Shown piece after piece: positions 1-64,000 of a stretch of 64,000 nt of DNA. Under the pieces are notes generated by a model. The model saw only the letters and a list, made by a program, of their open reading frames with translations. It was not told where the DNA came from and searched no databases. Every line of letters begins with the position of its first letter. Position 1 is the first letter of the stretch. A program made the position numbers and the translations under genes. The DNA lies in assembly GCF_009905215.1 (NCBI RefSeq), contig NZ_CP047593.1:2856900-2920899 (forward strand), given 5' to 3'. The DNA comes from Tichowtungia aerotolerans (GTDB lineage Bacteria > Verrucomicrobiota > Kiritimatiellia > Kiritimatiellales > Tichowtungiaceae).

Positions 1-900
1 GACGGCCAGATGGATTTCACGGAATGGGAAAACCTGGTGGATGATGGTTACACGGAGTCCGGCGGCTCCAACGACTGGGACACGATTGACGAGAGCCTGC
101 TGCCCGGGAAACAGGCAACCGAGATTACGAGCGAGTTTGATTATTTCTGTACCTATGAGGATCGGGCGGGTGCGGACGGCATTACGATTCCCTGCTTTCG
201 GCATTATTATGAATACCGCTATGTGCGCGATCCGGGGCACTGCATTCTTCAGCATAATCTCGGCCCGCTGTTCGATCCCGTTACCGGAGAAGTGACGGAT
301 CTTTCTGTGACGGAACCCGTCGGGATTTATCCCGCAACATCGAATGATCTGGGCGTTCTTCAGTTTTCGATTTCCATCCGAATGGATCGTGATCTGTGGG
401 CTCCGCTATACCGTGGATTGGTAAACGGTCCAACGATCGGCGATTTGTCCATGCAGGAGCGCGGCAGCAATGTGGCCGTGCGCGCGTTTCATCGGGATGC
501 GTCTTTGGCAGAGCGAACGCCGGGATTTGCACTGCCCAATTATGCTCAGATACAGGTGCCGTTGCTGATTTTGTCAGAATCGTCCGATATTGATCAGGGC
601 GGTGCTCTGGGACTCTATTTCCCGGATAGTGAGATCAATACGGAATCGGTTGTCGGTGTGGATGAGAACAGTGGCGCGATTTTATACAGGGATGACCGCC
701 GCCTTCATGTGGAATTGCGCGACAGTCCGTTTCGCATTCCGACCATGCAGTGGGACGGGTTCCGCGGCTATCTGCTGGGGATGCTCAATCCGACCCGCAC
801 GCCGGCCGGAACGGTCGAGGTGCTTCGCGGGGAATTTTATCTGTTGAACGGATCACCCCGTGAAATTTTTGAGAACGCCCAGCGGATTCAGCCGTTTTAA
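1..900 (+). CDS. Unrecognised protein, 5' end outside window
   Basis: The frame is open from base 1 and ends at a TAA at 898-900, so only the C-terminal ~299 residues are seen. ATG at position 10 is the first methionine but need not be the start. The protein is acidic, rich in Asp/Glu and aromatic residues, and has no membrane segment in the visible part. I do not recognise a family. It ends 15 bases before a secreted sulfatase on the same strand, so the two are probably co-transcribed and may act on the same polysaccharide. That role is inferred from context only. Confidence 0.7.
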   Translation, partial: DGQMDFTEWENLVDDGYTESGGSNDWDTIDESLLPGKQATEITSEFDYFCTYEDRAGADGITIPCFRHYYEYRYVRDPGHCILQHNLGPLFDPVTGEVTDLSVTEPVGIYPATSNDLGVLQFSISIRMDRDLWAPLYRGLVNGPTIGDLSMQERGSNVAVRAFHRDASLAERTPGFALPNYAQIQVPLLILSESSDIDQGGALGLYFPDSEINTESVVGVDENSGAILYRDDRRLHVELRDSPFRIPTMQWDGFRGYLLGMLNPTRTPAGTVEVLRGEFYLLNGSPREIFENAQRIQPF

Positions 901-915
901 AAGTGAGGCAATACA

Positions 916-3900
916 ATGAAGTTGATTGTCGAGATTCTGGTGTTGCTGCTGTGTATGAGCGCTTTGGGCGCAAACTATGTGTATCAGGGAAACGGCAGCG
1001 ACCCGGACAACTGGTTTGATGATGCCAACTGGAGTGAAGCCGGAGGAGTAACCAACTGGCCTGCGGCGGGTGACAATGCTTTGTTTACATCTGAACTCGG
1101 GATGACTGTTTCGCAGGCAGTACCTTCGTTCAATCAACTACAGCCCGGACGCGGCGCAACCAATACAGTGACGGTTGCGGCAGGCGGCGTGATGACGAAT
1201 CTTAACCAGACGGTGGTTGGTATTCTTGATAACGGCGAAGGTCATCTGATTGTTGACGGCGGGACGCTGGTGACAAAGGCGCTGCGGTTGAATGTGTTTG
1301 ACGCTAATACCAGCGTTTTGAGCCCGGAAACTTCTTTTGAGCTCAAAGCCGGAGCGGTTCATGTCAATGCTTCATTTGGTGGAGTGAATGCAGGAGATGT
1401 CGATTTTGGATTGAATGAGTCCGCCACGATGAAAATTTCCGGCGGGGCTCTGACTGTCGATAATAATCTGGATTTTACAGCAGGGCTGCTGGAGATCACC
1501 GGAACAGCGGGGTCCGTGAATATCGGAAACAGCCTGAACCTTGGAACCGGAGCGGGCAGTAAAACAGAACTTGCGTTTGTGTTGGGCGTTACGGGTGGTG
1601 TCACAACAGTTTTCGCCGGCAGTTTTGCTTTGCAGGGAGTGTCCACGATTAAGGTGGATGGGCGTTTTGCGGTTGGGCAGGGAGCTCAGAACCTCATTTT
1701 GATCGATCTGCAGAGCGACACGTTTGAGGCCGCAGAGTTTGCGGTGCTGTCAAATAACTTTTCGATGGCCGGGATGACGGGCGGAGAGCTGTCTCTGAGC
1801 GCCGATGGCTCACAGCTGCTGTTCAGCGGTGCACCGTCGGAGCAGCGTCCGAATATCATTATTATCTACACGGATGATCACGGTTTCACGGATCTGGGTG
1901 CTCATGGTATTGATGATAATGTGCAGACGCCGGTGCTTGATTCGCTGGTGACCGGTGGAGCACTGATGGCGAACGGATATTCCACGGCTCCTCAGTGTGT
2001 GCCGTCGCGCGCCGGTTTAATGAGCGGGCGCATCCAAAACACCTTCGGCACTCGCCAGAATGGCGATATCTGGGGTCCGCATCCTGTTCCGTTAGATGTG
2101 CCAACCATTGCCGAGCGACTGGTGGAACTTGGAACCTATCGCACCGGTATGGTCGGCAAGTGGCATCTGGAACCGCCGCCGGATACGGTGGCCGGTGTGG
2201 ACTATCCCGGTGTGAAGGATGACTACTGGCCCGAAAACCGCGGGTTCCAGGGATACTTTCGCAACCCGGTCAGTCCGTATACCGCCAACTTTGATTTGTC
2301 TGGAAACACACTCGACCCGGCGCAGTCCATTGCTGATGCCCGCAACCGTGTGATCGTTCAGGGAGAAGCCGCTGAGACGTTTATTGAGCGTAATCAGAGC
2401 GAGCCGTTTTTCTTATACCTTGCGCTGTTTGGTCCGCACTTGCCGCGGATGAGTAAAACCGATTCCTACTATCTGAATTTTCCGGAGCTGGATTATCCGC
2501 ACTACAGTGCGGAGATGGACGATATTCGTCGTCTGGGACTGGGGTTGGTCTGGGCGATTGATGATGCGGTCGGCGGTGTGATGCAGAAGCTTCGCGATTT
2601 GGAGTTGGAGGAAAATACGCTGATCTTTTTTGCGGGAGATAACGGCGCGCAGCCCAAATTCTGGGATGGGGTTCCCGGATCCACTACGCTCGGAATGTGG
2701 ACCGGCAATGAAAACATTCCGCTGCGCGGCGAGAAAGGAAGCCTTTGGGAAGGCGGCGTTAAGGTGCCGATGTTTGCCTACTGGAAAAATCATATTCCGG
2801 GCGGACAGGTGATCGGCGAGCCGGTCTGGACGCTCGATTTCACAGCCACGGTTCTAAAGCTGGCCGGCGGGTCTGTTCCCGCGGAATTTGACGGAGTGGA
2901 TATTCTTCCGCGCCTGACCGGTGAGACAAATACGATTGTCCGGACCAAAGAACTCTTCTGGGACTGGGGGCAGGAAATCGCTTTGCGCGACGGCGACTGG
3001 AAGATTCATCGTATTGGAGGGCGCAAAGCGCTGTTCAACCTGACCGATGACCCGTATGAACTTTTCGATCTGCAATACGACGAGCCTGAAAAATTCGCGG
3101 AGATGGAGGTAAAGCTCATGGCTCGCTATCATGCGCTGCCTGCCGACGGACAGTCACCGTTGAGTGATGATACGCCGGACTGGTATGAACTGGGTGCTCC
3201 GACCAACTACACTGCGGACCCGCGTTTTCTGGTTCCTTACACCAGTCCGGCTCCGGTTCCATATCCGGCACCGCTGACTGTGCTGAACGATCCGTATGCT
3301 GATGCGGACGGCGACGGCATGACAGACACCGCCGAACTGGCCAAAGGGCGCAATCCATCCAATGCAGTAGACATGTCGTTTGAGTTTAATACGGACGGTG
3401 ATTTTGAAGGATGGGACGGGAAAATTCTTATCGGAGATGAGGATTATGTGACCAATGCGGCAGTGACGGGTGGAATGCTCGTTGGAGAAAACATCGACGG
3501 GAATCGCGGGCAGTTTGAGCATTACGATTTTTCGTTTTCCGGAAGTGAGGTTTCCAATCTGCTGATGCGCGTCGGTTCGCCTGTTGCGAGCGGGCTGGTG
3601 TTTCGCTGGGCAACGGCGGCTCAGAATGTCTTTGCGCAGGATAGAACACTGCTGGCGTCCTATGAGACTGGTGAAACAAATGTCATTGTGATTCCTGTTG
3701 GTGTGCATACGCAGTGGACAGGGCAGGTGATTACCCAGATGCGTTTGAATCCCGCCAATGTGCCGGCGCCGTTTGCGGTAGACTGGATTCGTGCCTCAGA
3801 TGGCGATTATGACGACGACGGGGTTTCGGATTCTGATGAAGATATAGCAGGCAGTGATCCGACTCTGAGCAGTGATTTTTTCAAGATTCAAAACAATCCG

Positions 3901-4098
3901 TTTGTTTTAACAGAAACAGTTCAGGTTCAGTTTAGCTGCCGAGCAGATCGGACTTATACGCTGCTGTATTCCGCGGACTTGATTTCCAATGGCTGGATTG
4001 CGGTAGATTCATTTACCGCGCCGGAAGATGCACACTGTTCTGTTGTTCATACAAACTGCGAAAACAGCGGCTTCTATAAAGTAGAGGTTTCTTACTGA
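916..4098 (+). CDS. Secreted multi-domain sulfatase with beta-helix-like N-terminal passenger
   Basis: 1060 residues. A signal peptide ends near residue 19 (LLLCMSALGA). Residues ~20-310 are Gly/Thr/Asn-rich with autotransporter-like repeats. The type I sulfatase domain starts near residue 313 with PNIIIIYTDDHG, and the formylglycine motif C-V-P-S-R has its Cys at residue 361. Further metal-site motifs include GKWHLE and FFAGDNGAQ. After the sulfatase come a calcium-binding-like segment (DADGDGMTDTAE), a beta-sandwich-like module beginning FEFNTDGDFEGW, and a second Asp-rich segment (DYDDDGVSDSDED). It should hydrolyse sulfate esters of a polysaccharide outside the cytoplasm once the Cys is converted to formylglycine. 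The maturation enzyme is not in the window. The substrate is unknown. The module FEFNTDGD is shared with the next gene. Confidence 0.88.
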   Translation: MKLIVEILVLLLCMSALGANYVYQGNGSDPDNWFDDANWSEAGGVTNWPAAGDNALFTSELGMTVSQAVPSFNQLQPGRGATNTVTVAAGGVMTNLNQTVVGILDNGEGHLIVDGGTLVTKALRLNVFDANTSVLSPETSFELKAGAVHVNASFGGVNAGDVDFGLNESATMKISGGALTVDNNLDFTAGLLEITGTAGSVNIGNSLNLGTGAGSKTELAFVLGVTGGVTTVFAGSFALQGVSTIKVDGRFAVGQGAQNLILIDLQSDTFEAAEFAVLSNNFSMAGMTGGELSLSADGSQLLFSGAPSEQRPNIIIIYTDDHGFTDLGAHGIDDNVQTPVLDSLVTGGALMANGYSTAPQCVPSRAGLMSGRIQNTFGTRQNGDIWGPHPVPLDVPTIAERLVELGTYRTGMVGKWHLEPPPDTVAGVDYPGVKDDYWPENRGFQGYFRNPVSPYTANFDLSGNTLDPAQSIADARNRVIVQGEAAETFIERNQSEPFFLYLALFGPHLPRMSKTDSYYLNFPELDYPHYSAEMDDIRRLGLGLVWAIDDAVGGVMQKLRDLELEENTLIFFAGDNGAQPKFWDGVPGSTTLGMWTGNENIPLRGEKGSLWEGGVKVPMFAYWKNHIPGGQVIGEPVWTLDFTATVLKLAGGSVPAEFDGVDILPRLTGETNTIVRTKELFWDWGQEIALRDGDWKIHRIGGRKALFNLTDDPYELFDLQYDEPEKFAEMEVKLMARYHALPADGQSPLSDDTPDWYELGAPTNYTADPRFLVPYTSPAPVPYPAPLTVLNDPYADADGDGMTDTAELAKGRNPSNAVDMSFEFNTDGDFEGWDGKILIGDEDYVTNAAVTGGMLVGENIDGNRGQFEHYDFSFSGSEVSNLLMRVGSPVASGLVFRWATAAQNVFAQDRTLLASYETGETNVIVIPVGVHTQWTGQVITQMRLNPANVPAPFAVDWIRASDGDYDDDGVSDSDEDIAGSDPTLSSDFFKIQNNPFVLTETVQVQFSCRADRTYTLLYSADLISNGWIAVDSFTAPEDAHCSVVHTNCENSGFYKVEVSY

Positions 4099-4271
4099 AA
4101 CAAGAGAAATCCGGCTGTTTTTCAGGAAAATTTAAAATAGAAAACCATCTTAAGTGAAAAAAAATATTGCCAAATGATACAGTTTACAGTAATCATAAAT
4201 CAGTTCGGCGGGGCGCATGGTGTGTTCCTCGTTGAAAACGTGGTTGAATTAATAAGATCAAGGAGGGAAAG

Positions 4272-7200
4272 GTGAGGGCGAAAGTATTAATAACAGCGCT
4301 GCTAAGTGCTTTGATTGGAATGAGTACACAGGCCGCTACAAACTATTTTACTGCGGCGGTAAACAACCAGACCCAGAATGCTGGCAACTGGACCGGTACG
4401 CTTCAGGATTGGGACGACGCGATTGTAGCCGACTGGACAAACTTCAAGGAGTCAGCAACCGCTTGGGCGAACATGAAGTATAATTCTGTGACCTTCAACA
4501 GTGAGGTCAATGGTGGAACGTTGGCACAGTTCACCTTCAATACGTCGGCGACAACCATTACGAATTTTTTCCGTGACCGGGTGGCGGTTGACGCTGATGT
4601 CACGAAAAATGTGCGAATTGGCGGGTCCGTTTCGGACGATGACGGGGATCTCTTTTTTGAGAATAACAGTCCAACGGCACGTTTTGAGGCGTACGGTGGA
4701 ATCCACTCCGCAGGCGGTCTCACGCTGACTTATACAGGTGCTGCGGGCGCAAAGTTTCAGTTGGGCGGAGGTGCTGTAAACAGTACATATGCTGGCACAA
4801 CCATACTGGACGGAATTTACGCGGATGTGATTGTGAACGGGATCGCCACCAAAGGTCCATTCGGGATTGAGGCCAATTCGGTTCAAATGCAAAACGGGGC
4901 CACCGTTGAAATCAATGAAGCCGGTCGCACCTTCAAAAATGATGTCATCGTTGAGACGGGCCAGACCGGAACAATTATCAGTGGTAGCGCGCAGCACACA
5001 TTCGGCTTGGATGTGGATGGTCAACTGACTATTCAAAACGGAACCCGCTGGTTAAACGGAACCATTACCGGGGCCGGCACATTGATCCATTCCGGCGGTA
5101 CGGTGGTTTTCAACAACACCGCTATGGATTCCGATTTTTCCGGCACGATGAATTTTGCCTGCATCAGTCAGGCTCGTACCAGTGACCAGTTTGGAACTGC
5201 CACGCTGGTTCTGGAAACCGGCGCTAATTTCCGCGGGTTCAATGATCAGGCCGGCGAAACCATCTCTATCCTCAATGATATTGAGGTGGCCCCTGCGGAC
5301 TCGACCGACATTGTCCGGATTGCTACCACTGGCATTGCGAACAGCGCACCGCACACGGTAGTCAGCAATATTACTTTTACGGCTGCCGGCTCTCTGTCTT
5401 TGCAGGCTTTGGCAAACAATACTTCCACTTCTGATCCCGCGACGATGGATGTTGTCGGGGTTGTCAGTGATGGAGCCGTCACTGGAAATATTATTGCCGA
5501 TAACTCGTGGACCGGGATCGAGTTTCCGAACAGTGTCGTGAAGCTTTATAGGGCCAACACCTATACCGGCACAACAACGCTTGAATATGGACGCCTGCAG
5601 CTGATCGGCGACGCCTCCATCGATGACAGCTCAGAAATCATCATGACCGGCGGCATTCTTGATCTATCGACCCGCACCGGCGGAGCCTACACCTACGGTG
5701 GCATCTTCGGCGGTTCGGGAACGGTTGAAGGGGACCTGACTCTGACCAACTCCCTGAAGCTGAACATCAATGGGACCACCGCCGGAGCATACGATGTGCT
5801 GGTAGGGACCGATGACCTGGTGTTGGGCGACACCGTTATTTTTGAGGATAATGGCCTGACCACCAACGATGTAGGCACGGCCTTTACGGTTCTCACTGGC
5901 TGGGCCTCCATTTCCGGTACACCAACCAATCTCATCAGCGCCAGCGGCTGCGAGTGGGATTTTGATGCCGCCTCTGGTGTTGCCACGCTGACGTATGCTC
6001 CGCCGCCGCCGCCAACGATTACCGATGTGGTTTGGACGTTCAACTCCCCCGGTGATACTGAAGGTTGGTTTGATGACAATGAACAGTCTGTGGGGATGAC
6101 GACTACCAACGGAGTATTGAAGGTTGACTCTGTAACCGGTATTGACCCGTTCCTGCAACTGGATGCGATTTGTTCTCCAGAAGGCGAGAATTGGTTCTCT
6201 GTGGAAATCCGTGCCCGTCAAATAGAGACAAACGGTATTCCTGCCGAGTGGGATTCTTCCGGTTGTGCCGGCGTGGTTGATCATCTGTTAGGTGACGAGG
6301 GCTGGACACTGCTGGGGCAGATCGGCGATGCCAACTGGAATGTGGTTGACGAAGCTGACGGCTGGATTGTTGCGACGCGCGATCTGTCTGCGATGGGCAC
6401 CAATCAGCTGGTCGGTATTCGTTTTGATATGCTGGGCAATGCCGCTAACATTGGTAAATCGTATGAGGTTGACTATATCAAGCTCACCAAAGGTCAGCCG
6501 GCGGTCATCCGGTCCCTGGACAGCGCTTTTGAGTTCAATACGGACGGTGATGTCGAAGGGTGGACGGTCAACAGCGAAACAGCGGTCGTCGGCCATACTG
6601 CCACAAACGGTGTCATGACCTGTTCTGCGACAACCGGTGATCCGCAGTGGCTCTACACCTCTGGAGTAACTAAGACCCGCGGCAGCTGGGATAAACTGGC
6701 CTTCCGCGCTCGTCAGCTGGACGCCGGCACGCCGATTGCCTGGAGTGGAGGCGGCACGGTGTCGGTGATTACAGGTGTTGCAAATATTACGCCGCTCCTT
6801 GACGAAACCGACCGATGCACTCTGAGCACTGAGGCGGACAGCTGGGTGGTTGTCGAGTTGGATATTTCCGAATGTTCGGTGGAAACCATCGGCAACATCC
6901 GTCTCGACTTCCTGCCTTCTCCACGAACGGTTGAGGTTGACTGGATTCGCATCTACAGCAAAGACGTAGGACTGGAAGGGTACAATGGCTGGGCCTACAG
7001 CTATGACGATTTGGAAGATGTCGCCCGGAACGCCGATCCGGACGGCGACGGTTCCGACAACTTCGCTGAATACGCCTGCGGCGGAGACCCGTCCGATCCG
7101 GCAAGCGGCCCGATCGGCCCGGCACTGCAGGCGGTGGACGGCATGCTCCAATATGTCTATGGCAAACGTACGGATGATGCCGGCCTGACTTATTCGTTGC

Positions 7201-7361
7201 AGGGCTGCCTGGCTCTTACCGATGGGTGGAATGATTGGGTCGAAGACGTCGATTACACCGAAGCCGGCTTCGGCTCTGCCGGTGATAATATGATCGCGGT
7301 AACCAACTGGATTCCAATGGATGTTGATGCAAAATTCATTCGCACAACCATCAGTGAATAA
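4272..7361 (+). CDS. Large secreted autotransporter-like repeat protein
   Basis: 1029 residues from a GTG start at 4272, chosen because a perfect AGGAGG lies just upstream at 4261-4266. A signal peptide ends near ALIGMSTQA. Residues ~25-600 are rich in Gly, Thr, Asn and Ala, with repeated short beta-strand patterns (for example TYTGTTTLEYGRLQLIG) typical of passenger-associated beta-helix repeats. A proline run (PPPPP) then links to two copies of a beta-sandwich-like module (FNSPGDTEGW and FEFNTDGDVEGW). The C-terminus has a DPDGDGSDNFAEY calcium-binding-like segment followed by a beta-rich tail. A similar tail occurs in the gene at 60823-62634. No enzymatic motif is seen. It is probably a cell-surface carbohydrate-binding or structural protein working with the upstream sulfatase. 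No outer-membrane barrel domain was recognised. Confidence 0.8.
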   Translation: MRAKVLITALLSALIGMSTQAATNYFTAAVNNQTQNAGNWTGTLQDWDDAIVADWTNFKESATAWANMKYNSVTFNSEVNGGTLAQFTFNTSATTITNFFRDRVAVDADVTKNVRIGGSVSDDDGDLFFENNSPTARFEAYGGIHSAGGLTLTYTGAAGAKFQLGGGAVNSTYAGTTILDGIYADVIVNGIATKGPFGIEANSVQMQNGATVEINEAGRTFKNDVIVETGQTGTIISGSAQHTFGLDVDGQLTIQNGTRWLNGTITGAGTLIHSGGTVVFNNTAMDSDFSGTMNFACISQARTSDQFGTATLVLETGANFRGFNDQAGETISILNDIEVAPADSTDIVRIATTGIANSAPHTVVSNITFTAAGSLSLQALANNTSTSDPATMDVVGVVSDGAVTGNIIADNSWTGIEFPNSVVKLYRANTYTGTTTLEYGRLQLIGDASIDDSSEIIMTGGILDLSTRTGGAYTYGGIFGGSGTVEGDLTLTNSLKLNINGTTAGAYDVLVGTDDLVLGDTVIFEDNGLTTNDVGTAFTVLTGWASISGTPTNLISASGCEWDFDAASGVATLTYAPPPPPTITDVVWTFNSPGDTEGWFDDNEQSVGMTTTNGVLKVDSVTGIDPFLQLDAICSPEGENWFSVEIRARQIETNGIPAEWDSSGCAGVVDHLLGDEGWTLLGQIGDANWNVVDEADGWIVATRDLSAMGTNQLVGIRFDMLGNAANIGKSYEVDYIKLTKGQPAVIRSLDSAFEFNTDGDVEGWTVNSETAVVGHTATNGVMTCSATTGDPQWLYTSGVTKTRGSWDKLAFRARQLDAGTPIAWSGGGTVSVITGVANITPLLDETDRCTLSTEADSWVVVELDISECSVETIGNIRLDFLPSPRTVEVDWIRIYSKDVGLEGYNGWAYSYDDLEDVARNADPDGDGSDNFAEYACGGDPSDPASGPIGPALQAVDGMLQYVYGKRTDDAGLTYSLQGCLALTDGWNDWVEDVDYTEAGFGSAGDNMIAVTNWIPMDVDAKFIRTTISE

Positions 7362-7390
7362 AAGGGTGTCCGAATAGGAGAATCCAATGC

Positions 7391-7427
7391 AATGCCTCTC
7401 TGTCTTCACAGAGAGGCATTTTCTTCT
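7391..7427 (+). terminator. Rho-independent terminator after the secreted protein gene
   Basis: A perfect 13-bp stem (7391-7403 pairing with 7408-7420), a CTTC tetraloop and a following T-rich run (TTCTTCTTT) lie 30 bases after the stop codon at 7361. Confidence 0.9.
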
Positions 7428-7543
7428 TTGGCTTAAATGGCGGTATTGTCCTGCAAAATGGCGAAATCGTTATGGCGCTTTAACGGGCGGTGACATAGTT
7501 TACTGATGGCTGAGCAACGAAGATTATAAATACTGGAATATTG

Positions 7544-10474
7544 ATGGATATAGACAAGTTTAAGAATCCCGGCATTGAGTGGAGAGGCAAGCCGTTCTGG
7601 AGCTGGAACGGGAAACTCGACAAAGATGAATTGCTGCGCCAGATCGACATCATGAAAGAGATGGGCATGGGCGGCTTCTTTATGCACAGCCGCACCGGTC
7701 TCGAAACCGAATACCTCGGCGATGAATGGTTCGAACTCATCAACGCCTGCGCCGATTACGCCGAATCGATTGGTCTCGAAGCCTGGCTCTACGACGAAGA
7801 CCGCTGGCCCTCCGGTCTCGCCGGAGGGATCGTCTCCAGGCATCCGGAGTTCCGCCAGAAAGCCATCCTTCTTGAAATCGACCCGGTCGACGATGGTAAA
7901 GACGTCATTGCCGAATTTTTCTGTGATCTCGATGGTGTGGTTTGCACAAACCTCGGCTCAGGGAAGCAGACGCTTCGTTTTTCTGTGATTGAGCAGGGCG
8001 CCAGCGGTTTTTATAACGGCTACACCTATATCGATACGATGAACCGTGCTGCGACCGAGGCGTTCCTGAAATCGACGCACGAAAAGTATGCCGCCAAGTG
8101 CGGCGGGCGCCTCGGAAAATCCATCAAAGGCATCTTCACCGATGAGCCGCATCGCGGTGCACTGCTCGACGGCTTTTCCATGTACCGTGACGATGGGGCA
8201 TTTTGCGCACCGTACACACCGGTACTCTTTGAAGAGTTCGAAAAACGCTTCGGGTACGACCTGAAGCAAAAACTGCCGGAGCTTTTCCTGCAGGTGGATG
8301 GAAAACGCATATCGCAGGTTAAATGGCATTATGTAGAGTTGCTCCAACAGCTCTTCCTCGAAAACTTTGCGATTCCCTGCAAAGAGTGGTGCGACAAACA
8401 TCGTTTGAGTCTTACGGGACATGTGCTCCATGAGGATAATTTAACTGCGCAGACCGCTATGTCCGGTTCCGTTATGCGTTACTATGAACATATGACCGCG
8501 CCGGGAGTTGATGTTCTAGGAGAACACAACAAGAACTACTGGATTGTCAAACAGCTCTCTTCTGCTGCCCGCCAAGCCGGGAAAAAACAGCTTCTCTCTG
8601 AACTTTACGGCTGTACCGGGTGGCAGATGCCGTTTGCCGGGCATAAGGCAGTCGGCGACTGGCAGGCTCTGCTCGGTATCAACTTCCGCTGTCACCACCT
8701 TTCATGGTACACCATGCGCGGCGAAGCCAAACGTGATTATCCCGCCAGCATCCTGCATCAGTCCGCGTGGCACAAAGAGTACAGCCATGTTGAAGACTAC
8801 TTTTCCCGTTTCGGTCTCATGATGGCGCAAGGAAAACCTGCCTGTGATCTGTTGGTGCTTAATCCGGTCGAAACCTTTTGGGCGCAGGTTCATCTAGGCT
8901 GGTCAAAAGGGCTCGGGTTGCAGGATGAACACCTCAAAACGCTCGAAGACAAATACCGGAAACTCTTCACCTGGCTGCTCGAATCCCAAGTCGACTTTGA
9001 CTACGGCGACGAAGAGATGATTAGCCGATTGGGCAATGTGGAAAACGGGATGTTAAAGGTGGGCTGTGCAACATACAAAACCGTCCTTATCTCCGGCATG
9101 GAAACGATCCGGTCGTCTACGCTCAGACTGCTTGAACAGTTTGCTGCAGCCGGCGGGAAAGTGGTTGTGGCAGGCAATGCTCCTGAATTTATTGATGCTT
9201 CTTCAAGTTCCGAGTTTCCAGTTTCCAGTTTCGAAAGTGTAGCGTTCTCCAAAGACGCAGTTCTTTCTGTCGTCCCGGAACGTCAGGCCGTTGTGGATGC
9301 TCCTGATATTTTCGGTCAGCTCCGCGTTACGGATGATGGATTGATCTTCGCCGCACTTAATGTTGATCGGGATGAACGTCGAAAAAACGTTAACGTGCGC
9401 ATCAAGACGAATCTGCCGGTTGCGGAGTTCAATTGCGAAACCGGAGAGGTGAAACGAGTGCAGGAACTGCCTGCTTCCAACGGTTGGAAAACCTTTAAAA
9501 CCGGGTTCCCCAAGGGTGGACAAAGGTTGTGGGTTGCTTCCGAAAAGTTCCTGTCTTTGGTCCCTGTAGACCGGGTGACCTCATCCGGCGAAGGGAAAGT
9601 ACTCGACGGTCCCTTCGAGTTCAAACTGTCCGAACCGAATGTCTGCGTGCTCGACTCTGCCGGTTACCGCATCGACCGCGGCGACTGGCAGCCCGAAAAA
9701 GACGTCTTGAAAATCGATCGGCAGATTCGGAAAGAACACGGTGTGCTGCGCCGAGGCGGCGAAATGCTTCAGCCGTGGTTCACGGCCACACAGCCGATTA
9801 AAGAGCTTTGTGATATCGAACTGCGGTACTCTTTTGAAATTCAAACCATGCCTCAATGGATTGATCTTGTCATTGAGGAGCCGGAAAACTTCACCGTTAC
9901 ACTCAACGGAAATTTACTGGATCTCTCTCAGACTGAGCGCTGGATTGATATTGCATTTCATCGCGTCCGCATTCCGGACGGGTTTGCAAATATTGGAAAC
10001 AACGAAATCGTCCTGAAAACACCTTACCGGGAAAACAGCAATCTCGAAGCCGTTTACCTGCTGGGCGAGTTCGGGGTTCAGCTGAGCGGTGCGGTCCGGA
10101 ATATTGTTCCGATGCCCGAAACACTTGAGATGGGCGATATTTGTGAGCAGGGGTTCCCGTTCTATTCCGGCGCGATCAGCTATCATATTCCTGTCCCGGA
10201 AAACGCGCGGAAAATCTGCCTGCCGGAAATCGGAGGTGCCTGTGTCCGGGTCAACGGTCAGATTCTCGGCTGGGACCCGTTTGAGGCCGAAGTTGACGGT
10301 GAGCTGGCCGAGGTTGACGTTGTATTGAGCCGTCGCAATACCTTTGGTCCGCTGCACGACACGGAGCGGGTTCGCCCGTGGAACGGCCCGGATCACTGGT
10401 TGACCGAGGGGGCTGAATATTCAGATGCGCCGCTGCTGATCCCGTCCGGACTGCTGAAGGCTGTGTCATGGTAG
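7544..10474 (+). CDS. GH106-like glycoside hydrolase
   Basis: 976 residues from ATG 7544; a TTG three bases earlier is a less likely start. The N-terminus has the block PFWSWNGKLDKDELLRQID, then GGFFMHSRTGLETEYL and AWLYDEDRWPSG. I know this pattern from the large family that includes GH106 alpha-L-rhamnosidases and relatives. An internal TGHVLHEDNL motif and a C-terminal beta-sandwich-like region (QPWFTATQ...IELRYSFEI) fit that architecture. There is no signal peptide, so it probably works in the cytoplasm on imported oligosaccharides. Rhamnosidase specificity is not certain. Two repeat-derived stretches lie in the frame: a GTTTCCA-type repeat at 9203-9235 (giving SSEFPVSSF) and a dispersed palindrome at 9475-9489. 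The downstream neighbour is convergent. Confidence 0.82.
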   Translation: MDIDKFKNPGIEWRGKPFWSWNGKLDKDELLRQIDIMKEMGMGGFFMHSRTGLETEYLGDEWFELINACADYAESIGLEAWLYDEDRWPSGLAGGIVSRHPEFRQKAILLEIDPVDDGKDVIAEFFCDLDGVVCTNLGSGKQTLRFSVIEQGASGFYNGYTYIDTMNRAATEAFLKSTHEKYAAKCGGRLGKSIKGIFTDEPHRGALLDGFSMYRDDGAFCAPYTPVLFEEFEKRFGYDLKQKLPELFLQVDGKRISQVKWHYVELLQQLFLENFAIPCKEWCDKHRLSLTGHVLHEDNLTAQTAMSGSVMRYYEHMTAPGVDVLGEHNKNYWIVKQLSSAARQAGKKQLLSELYGCTGWQMPFAGHKAVGDWQALLGINFRCHHLSWYTMRGEAKRDYPASILHQSAWHKEYSHVEDYFSRFGLMMAQGKPACDLLVLNPVETFWAQVHLGWSKGLGLQDEHLKTLEDKYRKLFTWLLESQVDFDYGDEEMISRLGNVENGMLKVGCATYKTVLISGMETIRSSTLRLLEQFAAAGGKVVVAGNAPEFIDASSSSEFPVSSFESVAFSKDAVLSVVPERQAVVDAPDIFGQLRVTDDGLIFAALNVDRDERRKNVNVRIKTNLPVAEFNCETGEVKRVQELPASNGWKTFKTGFPKGGQRLWVASEKFLSLVPVDRVTSSGEGKVLDGPFEFKLSEPNVCVLDSAGYRIDRGDWQPEKDVLKIDRQIRKEHGVLRRGGEMLQPWFTATQPIKELCDIELRYSFEIQTMPQWIDLVIEEPENFTVTLNGNLLDLSQTERWIDIAFHRVRIPDGFANIGNNEIVLKTPYRENSNLEAVYLLGEFGVQLSGAVRNIVPMPETLEMGDICEQGFPFYSGAISYHIPVPENARKICLPEIGGACVRVNGQILGWDPFEAEVDGELAEVDVVLSRRNTFGPLHDTERVRPWNGPDHWLTEGAEYSDAPLLIPSGLLKAVSW
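9203..9235. repeat. GTTTCCAGTTTC-type short repeat inside coding sequence
   Basis: Tandem blocks GAGTTTCCAGTTTCCAGTTT occur inside the GH106-like gene and keep its frame. Related blocks occur at 38486-38521 and 43381-43412, where they encode protein N-termini. Confidence 0.6.
9475..9489. repeat. Dispersed palindrome, exact copy (centre CGG)
   Basis: TTCCAA-CGG-TTGGAA, inside the GH106-like gene, read there as S-N-G-W-K. Confidence 0.8.
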
Positions 10475-10513
10475 AGTAAGTGCCTCGCTTGCTTCCTGGA
10501 GCGGGATGTCGTT

Positions 10514-11527
10514 CTACTCTTTGGGGAATCCCGGCGTTGCTCTTGAGGCAAAGCCGGGGGTCTTCGGATCGTGCAGGATAAAAAATGCGTCGAACCCCGG
10601 ATGGGTTTCCAGCCATTGGAAACTTTTTTCAGAGCCCATTACAAACAAGGCGGTAGCAACGGCATCGGCGTCCATACAGCGTTTCGCCAGAACGGAAACC
10701 GCGGCAATATCCGACTCTGCCGGGGTTCCGCTTTTGGGATCAATAATGTGTGAATAGCGCGTGCTGTCGGCGCGTATCTGAAAGTTGCGGTAGTCGCCGG
10801 ACGTGGCCATTGCGCGGCCCGAAAGTTCCAGGATTTGGAGAATCGATTCGCCGAATGCGGCGGTCGGATCTGGATTTTCAATCCCGACTTTCCAGGGAAG
10901 GCCCTTTGGGTTTGTTCCGCTGGCGACAATTTCTCCGCCGATTTCTACAAGGAAATTGTTTCGTATCTGGGCGATCACTCCCGCCACACGGTCTACGCCA
11001 TATCCTTTGGCGATGGCTGAAAAATCGAGCTGAAGGGAAGGTCGGTCTTTGCGGATAGTGGCACTTCCGAGATGTACTTTCTGCCAGCCAACCGCCTGTC
11101 TGATTTCTTCCAATGGTGTTGTGCGCTCTTCAGGCCCGAAGCCCCAGTAGTCGATCAGAGGCTTGACCGTCGGGTCAAACGCCCCGTCAGTTGCTTTGCT
11201 GAATTCGAGAGCGGCTTGAGCGACTTCGGCGAACTCGGGCGAAATCTCGACGTTTTCCAAACCTTGGAAACGGTTGAACTGCGAAATTTCCGTGTCGGCC
11301 TGCCAGGTCGACATTGTGCGGTTTACATCCTCCAAGGTTGCATCAATCGCATCGCGCAGTGTTCCCAGCATTTTTTTAGAGATCGATCCGCTGAGCGTAA
11401 TATGCGCCATCGTTCCCATCGTCGGCTGCGCCCACGATGGATTGGTCACGGTTTGTCGGTTTTTCCAGAGCAGACCGCCGCCGGCGACTGCCACGCAAAG
11501 AAACACAGCAAAGAGTTTTTTGTTCAT
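10514..11527 (-). CDS. apbE: FAD:protein FMN transferase
   Basis: 337 residues. An N-terminal hydrophobic segment (LFAVFLCVAVAGGGLLW) is followed by PTMGTMAHITL, STWQADTEISQFN, DFSAIAKGYGVDRV, GGEIVASG and the C-terminal SHIIDPKSGTP and MDADAVATALFVMG blocks that define ApbE. The enzyme transfers FMN from FAD to a Thr of target proteins such as Rnf/Nqr subunits, outside the cytoplasmic membrane. Its start overlaps the argB stop by one base (TAATG), so it is co-transcribed with argJ-argB. Two dispersed palindromes fall in the frame, read as F-Q-G-L-E-N and F-Q-W-L-E-T. The C-terminal ~20 residues (SRATPGFPKE) look like an extension beyond the family core. Confidence 0.93.
   Translation of the reverse strand: MNKKLFAVFLCVAVAGGGLLWKNRQTVTNPSWAQPTMGTMAHITLSGSISKKMLGTLRDAIDATLEDVNRTMSTWQADTEISQFNRFQGLENVEISPEFAEVAQAALEFSKATDGAFDPTVKPLIDYWGFGPEERTTPLEEIRQAVGWQKVHLGSATIRKDRPSLQLDFSAIAKGYGVDRVAGVIAQIRNNFLVEIGGEIVASGTNPKGLPWKVGIENPDPTAAFGESILQILELSGRAMATSGDYRNFQIRADSTRYSHIIDPKSGTPAESDIAAVSVLAKRCMDADAVATALFVMGSEKSFQWLETHPGFDAFFILHDPKTPGFASRATPGFPKE
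10605..10623. repeat. Dispersed palindrome, one mismatch
   Basis: GTTTCCAGCCATTGGAAAC, inside apbE. The outer arms GTTTCCA/TGGAAAC are perfect. Confidence 0.75.
11253..11271. repeat. Dispersed palindrome, exact copy (centre ACC)
   Basis: TTTTCCAAACCTTGGAAAC inside apbE. The 7-bp arms TTTCCAA/TTGGAAA are perfect. Confidence 0.85.
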
Positions 11528-12399
11528 TAGTGCACGATTTCCGTGCCGACCCCTGTGTCTGTAAACAGTTCAAGTAAAAGGGAATGCGGCTGGGCAGAAT
11601 CGATCAGGTGGACTTTGGTGACACCCGCTTTGAGCGCTTCGACTGCACCTTTAATTTTTGGCAGCATGCCGCCGGCAATGATGCCGCGTTCAATCAGATC
11701 TTCCACTTCTCCGGTCCGCAGGCTGGTGATGAGCGACGAGGTGTCTTCCGGATCTTTAAGCAGTCCGGGAACATCGCTGAGGAAAACGAGTTTGCGGGCC
11801 TTTAATGCCTGTGCAACAGCATTGGCGACTTCGTCGGCGTTGATGTTGTAGAGGTGGCCGTCTTCGCCGCGTCCGAGCGGGGTGATGACCGGAATGATGT
11901 CGGCGTTCAGGAATGCGGTGATCGGTTCGATATCGACACGGGTTACTTTTCCGACATAGCCCCAGTCGATGGCTGCTCCTGTTTCAGGATCGATTCCTGA
12001 GTGCTTTTTTACCTGAATGATATCTTCTCCGTGGATGCCGCGTGCTTTGCCGCCGTTTTCGAGCAGGATATCGACGAGGTGCGGATTGACGTTTCCGTTC
12101 AGAACGCTTTCAACAATTCCAATGGATTGTTCGTCGGTAACACGCAGTCCATGGACAAAATCAGACTGAATGTGTGCTTCGCGCATTTGCTTGGAAACGG
12201 CTTTCCCTCCGCCGTGTACCAGTACGGGACGAAGGCCGACGCATTCCATGAAGGCCACGTCTTTGAGAATGTTGCGATAGCCGATTTCGCTTTCCATGAT
12301 GCTTCCGCCGAATTTAACAACGACAGTTTCTCCGCGGAATTTCTGGATGTAGGGAAGGGCTTCGACCAGAACGCCCGCTTTTTCAATCATTCGCTGCAT
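11527..12399 (-). CDS. argB: Acetylglutamate kinase
   Basis: 290 residues, the usual length. It shows VVKFGGSIM, PVLVHGGGKAVSKQM, GIHGEDIIQ, ITPLGRGEDGHLYNINADEVANAVA and GGMLPKI. It phosphorylates N-acetyl-L-glutamate, the second step of arginine synthesis, in the cytoplasm. It lies 9 bases downstream of argJ and overlaps apbE by one base, so argJ-argB-apbE is one operon. The family usually shows feedback control by arginine when an N-terminal helix is present; the short MQRMIEKAGVLVEALPYIQKF leader here could be such a helix, which is only a suggestion. Confidence 0.97.
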   Translation of the reverse strand: MQRMIEKAGVLVEALPYIQKFRGETVVVKFGGSIMESEIGYRNILKDVAFMECVGLRPVLVHGGGKAVSKQMREAHIQSDFVHGLRVTDEQSIGIVESVLNGNVNPHLVDILLENGGKARGIHGEDIIQVKKHSGIDPETGAAIDWGYVGKVTRVDIEPITAFLNADIIPVITPLGRGEDGHLYNINADEVANAVAQALKARKLVFLSDVPGLLKDPEDTSSLITSLRTGEVEDLIERGIIAGGMLPKIKGAVEALKAGVTKVHLIDSAQPHSLLLELFTDTGVGTEIVH

Positions 12400-12408
12400 G
12401 AAATTTCC

Positions 12409-13596
12409 TTATTCAACGTTAATGCGTACGTACTGCTCCGTGCAGTCGCATGTGTAGACCACTGCTTCGCCGCAGCCAAGGTTCAGGTTGATGTGAATCG
12501 TGAATTCATCTTTCGAAAGCACCTTAACGGCATCTTCGACCGACGCTTCCGCGTAGGCCATTCCGCCGCGAACCAGCGGAACATCATCATAGGTGATATC
12601 CACACGATCTTCCTGAACCTGAGCATGAGAATAGCCGATGGCGTCCATGATTCGGCCCCAGTTGGGGCGTTTGCCCGCCCACGCGGTTTTGTTGAGCATG
12701 GAGTTGGCGACAGCGCGTGCTGCTTCGTCAGCTTCGCCGTTGGAGGCGCCGCCGATTACTTTGATCGTGACCATTTTTGTGGCCCCTTCACCGTCGCGCA
12801 CAATCATCATGGCAAGTTCAAGCATGAGTTTTTCCAGGGTTTGGAAAAACAGACTCCAGTCTTCGGACTGATAGGTCAGTACTTCGTTGTCGGCCATGCC
12901 GTTTGCCAGAGCAATCACGCTGTCGTTGGTGCTTTGGTCTCCGTCGACAGAAATTCGATTGAAGGTGGTGTCTGTTGCAGCGCGCAGGGCGCATTGCAGT
13001 GCGTGTTTTTCGACGTTGGCATCCGTCAGGATAAACGCGAGCATGGTGGCCATATTCGGTTCAATCATACCGGATCCTTTGGCCAGGCCGGTTACGCGAA
13101 CCGGTTTTCCATCGATTTCAATTTCAACGGTGAGGCTTTTGGGGACCAGATCGGTGGTCATCATGGCCTCGGCGGCATTCTTTCCCCCGTCCGGAGAGAG
13201 TTTTGCAATCAGCGTTTCGATTCCCGGGCTGACTTTTTCCATCGGCATGGGTTTGCCGATGGTTCCGGTCGAACAGACAAAAATCTGCTCTGGTTTGGCA
13301 TGGATTTTTTCAGCCGTTCTCATGGCCATGGTGGCGGTGTCTCCCGAGCCGCGCAGGCCGGTACAGGCATTTGCATTACCGCTGTTCATGACAATGGCGC
13401 GGGCGCCGGCTTTCTGCTCCACAACCTGAATGTCCCACTTAACCGGAGCAGCTTTGACCTGATTGGTGGTGAACACCGCGGCACTGACTGCCGGGGTTTC
13501 TGATACAATCAGAGCCATGTCTTTTTTCTTTTTGGGTTTGATCCCGGCGGCAATGCCGGACGCCATAAAACCGTTGGGAAGAATCAGCTTTTTCAT
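12409..13596 (-). CDS. argJ: Bifunctional ornithine acetyltransferase / N-acetylglutamate synthase
   Basis: 395 residues. Characteristic blocks are NSGNANACTG, CSTGTIGKPMPM and the self-cleavage site context KGSGMIEPNMATML, in which the Thr becomes the nucleophile of the beta chain, followed by SVDGDQSTNDS and GKRPNWGRI. It moves acetyl from N-acetylornithine to glutamate and, if bifunctional, can also use acetyl-CoA. The family residue before the Thr varies; I cannot tell mono- from bifunctional. It leads the argJ-argB-apbE operon. A near-perfect dispersed palindrome at 12829-12849 encodes F-F-Q-T-L-E-K in the beta chain. Confidence 0.96.
   Translation of the reverse strand: MKKLILPNGFMASGIAAGIKPKKKKDMALIVSETPAVSAAVFTTNQVKAAPVKWDIQVVEQKAGARAIVMNSGNANACTGLRGSGDTATMAMRTAEKIHAKPEQIFVCSTGTIGKPMPMEKVSPGIETLIAKLSPDGGKNAAEAMMTTDLVPKSLTVEIEIDGKPVRVTGLAKGSGMIEPNMATMLAFILTDANVEKHALQCALRAATDTTFNRISVDGDQSTNDSVIALANGMADNEVLTYQSEDWSLFFQTLEKLMLELAMMIVRDGEGATKMVTIKVIGGASNGEADEAARAVANSMLNKTAWAGKRPNWGRIMDAIGYSHAQVQEDRVDITYDDVPLVRGGMAYAEASVEDAVKVLSKDEFTIHINLNLGCGEAVVYTCDCTEQYVRINVE
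12829..12849. repeat. Dispersed palindrome, one mismatch
   Basis: TTTTTCCAGGGTTTGGAAAA core inside argJ; inner arms TTCCAG/TTGGAA. Confidence 0.75.
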
Positions 13597-13650
13597 ATCT
13601 TATATTCCATAACAAAGCAGGAGACTACACCTCTGTCATCTTTTTCGGAA

Positions 13651-13686
13651 CAAAAAAAATCCCGGCTTTGAAAGAAAGCCGGGATT
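13651..13686 (-). terminator. Rho-independent terminator of the rplM-rpsI operon
   Basis: An 11-bp stem, ATCCCGGCTTT (13659-13669) with AAAGCCGGGAT (13675-13685) and a 5-base loop. On the minus strand it is followed by a run of T (13652-13659). It lies 22 bases after the rpsI stop. Confidence 0.92.
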
Positions 13687-13707
13687 GGTTTGAAGCAAAC
13701 CGCAGAA

Positions 13708-14112
13708 TTAACGTTTGGAGAACTGGAACTTCTTGCGGGCACCGGGCTGACCGGCTTTTTTGCGTTCTTTCATGCGGGCGTCACGGGTGAGAAGACCGGC
13801 CTTTTTCAAGGTGCCTTTCAGGTCTTCTTCCGCGATAACCAGAGCGCGGGAAAGGCCGTGGGCGATTGCTCCGGACTGGCCGACTTTTCCGCCGCCTTTA
13901 ACAGAAATTTTGAGGTCGTACTGACCGGCGCGGTCGGTGAGTACCAGCGGACGGCTGACGGTGTCGATCATATCTTTGGTGTCAAAGTACTCTTTAACAT
14001 CCTGACCGTTCACAGTGATAGTTCCGGCGCCTTTTACAAGGCGGACACGGGCCACAGAGGTTTTGCGCCGGCCGGTTGCTGCAAATTCATCAATTTTTTT
14101 TGCGATTGCCAT
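13708..14112 (-). CDS. rpsI: Ribosomal protein S9 (uS9)
   Basis: 134 residues. The blocks ATGRRKTSVARVRL, DTVSRPLVLTD and SGAIAHGLSRALV and the C-terminal KKAGQPGARKKFQFSKR are diagnostic; the basic tail ending SKR reaches the decoding site of the 30S subunit. It lies 17 bases downstream of rplM, the standard bacterial pair, and ends at a strong terminator. Confidence 0.98.
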   Translation of the reverse strand: MAIAKKIDEFAATGRRKTSVARVRLVKGAGTITVNGQDVKEYFDTKDMIDTVSRPLVLTDRAGQYDLKISVKGGGKVGQSGAIAHGLSRALVIAEEDLKGTLKKAGLLTRDARMKERKKAGQPGARKKFQFSKR

Positions 14113-14129
14113 AATTTTGTTTTCCTTGC

Positions 14130-14564
14130 TTAGCCGTTGAATTCAAGAGTCTGCACATTCTGTGCGGCGTGCGGATGATCCGGGCCGACATAGACTTTCA
14201 AGCGGGTCATGGTCTGGCGGCTCAGACGGTTTTTCGGGAGCATACCTTCGACAGCCTGAGTGATAATCCGTTCCGGGTTTTTTTCGCGGATGGTTGCGGC
14301 GTTGCGTTGTTTCAGTCCGCTCGGGTATCCGCTGAAGTCCTGATAGATTTTGTCTTCTTCTTTGTTACCGGTCAGTTTGATTTTTTCAGCATTGACCACA
14401 ACGACGAAGGCGCCGGTGTCTACATGCGGTGTGTAGGTGGGTTTATTACGACCGCGCAGGATGTCGGCGATAAAAACAGCCAGGCGGCCGGTTGATTTCC
14501 CTGCTGCGTCCACTACAAACCACTCGCGTGTCACGTCTTCTTTTTTTGCTACAAATGTCTTCAT
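14130..14564 (-). CDS. rplM: Ribosomal protein L13 (uL13)
   Basis: 144 residues, the usual length. The motifs [37 protein letters not shown] and [13 protein letters not shown] mark L13, an early-assembly 50S protein. It is first in the rplM-rpsI operon and is divergent from the plus-strand genes beginning at 14.7 kb, so both promoters must lie in 14565-14699. Confidence 0.98.
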
Positions 14565-14699
14565 TGAAAATATTCCTGTTTTGAGTGCAAGGCGGGGAAA
14601 ATATACGAGGGGTCCGGCCGTGTCAACCTAATGAGGCCAAAGAATTCCGCAAAAAGATAGGAATTGTTCCCGGCTGGGTTAAACGCTATACCCCCTGTG

Positions 14700-15347
14700 A
14701 TGAGATTCTTCCACAAAAAAGAGGTTCCGGTTCCCACTGTTCAGGGGCTTTTTCTGATTTTACTGGCCTTTGGAATCCTTTTTGCGGGACTGGGGGCGGG
14801 GGTGTATCCGTTTTTAGCTCAGAACCGGCCGCAGGCCGAGGCAACATTGGCGATTGTTGAAGGATGGATTGACGATGCCGATCTGGTTGCGGTGGTTGAT
14901 CGACTGCCGTCCGGTACGGTTTATATCGCCACCGGAGGACCGATTGAGTTTGGTGCGGATCTTTTCAGGGAGCGCACATATGCTGAATTGACAGCGGTCC
15001 GGTTGCAGAAGCTCGGGGTGAAACCCCGCTTTATTCTGGAGGCACCTGCGCCAGGCACATCCGTTGACCGTACCTATATATCAGCATTGGCTGTGTGCGA
15101 TCGGCTGCAAGAGGCCGGACTGTTCGGGCAGCCCGCCAATATTTATACCGTTGGGTCGCATGGCCGTCGTTCCTATTTACTCTATCGTTTTGCTTTCGGT
15201 TCCGATGTTCCCCTTGGTATTGTGTCGCTCGAAAGCAGCAAAAGTGATCTTCGTCATTGGTGGCGCAGCAGCATGGCTTTCAAAAATATTTGTACGGAAG
15301 TTGTTTCTCTGTCTTATACATACTGCACCTGGTGGAAATATGATTGA
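14700..15347 (+). CDS. DUF218 (ElyC/SanA/YdcF-like) membrane-anchored protein
   Basis: 215 residues from ATG 14700. A TTG at 14664 would add 12 residues but has no better ribosome site. An N-terminal membrane segment (FLILLAFGILFAGLGAGVYPF) is followed by IVEGWIDDADL, YIATGGP, RTYAELTAVRLQKLG, RTYISALAVCDRL and VGSHGRRSYLLYRFAFG, matching the order of conserved blocks in the DUF218 fold. Relatives affect envelope or peptidoglycan precursor steps, but the reaction is not established. Its last 8 bases overlap the start of the diguanylate cyclase gene, so the two are translationally coupled. Confidence 0.75.
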   Translation: MRFFHKKEVPVPTVQGLFLILLAFGILFAGLGAGVYPFLAQNRPQAEATLAIVEGWIDDADLVAVVDRLPSGTVYIATGGPIEFGADLFRERTYAELTAVRLQKLGVKPRFILEAPAPGTSVDRTYISALAVCDRLQEAGLFGQPANIYTVGSHGRRSYLLYRFAFGSDVPLGIVSLESSKSDLRHWWRSSMAFKNICTEVVSLSYTYCTWWKYD

Positions 15348-15915
15348 CCCTCTTCAGAGACGCCTGGAGGAAATCGGCGCACCCGCCGATGTGAAGGCGC
15401 TGGCCGCCGAACTGGCGGAGCAGGCGCTGCGCGATCCGCTCACCGGACTCTACAACCGCCGATTCTTTGATGAGGCCCTCGCTCAGAACACCGAAGCCGC
15501 CCGCCGTTATGAACGGGATCTCAGCCTGGTTCTCTTTGATCTCGATCTCCTGAAAGAACTGAACGACACCGCCGGTCACGAAGCAGGGGATCTGGCGCTC
15601 AAAACATTTGCTTCGGTTCTGTCCGAAACCGTCCGCGCCGCTGATATCGTCTGCCGTATCGGTGGAGACGAGTTCGCGGTCATTCTGCCTGAAACAGGTT
15701 TTTCCAGGGTTCGGAACTTTACGGATCGTTTTTTTCAATGTTTGGAATCTTACCAGTCGGTTTGTTCCTATGATTGGAAACTGTCGGCGTCGTACGGCGC
15801 TTCGGCGCTTCCCTCGGAAAATCTGCTGGCCGACGCCGACGCGGAGCTGATCCAGGTCAAATCTTCTGAAAGATTTCTTAAAAAGCTAATTGCATATCAG
15901 ATTACTCACATTTAG
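15340..15915 (+). CDS. GGDEF diguanylate cyclase
   Basis: 191 residues from ATG 15340, which overlaps the previous gene's stop (ATGATTGA). The domain shows DPLTGLYNRRFFDEAL, LVLFDLDLLKELNDTAGHEAGDLAL, CRIGGDEFAVILPET and a C-terminal YGASALPS. Because GGDEF is intact it should make cyclic di-GMP from two GTP. No transmembrane or PAS segment is present, only a short N-terminal helix, so it is a small cytoplasmic enzyme. In the I-site region I do not see a clear RxxD five residues before GGDEF. Two degenerate dispersed palindromes lie 31 bases apart in the gene (15702 and 15733), read as F-S-R-V-R-N-F and F-F-Q-C-L-E. Confidence 0.9.
   Translation: MIDPLQRRLEEIGAPADVKALAAELAEQALRDPLTGLYNRRFFDEALAQNTEAARRYERDLSLVLFDLDLLKELNDTAGHEAGDLALKTFASVLSETVRAADIVCRIGGDEFAVILPETGFSRVRNFTDRFFQCLESYQSVCSYDWKLSASYGASALPSENLLADADAELIQVKSSERFLKKLIAYQITHI
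15702..15716. repeat. Dispersed palindrome, two mismatches
   Basis: TTCCAG-GGT-TCGGAA inside the GGDEF gene. Confidence 0.5.
15733..15747. repeat. Dispersed palindrome, one mismatch
   Basis: TTTCAA-TGT-TTGGAA inside the GGDEF gene, the second copy within 50 bases. Confidence 0.6.
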
Positions 15916-15945
15916 AGTGTCTTCTCAACAACGGGGAGGATACGC

Positions 15946-18561
15946 ATGGCAACACAAGGCTTTCAGAACACCGATCCGGAAAAGCAGGATTGGCTGGATG
16001 CACTCGACGAACTGATTGATTCCGCAGGCGCCGAACGGGCAAAAGATATTCTGCACGACCTGCAGGTGAGCGCCCACCGCAAGGGGGTTCGTCTTCCGTT
16101 TTCCGCCAACACACCTTATATAAATACCATTCCGGTTGATGAGGAGCCTGCATATCCCGGCGACCGGGAACTGGAACGGCGCATCAAGAGCCTGATCCGC
16201 TGGAACGCGATGGCGATGGTGGTGCGCGCCAACCGCGAAGAAGAAGGGATCGGCGGCCATATTTCCAGCTATCAGTCGATTGCCACGCTCTACGAAGTGG
16301 GCTTCAACCATTTTTTCCGGGGCCGCACCGATTCATTCCCCGGCGACTTTATCTATTTCCAGGGACACTCGTCGCCCGGTATTTACGCCCGCGCATTTCT
16401 CGAAGGCCGCCTGCCGGTCGAACAGATTGATAATTTCCGCCACGAGCTCCATGACAGTCCCGGGCTTTCTTCTTATCCTCATCCGTGGCTGATGCCCGAC
16501 TTCTGGCAGTTTCCGACCGTTTCGATGGGGCTCGGTCCGGTTACCGCCATTTATCACGCGCGGTTTATCCATTATTTAGAAGACCGCGGCCTGCGCGAGC
16601 CGGCCGGACAGAAGATCTGGGCGTTTCTCGGTGATGGCGAAACCGACGAACCGGAAACCCTCGGTGCGCTCACGCTCGCTTCGCGCGAAAAGCTCGATAA
16701 TCTCATTTTTGTGGTCAACTGCAACCTGCAGCGGCTCGACGGACCGGTGCGCGGAAACGGCAAGGTGATCCAGGAGCTCGAAGCCGCCTTCCGCGGTGCG
16801 GGCTGGAACGTCATTAAAGTGGTTTGGGGCGAAGACTGGGATCCGCTGCTTGCCAAGGACGAAGACGGTGCGCTGGTGAAGCGCATGGGAGAGATCGTCG
16901 ACGGAGAATACCAGAAATACACCGTGGCCGACGCGCAGTATGTGCGCGAACACTTCTTCAGCGGAGACGAGCGGCTGGAAAAATTCAGCAAAATGCTCTC
17001 CGACACCGAGCTGAAACGGATGCGGCGCGGCGGACACGATCCGGCCAAGGTCTACGCCGCCTACAAAGCCGCGGTGGAGCACAAAGGCGCTCCGACTGTT
17101 ATTCTCGCCAAGACGGTCAAAGGCTACGGCCTTGGAGCGTCCGGAGAAGGTCAGAACATCACGCATGCCCAGAAAAAGCTGGGCGAAGAAGCCTTGCGCG
17201 AATTCCGCAGCCGCTTCGGCATTCCGATCTCTGACGCGGAGATCGATGAGATTCCGTTCTATCGCCCGCCGGAAGACAGCCCGGAAATTAAATATTTAAT
17301 GAAGCAGCGCGAGTCGCTCGGCAGCTATGTGCCGTCGCGCCTGACCGACTTTACACCGATCGAAATGCCGGCGGATAAAATCTTCCAGGAGTTCGATGGC
17401 GGCAGCGAGCGGCCTGTTTCGACTACGATGGTCTTTGTGCGCCTGCTCGGTAAAATTCTGAAGGACCCAGGCATTGGAAAACTCATCGTTCCGATCGTTC
17501 CGGACGAAGCGCGCACCTTTGGAATGGATGCTCTGTTCCGTCAGTGCGGCATCTACTCGCGGCCCGGACAGCTCTACGAACCGGTCGATGCCGACAATCT
17601 GCTTTACTATAAGGAAGCTAAAGACGGACAGATCCTCGAAGAGGGAATCACCGAGACCGGCGCGTTTTCCTCCTTTGTGGCCGCCGGAACGGCGTATGCC
17701 AACCACGGCATCAACACCATTCCGTTCTACATCTACTATTCCATGTTCGGGTTCCAGCGCATTGGCGATCTCGCATGGCTCGCCGGCGACAGCCGCTGCA
17801 AAGGCTTCCTGTTCGGCGCCACCGCCGGGCGTACCACGCTCGCGGGCGAAGGCCTGCAGCATCAGGACGGCAACAGCCATCTCACCGCGCTCACCATTCC
17901 GAACATGGTTGCGTACGATCCCGCCTATGCCTACGAGCTGGCTGCCATCATCAAAGACGGTATTCGGCGTATGTATGTCGACAACGAGCAGGTGTATTAC
18001 TATATCTCGGTTCTGAACGAAAACTACGCCCAGCCGCCCGCACCCGAAGGATGTGAAGAGGGCGTGCTGAAAGGAATGTATAAATTCCAAACCTCGGACA
18101 AAGCGGAAGCGCAGATTCTTGGCAGCGGCCCGATTATGAACGAGGCCATTGAAGCGGCGGAGATTCTTCGCGAGCAGTTCGGAGTCGAAACCAATATCTG
18201 GTCCGTCACCAGCTATAAAAACCTGCTGAACGACGCGCTGGATGCCGACCGCCATAATCGACTCCATCCAAAGGAAGATCGGAAATCCTATGTTTTCCAA
18301 TGTTTGGAAAATGAAACGGGGCCGGTGATTGCCGCTTCGGATTATATGAAAGCGCTGCCGTCTTCCATCGCTAAATGGGTGCCCGGCGAGTTGACCGTGC
18401 TGGGAACCGACGGGTTTGGTCGCAGTGACGGCCGCGAAGCGCTTCGCGATCACTTCGAAGTCGATGCCCGATGGATCGCGCATGCCGTGCTTACAGCGCT
18501 CGGGAAAGACGCTTCGGCGCTCGAGTTGAATGCAGAGAAACCCAATCCTGTGGGAGAATAA
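15946..18561 (+). CDS. aceE: Pyruvate dehydrogenase E1 component, homodimeric
   Basis: 871 residues, close to the ~890 of homodimeric E1. The start follows GGGGAGGATACGC. The thiamine-diphosphate motif is GDGETDEPE...NCN near residues 228-265. Other blocks are [47 protein letters not shown] and [10 protein letters not shown]. It decarboxylates pyruvate and acetylates the lipoyl group of E2. aceF follows after 2 bases. A perfect dispersed palindrome at 18293-18311 encodes V-F-Q-C-L-E-N. Confidence 0.97.
18293..18311. repeat. Dispersed palindrome, exact copy with 8-bp arms (centre TGT)
   Basis: TTTTCCAATGTTTGGAAAA inside aceE; one of the two longest perfect copies. Confidence 0.9.
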
Positions 18562-18563
18562 TT

Positions 18564-19886
18564 ATGGCTGTTGAAATTAAAGTGCCTGAGCTGGGTGAAA
18601 ACATTGATTCCGGCGAGGTCGTGAGTGTTCCTGTATCGGCCGGCGATTTCGTGTCCGAGGGGCAGACCATCCTTGAGGTCGAAGCCGGTAAAGCCACGAT
18701 TGAAATTCCGGCGCCGTCAGACGGAACGGTCGGTTCGGTGAATGTATCCGAAGGTGACTCCGTTGCGGTTGGTCAGGTGATTATAACGATTGAATCCGGT
18801 GCTGCAGAGAACGCTGAAGCTGAGCCGGAGGAAGAGTCGGAGCCCGAACCGGTCGCCGAAGAAAAAGAAGAGCCGGAACCTGTACAGGAAGAAAAACCTG
18901 CTCCTGAACCAGCGCCCAAGTCGCAGGCGCCAGCCGCAAAAGAAGAAGAGCTGGCTGCTGAAGCTTCAAGAGAAGCCGCTCCGGCGCAGCCTGCTGCTTG
19001 TGAGCCGAAATCTCAGGTTGCAAAAGCTCTGGCGGTTTCTGCGTCGCCGAAGGTACGCCGACTGGCGCGTGAGCTGGGTGTGGATGTGCATTTGGTTTCT
19101 TCGACCGGTCCGGGAGGATTCATCACGGAAGACGATGTGAAGGAATTCGCCCGCAGCGGACTGAACAGCGGCGGCTCAGCAGCCGGTTCGCGCACAACCC
19201 GTGTTGAAAAGATGACCGCGGTGCGCAAGGCCACAATGAAGCATATGGCGCACTGCTGGGCCACTATTCCTCATGTGACGCAGCACGATATGGCGGATAT
19301 TACCGAGCTGGAATCGTTGCGTAAACGCTACGCGCCGAAAGCCGAATCGGTCGGCGCCAAGCTTACGATGACGGCGGTTCTGATTAAAATTATCGCATCG
19401 GCACTCAAGGTGCATCCGAAGTTTAACTGCAGCATTGATCCTGAAAAAGGCGAGATCCTTTATAAGGAGTACTACAACATCGGTATTGCCATGGACACGC
19501 CGAAAGGTTTGCTCGTTCCGGTTATTACGGACGGGGATAAAAAGAACATGGTTGAGCTGGCGGTTGAGCTGAAAGGCCTCGCCGAGAAAGCGCGCGATGG
19601 AAAGATTGAACCATCGGATATGAAAGACGGTACGTTCACCTTTACGAATCTCGGCGGCATCGGGGGATCGTTTTTTACACCGATCATCAATTCTCCGGAA
19701 GTGGCCATTCTCGGAACGGGTCGCGCCTACTGGGAACCGGGACTCGAAGACGGACAGCGCCATTTCCGTTTGCCGCTTTCGCTTTCGTATGATCACCGTA
19801 TTATTGACGGCGCGGACGGCGCACGCTTCCTGAAATGGATTATCGATGCGATCGAAGAGCCGCTGCTTGTATCCCTGGAGGGATGA
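18564..19886 (+). CDS. aceF: Pyruvate dehydrogenase E2, dihydrolipoyl acetyltransferase
   Basis: 440 residues from ATG 18564, with GGGAGAATA upstream. One lipoyl domain (residues ~1-75) has the lipoylated Lys43 in VEAGKATIEIPA, where DKA is usual. Then come a long Glu/Pro/Ala-rich linker (~80-150), a peripheral-subunit-binding domain (SPKVRRLARELGVDV...GGFITEDDV, ~160-200) and the catalytic acyltransferase domain ending in SYDHRIIDGADGARFL with the HxxxDG active site. It transfers acetyl from lipoate to CoA. It lies directly after aceE. No lpd (E3) gene follows, only a possible stub. Confidence 0.96.
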   Translation: MAVEIKVPELGENIDSGEVVSVPVSAGDFVSEGQTILEVEAGKATIEIPAPSDGTVGSVNVSEGDSVAVGQVIITIESGAAENAEAEPEEESEPEPVAEEKEEPEPVQEEKPAPEPAPKSQAPAAKEEELAAEASREAAPAQPAACEPKSQVAKALAVSASPKVRRLARELGVDVHLVSSTGPGGFITEDDVKEFARSGLNSGGSAAGSRTTRVEKMTAVRKATMKHMAHCWATIPHVTQHDMADITELESLRKRYAPKAESVGAKLTMTAVLIKIIASALKVHPKFNCSIDPEKGEILYKEYYNIGIAMDTPKGLLVPVITDGDKKNMVELAVELKGLAEKARDGKIEPSDMKDGTFTFTNLGGIGGSFFTPIINSPEVAILGTGRAYWEPGLEDGQRHFRLPLSLSYDHRIIDGADGARFLKWIIDAIEEPLLVSLEG

Positions 19887-19889
19887 GTG

Positions 19890-19922
19890 ATGACACAGAA
19901 AACGGTGGTCGATTTGCTGTGA
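19890..19922 (+). pseudogene. Possible stub of a lost dihydrolipoamide dehydrogenase (E3) gene
   Basis: After aceF there is a good ribosome site (GGAGGG at 19878-19883), an ATG at 19890 and ten codons reading M-T-Q-K-T-V-V-D-L-L before TGA. E3 proteins often begin with a short polar stretch and then D-x-x-V-I-G. One added base after GATTTGCT would read D-L-L-V-I. The position directly after aceF is where lpd usually sits. This is suggestive only; ten codons cannot prove homology. Confidence 0.3.
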
Positions 19923-19942
19923 TAATACCTTTGAGTCTGTTT

Positions 19943-22219
19943 TCATTCTTTGCTGCTCAACGCGACTGTACGCAGGCGTAGAGCATTCGTGATTACAGAT
20001 ACCGAGCTGCAGCTCATAGCGGCGGCGGCGATCATCGGGCTGAGCAGGATGCCGAAAAACGGATAGAGCAGTCCGGCAGCAACCGGAATGCCCAGGCTGT
20101 TGTAGATAAAGGCAAAGAAGAGATTCTGCCGGATGTTGCGCATGACGGCCCGGCTCAGTTTGACCGATTTGACAATGCCTTGCAGGTTGCCTTTGACCAG
20201 TGTGACGCCGGCGCTTTCGATGGCGACGTCCGTGCCGGTTCCCATGGCAATACCGACGTTGGCCGCGGCGAGGGCGGGTGCATCATTGATGCCGTCGCCC
20301 GCCATGGCGACCTTCCGTCCGTTATCCCGCAGTTGTTTGACGTAGTCGTGCTTATCTTCCGGTTTTACGCCGGCGCGCACCTCATCAATACCGAGTTCTC
20401 CAGCGACGCTGCGGGCCGTCTGCTCGTTGTCGCCCGTAACCATGTGGATTTCCAGTCCTAGTTCGTGCAGGGAACGAATGGCGTCAGGCGTACTCGTTTT
20501 GATCGGGTCGGCGACGGCCATCAGACCGGCGGCTTTTCCGTCTACTGCTGCGAAAATAACCGTTTTCCCATGGTTCTCAAGATCCCCGGCTTTGTCTTCG
20601 AGCTCATCCAGGCCGGTTACATTCCGGTCATTCAGGAATTCAGGCCGTCCTGCCAGTATGGTTTGTCCGTCAACGGTTGCGGATACGCCGGCACCGGTCA
20701 CGGAATCAAAATCATCTGCGCTGTTTAAAGCCAGGCCCTGTTCCTTTGCCGCATCCGTCAGAGCGGCGGCGAGAGGGTGTTCGCTGTTCTGCTCAACGGA
20801 CGCAACGAGACGCAGCAGTTTGCCTTTATCGAATCCTTTGCTGACAATGCAGTCGGTCAGCGCCGGGCGGCCTTCGGTCAGCGTGCCGGTCTTGTCGACT
20901 ACGATCGTGTCGATTTTTTCCATCACTTCGAGCACTTCGGCGTTTTTGATGATGACGCCGCTTTTGGCACCGCGGCCGACACCGACCATAATTGACATCG
21001 GCGTGGCGAGTCCAAGCGCGCAGGGGCAGGCGATGATCAGCACCGCAACCGCATTGACGAGCGCGTGGGCCAGCCGAGGTTCCGGGCCGACCCATGCCCA
21101 GATGATGAAGGAGACAATCGATATGCCGATGACCGCAGGTACAAAGCGGGCGGCAAAGATATCGGCGAGATGCTGGATCGGCGCGCGGCTTCGCTGGGCT
21201 TTGGCGACCATTTTAACGATCTGGGAAAGTACGGTATCGCGTCCGACCCTGGTTGCCCGCATCAGGAACGAACCGGTCTGGTTAACGGTTGCGCCGGTGA
21301 CGGAGTCATCCTTTCCTTTTTCGACCGGCGTCGGTTCGCCGGTCAGCATCGATTCGTCAATGCGGCTCTTGCCTTCGGTGATAACGCCGTCGACGGGGAT
21401 TTTTTCGCCGGGGCGAACGCGCAGAATGTCGCCTTCTTTGACCTCGTCGAGCGGAATATCTGTTTCTTCGCCGTCGCGGACGATGCGCGCCTGTTTCGGC
21501 GCGAGACCCATCAGCTCGCGGATGGCTGCGCCGGTGCGCTTGCGGGCGCGCAGCTCCAGTACCTGCCCGAGCAGGACGAGCAGAATGATCACTGCAGCTG
21601 ATTCAAAGTAGAGCGAAACTTTGCCGTGTACGCGGAATGAGTCCGGGAAAATATTCGGCGCGATGGTCGCCACGGCGCTGTAGAGATAGGCCGTGCCGGT
21701 GCCGACGCCGATGAGCGTGAACATGTTCAGGTTCCAGCCCTTGAACGACTTCCAGCCGCGTTTAAAAAAAGGAAATCCCGCCCATAGCACGACGGGTGTG
21801 GCCAGTGCGAATTCGATCCATTTTGAAAGGTCGGCAGAAATCAGTTTTCCAATCGGATCGCCGGGAATCATGCCGCCCATTGAGATGATGAAGAGCGGTA
21901 GAGTGAACGCGAGCCCGATCCGGAAGCGTCGGCTCATGTCGTGCAGTTCAGAATCGTCTTCTTCGGCGGAAGTATCTTTCGGTTCCAGCGCCATGCCGCA
22001 CTTGGGGCAGTCGCCGGGGTGGTCCTGTTCGATTTCCAAATGCATCGGGCAGGTGTAGGTCGTCCCCGGTGGAGCCTCTTTTTTTTCTGCGCCGGTCTCG
22101 CCGTTTAGAAATTTCTGTTTGCAGTGGTCGGAGCAGAAATAAACGGTTTCCCCGCCAGCTTCGGTTTTGTATTCCGTTGATTCATCAACCTGCATTCCAC
22201 ATATCGGATCAATAGGCAT
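19943..22219 (-). CDS. copA: Copper/silver-translocating P-type ATPase with YHS and heavy-metal-binding domains
   Basis: 758 residues. A YHS-like domain (DPICGMQV...[12 protein letters not shown], ~5-38) is followed by a heavy-metal-binding domain ([26 protein letters not shown], ~53-80) and then the P1B-type ATPase. Ion-site motif CPC is in [13 protein letters not shown], the phosphorylation site is DKTGTLTEG, the nucleotide domain HP motif is SEHPLAAAL, and the hinge is [11 protein letters not shown]. Late membrane motifs ([38 protein letters not shown]) suit Cu(I)/Ag(I) export from the cytoplasm. It is the last gene of a minus-strand metal-resistance cluster and converges with aceF. Confidence 0.95.
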
Positions 22220-22234
22220 ATCAAAATTCCTCTC

Positions 22235-22384
22235 TTATAGAGTGTCTTTTTCGTCTTCGATCGTTCGGCTATTGGCGGTCTGTTCGCCGATGAAATTGCC
22301 GTGGATAACAGTGATGTCCCGCGCACAGCTCATGAATGCTGCTGTCCGGCAAGGCCCGGTGCATGGAGGCGTTGGTTTTTTCAT
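22235..22384 (-). CDS. Small open frame (49 aa) coupled to cusA
   Basis: The ATG at 22384 overlaps the cusA stop as ATGA, and the frame ends with TAA at 22235, 16 bases before copA. The peptide has three cysteines in its first half (PPCTGPC and MSCARD) and a polar C-terminal tail, with no membrane helix. I do not recognise it. The overlap with cusA and the full use of the gap before copA argue that it may be translated; the short length keeps confidence low. Confidence 0.35.
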   Translation of the reverse strand: MKKPTPPCTGPCRTAAFMSCARDITVIHGNFIGEQTANSRTIEDEKDTL

Positions 22385-25300
22385 CGGGTGCCTTTCTGAT
22401 TTTGTTTCAGCCGGTGTTCCTGGACGGAGCAGTAGAGTATGGGAACGATAAAGATGCTGATGAGGACGACCAGCATGCCGCCGAAGCTCGGAATGGCCAT
22501 CGGAACCATGACGTCGCTTCCGCGCCCGGTTGATGTGAGTACGGGCAGCAGCGCAAGAATGGTGGTGGCTGATGTCATCAGGCAGGGGCGCACGCGGCGC
22601 TGGGCGGCTTCCACAGTGGCATGGCGGATCTCCTCTTTTGTCGAAGGTTTCTCTTCACGGAAAACCTGAGTGAGATAGGTGGACTGAATGACACCGTCAT
22701 CGGTTGCAATACCGAACAGTGCGAGGAATCCGACCCAGACGGCGACGCTCATATTGACGGGGTGTATCTGGAACAGCGTGCGCATCGGGACGCCGAAGAG
22801 GCTGAAGTCCATGAACCATGGCTGCCCATAGAGCCAGACCAGAATGAAGCCGCCGCTCCACGCGACGAAAATGCCGGAGAAGACAATCAGCGTGGTGGAG
22901 ATGGATTTAAACTGGAAGTAGATGATCATGAAAATGGCGAAGAGCGCCAGCGGCAGGACGACCGAGAGCGTTTTGGCGGCGCGGACCTGGTTTTCATAAC
23001 TTCCGGCAAAGGTGTAGCTGACGCCTTTGGGCAGGTTGAATTCTCCGCTGTCGATTTTGCTTTGCAGGTAGGCTTTGCAGTCTTCGACGGTATCGACTTC
23101 GGCTCGGCCGGACTTTTTGTCGAAGACGACGTACCCGGTGAGGAAGGTATCTTCGCTTTTGATGACCTGCGGGCCGCGCACGTATTCAATCTTCGCCAGT
23201 TCGGTGATCGGGATCTGCTGGCCGGTCATGGTCGGAACGAGAATTTTTTCCAGGGTTTGGAAACTGTCGCGCAGTTCGCGCGGATAGCGGACGCGCACCG
23301 GAAAACGTTCGCGGCCTTCGACGGTTTTTGTGATCTGTTTGCCGCCGATGGCGATTTCGATGACGTCCTGGAATTTGCGGATCGGAACGCCGTAGCGCGC
23401 CAGCGCCTGACGGTCGGGAACAATTTCCAGATAGGGCTTGCCGACAATCCGGTCGGCAATCACGGCTGCAGGTTCAACCGACGGAACCTCTTTCAGGAGT
23501 TTTTCAATCTGCAGGCCGACTTCTTCGATGGTTTCCAGGTCGGGACCTTTGATTTTTACACCCATCGGTGCGCGCATGCCGCTCTGGAGCATGACGATGC
23601 GGGCGGCGATCGGCTGGAGTTTGGGCGCAGAGGTGACGCCGGGCAGCTCGGCAGCTTTCACGATTTCATTCCAGATGTCGTCCGGAGAATGAATGTGATC
23701 GCGCCACTGGCGGAACGGGCGTCCACTGGAGTCGGGAATCAGTTCGCCGTTTTCGTCGCGTACAAATTCACCACGTTTATAGCGGAAGTTGATGCGTCGT
23801 CCGTCCTCGTCGGTTTTGTACTCCCGCTTGTAATTGATGACGGTTTCGAACATGGAGATCGGTGCGGGGTCGAGCGGTGTGTCGGCGCGTCCGAGTTTGC
23901 CGACGACGGTGTCGACTTCCGGAACGGACTGGATCAGTCGGTCCTGCACGGAGAGGATGTCGATGGCTTCTCCGATGGAGGCGTGCGTCATCGTGGTCGG
24001 CATCCACAGGAAGGAGCCTTCGTCGAGCGGCGGCATGAATTCCTTGCCAAGCTGCTTCCATGCGCTGAACCCGAAAACAACCAGAGCAACCGGGATGGAC
24101 AGGAACAGCAGTTTGTGGCGCAGGCACCAGTGCAGCATGCGGGTGTAGAAGCTGCGGAACAGGTGGAAGAATCCCAGCAGTCCGCCGGCCAGCAGGGCGA
24201 CAAACAAAGCGTTCAGGATAAATCCTTTTTCCGGGCCGAGCGGTTCCCATGCATTGGTCAGGAAGATTCCAACCAGCAGAACCGCCAGCCAGGTGGGCGC
24301 ATTGGGACCGAGCCGGGAGAACGCAGAAGGCAGTTCCCATTTTCTTTTTCTCTTTTTTCGTTGAAGGAGCAGGTAGGCCGCGGGCGGCAGAATGGACAGC
24401 GCGATGAAAATAGACGAGAGCAGGGCGAAGGTTTTTGTGAACGCGAGCGGCTTAAAGAGTTTGCCTTCCGCACCGATCATGATGAAGACGGGCAGGAAAC
24501 TGATGACGGTGGTCAGCACGGCGGTCAGCACGGCACCGCCGACTTCGCTGACGGCGCGGTGAACGGTTTCGAGGCGCGGTTCTTCGGCCGGTGCCTGATC
24601 AATATGGCGCAGAATGTTTTCGCAGATGACGATGCCCATATCGACGATGGTTCCGATGGCGATGACAATGCCGGATAACGCAACGATGTTGGCCTGCACT
24701 CCGAAGAATTTCATGGCGATGAAGCAGAGCAGGACGGCTAGCGGCAGCATGCCGCTGATGAGGATGCTGCTGCGCAGGTGCATGACCATGACGAGCACGA
24801 CGATGATGGTGATCAGGATTTGCTGACCGATGGCGTCGTTGAGCGTTCCGAGAGTTTCGTAGATGAGGCCGGAGCGGTCGTAGAACGGAACGATTTCAAC
24901 CTGGCTGACCGTGCCGTCGGCAAGTGTTTTGCGGGGAAGCGACGGAGCGATTTCTTTGATCTTTTCTTTGACGCGGTTGATGACGGCGAGCGGGTTGTCG
25001 CCGTAGCGGGCGACGACGACTCCGCCGACGACCGGCGCGCCGCCTTTGTCGAGCGCGCCGCGCCGCGCGGCGGGTCCGGCGGTGACGTGCGCGACCTGTT
25101 TGACGAGCACCGGCACATGATTGTCGCGGACTTTCACGACGCTGTTTTCAATGTCTTCGATCTCTTTGATGAAGCCGATGCCGCGAATGAAATATTCAAC
25201 ACGGTTCATTTCGATCGTTTTTGCGCCGACATCAACATTGGCTGCCTGGACGGCGCGGGCGACGTCGTCGAGCGTGACGCCGTAGGCGCGCATGGCGTCG

Positions 25301-25971
25301 GGATCGACGTCGACCTGATATTCTTTCACGTAGCCGCCGGCAGAGCCCACCTCGGAAACGCCTTCGGCCGAAAGCAGGCTGTAGCGTACATGCCAGTCCT
25401 GAAGTGTCCGCAGCTCCTCCTGGCTCCACCCGCCGGTCGGGTTGCCGTTTTCGTCGCGGCCTTCGAGCGTGTACCAGAAGATCTGGCCGAGTGCGGTGGA
25501 GTCGGGGCCGAGCGCGGGCTGTACGCCGTCGGGCAGGGTGCCTTCAGGCAGACTGTTTAGTTTTTCGAGCACGCGGGTGCGCGCCCAGTAGAAGTCGGCG
25601 TCTTCCTTGAAGATGATGTAGATGGTGGAGAAGCCGAACATGGAATAGCTGCGGACGGTTTTCACGTCCGGAATGCCGAGCAGCGAGACGGTGAGCGGAT
25701 AGCTGATCTGGTCTTCGACGTCCTGCGGCGAGCGGCCCATCCACTGGGTGAAGACAATCTGCTGGTTTTCTCCAATGTCCGGAATGGCGTCGACCGGAAT
25801 GGGGTAGCGTTCAATACCGGCGAGCTGCCAGTCGAACGGTGCAACCAGAATCCCGGTGAAAATGACGGCCAGTGTGCTCAGTGTCACAACCAGACGGTTG
25901 GTCAGGCAGAAGCGCATGAAGCGCCCGACGAGAGATCGCTGTTCTTGGGTCTGTTTCATTTCAGTGCTCAT
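22381..25971 (-). CDS. cusA: Heavy-metal efflux RND transporter (CusA/CzcA family)
   Basis: 1196 residues, longer than the ~1040 typical, with insertions in the second half. The N-terminal helix region contains IPVDAIPDIGENQQIVFTQW, then SYPLTVSLLGIPDVKTVRS. Central helices include GIVIAIGTIVDMGIVICENI, and the late block is GFLALFGIATDDGVIQSTYL. It is the proton-driven inner-membrane pump of a tripartite CusCBA system exporting Cu(I)/Ag(I) from periplasm or cytoplasm. Its first 11 bases overlap the cusB end. A dispersed palindrome at 23247-23263 encodes F-Q-T-L-E-K in the periplasmic domain. Confidence 0.95.
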   Translation of the reverse strand: MSTEMKQTQEQRSLVGRFMRFCLTNRLVVTLSTLAVIFTGILVAPFDWQLAGIERYPIPVDAIPDIGENQQIVFTQWMGRSPQDVEDQISYPLTVSLLGIPDVKTVRSYSMFGFSTIYIIFKEDADFYWARTRVLEKLNSLPEGTLPDGVQPALGPDSTALGQIFWYTLEGRDENGNPTGGWSQEELRTLQDWHVRYSLLSAEGVSEVGSAGGYVKEYQVDVDPDAMRAYGVTLDDVARAVQAANVDVGAKTIEMNRVEYFIRGIGFIKEIEDIENSVVKVRDNHVPVLVKQVAHVTAGPAARRGALDKGGAPVVGGVVVARYGDNPLAVINRVKEKIKEIAPSLPRKTLADGTVSQVEIVPFYDRSGLIYETLGTLNDAIGQQILITIIVVLVMVMHLRSSILISGMLPLAVLLCFIAMKFFGVQANIVALSGIVIAIGTIVDMGIVICENILRHIDQAPAEEPRLETVHRAVSEVGGAVLTAVLTTVISFLPVFIMIGAEGKLFKPLAFTKTFALLSSIFIALSILPPAAYLLLQRKKRKRKWELPSAFSRLGPNAPTWLAVLLVGIFLTNAWEPLGPEKGFILNALFVALLAGGLLGFFHLFRSFYTRMLHWCLRHKLLFLSIPVALVVFGFSAWKQLGKEFMPPLDEGSFLWMPTTMTHASIGEAIDILSVQDRLIQSVPEVDTVVGKLGRADTPLDPAPISMFETVINYKREYKTDEDGRRINFRYKRGEFVRDENGELIPDSSGRPFRQWRDHIHSPDDIWNEIVKAAELPGVTSAPKLQPIAARIVMLQSGMRAPMGVKIKGPDLETIEEVGLQIEKLLKEVPSVEPAAVIADRIVGKPYLEIVPDRQALARYGVPIRKFQDVIEIAIGGKQITKTVEGRERFPVRVRYPRELRDSFQTLEKILVPTMTGQQIPITELAKIEYVRGPQVIKSEDTFLTGYVVFDKKSGRAEVDTVEDCKAYLQSKIDSGEFNLPKGVSYTFAGSYENQVRAAKTLSVVLPLALFAIFMIIYFQFKSISTTLIVFSGIFVAWSGGFILVWLYGQPWFMDFSLFGVPMRTLFQIHPVNMSVAVWVGFLALFGIATDDGVIQSTYLTQVFREEKPSTKEEIRHATVEAAQRRVRPCLMTSATTILALLPVLTSTGRGSDVMVPMAIPSFGGMLVVLISIFIVPILYCSVQEHRLKQNQKGTR
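23247..23263. repeat. Dispersed palindrome, one mismatch
   Basis: TTTCCAGGGTTTGGAAA inside cusA. Confidence 0.75.
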
Positions 25972-27592
25972 GATGATGTTCCAGCATTTCAGGTTCTTCG
26001 CCTGCGGCTTTCATTTTCTCAATGTGTTTTTCGGGGTCTGCGAGAAACTCGGTTTCGCAGCCGGGACAGCAGAAATAGATGCGCATACCGTTGTAGTCGG
26101 CGTAGAAATCCTGATTGATTTTACCTCCCATGACCGGACAGAGCGTCTGAGGATGCGGCTCCGTGGTCATTTCTTTATGCGTGATACTCATCATCGACGG
26201 CTTGGCGTGAATCTGGAGTTCGGCGTCCAGCTTGAACGCGCCCTGCGTGACGACGCGCTCGCCTTCGGTCAGTCCTGCGCGGACGATGAACACGTCGCCG
26301 GCTTTGGGGCCGAGGGTGATTTCGCGGCCTTCGTAGGTCGGTGCTTCCTTGCCGGGGACTTCAATGTAAACCACTGCACGGGTTCCGGTGATCAGCGGCG
26401 CGGTTGCCGGAATGACCAGCGGGGCGGTTGCATCTTCAGTTACATAGCCCAGCTCTTCGGCCGGGACAAGCGGCATGCCGCAGACATCGCAGGAGCCCGG
26501 TTCGTCTTTGATGATTTCCGGGTGCATCGGGCTGATCCATTTGCCGGCCAACGACGGCGCGGCGACGGTGCCGTCTTCGGCGATCAATGGATGAGCGTTT
26601 GCGCGGACAAACATGCCGGGCTTGAGTTTCTGTTGCGGATTATCAACGTTTACCCGCACATTAATTGTGCGCGATGATGCGTTGAGAACGGGATCGATGA
26701 AGGCAATGGTTCCTTCGAAGGTTTCGCCGGGAAGGGCTTCGGCGGTGAAGGTGACTTTCTGTCCGTAGCGCAGCCACGGCAGATCCGATTCGTAGGCTTC
26801 GAGCTGAATCCAGATGCGGGAAAGATCGGCGACGGTATAGAGTGTGTCACCGGTTTTCACATAGCTGCCTTCCAGCGCGTTTTTGTGAATGACAATGCCG
26901 CTGACGGGCGAATAGATGGTCAGGTGATCGACCGTGCTGCCGCGTTTTTCGATTTCCTGAATCTGTTCTTTCGGCAGGCCCCACAGTCGCAGCTTTTCGC
27001 GGACGGCTTCGACGGTGGATTGTGAGACGCTGCGCACGATGTCGCTTCCGCTCTGTTTCAGGGAATCAACCGATCGGATGGCCTGCAGAAGTTCTTCCTG
27101 CGCGCTGAGCAGTTCCGGGCTGTAGATGGACGCGAGGTGATCACCCTTTTTAACCGGGATGCCCGTATAATCGACGAATAGACGGTCGAGTCGTCCCGGC
27201 ATGCGGGAGGTGATGAACGTGGTGCGGGTTTCATCGTAGTCCGCTTTTCCAACCATCCGGACGTCTGCGGCAGCAAACCTGCGTTCGACCGGTACGGTTT
27301 CAATCTGCATCAGCTTTTTAGCGGTTTCGCTGACAGTCAGTTCGCGCGGGCCTTCTTCGCCGCCGCTGCCAAGAGGAATCAGGTCCATGGCGCAGATCGG
27401 GCAGAGTCCCGGCTTGGGGAGTTTAATCTGCGGGTGCATGGAGCAGGTCCAGACCTCCGGTGCGGCTTCCTCTGTGTGTGCGGCCTCATCGTGTTCGGGC
27501 GCGGCGGTGCAGCGGCCAAGCGAAAAGGCGAAGATTAAGATGACCGCTCCGCCGGCCAGTAATTTCCAATATTTGGAAAAATCGGGTTTCAT
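25961..27592 (-). CDS. cusB: Metal efflux periplasmic adaptor with two heavy-metal-binding domains and a YHS domain
   Basis: 543 residues. A membrane anchor (LLAGGAVILIFAFSLGRC) with a possible lipobox Cys is followed by a first heavy-metal-binding domain (WTCSMHPQI...CPICAMDL), the hairpin and barrel-sandwich parts of a membrane-fusion protein (GRLDRLFVDYTG; IYSPVSGIVIHKNALEGSYV), a second metal-binding insert (WISPMHPEI...CDVCGMPL), the remaining beta domains and a C-terminal YHS domain (LCPVMGGKINQDFY...CCPGCETEF), ending in a His-rich EHHHEH. It links CusA to the outer-membrane channel and probably hands over Cu/Ag. Three metal-binding modules in one adaptor is unusual. A perfect dispersed palindrome at 27563-27579 lies in the anchor region (F-S-K-Y-W-K). 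Confidence 0.93.
   Translation of the reverse strand: MKPDFSKYWKLLAGGAVILIFAFSLGRCTAAPEHDEAAHTEEAAPEVWTCSMHPQIKLPKPGLCPICAMDLIPLGSGGEEGPRELTVSETAKKLMQIETVPVERRFAAADVRMVGKADYDETRTTFITSRMPGRLDRLFVDYTGIPVKKGDHLASIYSPELLSAQEELLQAIRSVDSLKQSGSDIVRSVSQSTVEAVREKLRLWGLPKEQIQEIEKRGSTVDHLTIYSPVSGIVIHKNALEGSYVKTGDTLYTVADLSRIWIQLEAYESDLPWLRYGQKVTFTAEALPGETFEGTIAFIDPVLNASSRTINVRVNVDNPQQKLKPGMFVRANAHPLIAEDGTVAAPSLAGKWISPMHPEIIKDEPGSCDVCGMPLVPAEELGYVTEDATAPLVIPATAPLITGTRAVVYIEVPGKEAPTYEGREITLGPKAGDVFIVRAGLTEGERVVTQGAFKLDAELQIHAKPSMMSITHKEMTTEPHPQTLCPVMGGKINQDFYADYNGMRIYFCCPGCETEFLADPEKHIEKMKAAGEEPEMLEHHHEH
27563..27579. repeat. Dispersed palindrome, exact copy (centre TAT)
   Basis: TTTCCAATATTTGGAAA at the start of cusB. 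Confidence 0.88.
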
Positions 27593-27605
27593 GATAGCTC
27601 CTTTG

Positions 27606-28838
27606 TTAAAAATCGTGATTGGTCAGCATTTCAATTTCGGCCAGGCGGATTTCGCGATCGGCCAGAGATCGTTCCGCGGCGAGCTGGAACTCGAGCAGGG
27701 TTCGCTCGGCTTCGAGCAGGGAAATATAACCAAGGCTTCCGGCTTCAAAACTTTCGCGTGCCGATTCCATGGCCTGTTCGGCTTTAGGCAGAAGTGTCTG
27801 CTGATAAAGATCCACTTTGCGTTCGGCGTCGCGGAATTTGTACAACGTCATCTGAAGGTCGGCGGTGAGCTGGTTTTCCTGATCGGTGCGCAGGTTTTCG
27901 GCGGCGATTTTCCGGTGATATGCTTCCTGTTCGCCGGCTTTCAGTTTTCCGAACCAGATCGGCACGTTTATGGAGACGCTTGCCATCAGCGGATCTTTAC
28001 CGCTGTCTGAAACACTGGACATGCGGGCTTCGCCGGTTTGAATGTAGTCCAGTCCAAGCATGATATCGGGGTAACGGGCTTTGCGGGCGAGCGCGGCGTT
28101 TTTCTCTTCCTTGCGGATCACTGCATCGACCCGTTCCAGTGTCGGGCTGGATTCCTTCAGCCATTGAGCGGCTTCATCGTCGGTAAAGGAAACAGAGGTT
28201 TGCTGGATCGGTTCGGGACGGGGCAGGAGTGACGGGTCCGGGCGGTTTAATGCCGCGGACAGTCCTGCGGAAAGCGGTTTCCGAAGATCGTTGAGTGTTT
28301 TGAGTTTGTCTTCGGTTTTTCCCAGTTCAACCTGAAGCTGGATTAACGCGCTTTGCGGCAGCTCGCCGGTCTGGAAACGCGTGCGGGCTACTTCCTCCAT
28401 GTTCTGAAGAAGAATCAGGTGCTGTTGGGTGATTTCGATGGCGCGGTGCAGATAGCTGTATTCATGATAGGCGGATTTAACGCGATAGAACAGATTGAGC
28501 TTTTGCTGTTCGTAGCGCTGGTGTTCCGCCTCGGCGGCTTCCATGGCCATTCCGCCGCGCAGCTTCAGTTTTCCAAACATTGGAAAAACCTGTGCAATGC
28601 CGAAGCGCTGTTCCTGTGGACCGACGCGCGTTTCAACCTGCTCGATGAAATAACTGTAGCTGAAACGCGGGTCGGGCAGGGCTTGAACCTGCGGCACTTT
28701 TTCCAAAGCCGCTTTCCATTGATTGAAAGCGGCTTCGAGGCCCGGATTATTCTGTGCGGCCTCTGTCAGGTAGCTGCCGAGTTCATTGGCCTGAACAGCG
28801 GCGGAGAGCAGAATGATGGTTATGAATGCCTTTTTCAT
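27606..28838 (-). CDS. cusC: TolC-like outer-membrane efflux protein
   Basis: 410 residues. A signal peptide (AFITIILLSAAVQA) precedes two helical repeats with typical outer-membrane efflux patterns (NPGLEAAFNQWKAALEKVPQ; SFEAGSLGYISLLEAERTLLEF). It is the outer-membrane channel of the CusCBA pump and lies 13 bases upstream of cusB. Its start overlaps the stop of the small YHS protein gene by 4 bases. A perfect dispersed palindrome at 28569-28587 encodes V-F-P-M-F-G-K-L. Confidence 0.92.
   Translation of the reverse strand: MKKAFITIILLSAAVQANELGSYLTEAAQNNPGLEAAFNQWKAALEKVPQVQALPDPRFSYSYFIEQVETRVGPQEQRFGIAQVFPMFGKLKLRGGMAMEAAEAEHQRYEQQKLNLFYRVKSAYHEYSYLHRAIEITQQHLILLQNMEEVARTRFQTGELPQSALIQLQVELGKTEDKLKTLNDLRKPLSAGLSAALNRPDPSLLPRPEPIQQTSVSFTDDEAAQWLKESSPTLERVDAVIRKEEKNAALARKARYPDIMLGLDYIQTGEARMSSVSDSGKDPLMASVSINVPIWFGKLKAGEQEAYHRKIAAENLRTDQENQLTADLQMTLYKFRDAERKVDLYQQTLLPKAEQAMESARESFEAGSLGYISLLEAERTLLEFQLAAERSLADREIRLAEIEMLTNHDF
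28569..28587. repeat. Dispersed palindrome, exact copy with 8-bp arms (centre ACA)
   Basis: TTTTCCAAACATTGGAAAA inside cusC. Confidence 0.88.
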
Positions 28839-29077
28839 TTTGCCGGAGTTTTTTCGAGCTCAATACCATCGGCTTGCATTTTTTCTATATACTTTTCCGG
28901 GTTGGCTTTCACGGCTTTAATACATCCTTTGCAGCAGACGTAGATGCGGTACCCGTTTGTATCCGTATACAGTTCTTTGTTGATTTTGCCTCCCATGACC
29001 GGGCAGGTGGTTTGTGGTTCTGCAAACACTGCGGAAGCAGCGGTGATCAGTAATACGGTGAGTATGCTTTTCTTCAT
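28835..29077 (-). CDS. Small periplasmic YHS-domain metal-binding protein
   Basis: 80 residues. The signal peptide ILTVLLITAASAVFA precedes TCPVMGGKINKELYTD and VCCKGCIKAVKANPEKYIEKM, a YHS-type metal site also found at the C-terminus of cusB. It probably binds Cu/Ag in the periplasm or serves as a chaperone for the pump; this is inferred from motif and position. It is the second gene of the csoR-led operon, 15 bases after csoR. Confidence 0.85.
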   Translation of the reverse strand: MKKSILTVLLITAASAVFAEPQTTCPVMGGKINKELYTDTNGYRIYVCCKGCIKAVKANPEKYIEKMQADGIELEKTPAK

Positions 29078-29092
29078 GGGTTTCTCCTTCGG

Positions 29093-29377
29093 TTAATATT
29101 GTTTTTTCATGACGCGCAGCAGCTCGGCCATTTTTTCATCGGCCTCTTCCTTGGAGCCGGACGCAAAGGCTTCGCTGACGCAGTGGTTCATGTGTTTCTG
29201 AAGAATCTGCAGTTCGACGGACCGGAGGGCGGAGCGGGCGGCCTGAATCTGGCGGATAATGTCGATGCAGTATTTCTGCTCTTCCACCATTCGCTTAACG
29301 CCCTGAACCTGTCCGGCAATCCGCGACAGCCGATGCAGCGTTTCTTCATGTGTCGTTGGTGTTTCTGTTGTTTTCAT
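29093..29377 (-). CDS. csoR: CsoR-family copper-sensing repressor
   Basis: 94 residues from ATG 29377, which directly follows AAGGAGGTC; an in-frame ATG at 29434 lies upstream of the operator and is rejected. The family pattern is RLSRIAGQVQGVKRMVEEQKYCIDIIRQI with the metal-binding Cys, then His and Cys in KHMNHCV. Such repressors leave DNA when Cu(I) binds. It heads the minus-strand csoR-YHS-cusCBA-copA cluster, and the operator-like palindrome lies just upstream of its ribosome site. Confidence 0.93.
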   Translation of the reverse strand: MKTTETPTTHEETLHRLSRIAGQVQGVKRMVEEQKYCIDIIRQIQAARSALRSVELQILQKHMNHCVSEAFASGSKEEADEKMAELLRVMKKQY

Positions 29378-29387
29378 GACCTCCTTG

Positions 29388-29406
29388 TATACCCTTGGGG
29401 GGTATA
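29388..29406. promoter_or_regulatory. Likely CsoR operator
   Basis: TATACCCTTGGGGGGTATA: perfect 7-bp arms TATACCC/GGGTATA with a 5-base G-rich centre, the usual form of CsoR sites. It lies 10 bases upstream of the csoR start codon. Confidence 0.88.
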
Positions 29407-29507
29407 TTGCAACAAAAGAAATCGGAATAGTCACATTTTCTGTTTTTCGGAGCTGCCGAACGAATTTTCATGACGGCGTTTCACGGTTGGTTTAGTCTGT
29501 TGGGCTT

Positions 29508-30407
29508 ATGAAAGTTGAGAACGAACGATTGAATAAGGTAGCGGTTCTGAAAGGCGGAATTTCGGCAGAGCGCGAGGTGTCGCTGGAGTCCGGGGCGGCG
29601 ATTGCGGCCGGGTTGCGAGGGGCCGGTTATGACGTGACCGAGGTCGATGTTCAGAATCGGGATTTTTCGGTGCCGGATGGGGTGGAAGCGGTTTTTATTG
29701 CATTGCACGGCACGTTCGGTGAGGACGGCGGGGCACAGGCCCGGCTGGAAGAGCTCGGGATTTCCTATGTCGGTGCCGGTGTGGAGGCCAGTCGGATTGC
29801 TTTCGATAAGCTTTTGACCGAACAGGTTTTGAAACAGCTCGAAGTTCCGGTTCCCGGAAGCGAAGTGCTGCGGGCCGGTCAGGCGCGTACGCTGCCGCTT
29901 CCGGTAGCGGTTAAGCCGCCGCGCGAGGGGTCGAGTGTCGGCTGTCATCTGGTGTTTGAAGAGAAGGAGTGGAATGACGCGGTTTCTGAGGCGCTGACGC
30001 ACGATGAAGAGGTGCTCGTTCAGCAGTTTATTCCGGGCCGCGAGTTCACGGTCGGTATTGTGGACCGCGAGGTGCTGCCGGTGGTTGAGATTGTCCCTGA
30101 AAAAGGTTGGTATGATTACGCCGCCAAATACAAAGAAGACACGACGCGTTATGTGGTTCCCGCCGAGCTGGGTTCCGAAAAAACAGCAGAAATGCAGGCG
30201 ATTGCCCTGAAAACCTTTGACGCTCTCGGCGCGCGCGGGTTTGGGCGGGTCGATTTTCGGATGACGCCGGAAGGGGAGCTGTTTGTGCTCGAACTCAATA
30301 CAATTCCCGGTTTTACCTCGCACAGTCTGCTTCCCAAGGCGGCCCAAGCGGCCGGAATCGAGTTTCCTGCTCTTTGCAGTCGCATCATGCAGACAGCTTG
30401 TTTATAA
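29508..30407 (+). CDS. ddl: D-alanine--D-alanine ligase
   Basis: 299 residues. ATP-grasp features include LKGGISAEREVSLESG, ALHGTFGEDG, PLPVAVKPPREGSSVG, GREFTVGIVD and the metal/ATP block GRVDFRMTPEGELFVLELNTIPGFTSHS. It joins two D-alanines for peptidoglycan precursors. It starts the ddl-ftsQ-ftsA-ftsZ cluster; murB and murC, often upstream in dcw clusters, are absent here, and the divergent neighbour is the copper operon. Confidence 0.97.
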   Translation: MKVENERLNKVAVLKGGISAEREVSLESGAAIAAGLRGAGYDVTEVDVQNRDFSVPDGVEAVFIALHGTFGEDGGAQARLEELGISYVGAGVEASRIAFDKLLTEQVLKQLEVPVPGSEVLRAGQARTLPLPVAVKPPREGSSVGCHLVFEEKEWNDAVSEALTHDEEVLVQQFIPGREFTVGIVDREVLPVVEIVPEKGWYDYAAKYKEDTTRYVVPAELGSEKTAEMQAIALKTFDALGARGFGRVDFRMTPEGELFVLELNTIPGFTSHSLLPKAAQAAGIEFPALCSRIMQTACL

Positions 30408-30443
30408 AAGCCGATAGCATCAACGGAGGAAAATCAAAGAACA

Positions 30444-31256
30444 ATGGCGGCTGCAAAACCCAGAAAACGCAAGCAGTATGCGAGAACGAAATCGACGAAG
30501 AAGGACGCCTCGGCGCGTCGCGGCGTGCTTGTTTTTATCGGTTTAGCCCTGAGTGCTGTTCTGTTGTTTGCAGTGTATCAGCTGCTGGCGTATTCTCTGT
30601 CGTTTTTCTTTTCCCGCAATGATGCGTTTGAGCTGAAAAATATTGTGGTTACTTCGGACGGGCGGCTTTCGTCTTCCCAGCTGAAGGAATATGCGAATTT
30701 AACACCGGGGATCAATCTGTTTGATGTGAAGTTTGACGACTTGCGGGAGGACCTGACGTCGGTTCCTCTGGTGGAGTCGGTTCATATTCAGCGCCGGTTG
30801 CCGGATACATTGCTGGTGCGTGTCAGTGAGCGGGTGGCTCTGGCTCAGGTGCATTGGAAGTGGCGGGCGGTACCTTTTCTTGTGGACAGGCATGGCGTGG
30901 TGATGCCGGCGACGCGCACGGGGCGGGCTTTACCAATGATTGAGGGGCTGAAAGTCGAAAACCTTCGGCCCGGCGAGCGGATCACCAATGAAGGGGTGCT
31001 GTTCGCTCTGAAACTGCTGTCAACCTGCACTGAAATGCGGCTTTCAACCCGAATCAGGTTCGAGCGGTTTGACCTGCGTTATCCGGATTACATCACGGCC
31101 ACGCTTGCCGATGGTATCTCGGTCCGTTTCCCGCGCCATTCGGCCCGCGAAAAAATGATTCGTCTTGCCCGTGTAATGGAACTCGCTCTGGAGCAGGGCC
31201 GACGTCTCAAAACGATCGATCTGACCCCGGACGGCCTGAACGTTCCCACCACCTGA
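30444..31256 (+). CDS. ftsQ: Cell division protein FtsQ
   Basis: 270 residues. A basic cytoplasmic N-terminus (RKRKQYARTKSTKK), one membrane helix (GVLVFIGLALSAVLLFAVYQLLAY), a POTRA domain (FELKNIVVTSDG...GINLFDVKFDDLREDLTSVPLVESVHIQRRLPDTLLVRVSER) and a beta domain are arranged as in FtsQ/DivIB. It links early and late divisome proteins in the periplasm. It sits between ddl and ftsA, with ribosome site GGAGGAAA upstream. Confidence 0.93.
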   Translation: MAAAKPRKRKQYARTKSTKKDASARRGVLVFIGLALSAVLLFAVYQLLAYSLSFFFSRNDAFELKNIVVTSDGRLSSSQLKEYANLTPGINLFDVKFDDLREDLTSVPLVESVHIQRRLPDTLLVRVSERVALAQVHWKWRAVPFLVDRHGVVMPATRTGRALPMIEGLKVENLRPGERITNEGVLFALKLLSTCTEMRLSTRIRFERFDLRYPDYITATLADGISVRFPRHSAREKMIRLARVMELALEQGRRLKTIDLTPDGLNVPTT

Positions 31257-31275
31257 TGATAAGGATCTTCTCTGC

Positions 31276-32505
31276 ATGGCTGCACCCCTGATTACTGCTC
31301 TGGAAATAGGAACGACAACCGTCAAAGTATTGATGGCTGAAGTCCGTGAAGACGGAGGCCTGATGGTTTCCGGCGTTGGCGAAAGCGAATCGCGCGGTGT
31401 TCATAAAGGCGAAATTATCGATTTTGAACTGGCGCTTGGTTCCGTGCGCCGCGCCATGGAAACGGCAGAGGGCAGTGCGCGTCGCACCATCGGGGAAAGT
31501 CTCTATTTAACCGCATCCGGCGGGCAGGCTGCCAGCCTGCTTCACCAGGCGGGCATTCCGGTTCTGAATGAATATGAAGAACCCGGGGGGGAAGTGACCC
31601 AAGAGGATATTGAGCACGTGCTGGAAGTGGCCCGCAAGGTACCGATTCCCGACGACCGGATTCGGCTGCACACGCTGCAGCAAACCTTTGAGGTCGACGG
31701 ACGGGGCGGAATCAGCAATCCGGCAGGACTTTTGGCCCACGATATGAAGGTGGGCATGCTGCTGATTCATGGGCGTCGCTCGACTGTTGAAAACCTCAAG
31801 AAAATTCTGCAGGCCGTTCCGGTTCACTGTGAAGATGCCGCATTTTCCGGGTTCTGCTCGGCGCTGGCTGTGTTGACGCCGGAGCAGAAACGGGCCGGAG
31901 CCGTTGTGATTGACCTGGGCGGCGGCACCACCGACTTTGCGGTGTACAACGCCGGAACCGTGAGGCTGGCCGGATCCATTGCGGTCGGCGGAAGTCATGT
32001 GACTGAAGATATTTGCACTGGACTCAATATTAACCGCCGACAGGCCGAAGCACTTAAAAAAGCCTCCGGCAGCGCGATTATCAATGCCATGGATGGCGAG
32101 CAGAGCTTTTCGGTTCCGGCTGAAGGCGGATTCAGCGGACGGGTGGTTCGCTCTGTGACGCTGCACACAATTATTAATGCCCGTATGGAAGAAACATTCC
32201 GGCTGATTGCGGACCAGATTGAGGCTGCCGGACTGAGCGGCGTGCTCAGCGCCGGTGTTCTTTTAACAGGCGGCGGTTCCGCGCTGGAGGGCGCCGTGGA
32301 TTTGGCTCAACAGGTTTTCAATGCGCCCGCTCAGATTGGCAAGATGGCTGACTGTGTCGGCATCTCCACTAAAAAAGAGGGGGCCCGCTTTGCGTCAGCG
32401 CTTGGAGCGGTTCGTTATGCCGCGGATCAAATGGTGAAGGAGCCGGAAGATACCACGCCGCTGCGCGGCTGGTTCTCCAAATTGTGGGGAGGTTCCCGTG
32501 GTTGA
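31276..32505 (+). CDS. ftsA: Cell division protein FtsA
   Basis: 409 residues, actin-like ATPase. It shows TALEIGTTTVKVLMAEV (phosphate 1), the 1C-type domain with SLYLTASG...DIEHVLEVARKVPIPDD, phosphate 2 VIDLGGGTTDFAVYNAG, and GVLLTGGGSALEGAVDLA. The C-terminal RGWFSKLWGGSRG is short and amphipathic, as expected for the membrane-targeting sequence that tethers FtsZ. It overlaps the ftsZ start by 8 bases. Confidence 0.95.
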   Translation: MAAPLITALEIGTTTVKVLMAEVREDGGLMVSGVGESESRGVHKGEIIDFELALGSVRRAMETAEGSARRTIGESLYLTASGGQAASLLHQAGIPVLNEYEEPGGEVTQEDIEHVLEVARKVPIPDDRIRLHTLQQTFEVDGRGGISNPAGLLAHDMKVGMLLIHGRRSTVENLKKILQAVPVHCEDAAFSGFCSALAVLTPEQKRAGAVVIDLGGGTTDFAVYNAGTVRLAGSIAVGGSHVTEDICTGLNINRRQAEALKKASGSAIINAMDGEQSFSVPAEGGFSGRVVRSVTLHTIINARMEETFRLIADQIEAAGLSGVLSAGVLLTGGGSALEGAVDLAQQVFNAPAQIGKMADCVGISTKKEGARFASALGAVRYAADQMVKEPEDTTPLRGWFSKLWGGSRG

Positions 32506-33604
32506 TGGTGCAAAACGGATTTTGGTTCTGGGATTGGGTGGTGCCGGATGCTCGATTGTGTCGCGGATTGCTCCGCGCGCGCCGAAAGGAATGGAATTCG
32601 CGGTCATGGATTGCGATTCCCAAACCCTGAAAAAATGCTCGCTCATTGAAAACCGCCTCAATGCCGGAAAAAGCGTGACCGACGGATTGAGTTCCGGCGG
32701 GGATATGGATACGGGGCGGCGTTGTGCGGAAAAAACGGTGAAACCGTTTGAGGCGATGATCAGTGGGGTCGACCTGTTGCTGGTGATCGTGGGACTTGGC
32801 GGCGGCTTCGGTGGCGGAGCATCGTCCGTAATTGCCCGGATTGCGCGGAACGTCGGTGCGCATACAATCTTTTTTACGGTGTTCCCTTTTAAATTTGAAG
32901 GCGGTGTGATCCGCGGAAAAGCCCACAATGGACTTCGTCGCCTGCGCGCGTATGCGGATGCAATTATTCAGATGTCCAACAGCCGTCTTCAGCCGGAAGG
33001 TGACGCACTGCTTCAGGAAAGCATGGAGAACGCCGATCGGACTTTTGCCGCCGGTGTGGTCGGTCTGTGGCGTCTTCTGACGCAGACCGGTGGTGTCTGT
33101 AATCTGGATTTTGCTACGCTGCACACCATGCTTCGTAATTGTGATGCAACCTGCCGTTTTTCCTGTGCTTCAGCAACCGGAGAAAACCGGGCGGATGATG
33201 TCATTCAGGCGCTGTTCGATCATCCGCTGGCCGAAAACGGATCGGTGTTTAAGGATGCGCCCGGGCTGATTGTCGGGATTACCGGCGGCGATGACCTGCG
33301 GCTTTCCGAGGTTCGGAAAATCCTCGAAAGCGTGCGGCCGGACAATGACGAGAGCTGGGTGCGCATGGGAATTGCCACCGACACAGCTTTTTCCAATCGG
33401 ATTTCGGTGCTGGTTCTCGCCGCTGAGGAGTGGAAAGATCCGCTGGTGGATGATAATCAGAACATGATCAGCGGTCAGGCGGAACTGAGCAGCGTACTTC
33501 GCCCGCGCTCCAGAGCATTCGGCGGTGCCGAGCGAACCATCTGGAATGGCGAAGACCTCGACGTGCCGACCTACCTGCGCCGGAAGATTAAACTGCCGCG
33601 TTAA
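32498..33604 (+). CDS. ftsZ: Divergent FtsZ with altered nucleotide-binding and catalytic motifs
   Basis: 368 residues from GTG 32498, with GGGGAGG upstream. The N-terminal ILVLGLGGAGCSIV and overall order match FtsZ, and the C-terminal D-V-P-T-Y-L-R-R resembles the conserved tail that binds FtsA. The tubulin signature, normally GGGTGTG, here reads GGGFGGG (residues 101-107). The T7 loop, normally NxDFAD, reads NLDFAT (202-207), so the Asp matching E. coli D212 is Thr. Both sites matter for GTP binding and hydrolysis. Its place after ftsA says it is the division FtsZ of this locus; whether another FtsZ exists elsewhere is unknown. A very degenerate palindrome (three mismatches) lies at 32618-32632. 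Confidence 0.88.
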   Translation: MVDGAKRILVLGLGGAGCSIVSRIAPRAPKGMEFAVMDCDSQTLKKCSLIENRLNAGKSVTDGLSSGGDMDTGRRCAEKTVKPFEAMISGVDLLLVIVGLGGGFGGGASSVIARIARNVGAHTIFFTVFPFKFEGGVIRGKAHNGLRRLRAYADAIIQMSNSRLQPEGDALLQESMENADRTFAAGVVGLWRLLTQTGGVCNLDFATLHTMLRNCDATCRFSCASATGENRADDVIQALFDHPLAENGSVFKDAPGLIVGITGGDDLRLSEVRKILESVRPDNDESWVRMGIATDTAFSNRISVLVLAAEEWKDPLVDDNQNMISGQAELSSVLRPRSRAFGGAERTIWNGEDLDVPTYLRRKIKLPR

Positions 33605-33681
33605 TGAGGCCGAAGGCTTCGTTACCATCACGCGTCTTTGAGCCGGCGGAGGCGGTGATAGAGCGGAAGCTGTGGTTCCGT

Positions 33682-33969
33682 TTAGTTATCTTTTTCAAAA
33701 TCTTTCAGCCATTGACTTTGAACTTTTCTGGGGATGACGAATTCTTTGGAAAGTCTCGATGCAAACCAGGAAAAAAATGGAGCGATGATTAGTGAAACTG
33801 TCAGTATTATCAACCCCTTCAAATGGAATCCTTCATCATCTAACAGTGAATACGTTTTTTTAGGAAGGAATCGAAATGGGATTGTTATCAGCATGGAAAA
33901 GAAGATGAATAAGTATAGTCTCCCGATTATGCACCAGCCTGTTTTCCAAATCTCAAATAATTTCTTCAT
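33682..33969 (-). CDS. Small membrane protein of unknown function
   Basis: 95 residues with two hydrophobic segments (LYLFIFFSMLITIPFRFL and GLIILTVSLIIAPFFSWFA) and a charged C-terminus (QWLKDFEKDN). I do not recognise it. It is visibly more A+T-rich than its neighbours and stands alone between ftsZ and mobile-element debris. Its direction, away from the integron-type integrase remnant at 35.5 kb, would suit a captured cassette gene, but I found no convincing attC site, so this is only an idea. Confidence 0.55.
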   Translation of the reverse strand: MKKLFEIWKTGWCIIGRLYLFIFFSMLITIPFRFLPKKTYSLLDDEGFHLKGLIILTVSLIIAPFFSWFASRLSKEFVIPRKVQSQWLKDFEKDN

Positions 33970-34188
33970 GTTCTTTTCCGATAGAGGGTGTGTTCTTGTG
34001 CTTTACTCAGAAGTGATGGTATGAGGTCTGTAACAGTTTAACCGGACAAGGTTTCGGAGTATCGTTTGGGTCTGTGGGTCATAGTCAATGCCGACAGACG
34101 GTGAGCGGGAGACGCTCGGCATTAAGTCTAGGGTTACTCCCTTTTTAGAAGTGGTTCTGCTGTTTATTCTATTTTTTCCATCACACTG

Positions 34189-34235
34189 ACCTGCCCCCAT
34201 GGACTGGACAGGTTCTAATGAGAGTCCAGCACGGG
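34189..34235. repeat. Solo IS-end-like sequence next to the IS3 element
   Basis: TGACCTGCCCCC occurs here and again at 34240-34251, the left end of the IS3-family element. The two lie 51 bases apart. The first is probably the remnant end of a related element. Confidence 0.45.
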
Positions 34236-34272
34236 TATGTGACCTGCCCCCGTCGATTGGACCACTGAGCCT

Positions 34273-35178
34273 CTAAAATACGGCTTCTAATAGTTGCTGT
34301 GTTCTCTGGGTTCCCTCCCTCCTCCGGAGGAGGGAGGGAAGCGCGGACGCCTCCATCCACGCACCTATATATTCCGTCGGAGTCTTGTTATCAAGCGACT
34401 TATGCGGTCGCTGCTCATTGTAATCTTTTTTCCATGCTGCGAGTTTATCACGGGCATCGTCCACTCCGAAGAAAAGCTCCACATTCAAACATTCATCCCT
34501 CAACTTTCCGTTGAAGCTTTCGATGTATCCATTTTCGGTCGGCTTACCCGGTCGGATAAACTCCATGGCGACCTCATGATGATATGTCCAGGCATCCATC
34601 GACCTGGAGTAAAACTCGCTTCCGTTGTCCACACGAATGCTTTTGGGATAACCGCGTTGATTAGCCACTCCGTTCAGACAAGACGCGACCTTTTCACCGG
34701 TGATGGATCGGTCAGCATATAGCGCCAGGCATTCCCGACTAAAGTTATCGACTACCGTCAGTATCCTGAAGTGACGCCCGTCCTCGGTGCGATCCATCAC
34801 AAAGTCCATACTCCATTGCTCGTTGGGCCCGGCAGCCTGCTCAAGAGGAACACGAGGCCGGTTCGCCAACTTTTTACGGGGTTTCGTGCGAACGGCAAGG
34901 TTTTCCTCCATGTAGACCCGATAGACTCTTTTGTGATTAATCTCCCATCCTTCCCGGCGCAACAGAACATGAATGCGCCGGTAACCGAACCGGACACGTT
35001 TAGCGGCCAGTTCCTTAATCCGCAGACGAAGCGCCTCATCGTCCCGAGGCTTCGCTTTGTAGAAAAAGGTGGTCCGGCTTAACTCAAAAAGCCCGCACGC
35101 CCGGCGGCCCGAGAGTCCGTATGCATCACATGCCCCCTCGGCCAGTTCGCGCTTCCGTGCAGGCTTCAGAGCTTTTTT
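34273..35178 (-). CDS. IS3-family transposase OrfB
   Basis: The frame continues without interruption from 35178 to a stop at 34273 (about 301 residues), although the first ATG is only at 34962. This fits production by -1 frameshifting from orfA at the slippery A6G run (35172-35178 on the minus strand). The rve integrase core has the DDE triad in [17 protein letters not shown] and [16 protein letters not shown], and the N-terminal HTH_21-like part contains [16 protein letters not shown]. The element may still be active because both frames are intact. Confidence 0.9.
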
Positions 35179-35432
35179 GCAATGACCTCCTGCAAGATGT
35201 GCTTGTCCAGACTCAGGTCGGCTACGAGCTGCTTCAACTTGCGGTTTTCATCACGTAACATGCGTAACTCCCGCACCTCGCTTACTCCAAGCCCCTTGTA
35301 CTTCTTGCGCCAGTTGTAAAACGTGGCCTCACTGACTCCCATCGACCGGCATAGTTCGGCTATCTTCTCGCCGTTCTCCGCCTGCTTCAGGGCATATACG
35401 ATCTGTTCCTCTGTGTATCTCTTCCGCTTCAT
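35166..35432 (-). CDS. IS3-family transposase OrfA (helix-turn-helix)
   Basis: 88 residues. [19 protein letters not shown] and the helix-turn-helix [17 protein letters not shown] are followed by a leucine-zipper-like [21 protein letters not shown]. It binds the IS ends and supplies the N-terminus of the OrfAB fusion. It overlaps orfB by 13 bases at the A6G slippery site. Confidence 0.92.
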
Positions 35433-35508
35433 TCGTCCTCCTTATCATGAGGTTAAACGAAGCCGAATCCTAAAGTATCAACTGGTCCAGTTTTCGGGGT
35501 GAACGTCA

Positions 35509-35690
35509 TTCCTCTATCGCGAGGTGTTCGGCATCGAACTCGGAAGGATAGCTCCTGTACGCAGCGATTCATGCGGTGCAGGAGCTGCTGGCCATGCAGA
35601 TGTATCGACTACAATGATTTACACCCATGTGCTGAATCGGCCCGGAGTTTCCGGGCAAAGCCCGTTTGATACGTTTTGGTATTTTTCACG
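35509..35690 (+). pseudogene. Integron-type tyrosine integrase remnant
   Basis: The sequence starts exactly at the IS3 right end with F-L-Y-R-E-V-F-G-I-E-L, a phrase typical of the N-terminal domain of integron integrases. It then jumps to the C-terminal block HADVSTTMIYTHVLNRPG followed by SPFD, which contains the catalytic Tyr. Most of the catalytic domain is deleted, and a one-base loss distorts the expected Q-E-L-L-G-H. The 5' end was removed or displaced by the IS. The gene cannot be functional. Confidence 0.75.
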
Positions 35691-35768
35691 TATTGGGAGA
35701 AACGGTCCGCGTCTATGCAATAGATCTCCACTTCTCTGGAGAGACAAGTGGGTGAAGGCTCGGCTCTC

Positions 35769-35783
35769 TTCGAAACCTTGGAA
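35769..35783. repeat. Dispersed palindrome, one mismatch
   Basis: TTCGAA-ACC-TTGGAA, just after the purN stop. Confidence 0.6.
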
Positions 35784-35785
35784 AC

Positions 35786-36364
35786 TTAAAGATCTCCGTT
35801 GGCAATGCGGCGGAGGGCTTCCGGATAGGCAATGTGTTCCTGCTCATGGATGCGGTTCATGAGCGTTTCTTCGGTGTCGTTCGGTAATATCTCGACCCGC
35901 TTTTGAATAATAACCGGCCCGGTATCGATGCCTTCGTCGACGAAATGGACAGTGCACCCGGTTTCTGTTGCACCGGCTTCCAGCGCCTGTTTTCCGGCGT
36001 GCAGTCCAGGGAAGTTCGGGAGCAAAGAGGGGTGAATGTTGACGATGCGCCCGGCGAAAGCGCGCAGCAGTCCCGGTTTGACAATGCGCATGAAGCCGGC
36101 CAGAGCGATAAAGTCGCCGCCGTGCTCTTTAATCATGCCAATGGCTCGCTGTTCCGCTTCTCCATCGAGTTTGGATTTGAATGGCGCGCAGTCCAGATAG
36201 ATTGCCGGGTGTCCGAATTTCCTTGCGCGCTCCAGAATGAATGCGTCTTGGTTGTCTGCAAAAACGCAGGCGATTTGTGCGTTGAGTTGACCTTTTTCAA
36301 TGGCCTCGGCAATAGCCTGATAGTTGGATCCGGAGCCGGAACCGAAAACTGCAATGTTCAGCAT
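35786..36364 (-). CDS. purN: Phosphoribosylglycinamide formyltransferase
   Basis: 192 residues. It has IAVFGSGSGSNYQAI, the catalytic N-I-H-P-S-L-L-P-N-F-P-G-L-H-A block, and H-F-V-D-E-G-I-D-T-G-P-V-I. It transfers formyl from 10-formyl-THF to GAR in purine synthesis. It is a single gene downstream of the Bat operon; an inverted repeat lies just upstream of its start. Confidence 0.97.
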   Translation of the reverse strand: MLNIAVFGSGSGSNYQAIAEAIEKGQLNAQIACVFADNQDAFILERARKFGHPAIYLDCAPFKSKLDGEAEQRAIGMIKEHGGDFIALAGFMRIVKPGLLRAFAGRIVNIHPSLLPNFPGLHAGKQALEAGATETGCTVHFVDEGIDTGPVIIQKRVEILPNDTEETLMNRIHEQEHIAYPEALRRIANGDL

Positions 36365-36370
36365 GACTAA

Positions 36371-36412
36371 TCCTGTTGAGTTGATTCGCTAAAAAGATCA
36401 TTCAACAGGATC
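36371..36412. repeat. Inverted repeat upstream of purN
   Basis: Perfect 10-bp arms ATCCTGTTGA and TCAACAGGAT with a 22-base A+T-rich loop, 7 bases upstream of the purN start codon. It lacks a T-run, so it is more likely a dispersed repeat element or regulatory hairpin than a terminator. Confidence 0.6.
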
Positions 36413-36489
36413 TGGCAGGCGATGTCAGGCTTATTGTGGCTAAGCCTCCGGTTTGCAGTTTCGGTGCCGCTCTCTTGTCGCGGGATCTC

Positions 36490-36744
36490 TCAGAGCCCTT
36501 TGCCAAACCAGCGCCCGCGGGTGCCGATAATGATGCAGAGGCCTGTAATCAAGAGAGACGCGATCAGTGCCATGGAACGGTATTGCTGCACTTCAACATC
36601 GTAGTCTGCCGGACGAAGCAGGATAAAGATAGATATTCCAACCGAAAGGCTGGCGATCGCAATCCACCACAACCAGGCATTATGATTAATTTTTTTCATC
36701 TCGACCATCAAAGCGAACAGTGTATCCATTTGCGCTTCAGACAC
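36490..36744 (-). CDS. Small two-helix membrane protein
   Basis: 84 residues with two hydrophobic helices (AWLWWIAIASLSVGISIFILL and MALIASLLITGLCIIIG) joined by a short acidic loop, and a basic C-terminus. No family recognised. It lies 27 bases downstream of batD on the same strand and may be the last gene of the Bat operon. Confidence 0.6.
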   Translation of the reverse strand: MSEAQMDTLFALMVEMKKINHNAWLWWIAIASLSVGISIFILLRPADYDVEVQQYRSMALIASLLITGLCIIIGTRGRWFGKGL

Positions 36745-36771
36745 AAGAAAAACCTTGTTGTCGATCGGGAA

Positions 36772-38532
36772 TTAAAGCTTTGTTTTTTCAACCGCTTTCA
36801 GTAACCGCTCGAGGTCGCCTTTTAAATTTTTCATTTCATCTGCGGAGTGCTCGGAAACAGATAATCCGTACCGGGCGGCTTCCACCTGATGAAACAGCGA
36901 TTTGGCCTGTTCTGTTTCAACGTTGGCCTGTGTGAGTGCCTGAAGAACGACGGTCGGGGTCACATCGCCCGGTGGCAGGTTCAGCCGGTTGCCGAAATAC
37001 GAAGTAAATGCATCTGCCAGAGCTTCATAAAACGCTGCGGTATCATTCTTATGAATCGCTTCCGTTGCGTTCCTGAATGCTTTTCGGGCAGCTTTCGGGG
37101 CCTGCTGCCGGCGAACCCATGCGGTATCTTTGCGGCGCCAGTGGTAGACTTTCTGGATGATGAAGAGGATCCCTCCGATCCCCAGTGCGGCCGGCAGGGT
37201 CCATAGCCATGGGCGAATCAGTTCCCATTGTTTCCGAACCCATTTTGTGATGCGCTGGAGGTCGCTTTCGGTGGCAAACGGTGTGTCGGCCGGTGCGGCG
37301 ACAACGCTGTCTTTAGCAACAAACAGCTGGGCCGTATTGTTGGACGATGCAAGCACCGTGATCGGAATCGGCGGGCTGCTGATGGTGCGGTATGTTTCGT
37401 TGCCGCTGTCGAAAAAAGAAAAATCAATGGACGGAATTTCAGTGACATCGGCGTCGCGCGGCGAAATAACCTGTTCAAAGCGAACACCGTTTTTTCCCTG
37501 TTCGCGGATGGCGTCGCCGAACAGGCGGAACGGGGCATTGACCGGCAGGGCAGGCGGCTGGATGCGATCATAGTTTCCTTCGCCCACGATGGTCATTTTC
37601 AGGGTCACCGGATCTCCGGGGGCAACTTCGATCGGATCGGCCTCAACGTGAAAATTGAAGCGACCAACCGCACCGCTGAAACCGTCCGGTCTTCCGGTGC
37701 CCGGGAGCGGCAGAACGTTGACGGCGACCTCTTCGACCGGCAGTTCAACCGGAATCGTTTGGACTCGATCAAACAACCCGAACCCGAACGGATCGCGGCT
37801 GCGCCGCTGCTGCGGAGCAGCTACCTGTACGGTAACGACTGGAGCAAACCTGAATTCACCGGAACCCATGGCGCGCATCGGGGTTTTGAAGTGGCGCACA
37901 TCATAAAGGACTCCGTCGATCTGTTCCCGGCGGCGATCTGGGATTTCTTCCCATGCCACGTCGGAAAGCCCTGTTTCCGGAAGTCCCTGAAGGTTGATGT
38001 TCCCTGCCAGCTGGACGTCTGTGCGGGAATAAATTGACAGCGTCAGTTCAAAGGGTTCCTGCACATATACTTTTTCGCGGTCGGCGGTTAGTTTTGCAAA
38101 AACAACGTCATTCCAGCTTTGTGCCGTTGAGGTGTCTCCGGATGTGGCAACCACTTTAAGCTGTCCGGCCAGCTGTTTCACTTCGCCGTCCACCTTGTAG
38201 CTGAAAGGCCCAATCTGAAACTCTCCGGTTTTCTGGGGGTAGACGGTTGTCGTGTATGAAACGGATTTATCGACCTTGCCATTGATAATGCTGGTATTGC
38301 TGGATTGTCCGGTGCCGGAGAACCGAAGGCCGTCTACCTGGGGAAAGCTCGGCGCTCCGGGCCGTTTTGCATTGCGGACCTCCACTTTCACCTGCGCGGT
38401 CTCGCCCAGAGAAATAATCGGCGGATTCACAGACAGTGTCACATCCGCGGCCCATGCCTGAAGGGCTGACAGCACAACGAATATGCCAAGGTTCCAGTTT
38501 CGGGTTTTCAGTTTCAAATTGCTCTCCATCAC
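36772..38532 (-). CDS. batD: BatD-like exported protein (Bacteroides aerotolerance operon)
   Basis: 586 residues. A signal peptide (GIFVVLSALQAWA) is followed by beta-sandwich domains containing SLGETAQVKVEVRNAKRPGAPSFP and PGDPVTLKMTIVGEGNYDRI, which match the oxygen-tolerance BatD family. A membrane helix near residues 445-465 (LWTLPAALGIGGILFIIQKVYHW) leads to a cytoplasmic helical tail. It probably works with BatA/BatB at the cytoplasmic membrane in envelope stress tolerance; the exact role is not known in any organism. Its first residues (LKLKTRNWNLGI) are encoded by a repeat seen elsewhere (38486-38521). Its start overlaps the previous gene's stop by 4 bases. Confidence 0.88.
   Translation of the reverse strand: MMESNLKLKTRNWNLGIFVVLSALQAWAADVTLSVNPPIISLGETAQVKVEVRNAKRPGAPSFPQVDGLRFSGTGQSSNTSIINGKVDKSVSYTTTVYPQKTGEFQIGPFSYKVDGEVKQLAGQLKVVATSGDTSTAQSWNDVVFAKLTADREKVYVQEPFELTLSIYSRTDVQLAGNINLQGLPETGLSDVAWEEIPDRRREQIDGVLYDVRHFKTPMRAMGSGEFRFAPVVTVQVAAPQQRRSRDPFGFGLFDRVQTIPVELPVEEVAVNVLPLPGTGRPDGFSGAVGRFNFHVEADPIEVAPGDPVTLKMTIVGEGNYDRIQPPALPVNAPFRLFGDAIREQGKNGVRFEQVISPRDADVTEIPSIDFSFFDSGNETYRTISSPPIPITVLASSNNTAQLFVAKDSVVAAPADTPFATESDLQRITKWVRKQWELIRPWLWTLPAALGIGGILFIIQKVYHWRRKDTAWVRRQQAPKAARKAFRNATEAIHKNDTAAFYEALADAFTSYFGNRLNLPPGDVTPTVVLQALTQANVETEQAKSLFHQVEAARYGLSVSEHSADEMKNLKGDLERLLKAVEKTKL
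38486..38521. repeat. GTTTCCAGTTTC-type repeat encoding the batD N-terminus
   Basis: AAGGTTCCAGTTTC, GGGTTTTCAGTTTC and AAATTG blocks are read on the minus strand as the residues just before the batD signal-peptide core. Similar blocks lie at 9203-9235 and 43381-43412. Confidence 0.55.
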
Positions 38533-39143
38533 CAGTCTTTGTCTACTTTCACCGGGGCGCCGAGATAGGGCCGTAAATCAGTGCGCTGATCTTTTTCGTT
38601 CAGTTTCATTGCGTCAAGCAGTTGCTGCGCTTCTTCCGGACTCATTTCTCCCGCCTGATGCGGCTGGGCTTCGGGCGGCTGAGCTTCCTGCGGTTCCTGT
38701 TCGTCCGCCTGTTGTTGTTCCTGCTCCTGTTGCTCCTGGTCTTGTTGCTGCTGTTGATCCTGATTCTGCTGGTCTTGGTTCGGGTTCTGCTGGTCTTGGT
38801 TCGGGTTCTGCTGATCCTGATTCTGGTCTTGCTGATCCTGTTGATCCTGATTTTGCTGGTTCTGTTGGTCTTGCTGTTCCTGCTGCTGTTCGATCAGCTC
38901 TTTGAGTTTCAGCAGTTTTTCATCGGTCGGGTATTGTCCCAGAGCCTGAGTAACCAGATTGCTGGCAACGCTGTTATTGCCATAGATATATTCGCGTGCC
39001 GCCGGATTGAACAGCTCTGTGGCTGTCTGTGCTTCTGCTGGCGCAGAAGACAGAAGTATGAAAGATGAAAGGTGAAAGATGAAAATGGTATTCCTTTTGA
39101 GGAAGACCAGACCTTTTCGTCTATTGAACGCTACCTTTTTCAT
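38529..39143 (-). CDS. BatC-like exported protein with Gln/Asn/Asp-rich tract
   Basis: 204 residues. The signal peptide (FIFHLSSFILLSSAPAEA) precedes a short TPR-like segment (AREYIYGNNSVASNLVTQALGQYPTDEKLLKLKEL), a long Q/N/D tract (~85-150) and a conserved-looking end (GEMSPEEAQQLLDAMKLNEKDQRTDLRPYL) of the sort seen at the C-terminus of BatC-type TPR proteins. The low-complexity tract is encoded by tandem repeats. The start codon and signal peptide are encoded by an inverted pair of GATGAAAG-type repeats (39058-39086 and 39136-39166). Membrane-associated role inferred from the operon. Confidence 0.75.
   Translation of the reverse strand: MKKVAFNRRKGLVFLKRNTIFIFHLSSFILLSSAPAEAQTATELFNPAAREYIYGNNSVASNLVTQALGQYPTDEKLLKLKELIEQQQEQQDQQNQQNQDQQDQQDQNQDQQNPNQDQQNPNQDQQNQDQQQQQDQEQQEQEQQQADEQEPQEAQPPEAQPHQAGEMSPEEAQQLLDAMKLNEKDQRTDLRPYLGAPVKVDKDW
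38745..38890. repeat. Tandem repeat encoding Gln/Asn/Asp tract
   Basis: Units of about 21 bases such as CTGGTCTTGGTTCGGGTTCTG are repeated and then drift into 9-12-base variants. They encode QDQQNPN-like repeats and keep frame. Confidence 0.8.
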
Positions 39144-39166
39144 AGTTCATCTTTCATCGTTCATAA
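39058..39166. repeat. Inverted pair of GATGAAAG/CTTTCATC repeats around a gene start
   Basis: Left block 39058-39086 contains ATGAAAGATGAAAGGTGAAA; right block 39136-39166 contains TTCATAGTTCATCTTTCATC. The minus-strand gene ending at 38529 starts in the right block and draws its signal-peptide core from the left block. Confidence 0.65.
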
Positions 39167-40056
39167 TTCCCGGCTTGCGGATAAACAATGTTAATCACAT
39201 TCTGGTTGTTCTGGATCATCTGCTGGAATTCCTGACCCAGCTTCTGGTCAATGTCAAACGCCCAGCGGCGTTCCCTGGAGTCGGCCAGCATCACATCGGC
39301 GGCGGCCTGATATTCATACATATCGATGGCGTGCTGGACATCCTTCAGTTCTTCTTTTGTCTGTTCAACCGTGCGTTCGAGCATTTGAAGCTGCCCATCG
39401 GCGCGGTCTTTCAGCGGCTGAACCTGCCGGTTGTTCGGATCAAAATCATCCTCAACCGGCGCCAGTGTTTCCTTGGCCGTTTCATAGTTTTCCTTGGCGG
39501 CCTTTGCCTGATCCTGCTGGAGCAGTCCGTCGGCTTCATTGATCAGCTTTTCGGCCTGTGTCATGCGGCCGCTGACCATCCAGTTGAGCGCCCGTTCCAG
39601 ATTCTGTTTGGCATCGAGATCATCGGGCTTCAGTTCCAGTGAATCTTCAAGCAGTGTAATGGCTTCGGCGACCGCCTCCAGCCGGTTGGTGATGCTTCCG
39701 TCCGCCGTTCCGGCGAGCAGGGCGGTACCCTGGTTGTAGAGCGCTCTGGCTTTCAGCTTTTCGTCTTCGGTCTGGGCGGCCACATCACCGAAGAGTTTTT
39801 CCGAACCTTTGAAATCCTTCGTCCTGTACAGCCCGCAGGCCGCGTTAAAGGTTCCAATGTCTGGACCCGACCTTTGGGAGAGAGGCTTCGCGAATGCGAA
39901 GCAACGACTAAAAGGAGTGGCAAACTTTTCTTCTGCAAAGGCACTCGAACTCAAGAGGAGAATTGCCACAAAAGAGCGCAGAGAACACAAAGAATGCAGT
40001 ATTTGTCCTTTGCGGCCTTTGTGCTCTTTTGTGGCTGAAACAATACACTTCTTCAT
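39154..40056 (-). CDS. TPR protein of the Bat operon (BatC-like)
   Basis: 300 residues. The N-terminal signal sequence (ILHSLCSLRSFVAILLLSSSAFA) is entirely repeat-derived (see 39964-40036). TPR-like helices follow (GTFNAACGLYRTKDFKGSEKLFGDVA; ARALYNQGTALLAG; LLEDSLELKPDDLDAKQNLERAL), then a charged helical region. It probably acts as a periplasmic scaffold for BatA/BatB. It overlaps batB by 4 bases. An extra stretch (SRCFAFAKPLSQRSG) between signal peptide and TPRs is encoded by a small hairpin (GCTTCGC-GAAT-GCGAAGC near 39890-39907), so it looks inserted. Confidence 0.78.
   Translation of the reverse strand: MKKCIVSATKEHKGRKGQILHSLCSLRSFVAILLLSSSAFAEEKFATPFSRCFAFAKPLSQRSGPDIGTFNAACGLYRTKDFKGSEKLFGDVAAQTEDEKLKARALYNQGTALLAGTADGSITNRLEAVAEAITLLEDSLELKPDDLDAKQNLERALNWMVSGRMTQAEKLINEADGLLQQDQAKAAKENYETAKETLAPVEDDFDPNNRQVQPLKDRADGQLQMLERTVEQTKEELKDVQHAIDMYEYQAAADVMLADSRERRWAFDIDQKLGQEFQQMIQNNQNVINIVYPQAGNYER
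39964..40036. repeat. Inverted GCCACAAAAGAGC-type element inside a coding sequence
   Basis: The left arm GCCACAAAAGAGCGCAGAGA and its continuation ACACAAAGAA pair imperfectly with the right arm ending TTTGTGCTCTTTTGTGGC. The whole element is in frame and encodes the signal-peptide region of the BatC-like TPR protein. Arms of the same family occur at 42021-42050, 42486-42516 and 44304-44366. Confidence 0.8.
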
Positions 40057-41039
40057 TTCGCTTTTCCTGCAATGAGAGCTTCAGAGAACAGTAAAATCAG
40101 GGCGGCAGCGACAAACCAGCTGAATCGTTCTTCGTAGACCTTTGCGAGACGGGTGTCCTGCTCGTCGCGCTGGAGGTTGGAGATGCCGAGCTTGTAGATG
40201 CGGTCGAGGCCGAAGTCGCCGGGCGCGGAGCGGACGTAGAAGCCGCCGGTTTCGCGGGCGAGCTGTTCGAGCAGTGTTTCGTTGATCGTACTTTTCACCA
40301 CGCGGCCCTGGCTGTCCTTGATGTAGCCGCCGCCCTCGGCCGGAATCAGTTCCCCTTGGGGCGTGCCGACGCCGATAGAGTAAAGCCGGATTTTTTCCGA
40401 CTTCAGTTTTTCAGCCATCTTTTCCGGATCGCCTTCGTGATCCTCGCCGTCGGTGATGAGAATGATGACCTTATCGGCCTCGCTGCCTTTTTCGAAGCTG
40501 TCCGCCGCCGTTTCGAGCGCCTGGGCGATGGCGGTTCCGCCGCGCGGGATGATTCCAGCATAAATGTCGTCGAGCATCATCGTGAAGGCCGCATAGTCGA
40601 TGGTTGCCGGGCACTGCAGGAAGCTGCTGCCCGCAAATGCGACCAGCCCGATGCGGTCGCCTTTGAGCTGACGGATGAAATCGCGTACGGCCCACTGCGC
40701 CTGTTTCAGGCGGTTGGGGCGGATATCGGTGGCCAGCATGCTTTTGGAGGTGTCGAGCACAACGAGAATGTCGAGCCCGCGGTGGCGGACTTCTTCCCAT
40801 TTAAAGCCCCACTGAGGGCGGGTGAGTGCCAACCCGACACACAGCAGCGCCAGTACGCGCAGGACCGTGCGCCGCCGTGCCGATTTTGTACTGAAGCCGG
40901 GAATGACGGTCTTCCAAACATTGGAAGAAATCAGGCAAGCAAGCTTGCGTTTTCTTTGCCGGTGGAGAACGACCAGCAGAACCATCAGCGGCAGCGCGAG
41001 CAGCAGCCATTTAAAAAACTCTGGAGCGGCAAATCTCAT
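40053..41039 (-). CDS. batB: BatB-like VWA membrane protein
   Basis: 328 residues. Membrane helices at the N-terminus (WLLLALPLMVLLVVL; VLALLCVGLAL) and C-terminus (WFVAAALILLFSEALI) flank a von Willebrand A domain with MIDAS motif DTSKSM and ILITDGEDHEGDP. It pairs with BatA in the membrane. It overlaps its neighbours by 4 bases on both sides, a tight operon. A perfect dispersed palindrome at 40910-40928 encodes S-S-N-V-W-K. Confidence 0.9.
   Translation of the reverse strand: MRFAAPEFFKWLLLALPLMVLLVVLHRQRKRKLACLISSNVWKTVIPGFSTKSARRRTVLRVLALLCVGLALTRPQWGFKWEEVRHRGLDILVVLDTSKSMLATDIRPNRLKQAQWAVRDFIRQLKGDRIGLVAFAGSSFLQCPATIDYAAFTMMLDDIYAGIIPRGGTAIAQALETAADSFEKGSEADKVIILITDGEDHEGDPEKMAEKLKSEKIRLYSIGVGTPQGELIPAEGGGYIKDSQGRVVKSTINETLLEQLARETGGFYVRSAPGDFGLDRIYKLGISNLQRDEQDTRLAKVYEERFSWFVAAALILLFSEALIAGKAK
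40910..40928. repeat. Dispersed palindrome, exact copy (centre ACA)
   Basis: TCTTCCAAACATTGGAAGA inside batB, with 8-bp complementary arms although the outer bases differ from other copies (compensated TCTT/AAGA). Confidence 0.88.
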
Positions 41040-42007
41040 TCCGGAAGCCTCCCGAAGCGTGTGAGCGAAAGCAGTTTTTCCAAGGTCAGGAATAATACGG
41101 CGGCGATCAGCCAGCTCTGCGCGGTTTCTTCATAGCGGGTAAACTGCTGCATTTCGATTTCAGTTTTTTCGAGCTGGTCGATGGTGTCGTACACCTTTTT
41201 CAATTCGTTCAGGTCCATCGCGCGGAAAAAACGGCCTTTACTGATGTCTGCCACCTGTTCGAGGACGGTGGTGTCGAGCTGCTGCGGCGCCTGTGTAAAG
41301 AATCCCTGCCGCACCGGCAGTCCGCCGCCGATGCCGATGGTGTAGATTTTGATGCCGAGCGCGGCGGCGGCTTGCGCCGCGTTTTCGGGCGTCAGCTCGC
41401 CGCGGTTGTTTTCGCCGTCGGTCACCAGCACGACGATGCGGCTCTTGGCTTCGCTGTCGCGCAGGCGGTTGACTGCCGACGCCAGCGCGTCACCGATTGC
41501 CGTGCCGTCTTCGAGCATGCCGGTGCGCAGTCCATCCATGCGCTGGATCAGCCAGCTGTGATCGAGCGTGAGCGGCGCGACCGAGTAGGGCAGCGCGGAA
41601 AAGGCGACCATGCCGATGCGGTCATCGGGACGTTTTTGGATAAAGTCTGCAATCACAGCTTTGGCGGAATCGATGCGGGTGACGCGCTGTCCGTTATGTG
41701 CGAAGTCCGGCGTGTCCATGGAGGTGGACAGGTCGAGCAGCAGGACGATGTCGACGCCCTCGGTGTTGACGCGGCTTTCCTGCAGACCGCGCTGCGGGCG
41801 GGCGAGTGCGACAATCAGGCAGACCAGTCCCGCGGTGTACAGGATCGGGAACAGCGGCTGAAGCCGCACGGTCAGGCTGACGGGCAGCTGCAGCAGCAGG
41901 GCGCTGTCGGGGAAGTTGATTGAACCGCGCCGCCTGCGACCCCGCCACCACAGAAGCAGCGGGACGATCAGCAGCAGCAGGAGCAGATATGGATTGGCAA
42001 ATCTCAT
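41036..42007 (-). CDS. batA: BatA-like VWA membrane protein
   Basis: 323 residues. An N-terminal helix (YLLLLLLIVPLLLWWRGRRRR), a second helix (LFPILYTAGLVCLIVALA), a VWA domain with MIDAS DLSTSMD and VVLVTDGENNRGELTPENA, and a C-terminal helix match BatA. No Shine-Dalgarno is obvious; the start lies just after a GCCACGAAGGAGC repeat arm. A degenerate palindrome at 41078-41092 encodes F-L-T-L-E-K. Confidence 0.9.
   Translation of the reverse strand: MRFANPYLLLLLLIVPLLLWWRGRRRRGSINFPDSALLLQLPVSLTVRLQPLFPILYTAGLVCLIVALARPQRGLQESRVNTEGVDIVLLLDLSTSMDTPDFAHNGQRVTRIDSAKAVIADFIQKRPDDRIGMVAFSALPYSVAPLTLDHSWLIQRMDGLRTGMLEDGTAIGDALASAVNRLRDSEAKSRIVVLVTDGENNRGELTPENAAQAAAALGIKIYTIGIGGGLPVRQGFFTQAPQQLDTTVLEQVADISKGRFFRAMDLNELKKVYDTIDQLEKTEIEMQQFTRYEETAQSWLIAAVLFLTLEKLLSLTRFGRLPE
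41078..41092. repeat. Dispersed palindrome, two mismatches
   Basis: TTCCAA-GGT-CAGGAA inside batA. Confidence 0.5.
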
Positions 42008-42019
42008 AGGAATATTTAT

Positions 42020-42475
42020 TTAGCCACGAAGGAGCGCAAAGGGCACAAAAGGAAGGAGGATGGATAAGATTTTTGCAGTGGATATTCGGCGGTCAAATTT
42101 GTCCAGAATGTATTTTTTGATCTGGAATTTATAGGAGCCGAAATTGATCAGAAGTCCGTGTTCTATATTCGCGGATCGCAGGTAGCCGATCACTTGAGCT
42201 TCATGTTCATCGGCCAGTGTTTTACAGGCTTTGAGTTCTATAATCAGTATGTCTTCAATAATGATGTCCGCAAAGTACTCGCCGATTATTGTTCCGTCTT
42301 CGTCATGAACCGTCAGCGGTTGCTGTTGTTTGACAGTAAGCCCGGCGTTTTGCAGGCGGTGAACCAGAGCATTTTCATATACTTTTTCCAGATGGCCGGT
42401 GCCGTGATATTTGTGGATGGCGTATGATGTTTCTCGAACCAGATCGCAGAGTTTTTTAATTTTTTCTTCCATCAT
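42020..42475 (-). CDS. GxxExxY protein
   Basis: 151 residues. It shows the family motif GHLEKVYENAL (GxxExxY), YFADIIIEDILIIELKACK and the late block QVIGYLRSANIEHGLLINFG. The central E-L-K pattern resembles a nuclease-like core (PD-(D/E)xK), but no activity has been shown as far as I know. The last residues (PFVPFALLRG) are translated from a repeat arm. The gene overlaps the upstream gene's stop as ATGA and splits the Bat operon between the DUF4381-like gene and batA. Inverted copies of the same repeat lie on both sides, so it looks like an inserted cassette. Confidence 0.93.
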   Translation of the reverse strand: MMEEKIKKLCDLVRETSYAIHKYHGTGHLEKVYENALVHRLQNAGLTVKQQQPLTVHDEDGTIIGEYFADIIIEDILIIELKACKTLADEHEAQVIGYLRSANIEHGLLINFGSYKFQIKKYILDKFDRRISTAKILSILLPFVPFALLRG

Positions 42476-42516
42476 TGACCTCCTGTCTTTGGGTTCTTTG
42501 TGCTCTCTTGTGGCAA
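42021..42516. mobile_element. Inverted-repeat-flanked GxxExxY cassette
   Basis: The left arm (42021-42050, AGCCACGAAGGAGCGCAAAG onward) and right arm (42486-42516, ending TGCTCTCTTGTGGC) are inverted copies of one repeat family and enclose the GxxExxY gene. Empty copies with arms close together are at 39964-40036 and 44304-44366. No transposase is present; a MITE-like or passively moved unit is inferred. Confidence 0.5.
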
Positions 42517-43413
42517 ATCCTCTTGAGTGGTTTGGTCAATGAATTGTTCAACAGTACCCAAGGCGGTCTGCATGACTTCCTGCTGTGCATCCGCTCGGGC
42601 GAATTTAACGAGGTCGGACTGCTCAAAGACGGTTGCGAGGAATTTTTTGTGCTCATGCGGAAGCTTTTGCGTGAGTTCTTCAGTCGTGCACTCCGGAGCA
42701 TTCTGGTCGAAGCGGCCTTCCAGATAGGTGCGCAGGATGAGCGAGAGCTTCACAAAGAACGGCTCGGGAACCCACTCTTCGTTTTTCAGTGCGGCGAGCG
42801 AGTCGCGCGCGACAATGTGCGGAGGAATTGCCGGTGCGGCTGCGGCCAGCGCTTTGGGGCGTTTGACAAACCAGAGTGTGATCAGTCCGGCGACCAGTGC
42901 TGCGGCGATAATCAGCAGGATCACCCACAGGATCATTTTCAGGTTTTTGACCGGACCTTTGATGTCGGACAGTTTGCCGGCGTTTTCGCTGTTGAGAGTG
43001 CTTTCAACGTTCAGAGTCAGCTGCGGCAGTTTCTGGAGTTTCTGTGTTCCGTCGGAAAACGTGCAGACGGCCACATTGGTTGTAATCAGCCAGTTGCCGG
43101 TGCGCAGGGACGTGAGCCGGACGATTTCTTCGGTTTCCAAGACGCCTTCGGCTGGAGTGGAAGTTTCGGTGGCGCGGCCGCGCACGACGATTTCTTTACG
43201 GTTTCCAAGGGTTGGAAACTGTACCGTGCTGCCGGGCGCGTGTCGGGCGGTCATCGTGAGCGTAATGACATCGCCGACATGAATGGTTTCTTTGCTCAGC
43301 ACGGCTTTGGCCGCAAACCCGCCGTCCGGCAGTGTAGGCTTTTCGCAGCCGGTGATCAGCGCCAGTGCGAGTCCCAGAGCTCCAAGTTTCAAGTGTCGAA
43401 TTTCAAGTTTCAT
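42472..43413 (-). CDS. Lipoprotein-like membrane protein of the Bat operon (BatD/DUF4381-like)
   Basis: 313 residues from ATG 43413, which overlaps the stop of the DUF58 gene (ATGA). A longer frame exists upstream but is antisense-like, Arg/Pro-rich and rejected. The signal peptide ends in a lipobox (LALITGC). A BatD-like beta domain (KETIHVGDVITLTMTARH) is followed by a membrane helix (MILWVILLIIAAALVAGLITLWFV) and a cytoplasmic helical domain (FVKLSLILRTYLEGRFDQNAPECTTEEL). The N-terminal MKLEIRHLKLG and C-terminal DLPQESTKNPKTGGQ are both encoded by dispersed repeats. A perfect palindrome at 43201-43219 encodes F-P-T-L-G-N. Confidence 0.78.
   Translation of the reverse strand: MKLEIRHLKLGALGLALALITGCEKPTLPDGGFAAKAVLSKETIHVGDVITLTMTARHAPGSTVQFPTLGNRKEIVVRGRATETSTPAEGVLETEEIVRLTSLRTGNWLITTNVAVCTFSDGTQKLQKLPQLTLNVESTLNSENAGKLSDIKGPVKNLKMILWVILLIIAAALVAGLITLWFVKRPKALAAAAPAIPPHIVARDSLAALKNEEWVPEPFFVKLSLILRTYLEGRFDQNAPECTTEELTQKLPHEHKKFLATVFEQSDLVKFARADAQQEVMQTALGTVEQFIDQTTQEDLPQESTKNPKTGGQ
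43201..43219. repeat. Dispersed palindrome, exact copy with 8-bp arms (centre GGG)
   Basis: GTTTCCAAGGGTTGGAAAC inside the DUF4381-like gene. Confidence 0.88.
43381..43412. repeat. GTTTCAAGTTTC-type repeat encoding a protein N-terminus
   Basis: TCCAAGTTTCAAGTGTCGAA then TTTCAAGTTTCAT; read on the minus strand it gives the start codon and first ten residues of the DUF4381-like protein. Confidence 0.55.
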
Positions 43414-44300
43414 CGTCTGCTGCTTCGGGTTCGGAAGAATTTGATGAAGGGTTTGTCGTAGGGTTGTCCGGCGAAGAGCTCGATGATGTCGATTCCGGCG
43501 CGGCGCAGGGTCCGGTGAAGATTTTCGATCCGCTCTTCCTGGGCGAGGAGCAGCTCGCGGCGCACGGCGGCCGAGGAGGTGTCGACCAGTACGCGACCTC
43601 CGGTTTCCGGGTCGCGCCATTCGACCAGTCCGGCAGCGGGCAGAGCCCGTTCACGGTTGTCGCCGATGGCGACGGCGATCAGATCGTGGCGGCGGGCGGT
43701 GATTTTCAGCGGGCGCTCGCAGTTGATCGGAAAGATGAAGTCGCTGATCAGGAAGGTGACCGCTTTGCGGCTTTGCGTGTGGTTGAGATAGTCGAGGGCG
43801 GGGGCCGCGTCGGTTCCGGTGCTTTGCGGTTCGTGGCTGAGCACTTCCTTGATGATACGCAGGACGTGCCGCGGGCCTTTGCGCGGCGGAATGTATTTTT
43901 CAACCTGGTCGGAGAAGAGGATCAGCCCGATGCGGTCATTGTTGCGCGTGGCCGAAAAAGCGAGCATGGCGGCGACCTCAGCGGCGAGATCGCGCTTGAG
44001 TTGCGGCGTGCTGCCGAAATCGTTCGAGCCGCTGATGTCGACCATGAGCATGACGGTCATTTCGCGTTCTTCGACGAACTTTTTGATATGCGGCACGCCG
44101 GTGCGCGCGGTGACGTTCCAGTCGATGGAGCGGATGTCGTCGCCGGGCACATACTCGCGCACTTCGTCGAACTCCATTCCGCGCCCTTTAAAGGTGGAGT
44201 GGTAGCGTCCGGCAAACACGTCGTTGACCGCGTGACGCGTCTTGATTTCGATTCTTCTGACTTTTTTCAGAAGTTCTTTATGGTTGCTGGTCTGGTTCAT
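43410..44300 (-). CDS. DUF58 protein (MoxR-associated)
   Basis: 296 residues. FAGRYHSTFKGRGMEFDEVREYVPGDDIRSIDWNVTAR is the DUF58 signature, followed by a VWA-like half with VMLMVDISGSNDFG. Members are cytoplasmic or membrane-proximal partners of MoxR ATPases. It is second in the operon after moxR. The intergenic gap before it holds an inverted repeat (44304-44366), and no clear ribosome site is seen before its ATG. Confidence 0.93.
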   Translation of the reverse strand: MNQTSNHKELLKKVRRIEIKTRHAVNDVFAGRYHSTFKGRGMEFDEVREYVPGDDIRSIDWNVTARTGVPHIKKFVEEREMTVMLMVDISGSNDFGSTPQLKRDLAAEVAAMLAFSATRNNDRIGLILFSDQVEKYIPPRKGPRHVLRIIKEVLSHEPQSTGTDAAPALDYLNHTQSRKAVTFLISDFIFPINCERPLKITARRHDLIAVAIGDNRERALPAAGLVEWRDPETGGRVLVDTSSAAVRRELLLAQEERIENLHRTLRRAGIDIIELFAGQPYDKPFIKFFRTRSSRR

Positions 44301-44303
44301 TTT

Positions 44304-44366
44304 ATTTGGCCACGAAAGAGCGCAGAGATCTCAAAGAATATGCTTTTGTGTTCTTTTGTGGCAAAT
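44304..44366. repeat. Inverted GCCACGAAAGAGC-type element between moxR and the DUF58 gene
   Basis: Arms GGCCACGAAAGAGCGCAGAG and TTGTGTTCTTTTGTGGC face each other around a short A+T-rich loop. It fills nearly the whole gap between the two genes and could form a hairpin in the mRNA. Confidence 0.75.
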
Positions 44367-44375
44367 CCCCTGTTG

Positions 44376-45362
44376 TTACGGTACCGGAATTTCTGAGAGC
44401 AGTTTTTCGATGATGTCATCGCTGGTCAGTTCGTCCGCCTCGGCCTCATAGGAAACGATGATGCGGTGGCGGAGGATGTCCGGTGCGATGGATTTGACAT
44501 CCTGCGGGGTGACGTATCCGCGGCCCTGCAGGAAGGCGTGGGCGCGGGCGCCGTTAGTCAGCGCGAGCGTGGCGCGCGGGCTGGCGCCGTAGCGCAGGTA
44601 GTCGGCAATATCGAGATTGTATTTTTCCGGTTCGCGGGTGGCGAAGACGATGTCGAGGATGTATTCCTTGATTTTGTCATCCACATAGATTTCGTCGACC
44701 GCTTTGCGGGCTTCGAGAATAGTGGCCGGGGTGATGACCGGACTGACCTCGATATTTGTGCTGGTGTGCGCCATGCGTGCGAGGATTTTTCGTTCTTCGT
44801 CGCGGGACGGATAGTCGATGTTCAGTTTGAGCATGAAGCGGTCGACCTGAGCCTCGGGCAGGGGATAGGTTCCTTCCTGTTCGATCGGGTTTTCGGTGGC
44901 CATGACGAGGAACGGTTCCGGAAGATGGAAGGTTTCGTCGCCGATGGTCACCTGGTGTTCCTGCATGGCTTCGAGCAGGGCGCTTTGTACTTTGGCCGGG
45001 GCGCGGTTGATTTCGTCGGCGAGGATGATGTTGGAGAAAACCGGTCCTTTTTTGGTGAAAAAGTCGCCGTCTTTCGGGTTGTAGATCAGCGTTCCGATCA
45101 GGTCGGCGGGGAGCAGGTCCGGGGTGAACTGAATACGCTGGAAGCTGGTTTCCATCGCGGAGGCCAGTGTATTGACCGTCAATGTTTTGGCCAGTCCGGG
45201 CACTCCTTCGAGCAGAACATGCCCATTGGAGAGCATGCCGATAATCAGACGGTCGATCAGGTAATCCTGCCCGACGATCACCTTGCCGATTTCCGCCTTG
45301 AGCGAGGGAATAAACGCGCTGGCTTCGCGCACTTTTTCGTTGATTACTTCAAGTCCTGCCAT
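44376..45362 (-). CDS. MoxR-family AAA+ ATPase
   Basis: 328 residues. Walker A is in HVLLEGVPGLAKTLTVNTLA, Walker B in NIILADEINRAPAKVQSALLEAMQE, and sensor-type blocks include PFLVMATENPIEQEGTYPLPEAQ and YGASPRATLALTNGAR. MoxR ATPases act as chaperones that assemble or activate VWA-domain partners, here the DUF58, BatA and BatB proteins. It is the first gene of the ~9-kb operon. Confidence 0.95.
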   Translation of the reverse strand: MAGLEVINEKVREASAFIPSLKAEIGKVIVGQDYLIDRLIIGMLSNGHVLLEGVPGLAKTLTVNTLASAMETSFQRIQFTPDLLPADLIGTLIYNPKDGDFFTKKGPVFSNIILADEINRAPAKVQSALLEAMQEHQVTIGDETFHLPEPFLVMATENPIEQEGTYPLPEAQVDRFMLKLNIDYPSRDEERKILARMAHTSTNIEVSPVITPATILEARKAVDEIYVDDKIKEYILDIVFATREPEKYNLDIADYLRYGASPRATLALTNGARAHAFLQGRGYVTPQDVKSIAPDILRHRIIVSYEAEADELTSDDIIEKLLSEIPVP

Positions 45363-45447
45363 CTACGTGTCTCCTTTTTTAAAATTGTTTGAGTCAGAAC
45401 AGACTAGCCACCCTCGTAAAACGTTCAAATTATTACTCATATTTTTT

Positions 45448-48045
<2,598 letters not shown>

Positions 48046-48060
48046 TGGATACTCCTTCTG

Positions 48061-48082
48061 TTTTATTCGCTTTTGAATAAAA
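48061..48082. promoter_or_regulatory. Short inverted repeat in the clpB leader
   Basis: TTTTATTC-GCTTTT-GAATAAAA, perfect 8-bp A+T-rich arms, 16 bases upstream of the clpB start. It could be an operator or an mRNA hairpin. The 48046-48288 gap otherwise shows only a weak relative of the dispersed palindrome near 48140-48160. Confidence 0.4.
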
Positions 48083-48288
48083 GCATCAGGAGTGCCAGAA
48101 ATGGTTTGCTTTGATTGTAAACGGTTTGTGATTTTTCCGGTTTCAGAATCTTGGAAAAACTGTCGCAGGACGTGTGTCAGGATGACTCGATAAAGACCGT
48201 TTTCCTGCGGTTAAACGTTGCTGCACAGTAAATTTAAAAGCGAATGTGGTATCGTCTGCGCGGAGCGATTGTGCCGTTCAGAAACAGT

Positions 48289-48321
48289 AAAAAAAGCGGG
48301 CCGGGCGCAAGCACCCGGCCC
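48289..48321 (-). terminator. Rho-independent terminator after hpf
   Basis: A perfect 8-bp stem GGGCCGGG/CCCGGCCC (48298-48305 with 48314-48321) and, on the minus strand, a seven-T run. It lies 25 bases after the hpf stop. Confidence 0.92.
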
Positions 48322-48346
48322 ATACAGGGGTGTATGTGGGAGATTT

Positions 48347-48715
48347 TTATGCTGTCAGCTGTTCTGCGGTGTAACGGCGGCGTTTGCTCTTCTGTTTTTT
48401 CAGCTGACGTTCGATATCTTCAAATGCAAGGCGGATGGCCGAGTGAAGATGATCCAACTGGGTGCTTTCCTGCTGAATTGTTGATATGAGCAGTTTTTTT
48501 CTTGGGACCTTCAGCCGGGCGGATACGTGGTAGATTCCGCCTTTATTCCAGTGGTGAGTTTCGTCGATGACCACGGTGCATAAACCGGACTCTGCTCCAA
48601 ACCGCGGCAGCTTCGCCGCATATTCCTGAATGAGCTGCTTGATGGCAGCTGATGGTTCCATGTGACGGAATTGAATGTGAAGGTTTAACGATTTGTCGGT
48701 TGCGATGTTCTGCAT
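48347..48715 (-). CDS. hpf: Ribosome hibernation promoting factor / RaiA family
   Basis: 122 residues, the short form. It has LNLHIQFRHMEPSAAIKQLIQEYAAKLPRF, ARLKVPRKKLLIS and AIRLAFEDIERQLKKQKSKRRR, with the basic C-terminus usual for 30S binding. It inactivates ribosomes in stationary phase. It stands alone with its own terminator. A perfect dispersed palindrome lies in its upstream region at 48766-48780. Confidence 0.9.
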   Translation of the reverse strand: MQNIATDKSLNLHIQFRHMEPSAAIKQLIQEYAAKLPRFGAESGLCTVVIDETHHWNKGGIYHVSARLKVPRKKLLISTIQQESTQLDHLHSAIRLAFEDIERQLKKQKSKRRRYTAEQLTA

Positions 48716-48765
48716 ACGTCTTTCCTTTCATTTTGGTTTGGACGCGGTCTGGCCGCGCGTTGTTT

Positions 48766-48780
48766 TTCCAATGTTTGGAA
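48766..48780. repeat. Dispersed palindrome, exact copy, intergenic (centre TGT)
   Basis: TTCCAA-TGT-TTGGAA with flanking TTT/TAT, upstream of hpf; the only exact copy outside a gene. Confidence 0.85.
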
Positions 48781-48822
48781 TATACATTCAGACGTTCCTG
48801 AAAGAGATATGTTCAAAAGTTA

Positions 48823-49080
48823 TTACCAGAAAAGTGACAATGCGATTCGCCGTATAATTCCCAGGCCAATCAGCAGGATTAACGGACTCAAGTCAATGGC
48901 CATGCGGCCGAAGCCGGGTGTGAGTATTTTGTGGCGCATCGGCGCAAGCAGCGGTTCATAAAAAGGTGCCAGCCTGCAGCGAATCCGGGCGCTGACCGGG
49001 TGAATAATCCATGACGTGAGAATGTAGATAAACAGCCCCAGTTCATAGATGCCGAATACAGAATCAATCAGTTTAAACAT
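48823..49080 (-). CDS. YggT-family membrane protein
   Basis: 85 residues with two membrane segments (IYELGLFIYILTSWII and IDLSPLILLIGLGIIRRIA) around the family block FYEPLLAPMRHKILTPGFGRMAID. YggT proteins sit in the cytoplasmic membrane and are linked with division or osmotic stress in some bacteria; the function is unsettled. It is a half-length (single-repeat) member. The gene lies 26 bases downstream of the DnaJ-family remnant. Confidence 0.88.
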   Translation of the reverse strand: MFKLIDSVFGIYELGLFIYILTSWIIHPVSARIRCRLAPFYEPLLAPMRHKILTPGFGRMAIDLSPLILLIGLGIIRRIALSLFW

Positions 49081-49106
49081 GCTGCCTTCTTTTATCTGGT
49101 CTTTAT

Positions 49107-49711
49107 TTACGAAAGCTTATTCAACTTTTCGTAGAGCTCTTTTTCTTTGGGAGAAGGTGGTTGCGGAACAACAACTTTTGCGACGGCGTAGAGGTCGCCC
49201 CGGTCGCCGCCAGGTTTTTTGAGACCTTTGCCGGTCAGTCGGAATTTGCGGCCGGGCTGGGTGCCGGGAGGAATCCGCAGAGTGGCATGGCCGTCGATCA
49301 GCTGCAGTCCGACTGATGCCCCAAGAACCGCCTGCGGCGGGGTGAGCGGCACTTCGGTTTTGAGATCGGCGCCGTCCACTTTAAAGCGCGGGTGGGGGGC
49401 AATGGAGATGCGAATGAGCAGGTCGCCGTACCGTCCCTGATTCCGAAGCCGCAGTTTTACGCCTTCACGAATTCCGGGAGGGATGTTCAATTCGCAGTTT
49501 CTGGGAGCGATTCCTCTGTATCCGAATGGATCTGGATTCGTTTTTTACCGCCATGGAAGGCTTCCTCCAGCGTCAGCGTGAGTTCGGTCTCGTCATGAGT
49601 CCGGCGCTGCGGCTGCGGACCGAAAACCTCGGCAGACCGAAAACGACTGCTGTTTCTTCCCAGCATGTCCCCGAACAGTGATTCAAAATTTGACTCAGAG
49701 ACAGAGTCATT
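49107..49711 (-). pseudogene. DnaJ/CbpA-type co-chaperone, J domain missing and frameshifted
   Basis: Reading on the minus strand, residues NFESLFGDMLGR (after ~49711) and ETELTLTLEEAFHGGKKRIQIHSDTEE give the linker and first C-terminal domain, ending at a stop near 49487. The next frame continues LNIPPGIREGVKLRLRNQG and the second C-terminal domain to 49107. Adding one T (ACTGC to ACTTGC, near 49495) would restore E-T-C-E-L-N-I-P-P-G. The J domain, which would lie beyond 49711, is absent; the PEP-CTERM gene start occupies that side. It is probably non-functional unless the frameshift is a sequencing error. Confidence 0.75.
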
Positions 49712-49830
49712 TTGTCGCAGAGTTAATCTGACGCGTTGTTTCGGTAATTCGATAGTGTGAATAAAGTTTTCTGGAATAATGCTGATGTATATGTGACCGT
49801 ATTGGTTCTGTTTGGGCGAATAAGAGAGAG

Positions 49831-50460
49831 ATGAGGATGAAGATGAAGAATAGAGTGTTGAGCGTATGTGTTGCAGTTTTTGTGGCGGGGTCTGCTGCGC
49901 AGGCTGCATTGATAACCTTTAATGATGCGGATTTGGGCGGATCATCCGTACGCCAGTGGACGAATCTGACTAATTATCGTTACACGGAGGGGGATTATGT
50001 GTTCGGGGCGAGTTCGAGCTTTAATCCCTCTTGGAATGGGGGGGTTGCAGGTACCAATTGGGTGGGGGATATTGATGGCTCGCAGTACGGATATCTGACG
50101 GCAGGCGCTGGTTTTTTCATGAAACGTACGGATGAAGAGGTTTTTACGCTCAATAGCTTGAGCCTCCAGAATGGATCGGCCAGCGTGGCCGGTTCTGTGA
50201 GGATTTATAAAGATTTCGGGCTGGGTACGCAGAGCGAAGTTGCTGTTATTAACTTAGCAGCCAGGGAGATTAAGGAAAACGTATCACTGAATATTGCAGA
50301 TGCCTCCAACATCTATATCGAAGGCATAATTAACACCGGCAACATGTATGGAGTTGATAACGTTAGTGTTGTTCCGGAGCCTGCGACGGCTGGGTTTATG
50401 GGGATAAGCGGAGTCGTGCTGCTTGTGTTCCGTCGTCTCAAAAAATACTATCAGCAATAA
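49831..50460 (+). CDS. PEP-CTERM sorting-domain protein
   Basis: 209 residues from ATG 49831; ATGs at 49837 and 49843 are possible starts. A signal peptide ends at GSAAQA. A beta-rich middle (LITFNDADLGGSS...YGVDNVSV) is followed by a complete PEP-CTERM tail: VPEPATAGF, a hydrophobic stretch and the basic FRRLKKYY. Such tails are cut by an exosortase, linking the protein to surface or exopolysaccharide export. No exosortase is in the window. It is divergent from the DnaJ-family remnant and followed by a terminator. Confidence 0.9.
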   Translation: MRMKMKNRVLSVCVAVFVAGSAAQAALITFNDADLGGSSVRQWTNLTNYRYTEGDYVFGASSSFNPSWNGGVAGTNWVGDIDGSQYGYLTAGAGFFMKRTDEEVFTLNSLSLQNGSASVAGSVRIYKDFGLGTQSEVAVINLAAREIKENVSLNIADASNIYIEGIINTGNMYGVDNVSVVPEPATAGFMGISGVVLLVFRRLKKYYQQ

Positions 50461-50482
50461 AGCGTCCGCTTTTGGCAGAAAG

Positions 50483-50513
50483 CCGGATGTTTGTTTGCGC
50501 ATCCGGTTTTTTT
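50483..50513 (+). terminator. Rho-independent terminator after the PEP-CTERM gene
   Basis: Stem CCGGATG/CATCCGG (50483-50489 with 50500-50506), a 10-base loop and seven T. It lies between converging genes and may also serve trmL. Confidence 0.88.
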
Positions 50514-50542
50514 GTGTTTGGCCATGAAGGGTGTCTGAGGGA

Positions 50543-51052
50543 TCAGGCGGTGATGTTTGTTTGCCGGAGCGCTTCGTAGAGGACGATGGAGGCGGAGTTT
50601 GCCAGATTGAGCGATCGGACCGCATCGAGCTGCATCGGGATATTGTAGACATCCTCCGGATGTGCTTCCAGCAGTTCCAGCGGAAGACCTTTGCTTTCCG
50701 AGCCGAAAATCAGGCAGTCACCGGGCTGGTATTTCGCCTCGGTGTAGTTTTTGGAACCGCTGGTGCTAAAGTAGATTTTCTGATGGTTGGAAAAATGATC
50801 TGTAAATCTTCCAAGGTTTGGAAACTTATTGACGGTCACAGCATCCCAGTAGTCGAGTCCGGCGCGCTTCATATGCTTATCGGTCAGCTGGAAGCCGAGC
50901 GGTTCGACTAGGTTAAGGGTTGTTCCGGTCGCGGCGCACAGGCGGGCAATATTGCCGGTATTCTGCGGAATATCCGGTTCGACGAGAACGATATTGAACG
51001 CCGGATCCGGCCAGTGGAACGGCATCTGTTTTCTTGGACGGGGTGTATTCAT
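50543..51052 (-). CDS. trmL: tRNA (cytidine/uridine-2'-O-)-methyltransferase TrmL
   Basis: 169 residues from ATG 51052; an upstream in-frame ATG (51088) would add 12 unconserved residues. SPOUT-family blocks are FNIVLVEPDIPQNTGNIARLC, LIFGSESKGLP and IPMQLDAVRSLNLANSASIVLYEALRQ, which form the knotted SAM site. It methylates position 34 of tRNA-Leu isoacceptors. A perfect dispersed palindrome at 50809-50823 encodes K-F-P-N-L-G-R. Confidence 0.95.
   Translation of the reverse strand: MNTPRPRKQMPFHWPDPAFNIVLVEPDIPQNTGNIARLCAATGTTLNLVEPLGFQLTDKHMKRAGLDYWDAVTVNKFPNLGRFTDHFSNHQKIYFSTSGSKNYTEAKYQPGDCLIFGSESKGLPLELLEAHPEDVYNIPMQLDAVRSLNLANSASIVLYEALRQTNITA
50809..50823. repeat. Dispersed palindrome, exact copy (centre GGT)
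   Basis: TTCCAA-GGT-TTGGAA inside trmL; the rightmost copy in the window, just before the island boundary. Confidence 0.85.
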
Positions 51053-51150
51053 CAGGCCAGTATGCGAAGGTCGGTGGGATGAATGCAAGTTTTTGGATGA
51101 ATGGCGTTGACTTAGGCGGGGTGGATATCTATAAACGCGCCTTTCCTGAC

Positions 51151-51226
<76 letters not shown>

Positions 51227-51378
51227 GTCTAAACTGTTGGACATCAAGTCGTTGGAGAATCTTTCCCTTCACAAATCTCTCCTGTTCGCGGGAATGTGTG
51301 GTCTAAAGTGTGGCTTTGGCCCGTTTGATTTCCCGCCTTGTACCAAAACAACGCATTGCGTTTAACAGGGAGAAGATC

Positions 51379-52728
51379 ATGGGACTGGAACTGAGACGGG
51401 ATAAAAATCACAACCTCCGCTCGAAGTGGTGGTATGGCCGATACATCATTAACGGGAAGCGGCACTTCACGAATCTGGGCATTGAAGTCAAAGGTAATGC
51501 GCCGGAAAGCCTTCGTAAACGCGGCGATATGGCGTTTGAATGTTCCCGCACTCTGGCTGAGGCTAAGCTCAAAGAATTGGTGTCAGAGGCGCACAGCCGC
51601 AAGACAGCGGCACATCATCTGGAAGAGCTCTATGAAATCAAGGCCGGGGAAGGCATTGAGCAGGTTCCTTTGACGGAGATGGAAATGCGCTGGGAATTTC
51701 TGCCCGCCAAGAAACCCCGCACCGAACAGGCCACCAAAGCACAGAAGACCAACATTCGCCAATTCCGCGAATTCATGAACGAAAGGTATCCGTCGGTACA
51801 GAACATGTCGCAAGTCACCCGCCCGATGGTGCTGGCCTGGCTGACCAGCCTGAACGAGCGCAAGCTGTCCGGCGCCAGCTACAATGTGAAACTCTCGGTC
51901 ATGCGAGGACTGTTTGAGCAGCTCGGCCCCGAGGCCGGGATATTGAAAAACCCCTTTGCGGGCATTCCGTACCGTTCATTGAAAACCGTTCACCGCCAGC
52001 CCTTCACTGAAAAAGAGCTGAACGCCATTCTTGAGAATTGCGACGCAATTATTCGCCCTGTGGTTCTGGTGGGTATGTGTACTGCCATGCGGCGCGGCGA
52101 CTGCTGTAAGCTCAAATGGGAGTCAGTCGATCTGAGAAACGGCTTCATTTCCGTAAAGACCTCCAAAACCGGCGAAATGGCCGAAATCCCGCTTTTTCCG
52201 ATCCTGCGGGCAGAATTGGAGAACCGGCCCCGCAACAGCGAGTTTGTGTTTCCCGAAGCCGAGGAAATGTACCGCACCAATGTCCATGGCCTGACATGGC
52301 GGTTTAAGAAAGCCCTGAAAGATGCCAAGATTAAAAATACCCAGTCTGACAATGAGAACGCCAGCGTGAAGGCCAGCGTAAAGGATTTCCACTCCCTGCG
52401 CACCACCTGGATTACCATGGCCCTGACCGCCGGTGTACCGATGGAACTGGTCAGGCGGGTTACGGGTCATTCCACCGTGGAAATCGTCTTGAAGCACTAT
52501 TTCCGCCCGAAACGGGAGGAATTCCGCCATGCCTTGGAGTCCTCGTTGCCGAAGGCGCTGACCGGAGGCATCGAAGAGCGCTTTGACCTGCCGCAGGCAG
52601 TGCTGGGTATCGGCGAAGAAATGGAATCATTGACCCCGGAAGAGCTCACCAAGAAATTCAAAGCACTGGTCGCAAAAGTTGCGGACATGACTGATGCGGA
52701 AAAAGAGGCGGCTGTTCTCGCCGCTTGA
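51379..52728 (+). CDS. Tyrosine recombinase / site-specific integrase
   Basis: 449 residues from ATG 51379, preceded by CAGGGAGAAGATC; a longer frame from 51310 is less likely. The N-terminal MGLELRRDKNHNLRSKWWYGRY resembles Arm-binding parts of island integrases. Catalytic residues are the Arg in TAMRRGDCCKLKW, H-S-L-R, G-H-S-T and the Tyr in LKHYF. It lies 152 bases after the tRNA-Ala 3' end and reads away from it, the usual layout at the left end of a tRNA-linked genomic island. Confidence 0.92.
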   Translation: MGLELRRDKNHNLRSKWWYGRYIINGKRHFTNLGIEVKGNAPESLRKRGDMAFECSRTLAEAKLKELVSEAHSRKTAAHHLEELYEIKAGEGIEQVPLTEMEMRWEFLPAKKPRTEQATKAQKTNIRQFREFMNERYPSVQNMSQVTRPMVLAWLTSLNERKLSGASYNVKLSVMRGLFEQLGPEAGILKNPFAGIPYRSLKTVHRQPFTEKELNAILENCDAIIRPVVLVGMCTAMRRGDCCKLKWESVDLRNGFISVKTSKTGEMAEIPLFPILRAELENRPRNSEFVFPEAEEMYRTNVHGLTWRFKKALKDAKIKNTQSDNENASVKASVKDFHSLRTTWITMALTAGVPMELVRRVTGHSTVEIVLKHYFRPKREEFRHALESSLPKALTGGIEERFDLPQAVLGIGEEMESLTPEELTKKFKALVAKVADMTDAEKEAAVLAA

Positions 52729-53104
52729 TAGCTCCGTTTGATTTTTGTCATGGCTCACGATGAATATTTCTCTCCGTGAGACATTGGCTTGTTTCAGTCC
52801 TTTATAAAGGGGCATGAAATATGATGACGGTGGGCATTGGGAGAGCTCTATCTGGCGCCGGAGGAATGGGCGGGCATTTCGATAATCCGTCAGATGTGGT
52901 ACACCCCGGATTCTCCTGTAAAAGGTAAAAAATCGGTAAGAGACGGAACATCGGAGATTGCTTTCAGGGTGAAGAATTGCGTCAAATGCAATCTCTACCC
53001 ATCTTAATGTGTTTCCATTGTTTCAGGATCTGTTATTATACATAGTGCATGTTTTTATAGCGATTAGATAATGGTTTTTAAGATTCGGTAGGAGTGATTG
53101 ATTT
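52729..53104. other. Intergenic stretch with an unrecognised open frame and the promoter region of the next gene
   Basis: A start-less open frame of about 60 codons runs from ~52831 to 53009 on the plus strand (ending VKCNLYPS); I do not recognise it, and it may be a fragment of an older gene. Nearer to 53105, TGCG at 52978-52981 and TGCAATCT/TGTGTTTC (52987 and 53008, 21 bases apart) weakly resemble the paired half-sites seen at other promoters of the island. Confidence 0.3.
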
Positions 53105-54031
53105 GTGAAATCTCAAAAGAGCTTCCTGTTTTGTTGGGTTGTATGGGTGTTGCTTTTATCCGGCCCTCTGTATGCCGTAATTGTAGATCCCAGAAATCCT
53201 GAGGAACGGGATCTGTTGGGTATTTCTAATGGCGTTGCTTTGAGTTCATGGCTTCCGACCCGCATTCGGCAGCTGCAACGTGAAAGAGCAGAAATTCTTG
53301 AAGAGATTGAGACGTTGCCCGTGCATCACCCGTTGCCGCTTCCGGATCATTATGGATATCACTCGGCTCCGATCGATTCCGCTGCTGATTCCGAAAGCCT
53401 GCCGCAGACGATTGTTTTTGAATGCGACTTTGACCCTCAGTTGGATTCGATTGCTCTGGCTCCGGTTCTGTTGCCCGGCTATCTGGAGTCGGGAGCGTAT
53501 GCGTTTCCGAAACGGTTTAAGATTGAGCTTCAGGAGAGTGATGGCCGATGGATCGGCGGGAAAAGCGGTTATTGGGAACGGGGAAAGACACGCAAGTGGG
53601 TTGAACTGGTGAACTGGATGGATGAAGATTTTCCGGATCCCGGAGCTTATCCTGTATTTTTTACAGGTAATGGTCGCCCGATCTATCAGGTTCGCATCAC
53701 GTTTCCGGCATGTGACGAAACTGCTGGGCAAGCCTACCATGCTCTGGGCGAGATCTACCTGTTCCGCTTGCACGGGTCAGGCGAAGTCGGCGATACCTTT
53801 GAGCGGGTGGAGGCGTTTTTGCGGGATACCGGGCAGGATGCTGATTACTGGTGTGCTCCTGGATCGGCAAAACGATTTGACATCCTGCATGAAGGAGAAA
53901 CGGTCACTGCGCTCTCTCCGGATTACGAAAACAGCCCGGAGCAGGAGCGGCGCAACATCGACCCGGTCGGAATTTCCCGAGGTGGCCCGTGCGCTGCGTT
54001 TTATTCGGAACCATGCATCCGAGTTTATTGA
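53105..54031 (+). CDS. Secreted protein of unknown function, C-terminus replaced by an AraC-type remnant
   Basis: 308 residues from GTG 53105, with TAGGAG 11 bases upstream. A signal peptide (FCWVVWVLLLSGPLYA) precedes a coil (ERAEILEEIETL), a region with beta-sandwich character (IVFECDFDPQLDSIALAPVLLPGYLESGAYAFP; PIYQVRITFPACDETAGQAYHALGEIYLFRL) and then ~30 residues from 53951 that are read out of frame through a regulator remnant. The natural protein probably continued past residue ~280 and has been truncated. No family recognised; the location suggests a role in polysaccharide binding or breakdown. Confidence 0.55.
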   Translation: MKSQKSFLFCWVVWVLLLSGPLYAVIVDPRNPEERDLLGISNGVALSSWLPTRIRQLQRERAEILEEIETLPVHHPLPLPDHYGYHSAPIDSAADSESLPQTIVFECDFDPQLDSIALAPVLLPGYLESGAYAFPKRFKIELQESDGRWIGGKSGYWERGKTRKWVELVNWMDEDFPDPGAYPVFFTGNGRPIYQVRITFPACDETAGQAYHALGEIYLFRLHGSGEVGDTFERVEAFLRDTGQDADYWCAPGSAKRFDILHEGETVTALSPDYENSPEQERRNIDPVGISRGGPCAAFYSEPCIRVY

Positions 54032-54289
54032 TGTATCCAAGGTGCTGGATGTGCTCCCCGTTTCCCGCCGCTGGCTGGAGATGAAATTTGGCATGGGGGT
54101 TTTGAGGAGATACGCCGTGTTCGAATGGAACGGGCCAAAGAGCTGTTGTTTTCCACCGATGGGCCGGTTCTTCGACTCGCCAGAGGGTGCGGCTTCAATA
54201 CGGTGGAACAGCTGGAATATAATTTCCCAAAGCTGGTCGGCATGAGTGCCACCCAATATCGGAAAAGCCCAAAAACCAATCTGATTTAG
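53951..54289 (+). pseudogene. Remnant of a XylR/AraC-type regulator C-terminus
   Basis: About 340 bases that closely match the 3' end of the regulator gene at 57703-58047. In one frame it reads SEFPEVARALRFIRNHASEF and PVSRRWLEMKF; a loss of about 13 bases near 54088 and further small changes break the frame. It is fused to the end of the preceding secreted-protein gene. The intact copy lies 3.75 kb downstream, so the pair forms a direct repeat around the symporter. Confidence 0.85.
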
Positions 54290-54321
54290 TGCTTTATTCA
54301 ATCATCCACTACAGGAGGAGG

Positions 54322-54385
54322 TGCGTATATTTTGTTGTTTAATGCGCAAAATCCGACTTGTTCATTTTTTGTTCCCCAATATTAT
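54322..54385 (+). promoter_or_regulatory. Promoter with paired TGCG half-sites upstream of the symporter
   Basis: TGCGTATA (54322) and TGCGCAAA (54343) are direct half-sites 21 bases apart. TATTAT (54380) is 37 bases from the second half-site, the same distance as at 58104-58168 and 60689-60753. This fits an AraC-type activator bound next to the -35 region. Confidence 0.55.
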
Positions 54386-54416
54386 TGGCTAACAATTTAT
54401 CTCTCGGAGAACGGAT

Positions 54417-56201
54417 ATGCTTTCGATATACGACTACATCATGATTTTGTTTTACTTTGTCTTTACGGCATCCTTGGGGTTTGTTTTTAAGAAGTTCATC
54501 AAGGGAAGTAACGATTATTTCGCTGGCGGGAAAAAAATGAACTGGTGGATGCTAGGTGCCAGTTCCTTTATTGCCAACTTCAGCGCATGGACTTTTACGG
54601 GCGCTGCCGGAATTGCCTATCAATATGGCGCTATTTTTCTGCTGATATACCTTGCTGATATTGTGGGCTTTGTTTTCGGGTATTTGTGGTTCGCTCCCCG
54701 CTTTCGCCGTTTGCGGTTGATCACTGCGATGGATGCGGTTCGGATGCGCTTCGGGCGTGTTAATGAACAGCTCTATACCTGGCTGCAGGTTGTTACCTCC
54801 TATATCGGCGGCGCGGTTTGGCTGGTTGGCCTCTCTATCATTATTTCCGCGGTCTTTCACATTCCGCAGGTTCCGGTGATTGTTATTTGCGCGGTTACTA
54901 TTATGACCATGGCATTGTTGGGCGGCAGCTGGGCGGTTGCGGCAAGCGACTTTATCCAGACTCTTTTACTGATGGCCTACTCAGTTATTATTGCTGTGCT
55001 GACCGTAAAATATGTCGGGGGGGTTGGTTCATTTATTGAAAAGATTCCGGATTCGCATATGCAGTTCATCCGTCCGATCGGTTCTGTTAAGTATGATTGG
55101 CTGTATCTTTTGACTGCTGTGATATGGGGTGTTTACCAGAAAAACAGCATTGATTTTGGAGCAGCCAAATACATTGCCGCAAAGGATGATAACCATGCGC
55201 GGAAGTCGGCTCTGGTGCCGCTTATCGGCTATCTAATTTTGCCTGTCTTTTGGTTTATTCCGGCTGTTGCTGCCAATATTATTGTGCCGGATCTGGCCGA
55301 AAAATATGCTTCGTTCAACGTCCCCGGCGAAGTGTCTTACATCGCGGTGTGCATCGCCATTCTTCCAAAGGGGATGCTTGGGCTGTTGGTGGCTGGATTA
55401 TTCGCTGCCACGATGACTTCGATGGATACCGCTCTCAACAAGAATGCAGGATTTCTGACCAAAAATGTGTATCAGCCTGTTTTCCGTAAGAATGCATCTG
55501 ATCATGAACTATTGAGGGCTGGAGAGGTTTTTACTGTGATATCCGGCTTTATGATTATGGGAATCGCCATTCTTCTTGCTACGCATGGAAAGATCTCTCT
55601 GTTTGATACCTATCTTTATTTGGGTGCTTATATTCAGGTTCCGTTGACGGTGGCCATGTTCATGGGAATCATGGTTCGTCGCACCCCGGCTTGGTCAGCG
55701 TGGGCAACCATTTTGTTCGGTGTGGGTGTTTCGATGTTCCTATTCGAAGTAGTACCGCTTGAATTCATGAAAACTCAGCTTGTTCCTTTGGTGGGAGAAA
55801 AAAGCTATAGTTATATGATTACCAACAAATTCACCCTGACCAACCTGATCACTGTTCCGCTTTCCAGCTTGTTTTTCTTTGCAACACGCCTCTTTTATCG
55901 CGAGCACAGGCACAACCATGAATACATGGAAAGCTTGAAGGAGTTCACCTGCCGGATAAAAACTCCGGTCGATTTCGAATCGGAGGTTGGCGGCGACAAT
56001 ACTGCGCAACAGGCCCGTATAATCGGAGTACTTGCGTTAGTCTATGGGGGATTTATTTGTCTGGCTGTATTGATTCCGAATCCAGGATACGGAAAGTTGT
56101 CCATCGCGTCCTGTGCCCTTGTCATGTTGTGCGTGGGGACTGGCTTTATAGTGTATTCAAAAAAGGTTGTTGCTTCCAGCTCAAACCTCCAGCTTGAATA
56201 A
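54417..56201 (+). CDS. Sodium:solute symporter (SSS family)
   Basis: 594 residues with about 14 hydrophobic helices. FAGGKKMNWWMLGASSFIANFSAWTFTGAAG near the start and the sodium-site region GLLVAGLFAATMTSMDTALNKNAG are typical of SSS transporters. It should import a sugar, sugar acid or similar small solute with sodium; in this locus a unit of a glycosaminoglycan is plausible. A cytoplasmic segment near 530-545 precedes the last helices. Ribosome site CGGAGA lies upstream. Confidence 0.93.
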   Translation: MLSIYDYIMILFYFVFTASLGFVFKKFIKGSNDYFAGGKKMNWWMLGASSFIANFSAWTFTGAAGIAYQYGAIFLLIYLADIVGFVFGYLWFAPRFRRLRLITAMDAVRMRFGRVNEQLYTWLQVVTSYIGGAVWLVGLSIIISAVFHIPQVPVIVICAVTIMTMALLGGSWAVAASDFIQTLLLMAYSVIIAVLTVKYVGGVGSFIEKIPDSHMQFIRPIGSVKYDWLYLLTAVIWGVYQKNSIDFGAAKYIAAKDDNHARKSALVPLIGYLILPVFWFIPAVAANIIVPDLAEKYASFNVPGEVSYIAVCIAILPKGMLGLLVAGLFAATMTSMDTALNKNAGFLTKNVYQPVFRKNASDHELLRAGEVFTVISGFMIMGIAILLATHGKISLFDTYLYLGAYIQVPLTVAMFMGIMVRRTPAWSAWATILFGVGVSMFLFEVVPLEFMKTQLVPLVGEKSYSYMITNKFTLTNLITVPLSSLFFFATRLFYREHRHNHEYMESLKEFTCRIKTPVDFESEVGGDNTAQQARIIGVLALVYGGFICLAVLIPNPGYGKLSIASCALVMLCVGTGFIVYSKKVVASSSNLQLE

Positions 56202-56279
56202 TTTCATTCCACTCTGTCTGGGGCGTGTTAACACTATTCGCTTGAGTTTGGCCAAGACTTTATGAGTCTTTATTCATGT

Positions 56280-56608
56280 AGATAGCACACGCTCAATACG
56301 GGAAGATCGCTCATGTGCTTCCGGTGCAGCGTGGCAATGTTACCCTATCAAACATTGATGTTTTGAATGCCATTCTCTATGTGGCAGAGCATGGATGCAA
56401 ATGGCGCGGGCTGCCTGCCCATCTCGGAAACTGGCACACAATTTATACACGAATGAACCGATGGGCAAAGAATGGCGTGCTGGCTCGAGTGTTCGATGAA
56501 CTTCAAAACAGCAGGTTGTGAAGATCAATCTGGATGTCATCTCTGTCGACAGCACATCCATTAAGGTGCATCCGGATGGGTTCGGCACATTAAAAAAACG
56601 GTAATAAG
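56280..56608 (+). pseudogene. IS5-family transposase remnant
   Basis: Frame one reads VLPVQRGNVTLSNIDVLNAILYVAEHGCKWRGLPAHLGNWHTIYTRMNRWAKNGVLARVFDELQ in short matching blocks and stops at 56521. A one-base shift continues as VKINLDVISVDSTSIKVHPDG to about 56608 and then ends. This is the N-terminal half of an IS5-type transposase; the catalytic C-terminal half is missing. The remaining 56609-56838 holds no recognisable gene. Confidence 0.82.
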
Positions 56609-56838
56609 CCGATGTGACCGTTCTGCTTGCTCAAATATGACGCATGGTCGGTCACACAATGCCGGCATAGCCGTCACAGCCGAATAAGGGGGCGCTTGAT
56701 TTGTGGGGCTGAGTTTTTTTTGAATATGTTCTGTCATAGACACTCAAGCTTATAGATTTATAGATCGTACTGTCATGCTTAAAGCTCGTGCAAATGAAGT
56801 TCTTGATATTTGCAGCAAAACGTGAACTTTATGTTTAT

Positions 56839-58047
56839 ATGAAAAAACACACCACTAGAAGGCGAAAAGGGTCGGGTTCAAAACGCAAGTTGGTTGCGAT
56901 CGCCTTTAAGAGCGGTGATTATGATTACGATTTTGGCCGGCGTAAAGTTCATGGAGTCATTGACTACTACCAGAAACATGCGGATTGGGAGTTCGTCTGC
57001 AATGAATGGCTGCAGCCGTTCGTGACGCCCGCAGATCTCCCGTTTTGGAATGGCGACGGGGTGATCGGGGACATTTATACGGAAGATGCTGTTTCTTTGT
57101 TTGAGTCGCTTTCTGCACCTTTCGTCTGCACATCTACCAGCGATGTCGGTCACCGGTTTCCTTCTGTTCATGTGGACAATCAGGCTATCGGCCGGCTGGC
57201 GGCCAGACATCTGATTGAATGCAAGCTCGACCGGTTTGCCTTTATCGGGCCGGATGGATATCTCTATGCTAAAGAACGTTTCATCGGTTTTTCTTCTGAG
57301 GTGGAACAGGCAGGGGCGAAGGTTCAGCCGTTTTTTACGCAACCTCCTAAACAGGCGCTTCATATGCCGGTCGAGAACATTCCGCCGGACATGCTGCGGG
57401 AGATTATTGCCGGTCTTGAATATCCGGTCGGTATTATGGTTTCTGGGGATCGATTGGGTTTTTCGGTGCTTCAGGTGTGTCGTCAACTTGGATTGCGCTC
57501 CCCTGAGGACGTTGCGGTTATCGGGGTGGACAATATCAAGATGTATTGCAACATGTCCTATTCCTCGCTGACAAGCATCGACCCGAATGCACACGAGGTT
57601 GGTTATCAGGCATCCGCTATGCTGGATCGGTTGATGAATGGGGAGACGCTGGAGCAACAGCATATTTTGATTCCGCCCCAAAGAATTGTTTTTCGCAACT
57701 CGACCGATCTGACGCGATCGGAATTCCCCGAGGTGGCCCGTGCGCTGCGTTTTATTCGGAACCATGTATCCGAGTTTATCGATGTATCCAACGTGCTGGA
57801 TGTGGTTCCCGTTTCCCGCCGCTGGCTGGAGATGAAGTTTGCAGATGAAATTGGTCACGGGGTTTTTGAGGAGATCCGCCGTGTCCGCATGGAACGGGCT
57901 AAAGAGTTGCTGCTTTCCACAGATTGGACGGTTCTTCAGGTCGCCAGAGGGAGCGGCTTCAATACGGTGGAACAGCTGGAATATAATTTCCAAAAGCTGG
58001 TCGGCATGAGTGCCACCCAATATCGGAAAAGACAGGCTTCGCAATGA
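56839..58047 (+). CDS. XylR-type AraC-family transcriptional regulator
   Basis: 402 residues from ATG 56839; an ATG at 56788 would add 17 residues. After a basic start (KKHTTRRRKGSGSKRKLVAIAF) comes a sugar-binding, LacI-like domain (VIGVDNIKMYCNMSYSSLTSID; ARHLIECKLDRFAFIGPDGY) and a C-terminal AraC helix-turn-helix pair (ARALRFIRNHVSEFIDVSNVLDVVPVSRRWLEMKF; LLSTDWTVLQVARGSGFNTVEQLEYNFQKLVGMSATQYRKR). This matches XylR-type activators that sense a sugar and bind paired direct half-sites. The likely targets are the TGCG-paired promoters at 54.3, 58.1 and 60.7 kb. Confidence 0.9.
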   Translation: MKKHTTRRRKGSGSKRKLVAIAFKSGDYDYDFGRRKVHGVIDYYQKHADWEFVCNEWLQPFVTPADLPFWNGDGVIGDIYTEDAVSLFESLSAPFVCTSTSDVGHRFPSVHVDNQAIGRLAARHLIECKLDRFAFIGPDGYLYAKERFIGFSSEVEQAGAKVQPFFTQPPKQALHMPVENIPPDMLREIIAGLEYPVGIMVSGDRLGFSVLQVCRQLGLRSPEDVAVIGVDNIKMYCNMSYSSLTSIDPNAHEVGYQASAMLDRLMNGETLEQQHILIPPQRIVFRNSTDLTRSEFPEVARALRFIRNHVSEFIDVSNVLDVVPVSRRWLEMKFADEIGHGVFEEIRRVRMERAKELLLSTDWTVLQVARGSGFNTVEQLEYNFQKLVGMSATQYRKRQASQ

Positions 58048-58103
58048 TGCGGTGTCTTTTTGAATCCACTTCTGCAGCGGCGACTTCTTTCATATCGTTT
58101 TAG

Positions 58104-58168
58104 TGCGCAATGTCTACCTGAATTATGCGTATTTTAAATCTGTGGTTTTACATTCGACGGAAGATAAT
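58104..58168 (+). promoter_or_regulatory. Promoter with paired TGCG half-sites upstream of the 58.2-kb gene
   Basis: TGCGCAAT (58104) and TGCGTATT (58126), 22 bases apart, are followed by TTTAAATCTGTG and GATAAT (58163), 37 bases from the second half-site. About 20 contiguous bases from AATTATGCG onward are identical to the site at 60.7 kb. Confidence 0.7.
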
Positions 58169-58236
58169 GAAGCTCACAGTCAGAGTTCGACGTTGTCGTT
58201 GCATGTAGCGCCAACGAAAGCACAAGGAGAAAAGGT

Positions 58237-58985
58237 ATGAAGAAATTGTTGGTTTCATTCGCTGTTATCGCGATGACAGCTGCTGCACAGGCGACATTAG
58301 TTGGATCGCTTCAGATTGAAGTGAACACAAACGGATTTGACCGGTTGACCGGTCTGGCTACCCGCACGGCTACAGGCATTGAGGAAAGCCGGGGAACAAT
58401 TCAGGGAGAAGTGGGTTTTCTGGCTGGCAGTTCCATTGGTACCAAGGGATATGCCGGCGCTACGTTTAAAAGCTACAGTGTTTTATGCCAGTTTAACAAC
58501 CTGAACCGCTATGTCGGCAGTTCCGACGGCGGCGGCCTTATCACATGGGACTATGATCTTACCGGCGTTGCGAATGAAGGCGTATTCAAGCTGAAGCTGG
58601 ATTATCTCAATCGCAACTCTGCCGTGGACAGTTATTTCTACATCAGCTACAGCAACGGCAGCACCATGACCGTTGATACAACGGATCTTTCGACAGCAGC
58701 CTTCGGCGCCGCTGCCATCGTGAGCGATACAGGCAAGTACACCTTGCTGGCAACCCTTTCTTCCACTTCAGACATTGTGGAGATAGACATCACTTCAATA
58801 GTTTCAGTCGCCCAGACCAACGGCGGTGGTATTCGCATTGCCTATGTTGACAATGGCTACTACAGCGATATCCAGTTCCAGAATGACAGCGGTATCATTA
58901 CGACGGTTCCCGAACGACAACAAGTATTCTCTTCATCTCATCGACTTCGGCAATAATACTTCTTCGCCGGAAGGTTGTTTGTTAA
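58237..58985 (+). pseudogene. Secreted VGSL-type protein with frameshifted PEP-CTERM tail
   Basis: The frame as it stands is 239 residues (to 58956). A signal peptide ends at TAAAQA, and a beta-rich domain follows (TLVGSLQIEV...ITSIVSVAQTNGGGIRIAYVDNGYYSDIQFQNDSGI). The sequence then reads V-P-E-R and a polar tail. If one base is added to the codon at 58915 (CGA to CCG), it reads V-P-E-P-T-T, a hydrophobic stretch (SILFISSTSAIILL) and R-R-K-V-V-C before a stop at 58985, a full PEP-CTERM signal. So either the tail is broken or one base is missing in the assembly. The domain is paralogous to the start of the protein at 60823. Ribosome site AAGGAG lies upstream. Confidence 0.8.
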
Positions 58986-59003
58986 TAATAACGAGAAAAT
59001 AAA

Positions 59004-60539
59004 ATGAAACGTCGTGATTACTTGAGGTCTCTCGGTCTTGGAGCAGGGGCATGTCTGCTTGGATCCAACGCTTTTGCCGCAAAACGCAGGCAACCCAACT
59101 TATTGTTTGTATTTCCCGACCAGATGCGGCGTGAAGCGATGGGGTTCTGGCAGCAGGGACGGTTTAAGGGTGTTTTACCAACGCTGAGTGATCCGGTTTA
59201 TACACCTGTACTTGATCAGCTTGCACAGGAAAGCGTGGTGTTTACCCAGGCCGTCAGTACCTGTCCGGTTTGCAGTCCGTACCGTGCTATGCTGATGTCA
59301 GGTATGTGGCCTTGGCAAAACGGGGTGGTGAACAATTGCCATCAAAACCGCAGGGATTCCCTGCGACACGACATAGACTGCTTTACCGATGTGTTGCGCA
59401 ATGCCGGCTACAGCACCTGCTATGTCGGTAAGACGCACTGGGAGATGAACAAGCCGCTGTTTGATGAAAACCAGAACTATGTTGGGGTCACCGAAGCGCC
59501 AGGCGGGCATTACATAAACGCATACGATACGTATATTCCACCGGGTCGTGGACGTCACAGCAACGACTACTGGTTTCAATGCGTGAAGGATGTTCATAAG
59601 GATCCGTATGTATATTCGAATCGACCCGAACAAATCGAGGGGAAGAAGGACGGCATCCAGTATCGTCCAAAGCTTTATTCGCCTAAGCTGGAAGCGGATG
59701 TGGTGATTGATTATCTTCAAAACAATACCGGCCAGCGAGATGGCTCAAAGCCCTTTTCCATTATCTGGGCGCCGAATCCGCCGCATAGTCCATACGGTTC
59801 CGAAAAAGACTGCGACGAAGTTGTTTACCGTGAATTGTACAAGGGGAAAGAAGGCCTGCTCAATCGCCCGAATGTAACCGGTGAGAACAAAGCATTGGCT
59901 GAAAAACGCGCGCCGTTCTATTTTTCAAACGTTACCGGCATCGATAAGCAGCTTGGCCGGATTCTTCAGGTTCTGGAAGAATCCGGTGAAGCAGACAATA
60001 CGATTGTAGTGTTTACCGCCGATCATGGGGAGATGATGGGCAGTCATAACAAATTCGGCAAGCTGGTCATTTATGAGGAAGCGTTCTGTGTGCCCCTCAT
60101 GATCAAATATCCGGGGAAGACCAAGGGGACACTTGAAGATCTGATGATTACACCACCCGACATCATGCCGACCGTGTTGGGGTTGTTGGGCTTGGAGGAT
60201 CGTATTCCCGAAACGGTTGAGGGGAAAAACTATTCCCGTGAAATCATATCGGGTGACTGGGCGACGCAGTCGAAGCCAAAATCGGCACATTTTCTGGGAT
60301 TCAACAGTAAATTCAGGGGGCTTCGAACGGATCGATATACCTATCAAATAGATGAAACAGGCGAACAGATGTTGTTCGATAATAAAAACGATCCCTATCA
60401 GATGACAAAGCTTCAGTTGACGGATATTCCGGAGGCAGATGCCGATTTTATTCTTTCCGAACTGGGCATGTGGCTGAAGCAATCCGGCGATCCGTGGTTT
60501 CGTCAGAAAAAACTTTCCAGTGTGATTAAATATCCTTGA
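59004..60539 (+). CDS. Secreted sulfatase
   Basis: 511 residues. A twin-arginine-like signal (MKRRDYLRSLGLGAGACLLG) leads to a type I sulfatase with PNLLFVFPDQMRREAMGFW and the modification motif C-S-P-Y-R with formylglycine Cys90. Other blocks are YVGKTHWEMNKP, FSIIWAPNPPHSPYG, TIVVFTADHGEMMGSHNKFGK and PLMIKYPGK. It probably removes sulfate from a glycan, and in this locus a chondroitin or dermatan sulfate unit is likely. Tyr in place of Ser in C-x-P-S-R occurs in some members. It follows the VGSL-type gene closely and is probably co-transcribed. Confidence 0.93.
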   Translation: MKRRDYLRSLGLGAGACLLGSNAFAAKRRQPNLLFVFPDQMRREAMGFWQQGRFKGVLPTLSDPVYTPVLDQLAQESVVFTQAVSTCPVCSPYRAMLMSGMWPWQNGVVNNCHQNRRDSLRHDIDCFTDVLRNAGYSTCYVGKTHWEMNKPLFDENQNYVGVTEAPGGHYINAYDTYIPPGRGRHSNDYWFQCVKDVHKDPYVYSNRPEQIEGKKDGIQYRPKLYSPKLEADVVIDYLQNNTGQRDGSKPFSIIWAPNPPHSPYGSEKDCDEVVYRELYKGKEGLLNRPNVTGENKALAEKRAPFYFSNVTGIDKQLGRILQVLEESGEADNTIVVFTADHGEMMGSHNKFGKLVIYEEAFCVPLMIKYPGKTKGTLEDLMITPPDIMPTVLGLLGLEDRIPETVEGKNYSREIISGDWATQSKPKSAHFLGFNSKFRGLRTDRYTYQIDETGEQMLFDNKNDPYQMTKLQLTDIPEADADFILSELGMWLKQSGDPWFRQKKLSSVIKYP

Positions 60540-60688
60540 TCTGTGAATTGTCGACAAATTGTTCCAACACTCTTTATGCAGTGGCCATCGCCTGCATTTG
60601 CCGTGCCACTGCCTCACTTTCCTGAGTCCACTCTCGGCAGTGCCTTAGGCCGGTGAGAAACATTGGTTCATTTTTAGCCCATTTTAGG

Positions 60689-60753
60689 TGCGTAATATCA
60701 CCCTTAATTATGCGTATTTTAAATCTATGTTTTTTTGACTGCTGCGGGATAAT
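60689..60753 (+). promoter_or_regulatory. Promoter with paired TGCG half-sites upstream of the 60.8-kb gene
   Basis: TGCGTAAT (60689) and TGCGTATT (60711), 22 bases apart, are followed by TTTAAATCTATG and GATAAT (60748), 37 bases from the second half-site. Confidence 0.7.
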
Positions 60754-60822
60754 AGAACTTGTGAGTAGACAGATAAGCATTAGCTGTTGGTGAAATGTTT
60801 AAAAAAGAAAAAGGAGAACACA

Positions 60823-62634
60823 ATGAAAGTATATTCGATAATGACTATTGTTGTCGCGTTGGCGATTTCCATGCAGGCCGAACTGGTGGGGTCGCTGCAT
60901 CTGCCGTATACCGGCGGTTATATAACCAACGATATACAAAGCATTAAAAACATTAAAACACGCGTCAGCGGCGGAGATGTTTCCACCTGCGGACGGATTG
61001 AAGGTGACTTCAGCCTGTTGGCGGGACATACAGTCGGTCAAGACGGTTACAATGGAGCAGATATTCAGACTCGATACTCCGCAGCCACAACGCTCCACGA
61101 TCTGGGGCGATATGATAATATCGAAGGAAGAGGCATCGCTGTTTGGGATTTCAATTTTTCCGGCATTGTATCCAATGCATGGGAACTGAAGGTTGATTTC
61201 AAAGATCGGAGAGCCTCAGATACAATACCAGACGAATGGTATATCAGTTTTTCCGGTTTGGGTCGCACGCTTGATACGACGGATATAACAACATTGGCTC
61301 CCGGAGCGGGGCAGGGTCTCCTGAGTGATGTTTCGAAATATATTAAAATCGGAGAACTTCCGGTAGGAGTGGCCGCAGGTATCTATACCTGGGATCTGAC
61401 CGAAATTATCGAAGCGGCACAGGCCAATGGCGGAACAGTTCGACTGGTCTACAGCTGTGCCGGGTATCACGATAACATAAACTTACTGAATGACAGCGGG
61501 CTTATCGCAACCAACACGACATCGGGCACCCCGGTTGAATTTTCCTATTTCTTTTTGCAGGATGATTTTGAAATCGGTACCGCCTCGAGCACCAACGGTG
61601 TGCTTACCAACGGCTGGGCCGCATTGTCCGACAATATGTCTCCCAGCCAGGAAAAAAAGGAATACAACGTTGCGTCCAGCGGCGTGCTGGACCTCCGGGA
61701 TGAAATCTCCCCTGAACTCGTCGGTGGAGAACCGGTCGGCCTTTTTGATTCCGTGTTTATTAATTTTGAAAACATTGCACTCACAAATGATGGCGACTGG
61801 CTTGAATTGTCCATTGATCTGGGATTTTATGAGGACACGTCTGGAGAACTGATCGCTGATCAGGGTGAACCGCTGGCCCTTTTGACACTTGTGGATTCAG
61901 GGAGAACCAATGCTGCCGGGTATGGTTTTTCCATGAGGAAAGGGGCCTACCACTCGCTGTCATTGTATGGCGGACCGCTGACTTATCCTGTGAGTATCAG
62001 CGGTTCGGATACTTCTCGAACAACCCTTGCCACGGATGGAACCATGCAAACCTGGTTCCTGCGGATTGAGCGTTCCGGAGACAACTTCCTGATTACACCA
62101 AGCATCGATGGTAAGTTATTCGGACCCACCAGCGCATTTGTTGAAGCCTTTACCAACAGTGCCGCCATCGACGCAGTCTTCGACCAGTTGACCCTTACAG
62201 TTCGCGGGAATGATGTTGCTGTGAAAATCGATAATGTGACTCTTTTGTCAAATACGAAACCCTATGTTCTAAGTGCATACGAACAATGGGTAGCGGATTG
62301 CGGCCTGTCCGGCAGCAACGCCGAGATGGGAAGCAACCCGGACAATGATGCGCTGGATAATACCGGGGAATATATTTTTGGCGGCAATCCGCTGGACAAT
62401 GCTGACGTCGGCACCCTGCCTGCATTCGACGCAGCAAGTGGAAACTACATCTACATGCTGCGCAGCGATAATACCCTCACCGCTCATGTGCTGACCCGGA
62501 CAAATCTGATATACGGCAGCTGGATCACAAATGCATCAATGAACATTACGCTGAATGACGGCGGAATGACCAGTTACACCAACCGCGTGGGGCTAACGGC
62601 AGACCAGTTGTTTATTAAACTGCTGGTGGAATAG
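60823..62634 (+). CDS. Secreted VGSL-type protein with laminin-like and C-terminal calcium-binding-like modules
   Basis: 603 residues from ATG 60823, preceded by AAAGGAGAACACA; an ATG at 60787 is less likely. A signal peptide ends at AISMQA. Residues ~20-235 (ELVGSLHL...NGGTVRLVYSCAGYHDNINLLNDSG) are paralogous to the protein at 58237. Residues ~250-490 form a beta-rich, LamG-like carbohydrate-binding region (QDDFEIGTAS...DWLELSIDLGFYED...FLRIERSGDNFLI). The C-terminus (YEQWVADCGLSGSNAE...NTGEYIFGGNP) resembles the tail of the 4272-7361 protein. There is no PEP-CTERM. It probably binds polysaccharide at the cell surface. Confidence 0.82.
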   Translation: MKVYSIMTIVVALAISMQAELVGSLHLPYTGGYITNDIQSIKNIKTRVSGGDVSTCGRIEGDFSLLAGHTVGQDGYNGADIQTRYSAATTLHDLGRYDNIEGRGIAVWDFNFSGIVSNAWELKVDFKDRRASDTIPDEWYISFSGLGRTLDTTDITTLAPGAGQGLLSDVSKYIKIGELPVGVAAGIYTWDLTEIIEAAQANGGTVRLVYSCAGYHDNINLLNDSGLIATNTTSGTPVEFSYFFLQDDFEIGTASSTNGVLTNGWAALSDNMSPSQEKKEYNVASSGVLDLRDEISPELVGGEPVGLFDSVFINFENIALTNDGDWLELSIDLGFYEDTSGELIADQGEPLALLTLVDSGRTNAAGYGFSMRKGAYHSLSLYGGPLTYPVSISGSDTSRTTLATDGTMQTWFLRIERSGDNFLITPSIDGKLFGPTSAFVEAFTNSAAIDAVFDQLTLTVRGNDVAVKIDNVTLLSNTKPYVLSAYEQWVADCGLSGSNAEMGSNPDNDALDNTGEYIFGGNPLDNADVGTLPAFDAASGNYIYMLRSDNTLTAHVLTRTNLIYGSWITNASMNITLNDGGMTSYTNRVGLTADQLFIKLLVE

Positions 62635-62650
62635 GAAGCACAGTTCAACG

Positions 62651-62676
62651 CCGATCCTGTCCGGTGGCAGGATCGG
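62651..62676. terminator. Hairpin between the 60.8-kb gene and the PL8 lyase
   Basis: Perfect 9-bp arms CCGATCCTG and CAGGATCGG with an 8-base loop, 17 bases after the stop. The T-run lies 27 bases further on (62704-62709), so it may be a weak terminator or an attenuator before the lyase gene. Confidence 0.5.
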
Positions 62677-62769
62677 TTCCTTCAAACCAGGCCACAGGCC
62701 GGATTTTTTAATTATAACCATGTTGTCGTTTTCGCTGTCGGCACGTATCAACGGCACAGGAGTCTTATC

Positions 62770-64000
62770 ATGCGAAATGTTCATTTGGCTGCCATGCTTT
62801 TGATCGGTGCTTCTGTGTGCCGGGCGGAACAGGGGAGCAGTTCATGTGGTTCCTGCACAGATTTTCCGGCAGGACCGATCCGCGTTCTGGAAAGTTTTGA
62901 AGAAGGGGTTCCATCCTATGTCCAGGCCTCGGGCGTTCCGCTGACCGTGAATTCGCGGCGCATGAAACACGGAAACCAATCGCTTTCCTGGCAATGGAAC
63001 GGGAACGACACGTTGACGTTCAGAACACTTATCGGATACCGCAGGCAGCGGTTGCTCACTGAACTGCAGAAAGATCATCAGGAGAATCTGCACGCCGCCC
63101 CCGATATAGATGTCTATGAAGCACCGCGCGGCTTCTTCATGTGGATCTATAATGATGTCCCGCGAAAACAGCGCCTACGGTTCAAGTTTGGACATGGTGT
63201 CGAGGTGGATTGCTGGTTCGACTACAATCTGGACTTTAATGGATGGCGAACCGTCGCTATTTACTATGATCGCGGTGACATGGCGGGAACTGCGCGAGAA
63301 GACATGGATTTTATGACCATTTGCGCTCCCTCCATCGGCACGGGAACCTTTCTGATCGATACGTTGGGATTCTCCGTGCCGATGAACCCGCGCACGGCCA
63401 CCCCCAATCCCCAGCTTCCGCAAATTGATCGTCATCCCCGGCTGGTAAGCAACTATGAACACCGCATGTATCAATTCAGCCAGTACACGCCCTTGTATGA
63501 TCCAACGCCTCTGACTTCGCAGACCATCGAGGATTTTCGCACGCTGGACCGGCAGGCGAAGGAACTCTATCTGCCCGATAAATCGCGTCGCCAATGGAAA
63601 GACTGCCGACTTGATCTAATTGAAGAACGGTTCAGGCAGTTCGAGATCGTTCGCGAAGGTGAAGAAATCTACGGACGGCCTCTTGTCAAAGACAACATCA
63701 TGTTTGAATATTTCCAGGAACTCGGCCTGTCCAAGGACCGTCACATGGAAGGCCTGATGAGCTGGGAAAAAAATTTCGGACCGACACTGCTGCAGATTGC
63801 CGAAGCATGGAACTGCAGTGACTCCAGCGATGTCCGGGACAGATTGGCTGCCATGTTCATCGACCTGTTCGATTACGGAATCGATCAGGGGTTTGCAGTT
63901 GGAGCAGGGCTGAACTGGATCCACCATTATTCATATGAGATCCGCGACTACGCGCCCGCCATGTTTCTCATGCGCGATGTGCTGAAAGAACACGAACGGC
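62770..64000 (+). CDS. Chondroitinase ABC-like polysaccharide lyase (PL8), 3' end outside window
   Basis: The ATG at 62770 opens a frame that runs off the window end (410 codons seen). A signal peptide ends near SVCRAE. Residues ~30-215 match the N-terminal lyase domain: GNQSLSWQWNGNDTLTFRTLIG, a FFMWIYND-type block and LDFNGWRTVAIYYDRG. Residues ~245 onward begin the helical catalytic domain, with LFDYGIDQGFAVGAGLNWIHHYSYEIRDYAPAMFLMRDVLKE lining up by memory with the Proteus vulgaris enzyme. It should cleave chondroitin or dermatan sulfate by beta-elimination. The catalytic Tyr and Arg lie beyond the window. It supports a glycosaminoglycan locus together with the sulfatase. Confidence 0.88.
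   Translation, partial: MRNVHLAAMLLIGASVCRAEQGSSSCGSCTDFPAGPIRVLESFEEGVPSYVQASGVPLTVNSRRMKHGNQSLSWQWNGNDTLTFRTLIGYRRQRLLTELQKDHQENLHAAPDIDVYEAPRGFFMWIYNDVPRKQRLRFKFGHGVEVDCWFDYNLDFNGWRTVAIYYDRGDMAGTAREDMDFMTICAPSIGTGTFLIDTLGFSVPMNPRTATPNPQLPQIDRHPRLVSNYEHRMYQFSQYTPLYDPTPLTSQTIEDFRTLDRQAKELYLPDKSRRQWKDCRLDLIEERFRQFEIVREGEEIYGRPLVKDNIMFEYFQELGLSKDRHMEGLMSWEKNFGPTLLQIAEAWNCSDSSDVRDRLAAMFIDLFDYGIDQGFAVGAGLNWIHHYSYEIRDYAPAMFLMRDVLKEHER

Follow-up and report, generated by a model that had tools for sequence, protein, structure and literature searches.

The window analyzed here is a stretch of 64,000 nucleotides (G+C 53.8%) from the complete, single-contig genome of Tichowtungia aerotolerans, whose strain S-5007 has 3.88 Mb and 53.1% G+C (PMC10880615). 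At its center lies a dcw cluster of the order ddl-ftsQ-ftsA-ftsZ, with ftsZ adjoining ftsA (Table 1), as a previous sequence-only reading of this DNA had stated for the last two genes. The GTG start of ftsZ overlaps the stop of ftsA by 8 bases, and a ribosome-binding-type sequence, GGGGAGG, stands 5 bases upstream of it. Ahead of the cluster, on the opposite strand, the ORF list, read by eye, shows an apparent operon for a heavy-metal RND efflux system (CusA/CzcA-like), which includes a membrane fusion protein, an outer-membrane factor and a CsoR-like regulator; just downstream of ftsZ lies an IS3-type transposase-like pair with ORFs of 229 and 88 aa.

Table 1. Features of the ftsZ locus and of related loci (plain numbers are window positions; other coordinates are genome:contig:positions)
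Feature	Position	Strand	Details and basis
RND efflux operon	22381..29434	-	by eye, ORF list
ddl (D-Ala-D-Ala ligase)	29508..30407	+	PF07478 187 bits
ftsQ	30444..31256	+	POTRA_1 and FtsQ_DivIB_C above cut-off
ftsA, 409 aa	31276..32505	+	TIGR01174 295 bits, cut-off 176
ftsZ, 368 aa, GTG start	32498..33604	+	ORF translation; Pfam/NCBIfam; AF2; PDB fold matches
Tubulin signature (T4) loop GGGFGGG, residues 101-107	32798..32818	+	F104 for E. coli T108, G106 for T110
Retained T5-loop residue E134 (E138 in E. coli), which contacts the ribose	32897..32899	+	alignment
I138, replacing the arginine finger (R142 in E. coli, R143 in S. aureus)	32909..32911	+	ungapped alignment from E134
T7 loop N202-L-D204-F-A-T207	33101..33118	+	N207 and D209 equivalents kept; T207 for D212
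Conserved C-terminal peptide, FtsA/ZipA-binding type: EDLDVPTYLRRKIKLPR / LDVPTYLRRKIKL	33548..33601	+	class-wide conservation
IS3-type transposase-like pair	34273..35432	-	ORF list
Second tubulin-superfamily gene	G000:C1:1429886-1430980		window genome (G000); FtsZ and RepX/TubZ profiles match it weakly
Two-gene unit with second tubulin	G000:C1:1429547-1430983 (L002:1156-2595)		window genome, chromosomal
Short FtsZ-like ORFs, family f59	L285 (G202:C1:2954127-2954987); also G251:C18, G253:C41, G270:C16, G274:C83, G301:C40, G342:C63
ftsZ in two overlapping frames	L128/L019 (G141:C1:425846-426948)		single-contig relative; 123 and 284 aa
ftsZ-family matches, each interrupted by a single in-frame stop	G020:C4:138914-140071; G039:C30:2697-3845		TGA, TAG; draft genomes

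The ftsZ product is an orthologue of FtsZ. Both of its domains score above the Pfam cut-offs (PF00091 Tubulin, 92 bits, cut-off 33; PF12327 FtsZ_C, 40 bits, cut-off 27), its AlphaFold2 (AF2) model has a pLDDT of 90.6, and the top PDB fold matches of this model are all FtsZ (Foldseek E 2.5e-32), even as it shows only about 29% identity to E. coli FtsZ over the core (86/295). Its best NCBIfam family is TIGR00065, with 185 bits and hence below the curated cut-off of 295.2, which is a score threshold and not a biological feature; we take the shortfall to reflect clade divergence, because the same cut-off is out of reach even for members of the class that have both T7 acids (L047, 283; L190, 260). 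The C-terminal tail, E-D-L-D-V-P-T-Y-L-R-R-K-I-K-L-P-R, contains DVPTYLR, in keeping with the D-V-P-x-Y-L-R tail of the sequence-only reading. In comparison with its nearest relative, L004, the protein is 74% identical, with dN 0.18, dS 1.29 and dN/dS about 0.14, and is under purifying selection. FtsZ diverges faster than FtsA, which is 83% identical between the same two organisms, and this could also be read as relaxed constraint.

In place of the tubulin signature GGGTG[ST]G the protein reads GGGFGGG, and its T7 loop reads NLDFAT, with T207 at the position of the catalytic Asp (D212); both motifs are found in the translation exactly as had been claimed. Two features that had been passed over complete the picture: the arginine finger R142 is lost to isoleucine, and only one of the two T7 aspartates is replaced, the equivalent of D209 being retained as D204. 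In E. coli numbers, D45, Q47, G71, E138, N165, N207 and D209 are kept, and N24S, N43D, T108F, T110G, R142I and D212T are altered; this leaves D38 in place of N43, R139 adjoining the lost R142, and a polar residue, T207, in the T7 loop. Given that E134, N161 and D40 are retained, the protein probably keeps its ability to bind GTP.

Structures and mutants help in reading these replacements. In filament structures of S. aureus FtsZ, D210 (D209 in E. coli) swings and places the attacking water, D213 (D212) together with G72 forms the environment of this water, and R143 (R142) acts like an arginine finger; the D213N and R143Q mutants show no assembly (PMC8936486). In E. coli, D212G has less than 1% of the GTPase, yet forms rings, which are static (PMC7320174); D212A has 7%, as cited in PMC8142252; and T108A combines low GTPase with retained ring assembly (PMC8175707). 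Most of the GTPase is thus lost when E. coli or S. aureus FtsZ is mutated at T108, R142 or D212 (PMC8175707, PMC7320174, PMC8142252, PMC8936486). The window protein has replacements at all three, and we judge poor hydrolysis, with slow-turnover filaments, to be the likeliest consequence, so that the earlier proposal is partly supported. Assembly of the window FtsZ would need compensation, because D213N and R143Q block it in S. aureus, and a scan of the alignment columns singled out no compensating residue above the background of relatedness. We found no biochemistry on one-acid or window-type FtsZs in the open literature.

To place these changes we aligned, besides E. coli FtsZ, 288 sequences: 129 from the window's class, 55 of Verrucomicrobiae type and 24 of Lentisphaeria type (labels that our analysis assigned from taxonomy handles), 44 other PVC sequences from a scan of named genomes, selected for their similarity to the query and possibly overlapping in species with the other sets, and 36 from more than a dozen non-PVC phyla. 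E138 is invariant in all 288. T108 is replaced in 23 of the 129 class sequences and 3 of the 24 of Lentisphaeria type, and in 0 of the 135 others (non-PVC, Verrucomicrobiae-type and other PVC), Phe being found only in the window's genus (6/6 sampled) and in one Lentisphaeria-type sequence. The alignment with PVC relatives, proposed along with the sequence-only reading, also disposes of sequencing error: L004 shares both GGGFGGG and NLDFAT, all six sampled members of the genus have GGGFG, and the low dN/dS noted above points the same way.

The T7 loop was found to have a far wider history, contrary to its earlier framing as a local oddity. Acids are present at both 209 and 212 in all 36 non-PVC FtsZs, whereas 189 of the 251 scored PVC FtsZs have exactly one of these two acids, which are generally regarded as indispensable for catalysis (119 with D209 only, 70 with D212 only; 59 have both and 3 neither). 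By family majority, 21 families have both, 28 the first only, 15 the second only and 1 neither. The window FtsZ and Opitutaceae-like families have lost D212, and the Akkermansia- and Verrucomicrobium-like families have lost D209, with loops such as VGLDDL. On an FtsZ gene tree built with the T7 columns masked, parsimony places about 12 losses at site 209 and 9 at site 212; all of the latter occurred where 209 was present and 10 of the 12 former where 212 was present, with the state lacking both occupying 3.9 of about 152 branch-length units. Dependent evolution of D209 and D212 is preferred over independence (LR 17.8, 4 df, p about 0.001), and the control pairs R142-D212 (LR 2.9) and N207-D212 (LR 5.8) are not significant. 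A raw association between the losses of R142 and D212 (p 0.009) vanishes on the tree, and we reject their coupling. By tip counting, the rarity of the state lacking both acids is not significant against independent simulation, a fraction of 0.075 being as low. Hence, the rule that the two acids are lost reciprocally is well supported by the aligned sequences but not proven, because it rests on an FtsZ gene tree, on PVC rows in part drawn by similarity, and on a less sure alignment of the most divergent T7 loops. In Verrucomicrobiota, single T7-acid loss is ancient and has recurred, and T108F is the newest step, taken in the window's genus.

Such one-acid loops are compatible with FtsZ-dependent division, because ftsZ is essential in Verrucomicrobium spinosum by transposon sequencing (PMC12283558) and the V. 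spinosum-type families are one-acid; in the sister family, binary fission is the mode of division of Pontiella agarivorans (PMC10880615). That many Verrucomicrobiota divide with such proteins would be expected if other residues, for instance D38, R139 or T207, restored the active site and with it ordinary GTPase activity and treadmilling. D212 is indeed lost in 65 of the 96 sequences whose residue at N43 is acidic, versus 55 of the 153 in which it is not, as this explanation would have it. Nevertheless, we consider it unlikely: the association of N43D with D212 loss is no stronger than the background of relatedness, and neither is that of any other candidate residue, the scan of all columns being swamped by relatedness, with D209 the leading column in its association with the state of D212. 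Moreover, R139 is not common to the genus (Q in L005, L006 and L008), and the known single mutants at these sites are all defective.

The genome encodes one FtsZ and one weak tubulin-like protein; the search for a second canonical ftsZ, also proposed earlier, found none in this complete, single-contig genome. FtsZ family members were recovered from 138-139 of the 146 genomes of the class, nearly always as a single copy. One MreB and two FtsW/RodA proteins are present, and ESCRT-III was not detected, there being no PF03357 match in a search of limited sensitivity in which one control matched weakly. The second tubulin (366 aa, GGGTGNG) is preceded by a gene for a small protein of ~112 aa, possibly DNA-binding, and from its sequence the chromosomal two-gene unit looks like a TubR-TubZ pair. 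No curated family claims this tubulin. It is found in 31 of the 289 genomes of the phylum, namely in ten Lentisphaeria-type families, the window genome and one further genome (G120), with 75% identity to the G120 copy and 48-57% to the Lentisphaeria-type homologues, and the same small gene precedes every copy checked.

Side by side with these, several relatives have unusual ftsZ genes. In the Lentisphaeria-type family f59, FtsZ-like ORFs of 247-342 aa have matches confined to the N-terminal GTPase part, the C-terminal LD[IV]PTF tail or both, the T7 loop and C-terminal domain being unmatched; all these genomes have the second tubulin. In a further relative (G141) ftsZ lies in two overlapping frames, from a frameshift that is either real or an assembly error, and ftsZ-family matches in two draft genomes have one in-frame stop each.

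The degenerate signature and T7 loops, along with the second tubulin-like gene, might be taken to mean that the window FtsZ is vestigial and non-polymerizing, with division carried out by another polymer, a case that has been made for Nitrosopumilus maritimus, which has Cdv (PMC3684127). This we regard as highly improbable, given the full-length fold and tail under purifying selection, the retained dcw order and the failure of a search of limited sensitivity to detect ESCRT-III. The second tubulin is likewise rejected as a replacement polymer, for it is missing from the five other genomes of the genus, all of which have T108F. Accordingly, where slow-turnover filaments or another polymer had been offered as choices, the former is the likeliest and the latter finds no support.

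Taken together, we posit, as somewhat more probable than its rivals combined, that the protein is the genuine and sole division FtsZ, which assembles and slowly hydrolyzes GTP on a single carboxylate. It would bind GTP, form FtsA-anchored filaments and scaffold septal wall synthesis. At the interface site, one T7 carboxylate, D204, would place the catalytic water, while the loss of D212, the arginine finger and T108 would make hydrolysis slow, and filament turnover would be slow in consequence.

An improbable but more radical proposal is that the protein binds GTP in order to assemble but hydrolyzes essentially none of it, the filaments being cleared by other factors or by dilution. A parallel is found in tubulin, whose alpha-beta site is non-hydrolyzing, with beta-tubulin having a Lys at the corresponding T7 position. 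The joint loss of three catalytic positions is consistent with such a scaffold, as are the rings of D212G, which alone suffices to abolish nearly all GTPase (PMC7320174). Conversely, because D209 is retained and the loss of both acids is rare, some hydrolysis appears to have been selected for, which favors slow hydrolysis on one carboxylate over none.

Whether FtsZ hydrolysis and treadmilling are required for division or only tune it has long been debated, and the debate has been fought with crippled mutants. Here, a natural FtsZ has three catalytic positions replaced, and its host has probably been cultivated, which therefore makes the protein open to test. Around it, the phylum that includes Akkermansia and Verrucomicrobium offers naturally occurring active sites in graded steps, with two acids, the first only, the second only and almost never neither, and the reciprocal loss amounts to a testable chemical rule, that one carboxylate from either position is enough. 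It is tempting to speculate, if only tentatively, that the phylum divides with mostly one-carboxylate FtsZs, either position sufficing, and that the FtsZ of the window's genus has little or no GTP hydrolysis, in which case cytokinesis would not need hydrolysis-driven treadmilling. These bacteria could thus show the extent to which division depends on GTP breakdown.

FtsZ itself is well known, and the divergence of V. spinosum FtsZ, with its GGGTGSG, was reported in 2007 (PMC1845146); a text search of that paper turned up nothing on the T7 acids, and we found no open-literature paper on T7-acid loss in Verrucomicrobiota FtsZ or on its reciprocal pattern. With the canonical bacterial FtsZs of E. 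coli, B. subtilis and S. aureus, the window protein has in common the fold, the dcw locus by ftsA, the N- and C-terminal domains, the equivalents of E138, N165, N207 and D209, and the FtsA-binding tail; it differs from them in the replacement of T108, T110, R142 and D212 and in falling below the NCBIfam cut-off. The FtsZ of Nitrosopumilus maritimus similarly lacks the GGGTGTG motif and the NVDFAD loop, but it is non-polymerizing and coexists with Cdv (PMC3684127), whereas no Cdv-type protein was detected in the window genome. The V. spinosum- and Opitutaceae-type FtsZs resemble the window protein in their one-acid T7 loops; unlike it, they keep GGGTG and R142. Finally, the E. coli mutants D212G, D212A and T108A, with their poor hydrolysis and turnover, are altered at the same positions, but the window FtsZ carries its changes naturally and all together, fixed in the sole copy of the gene.
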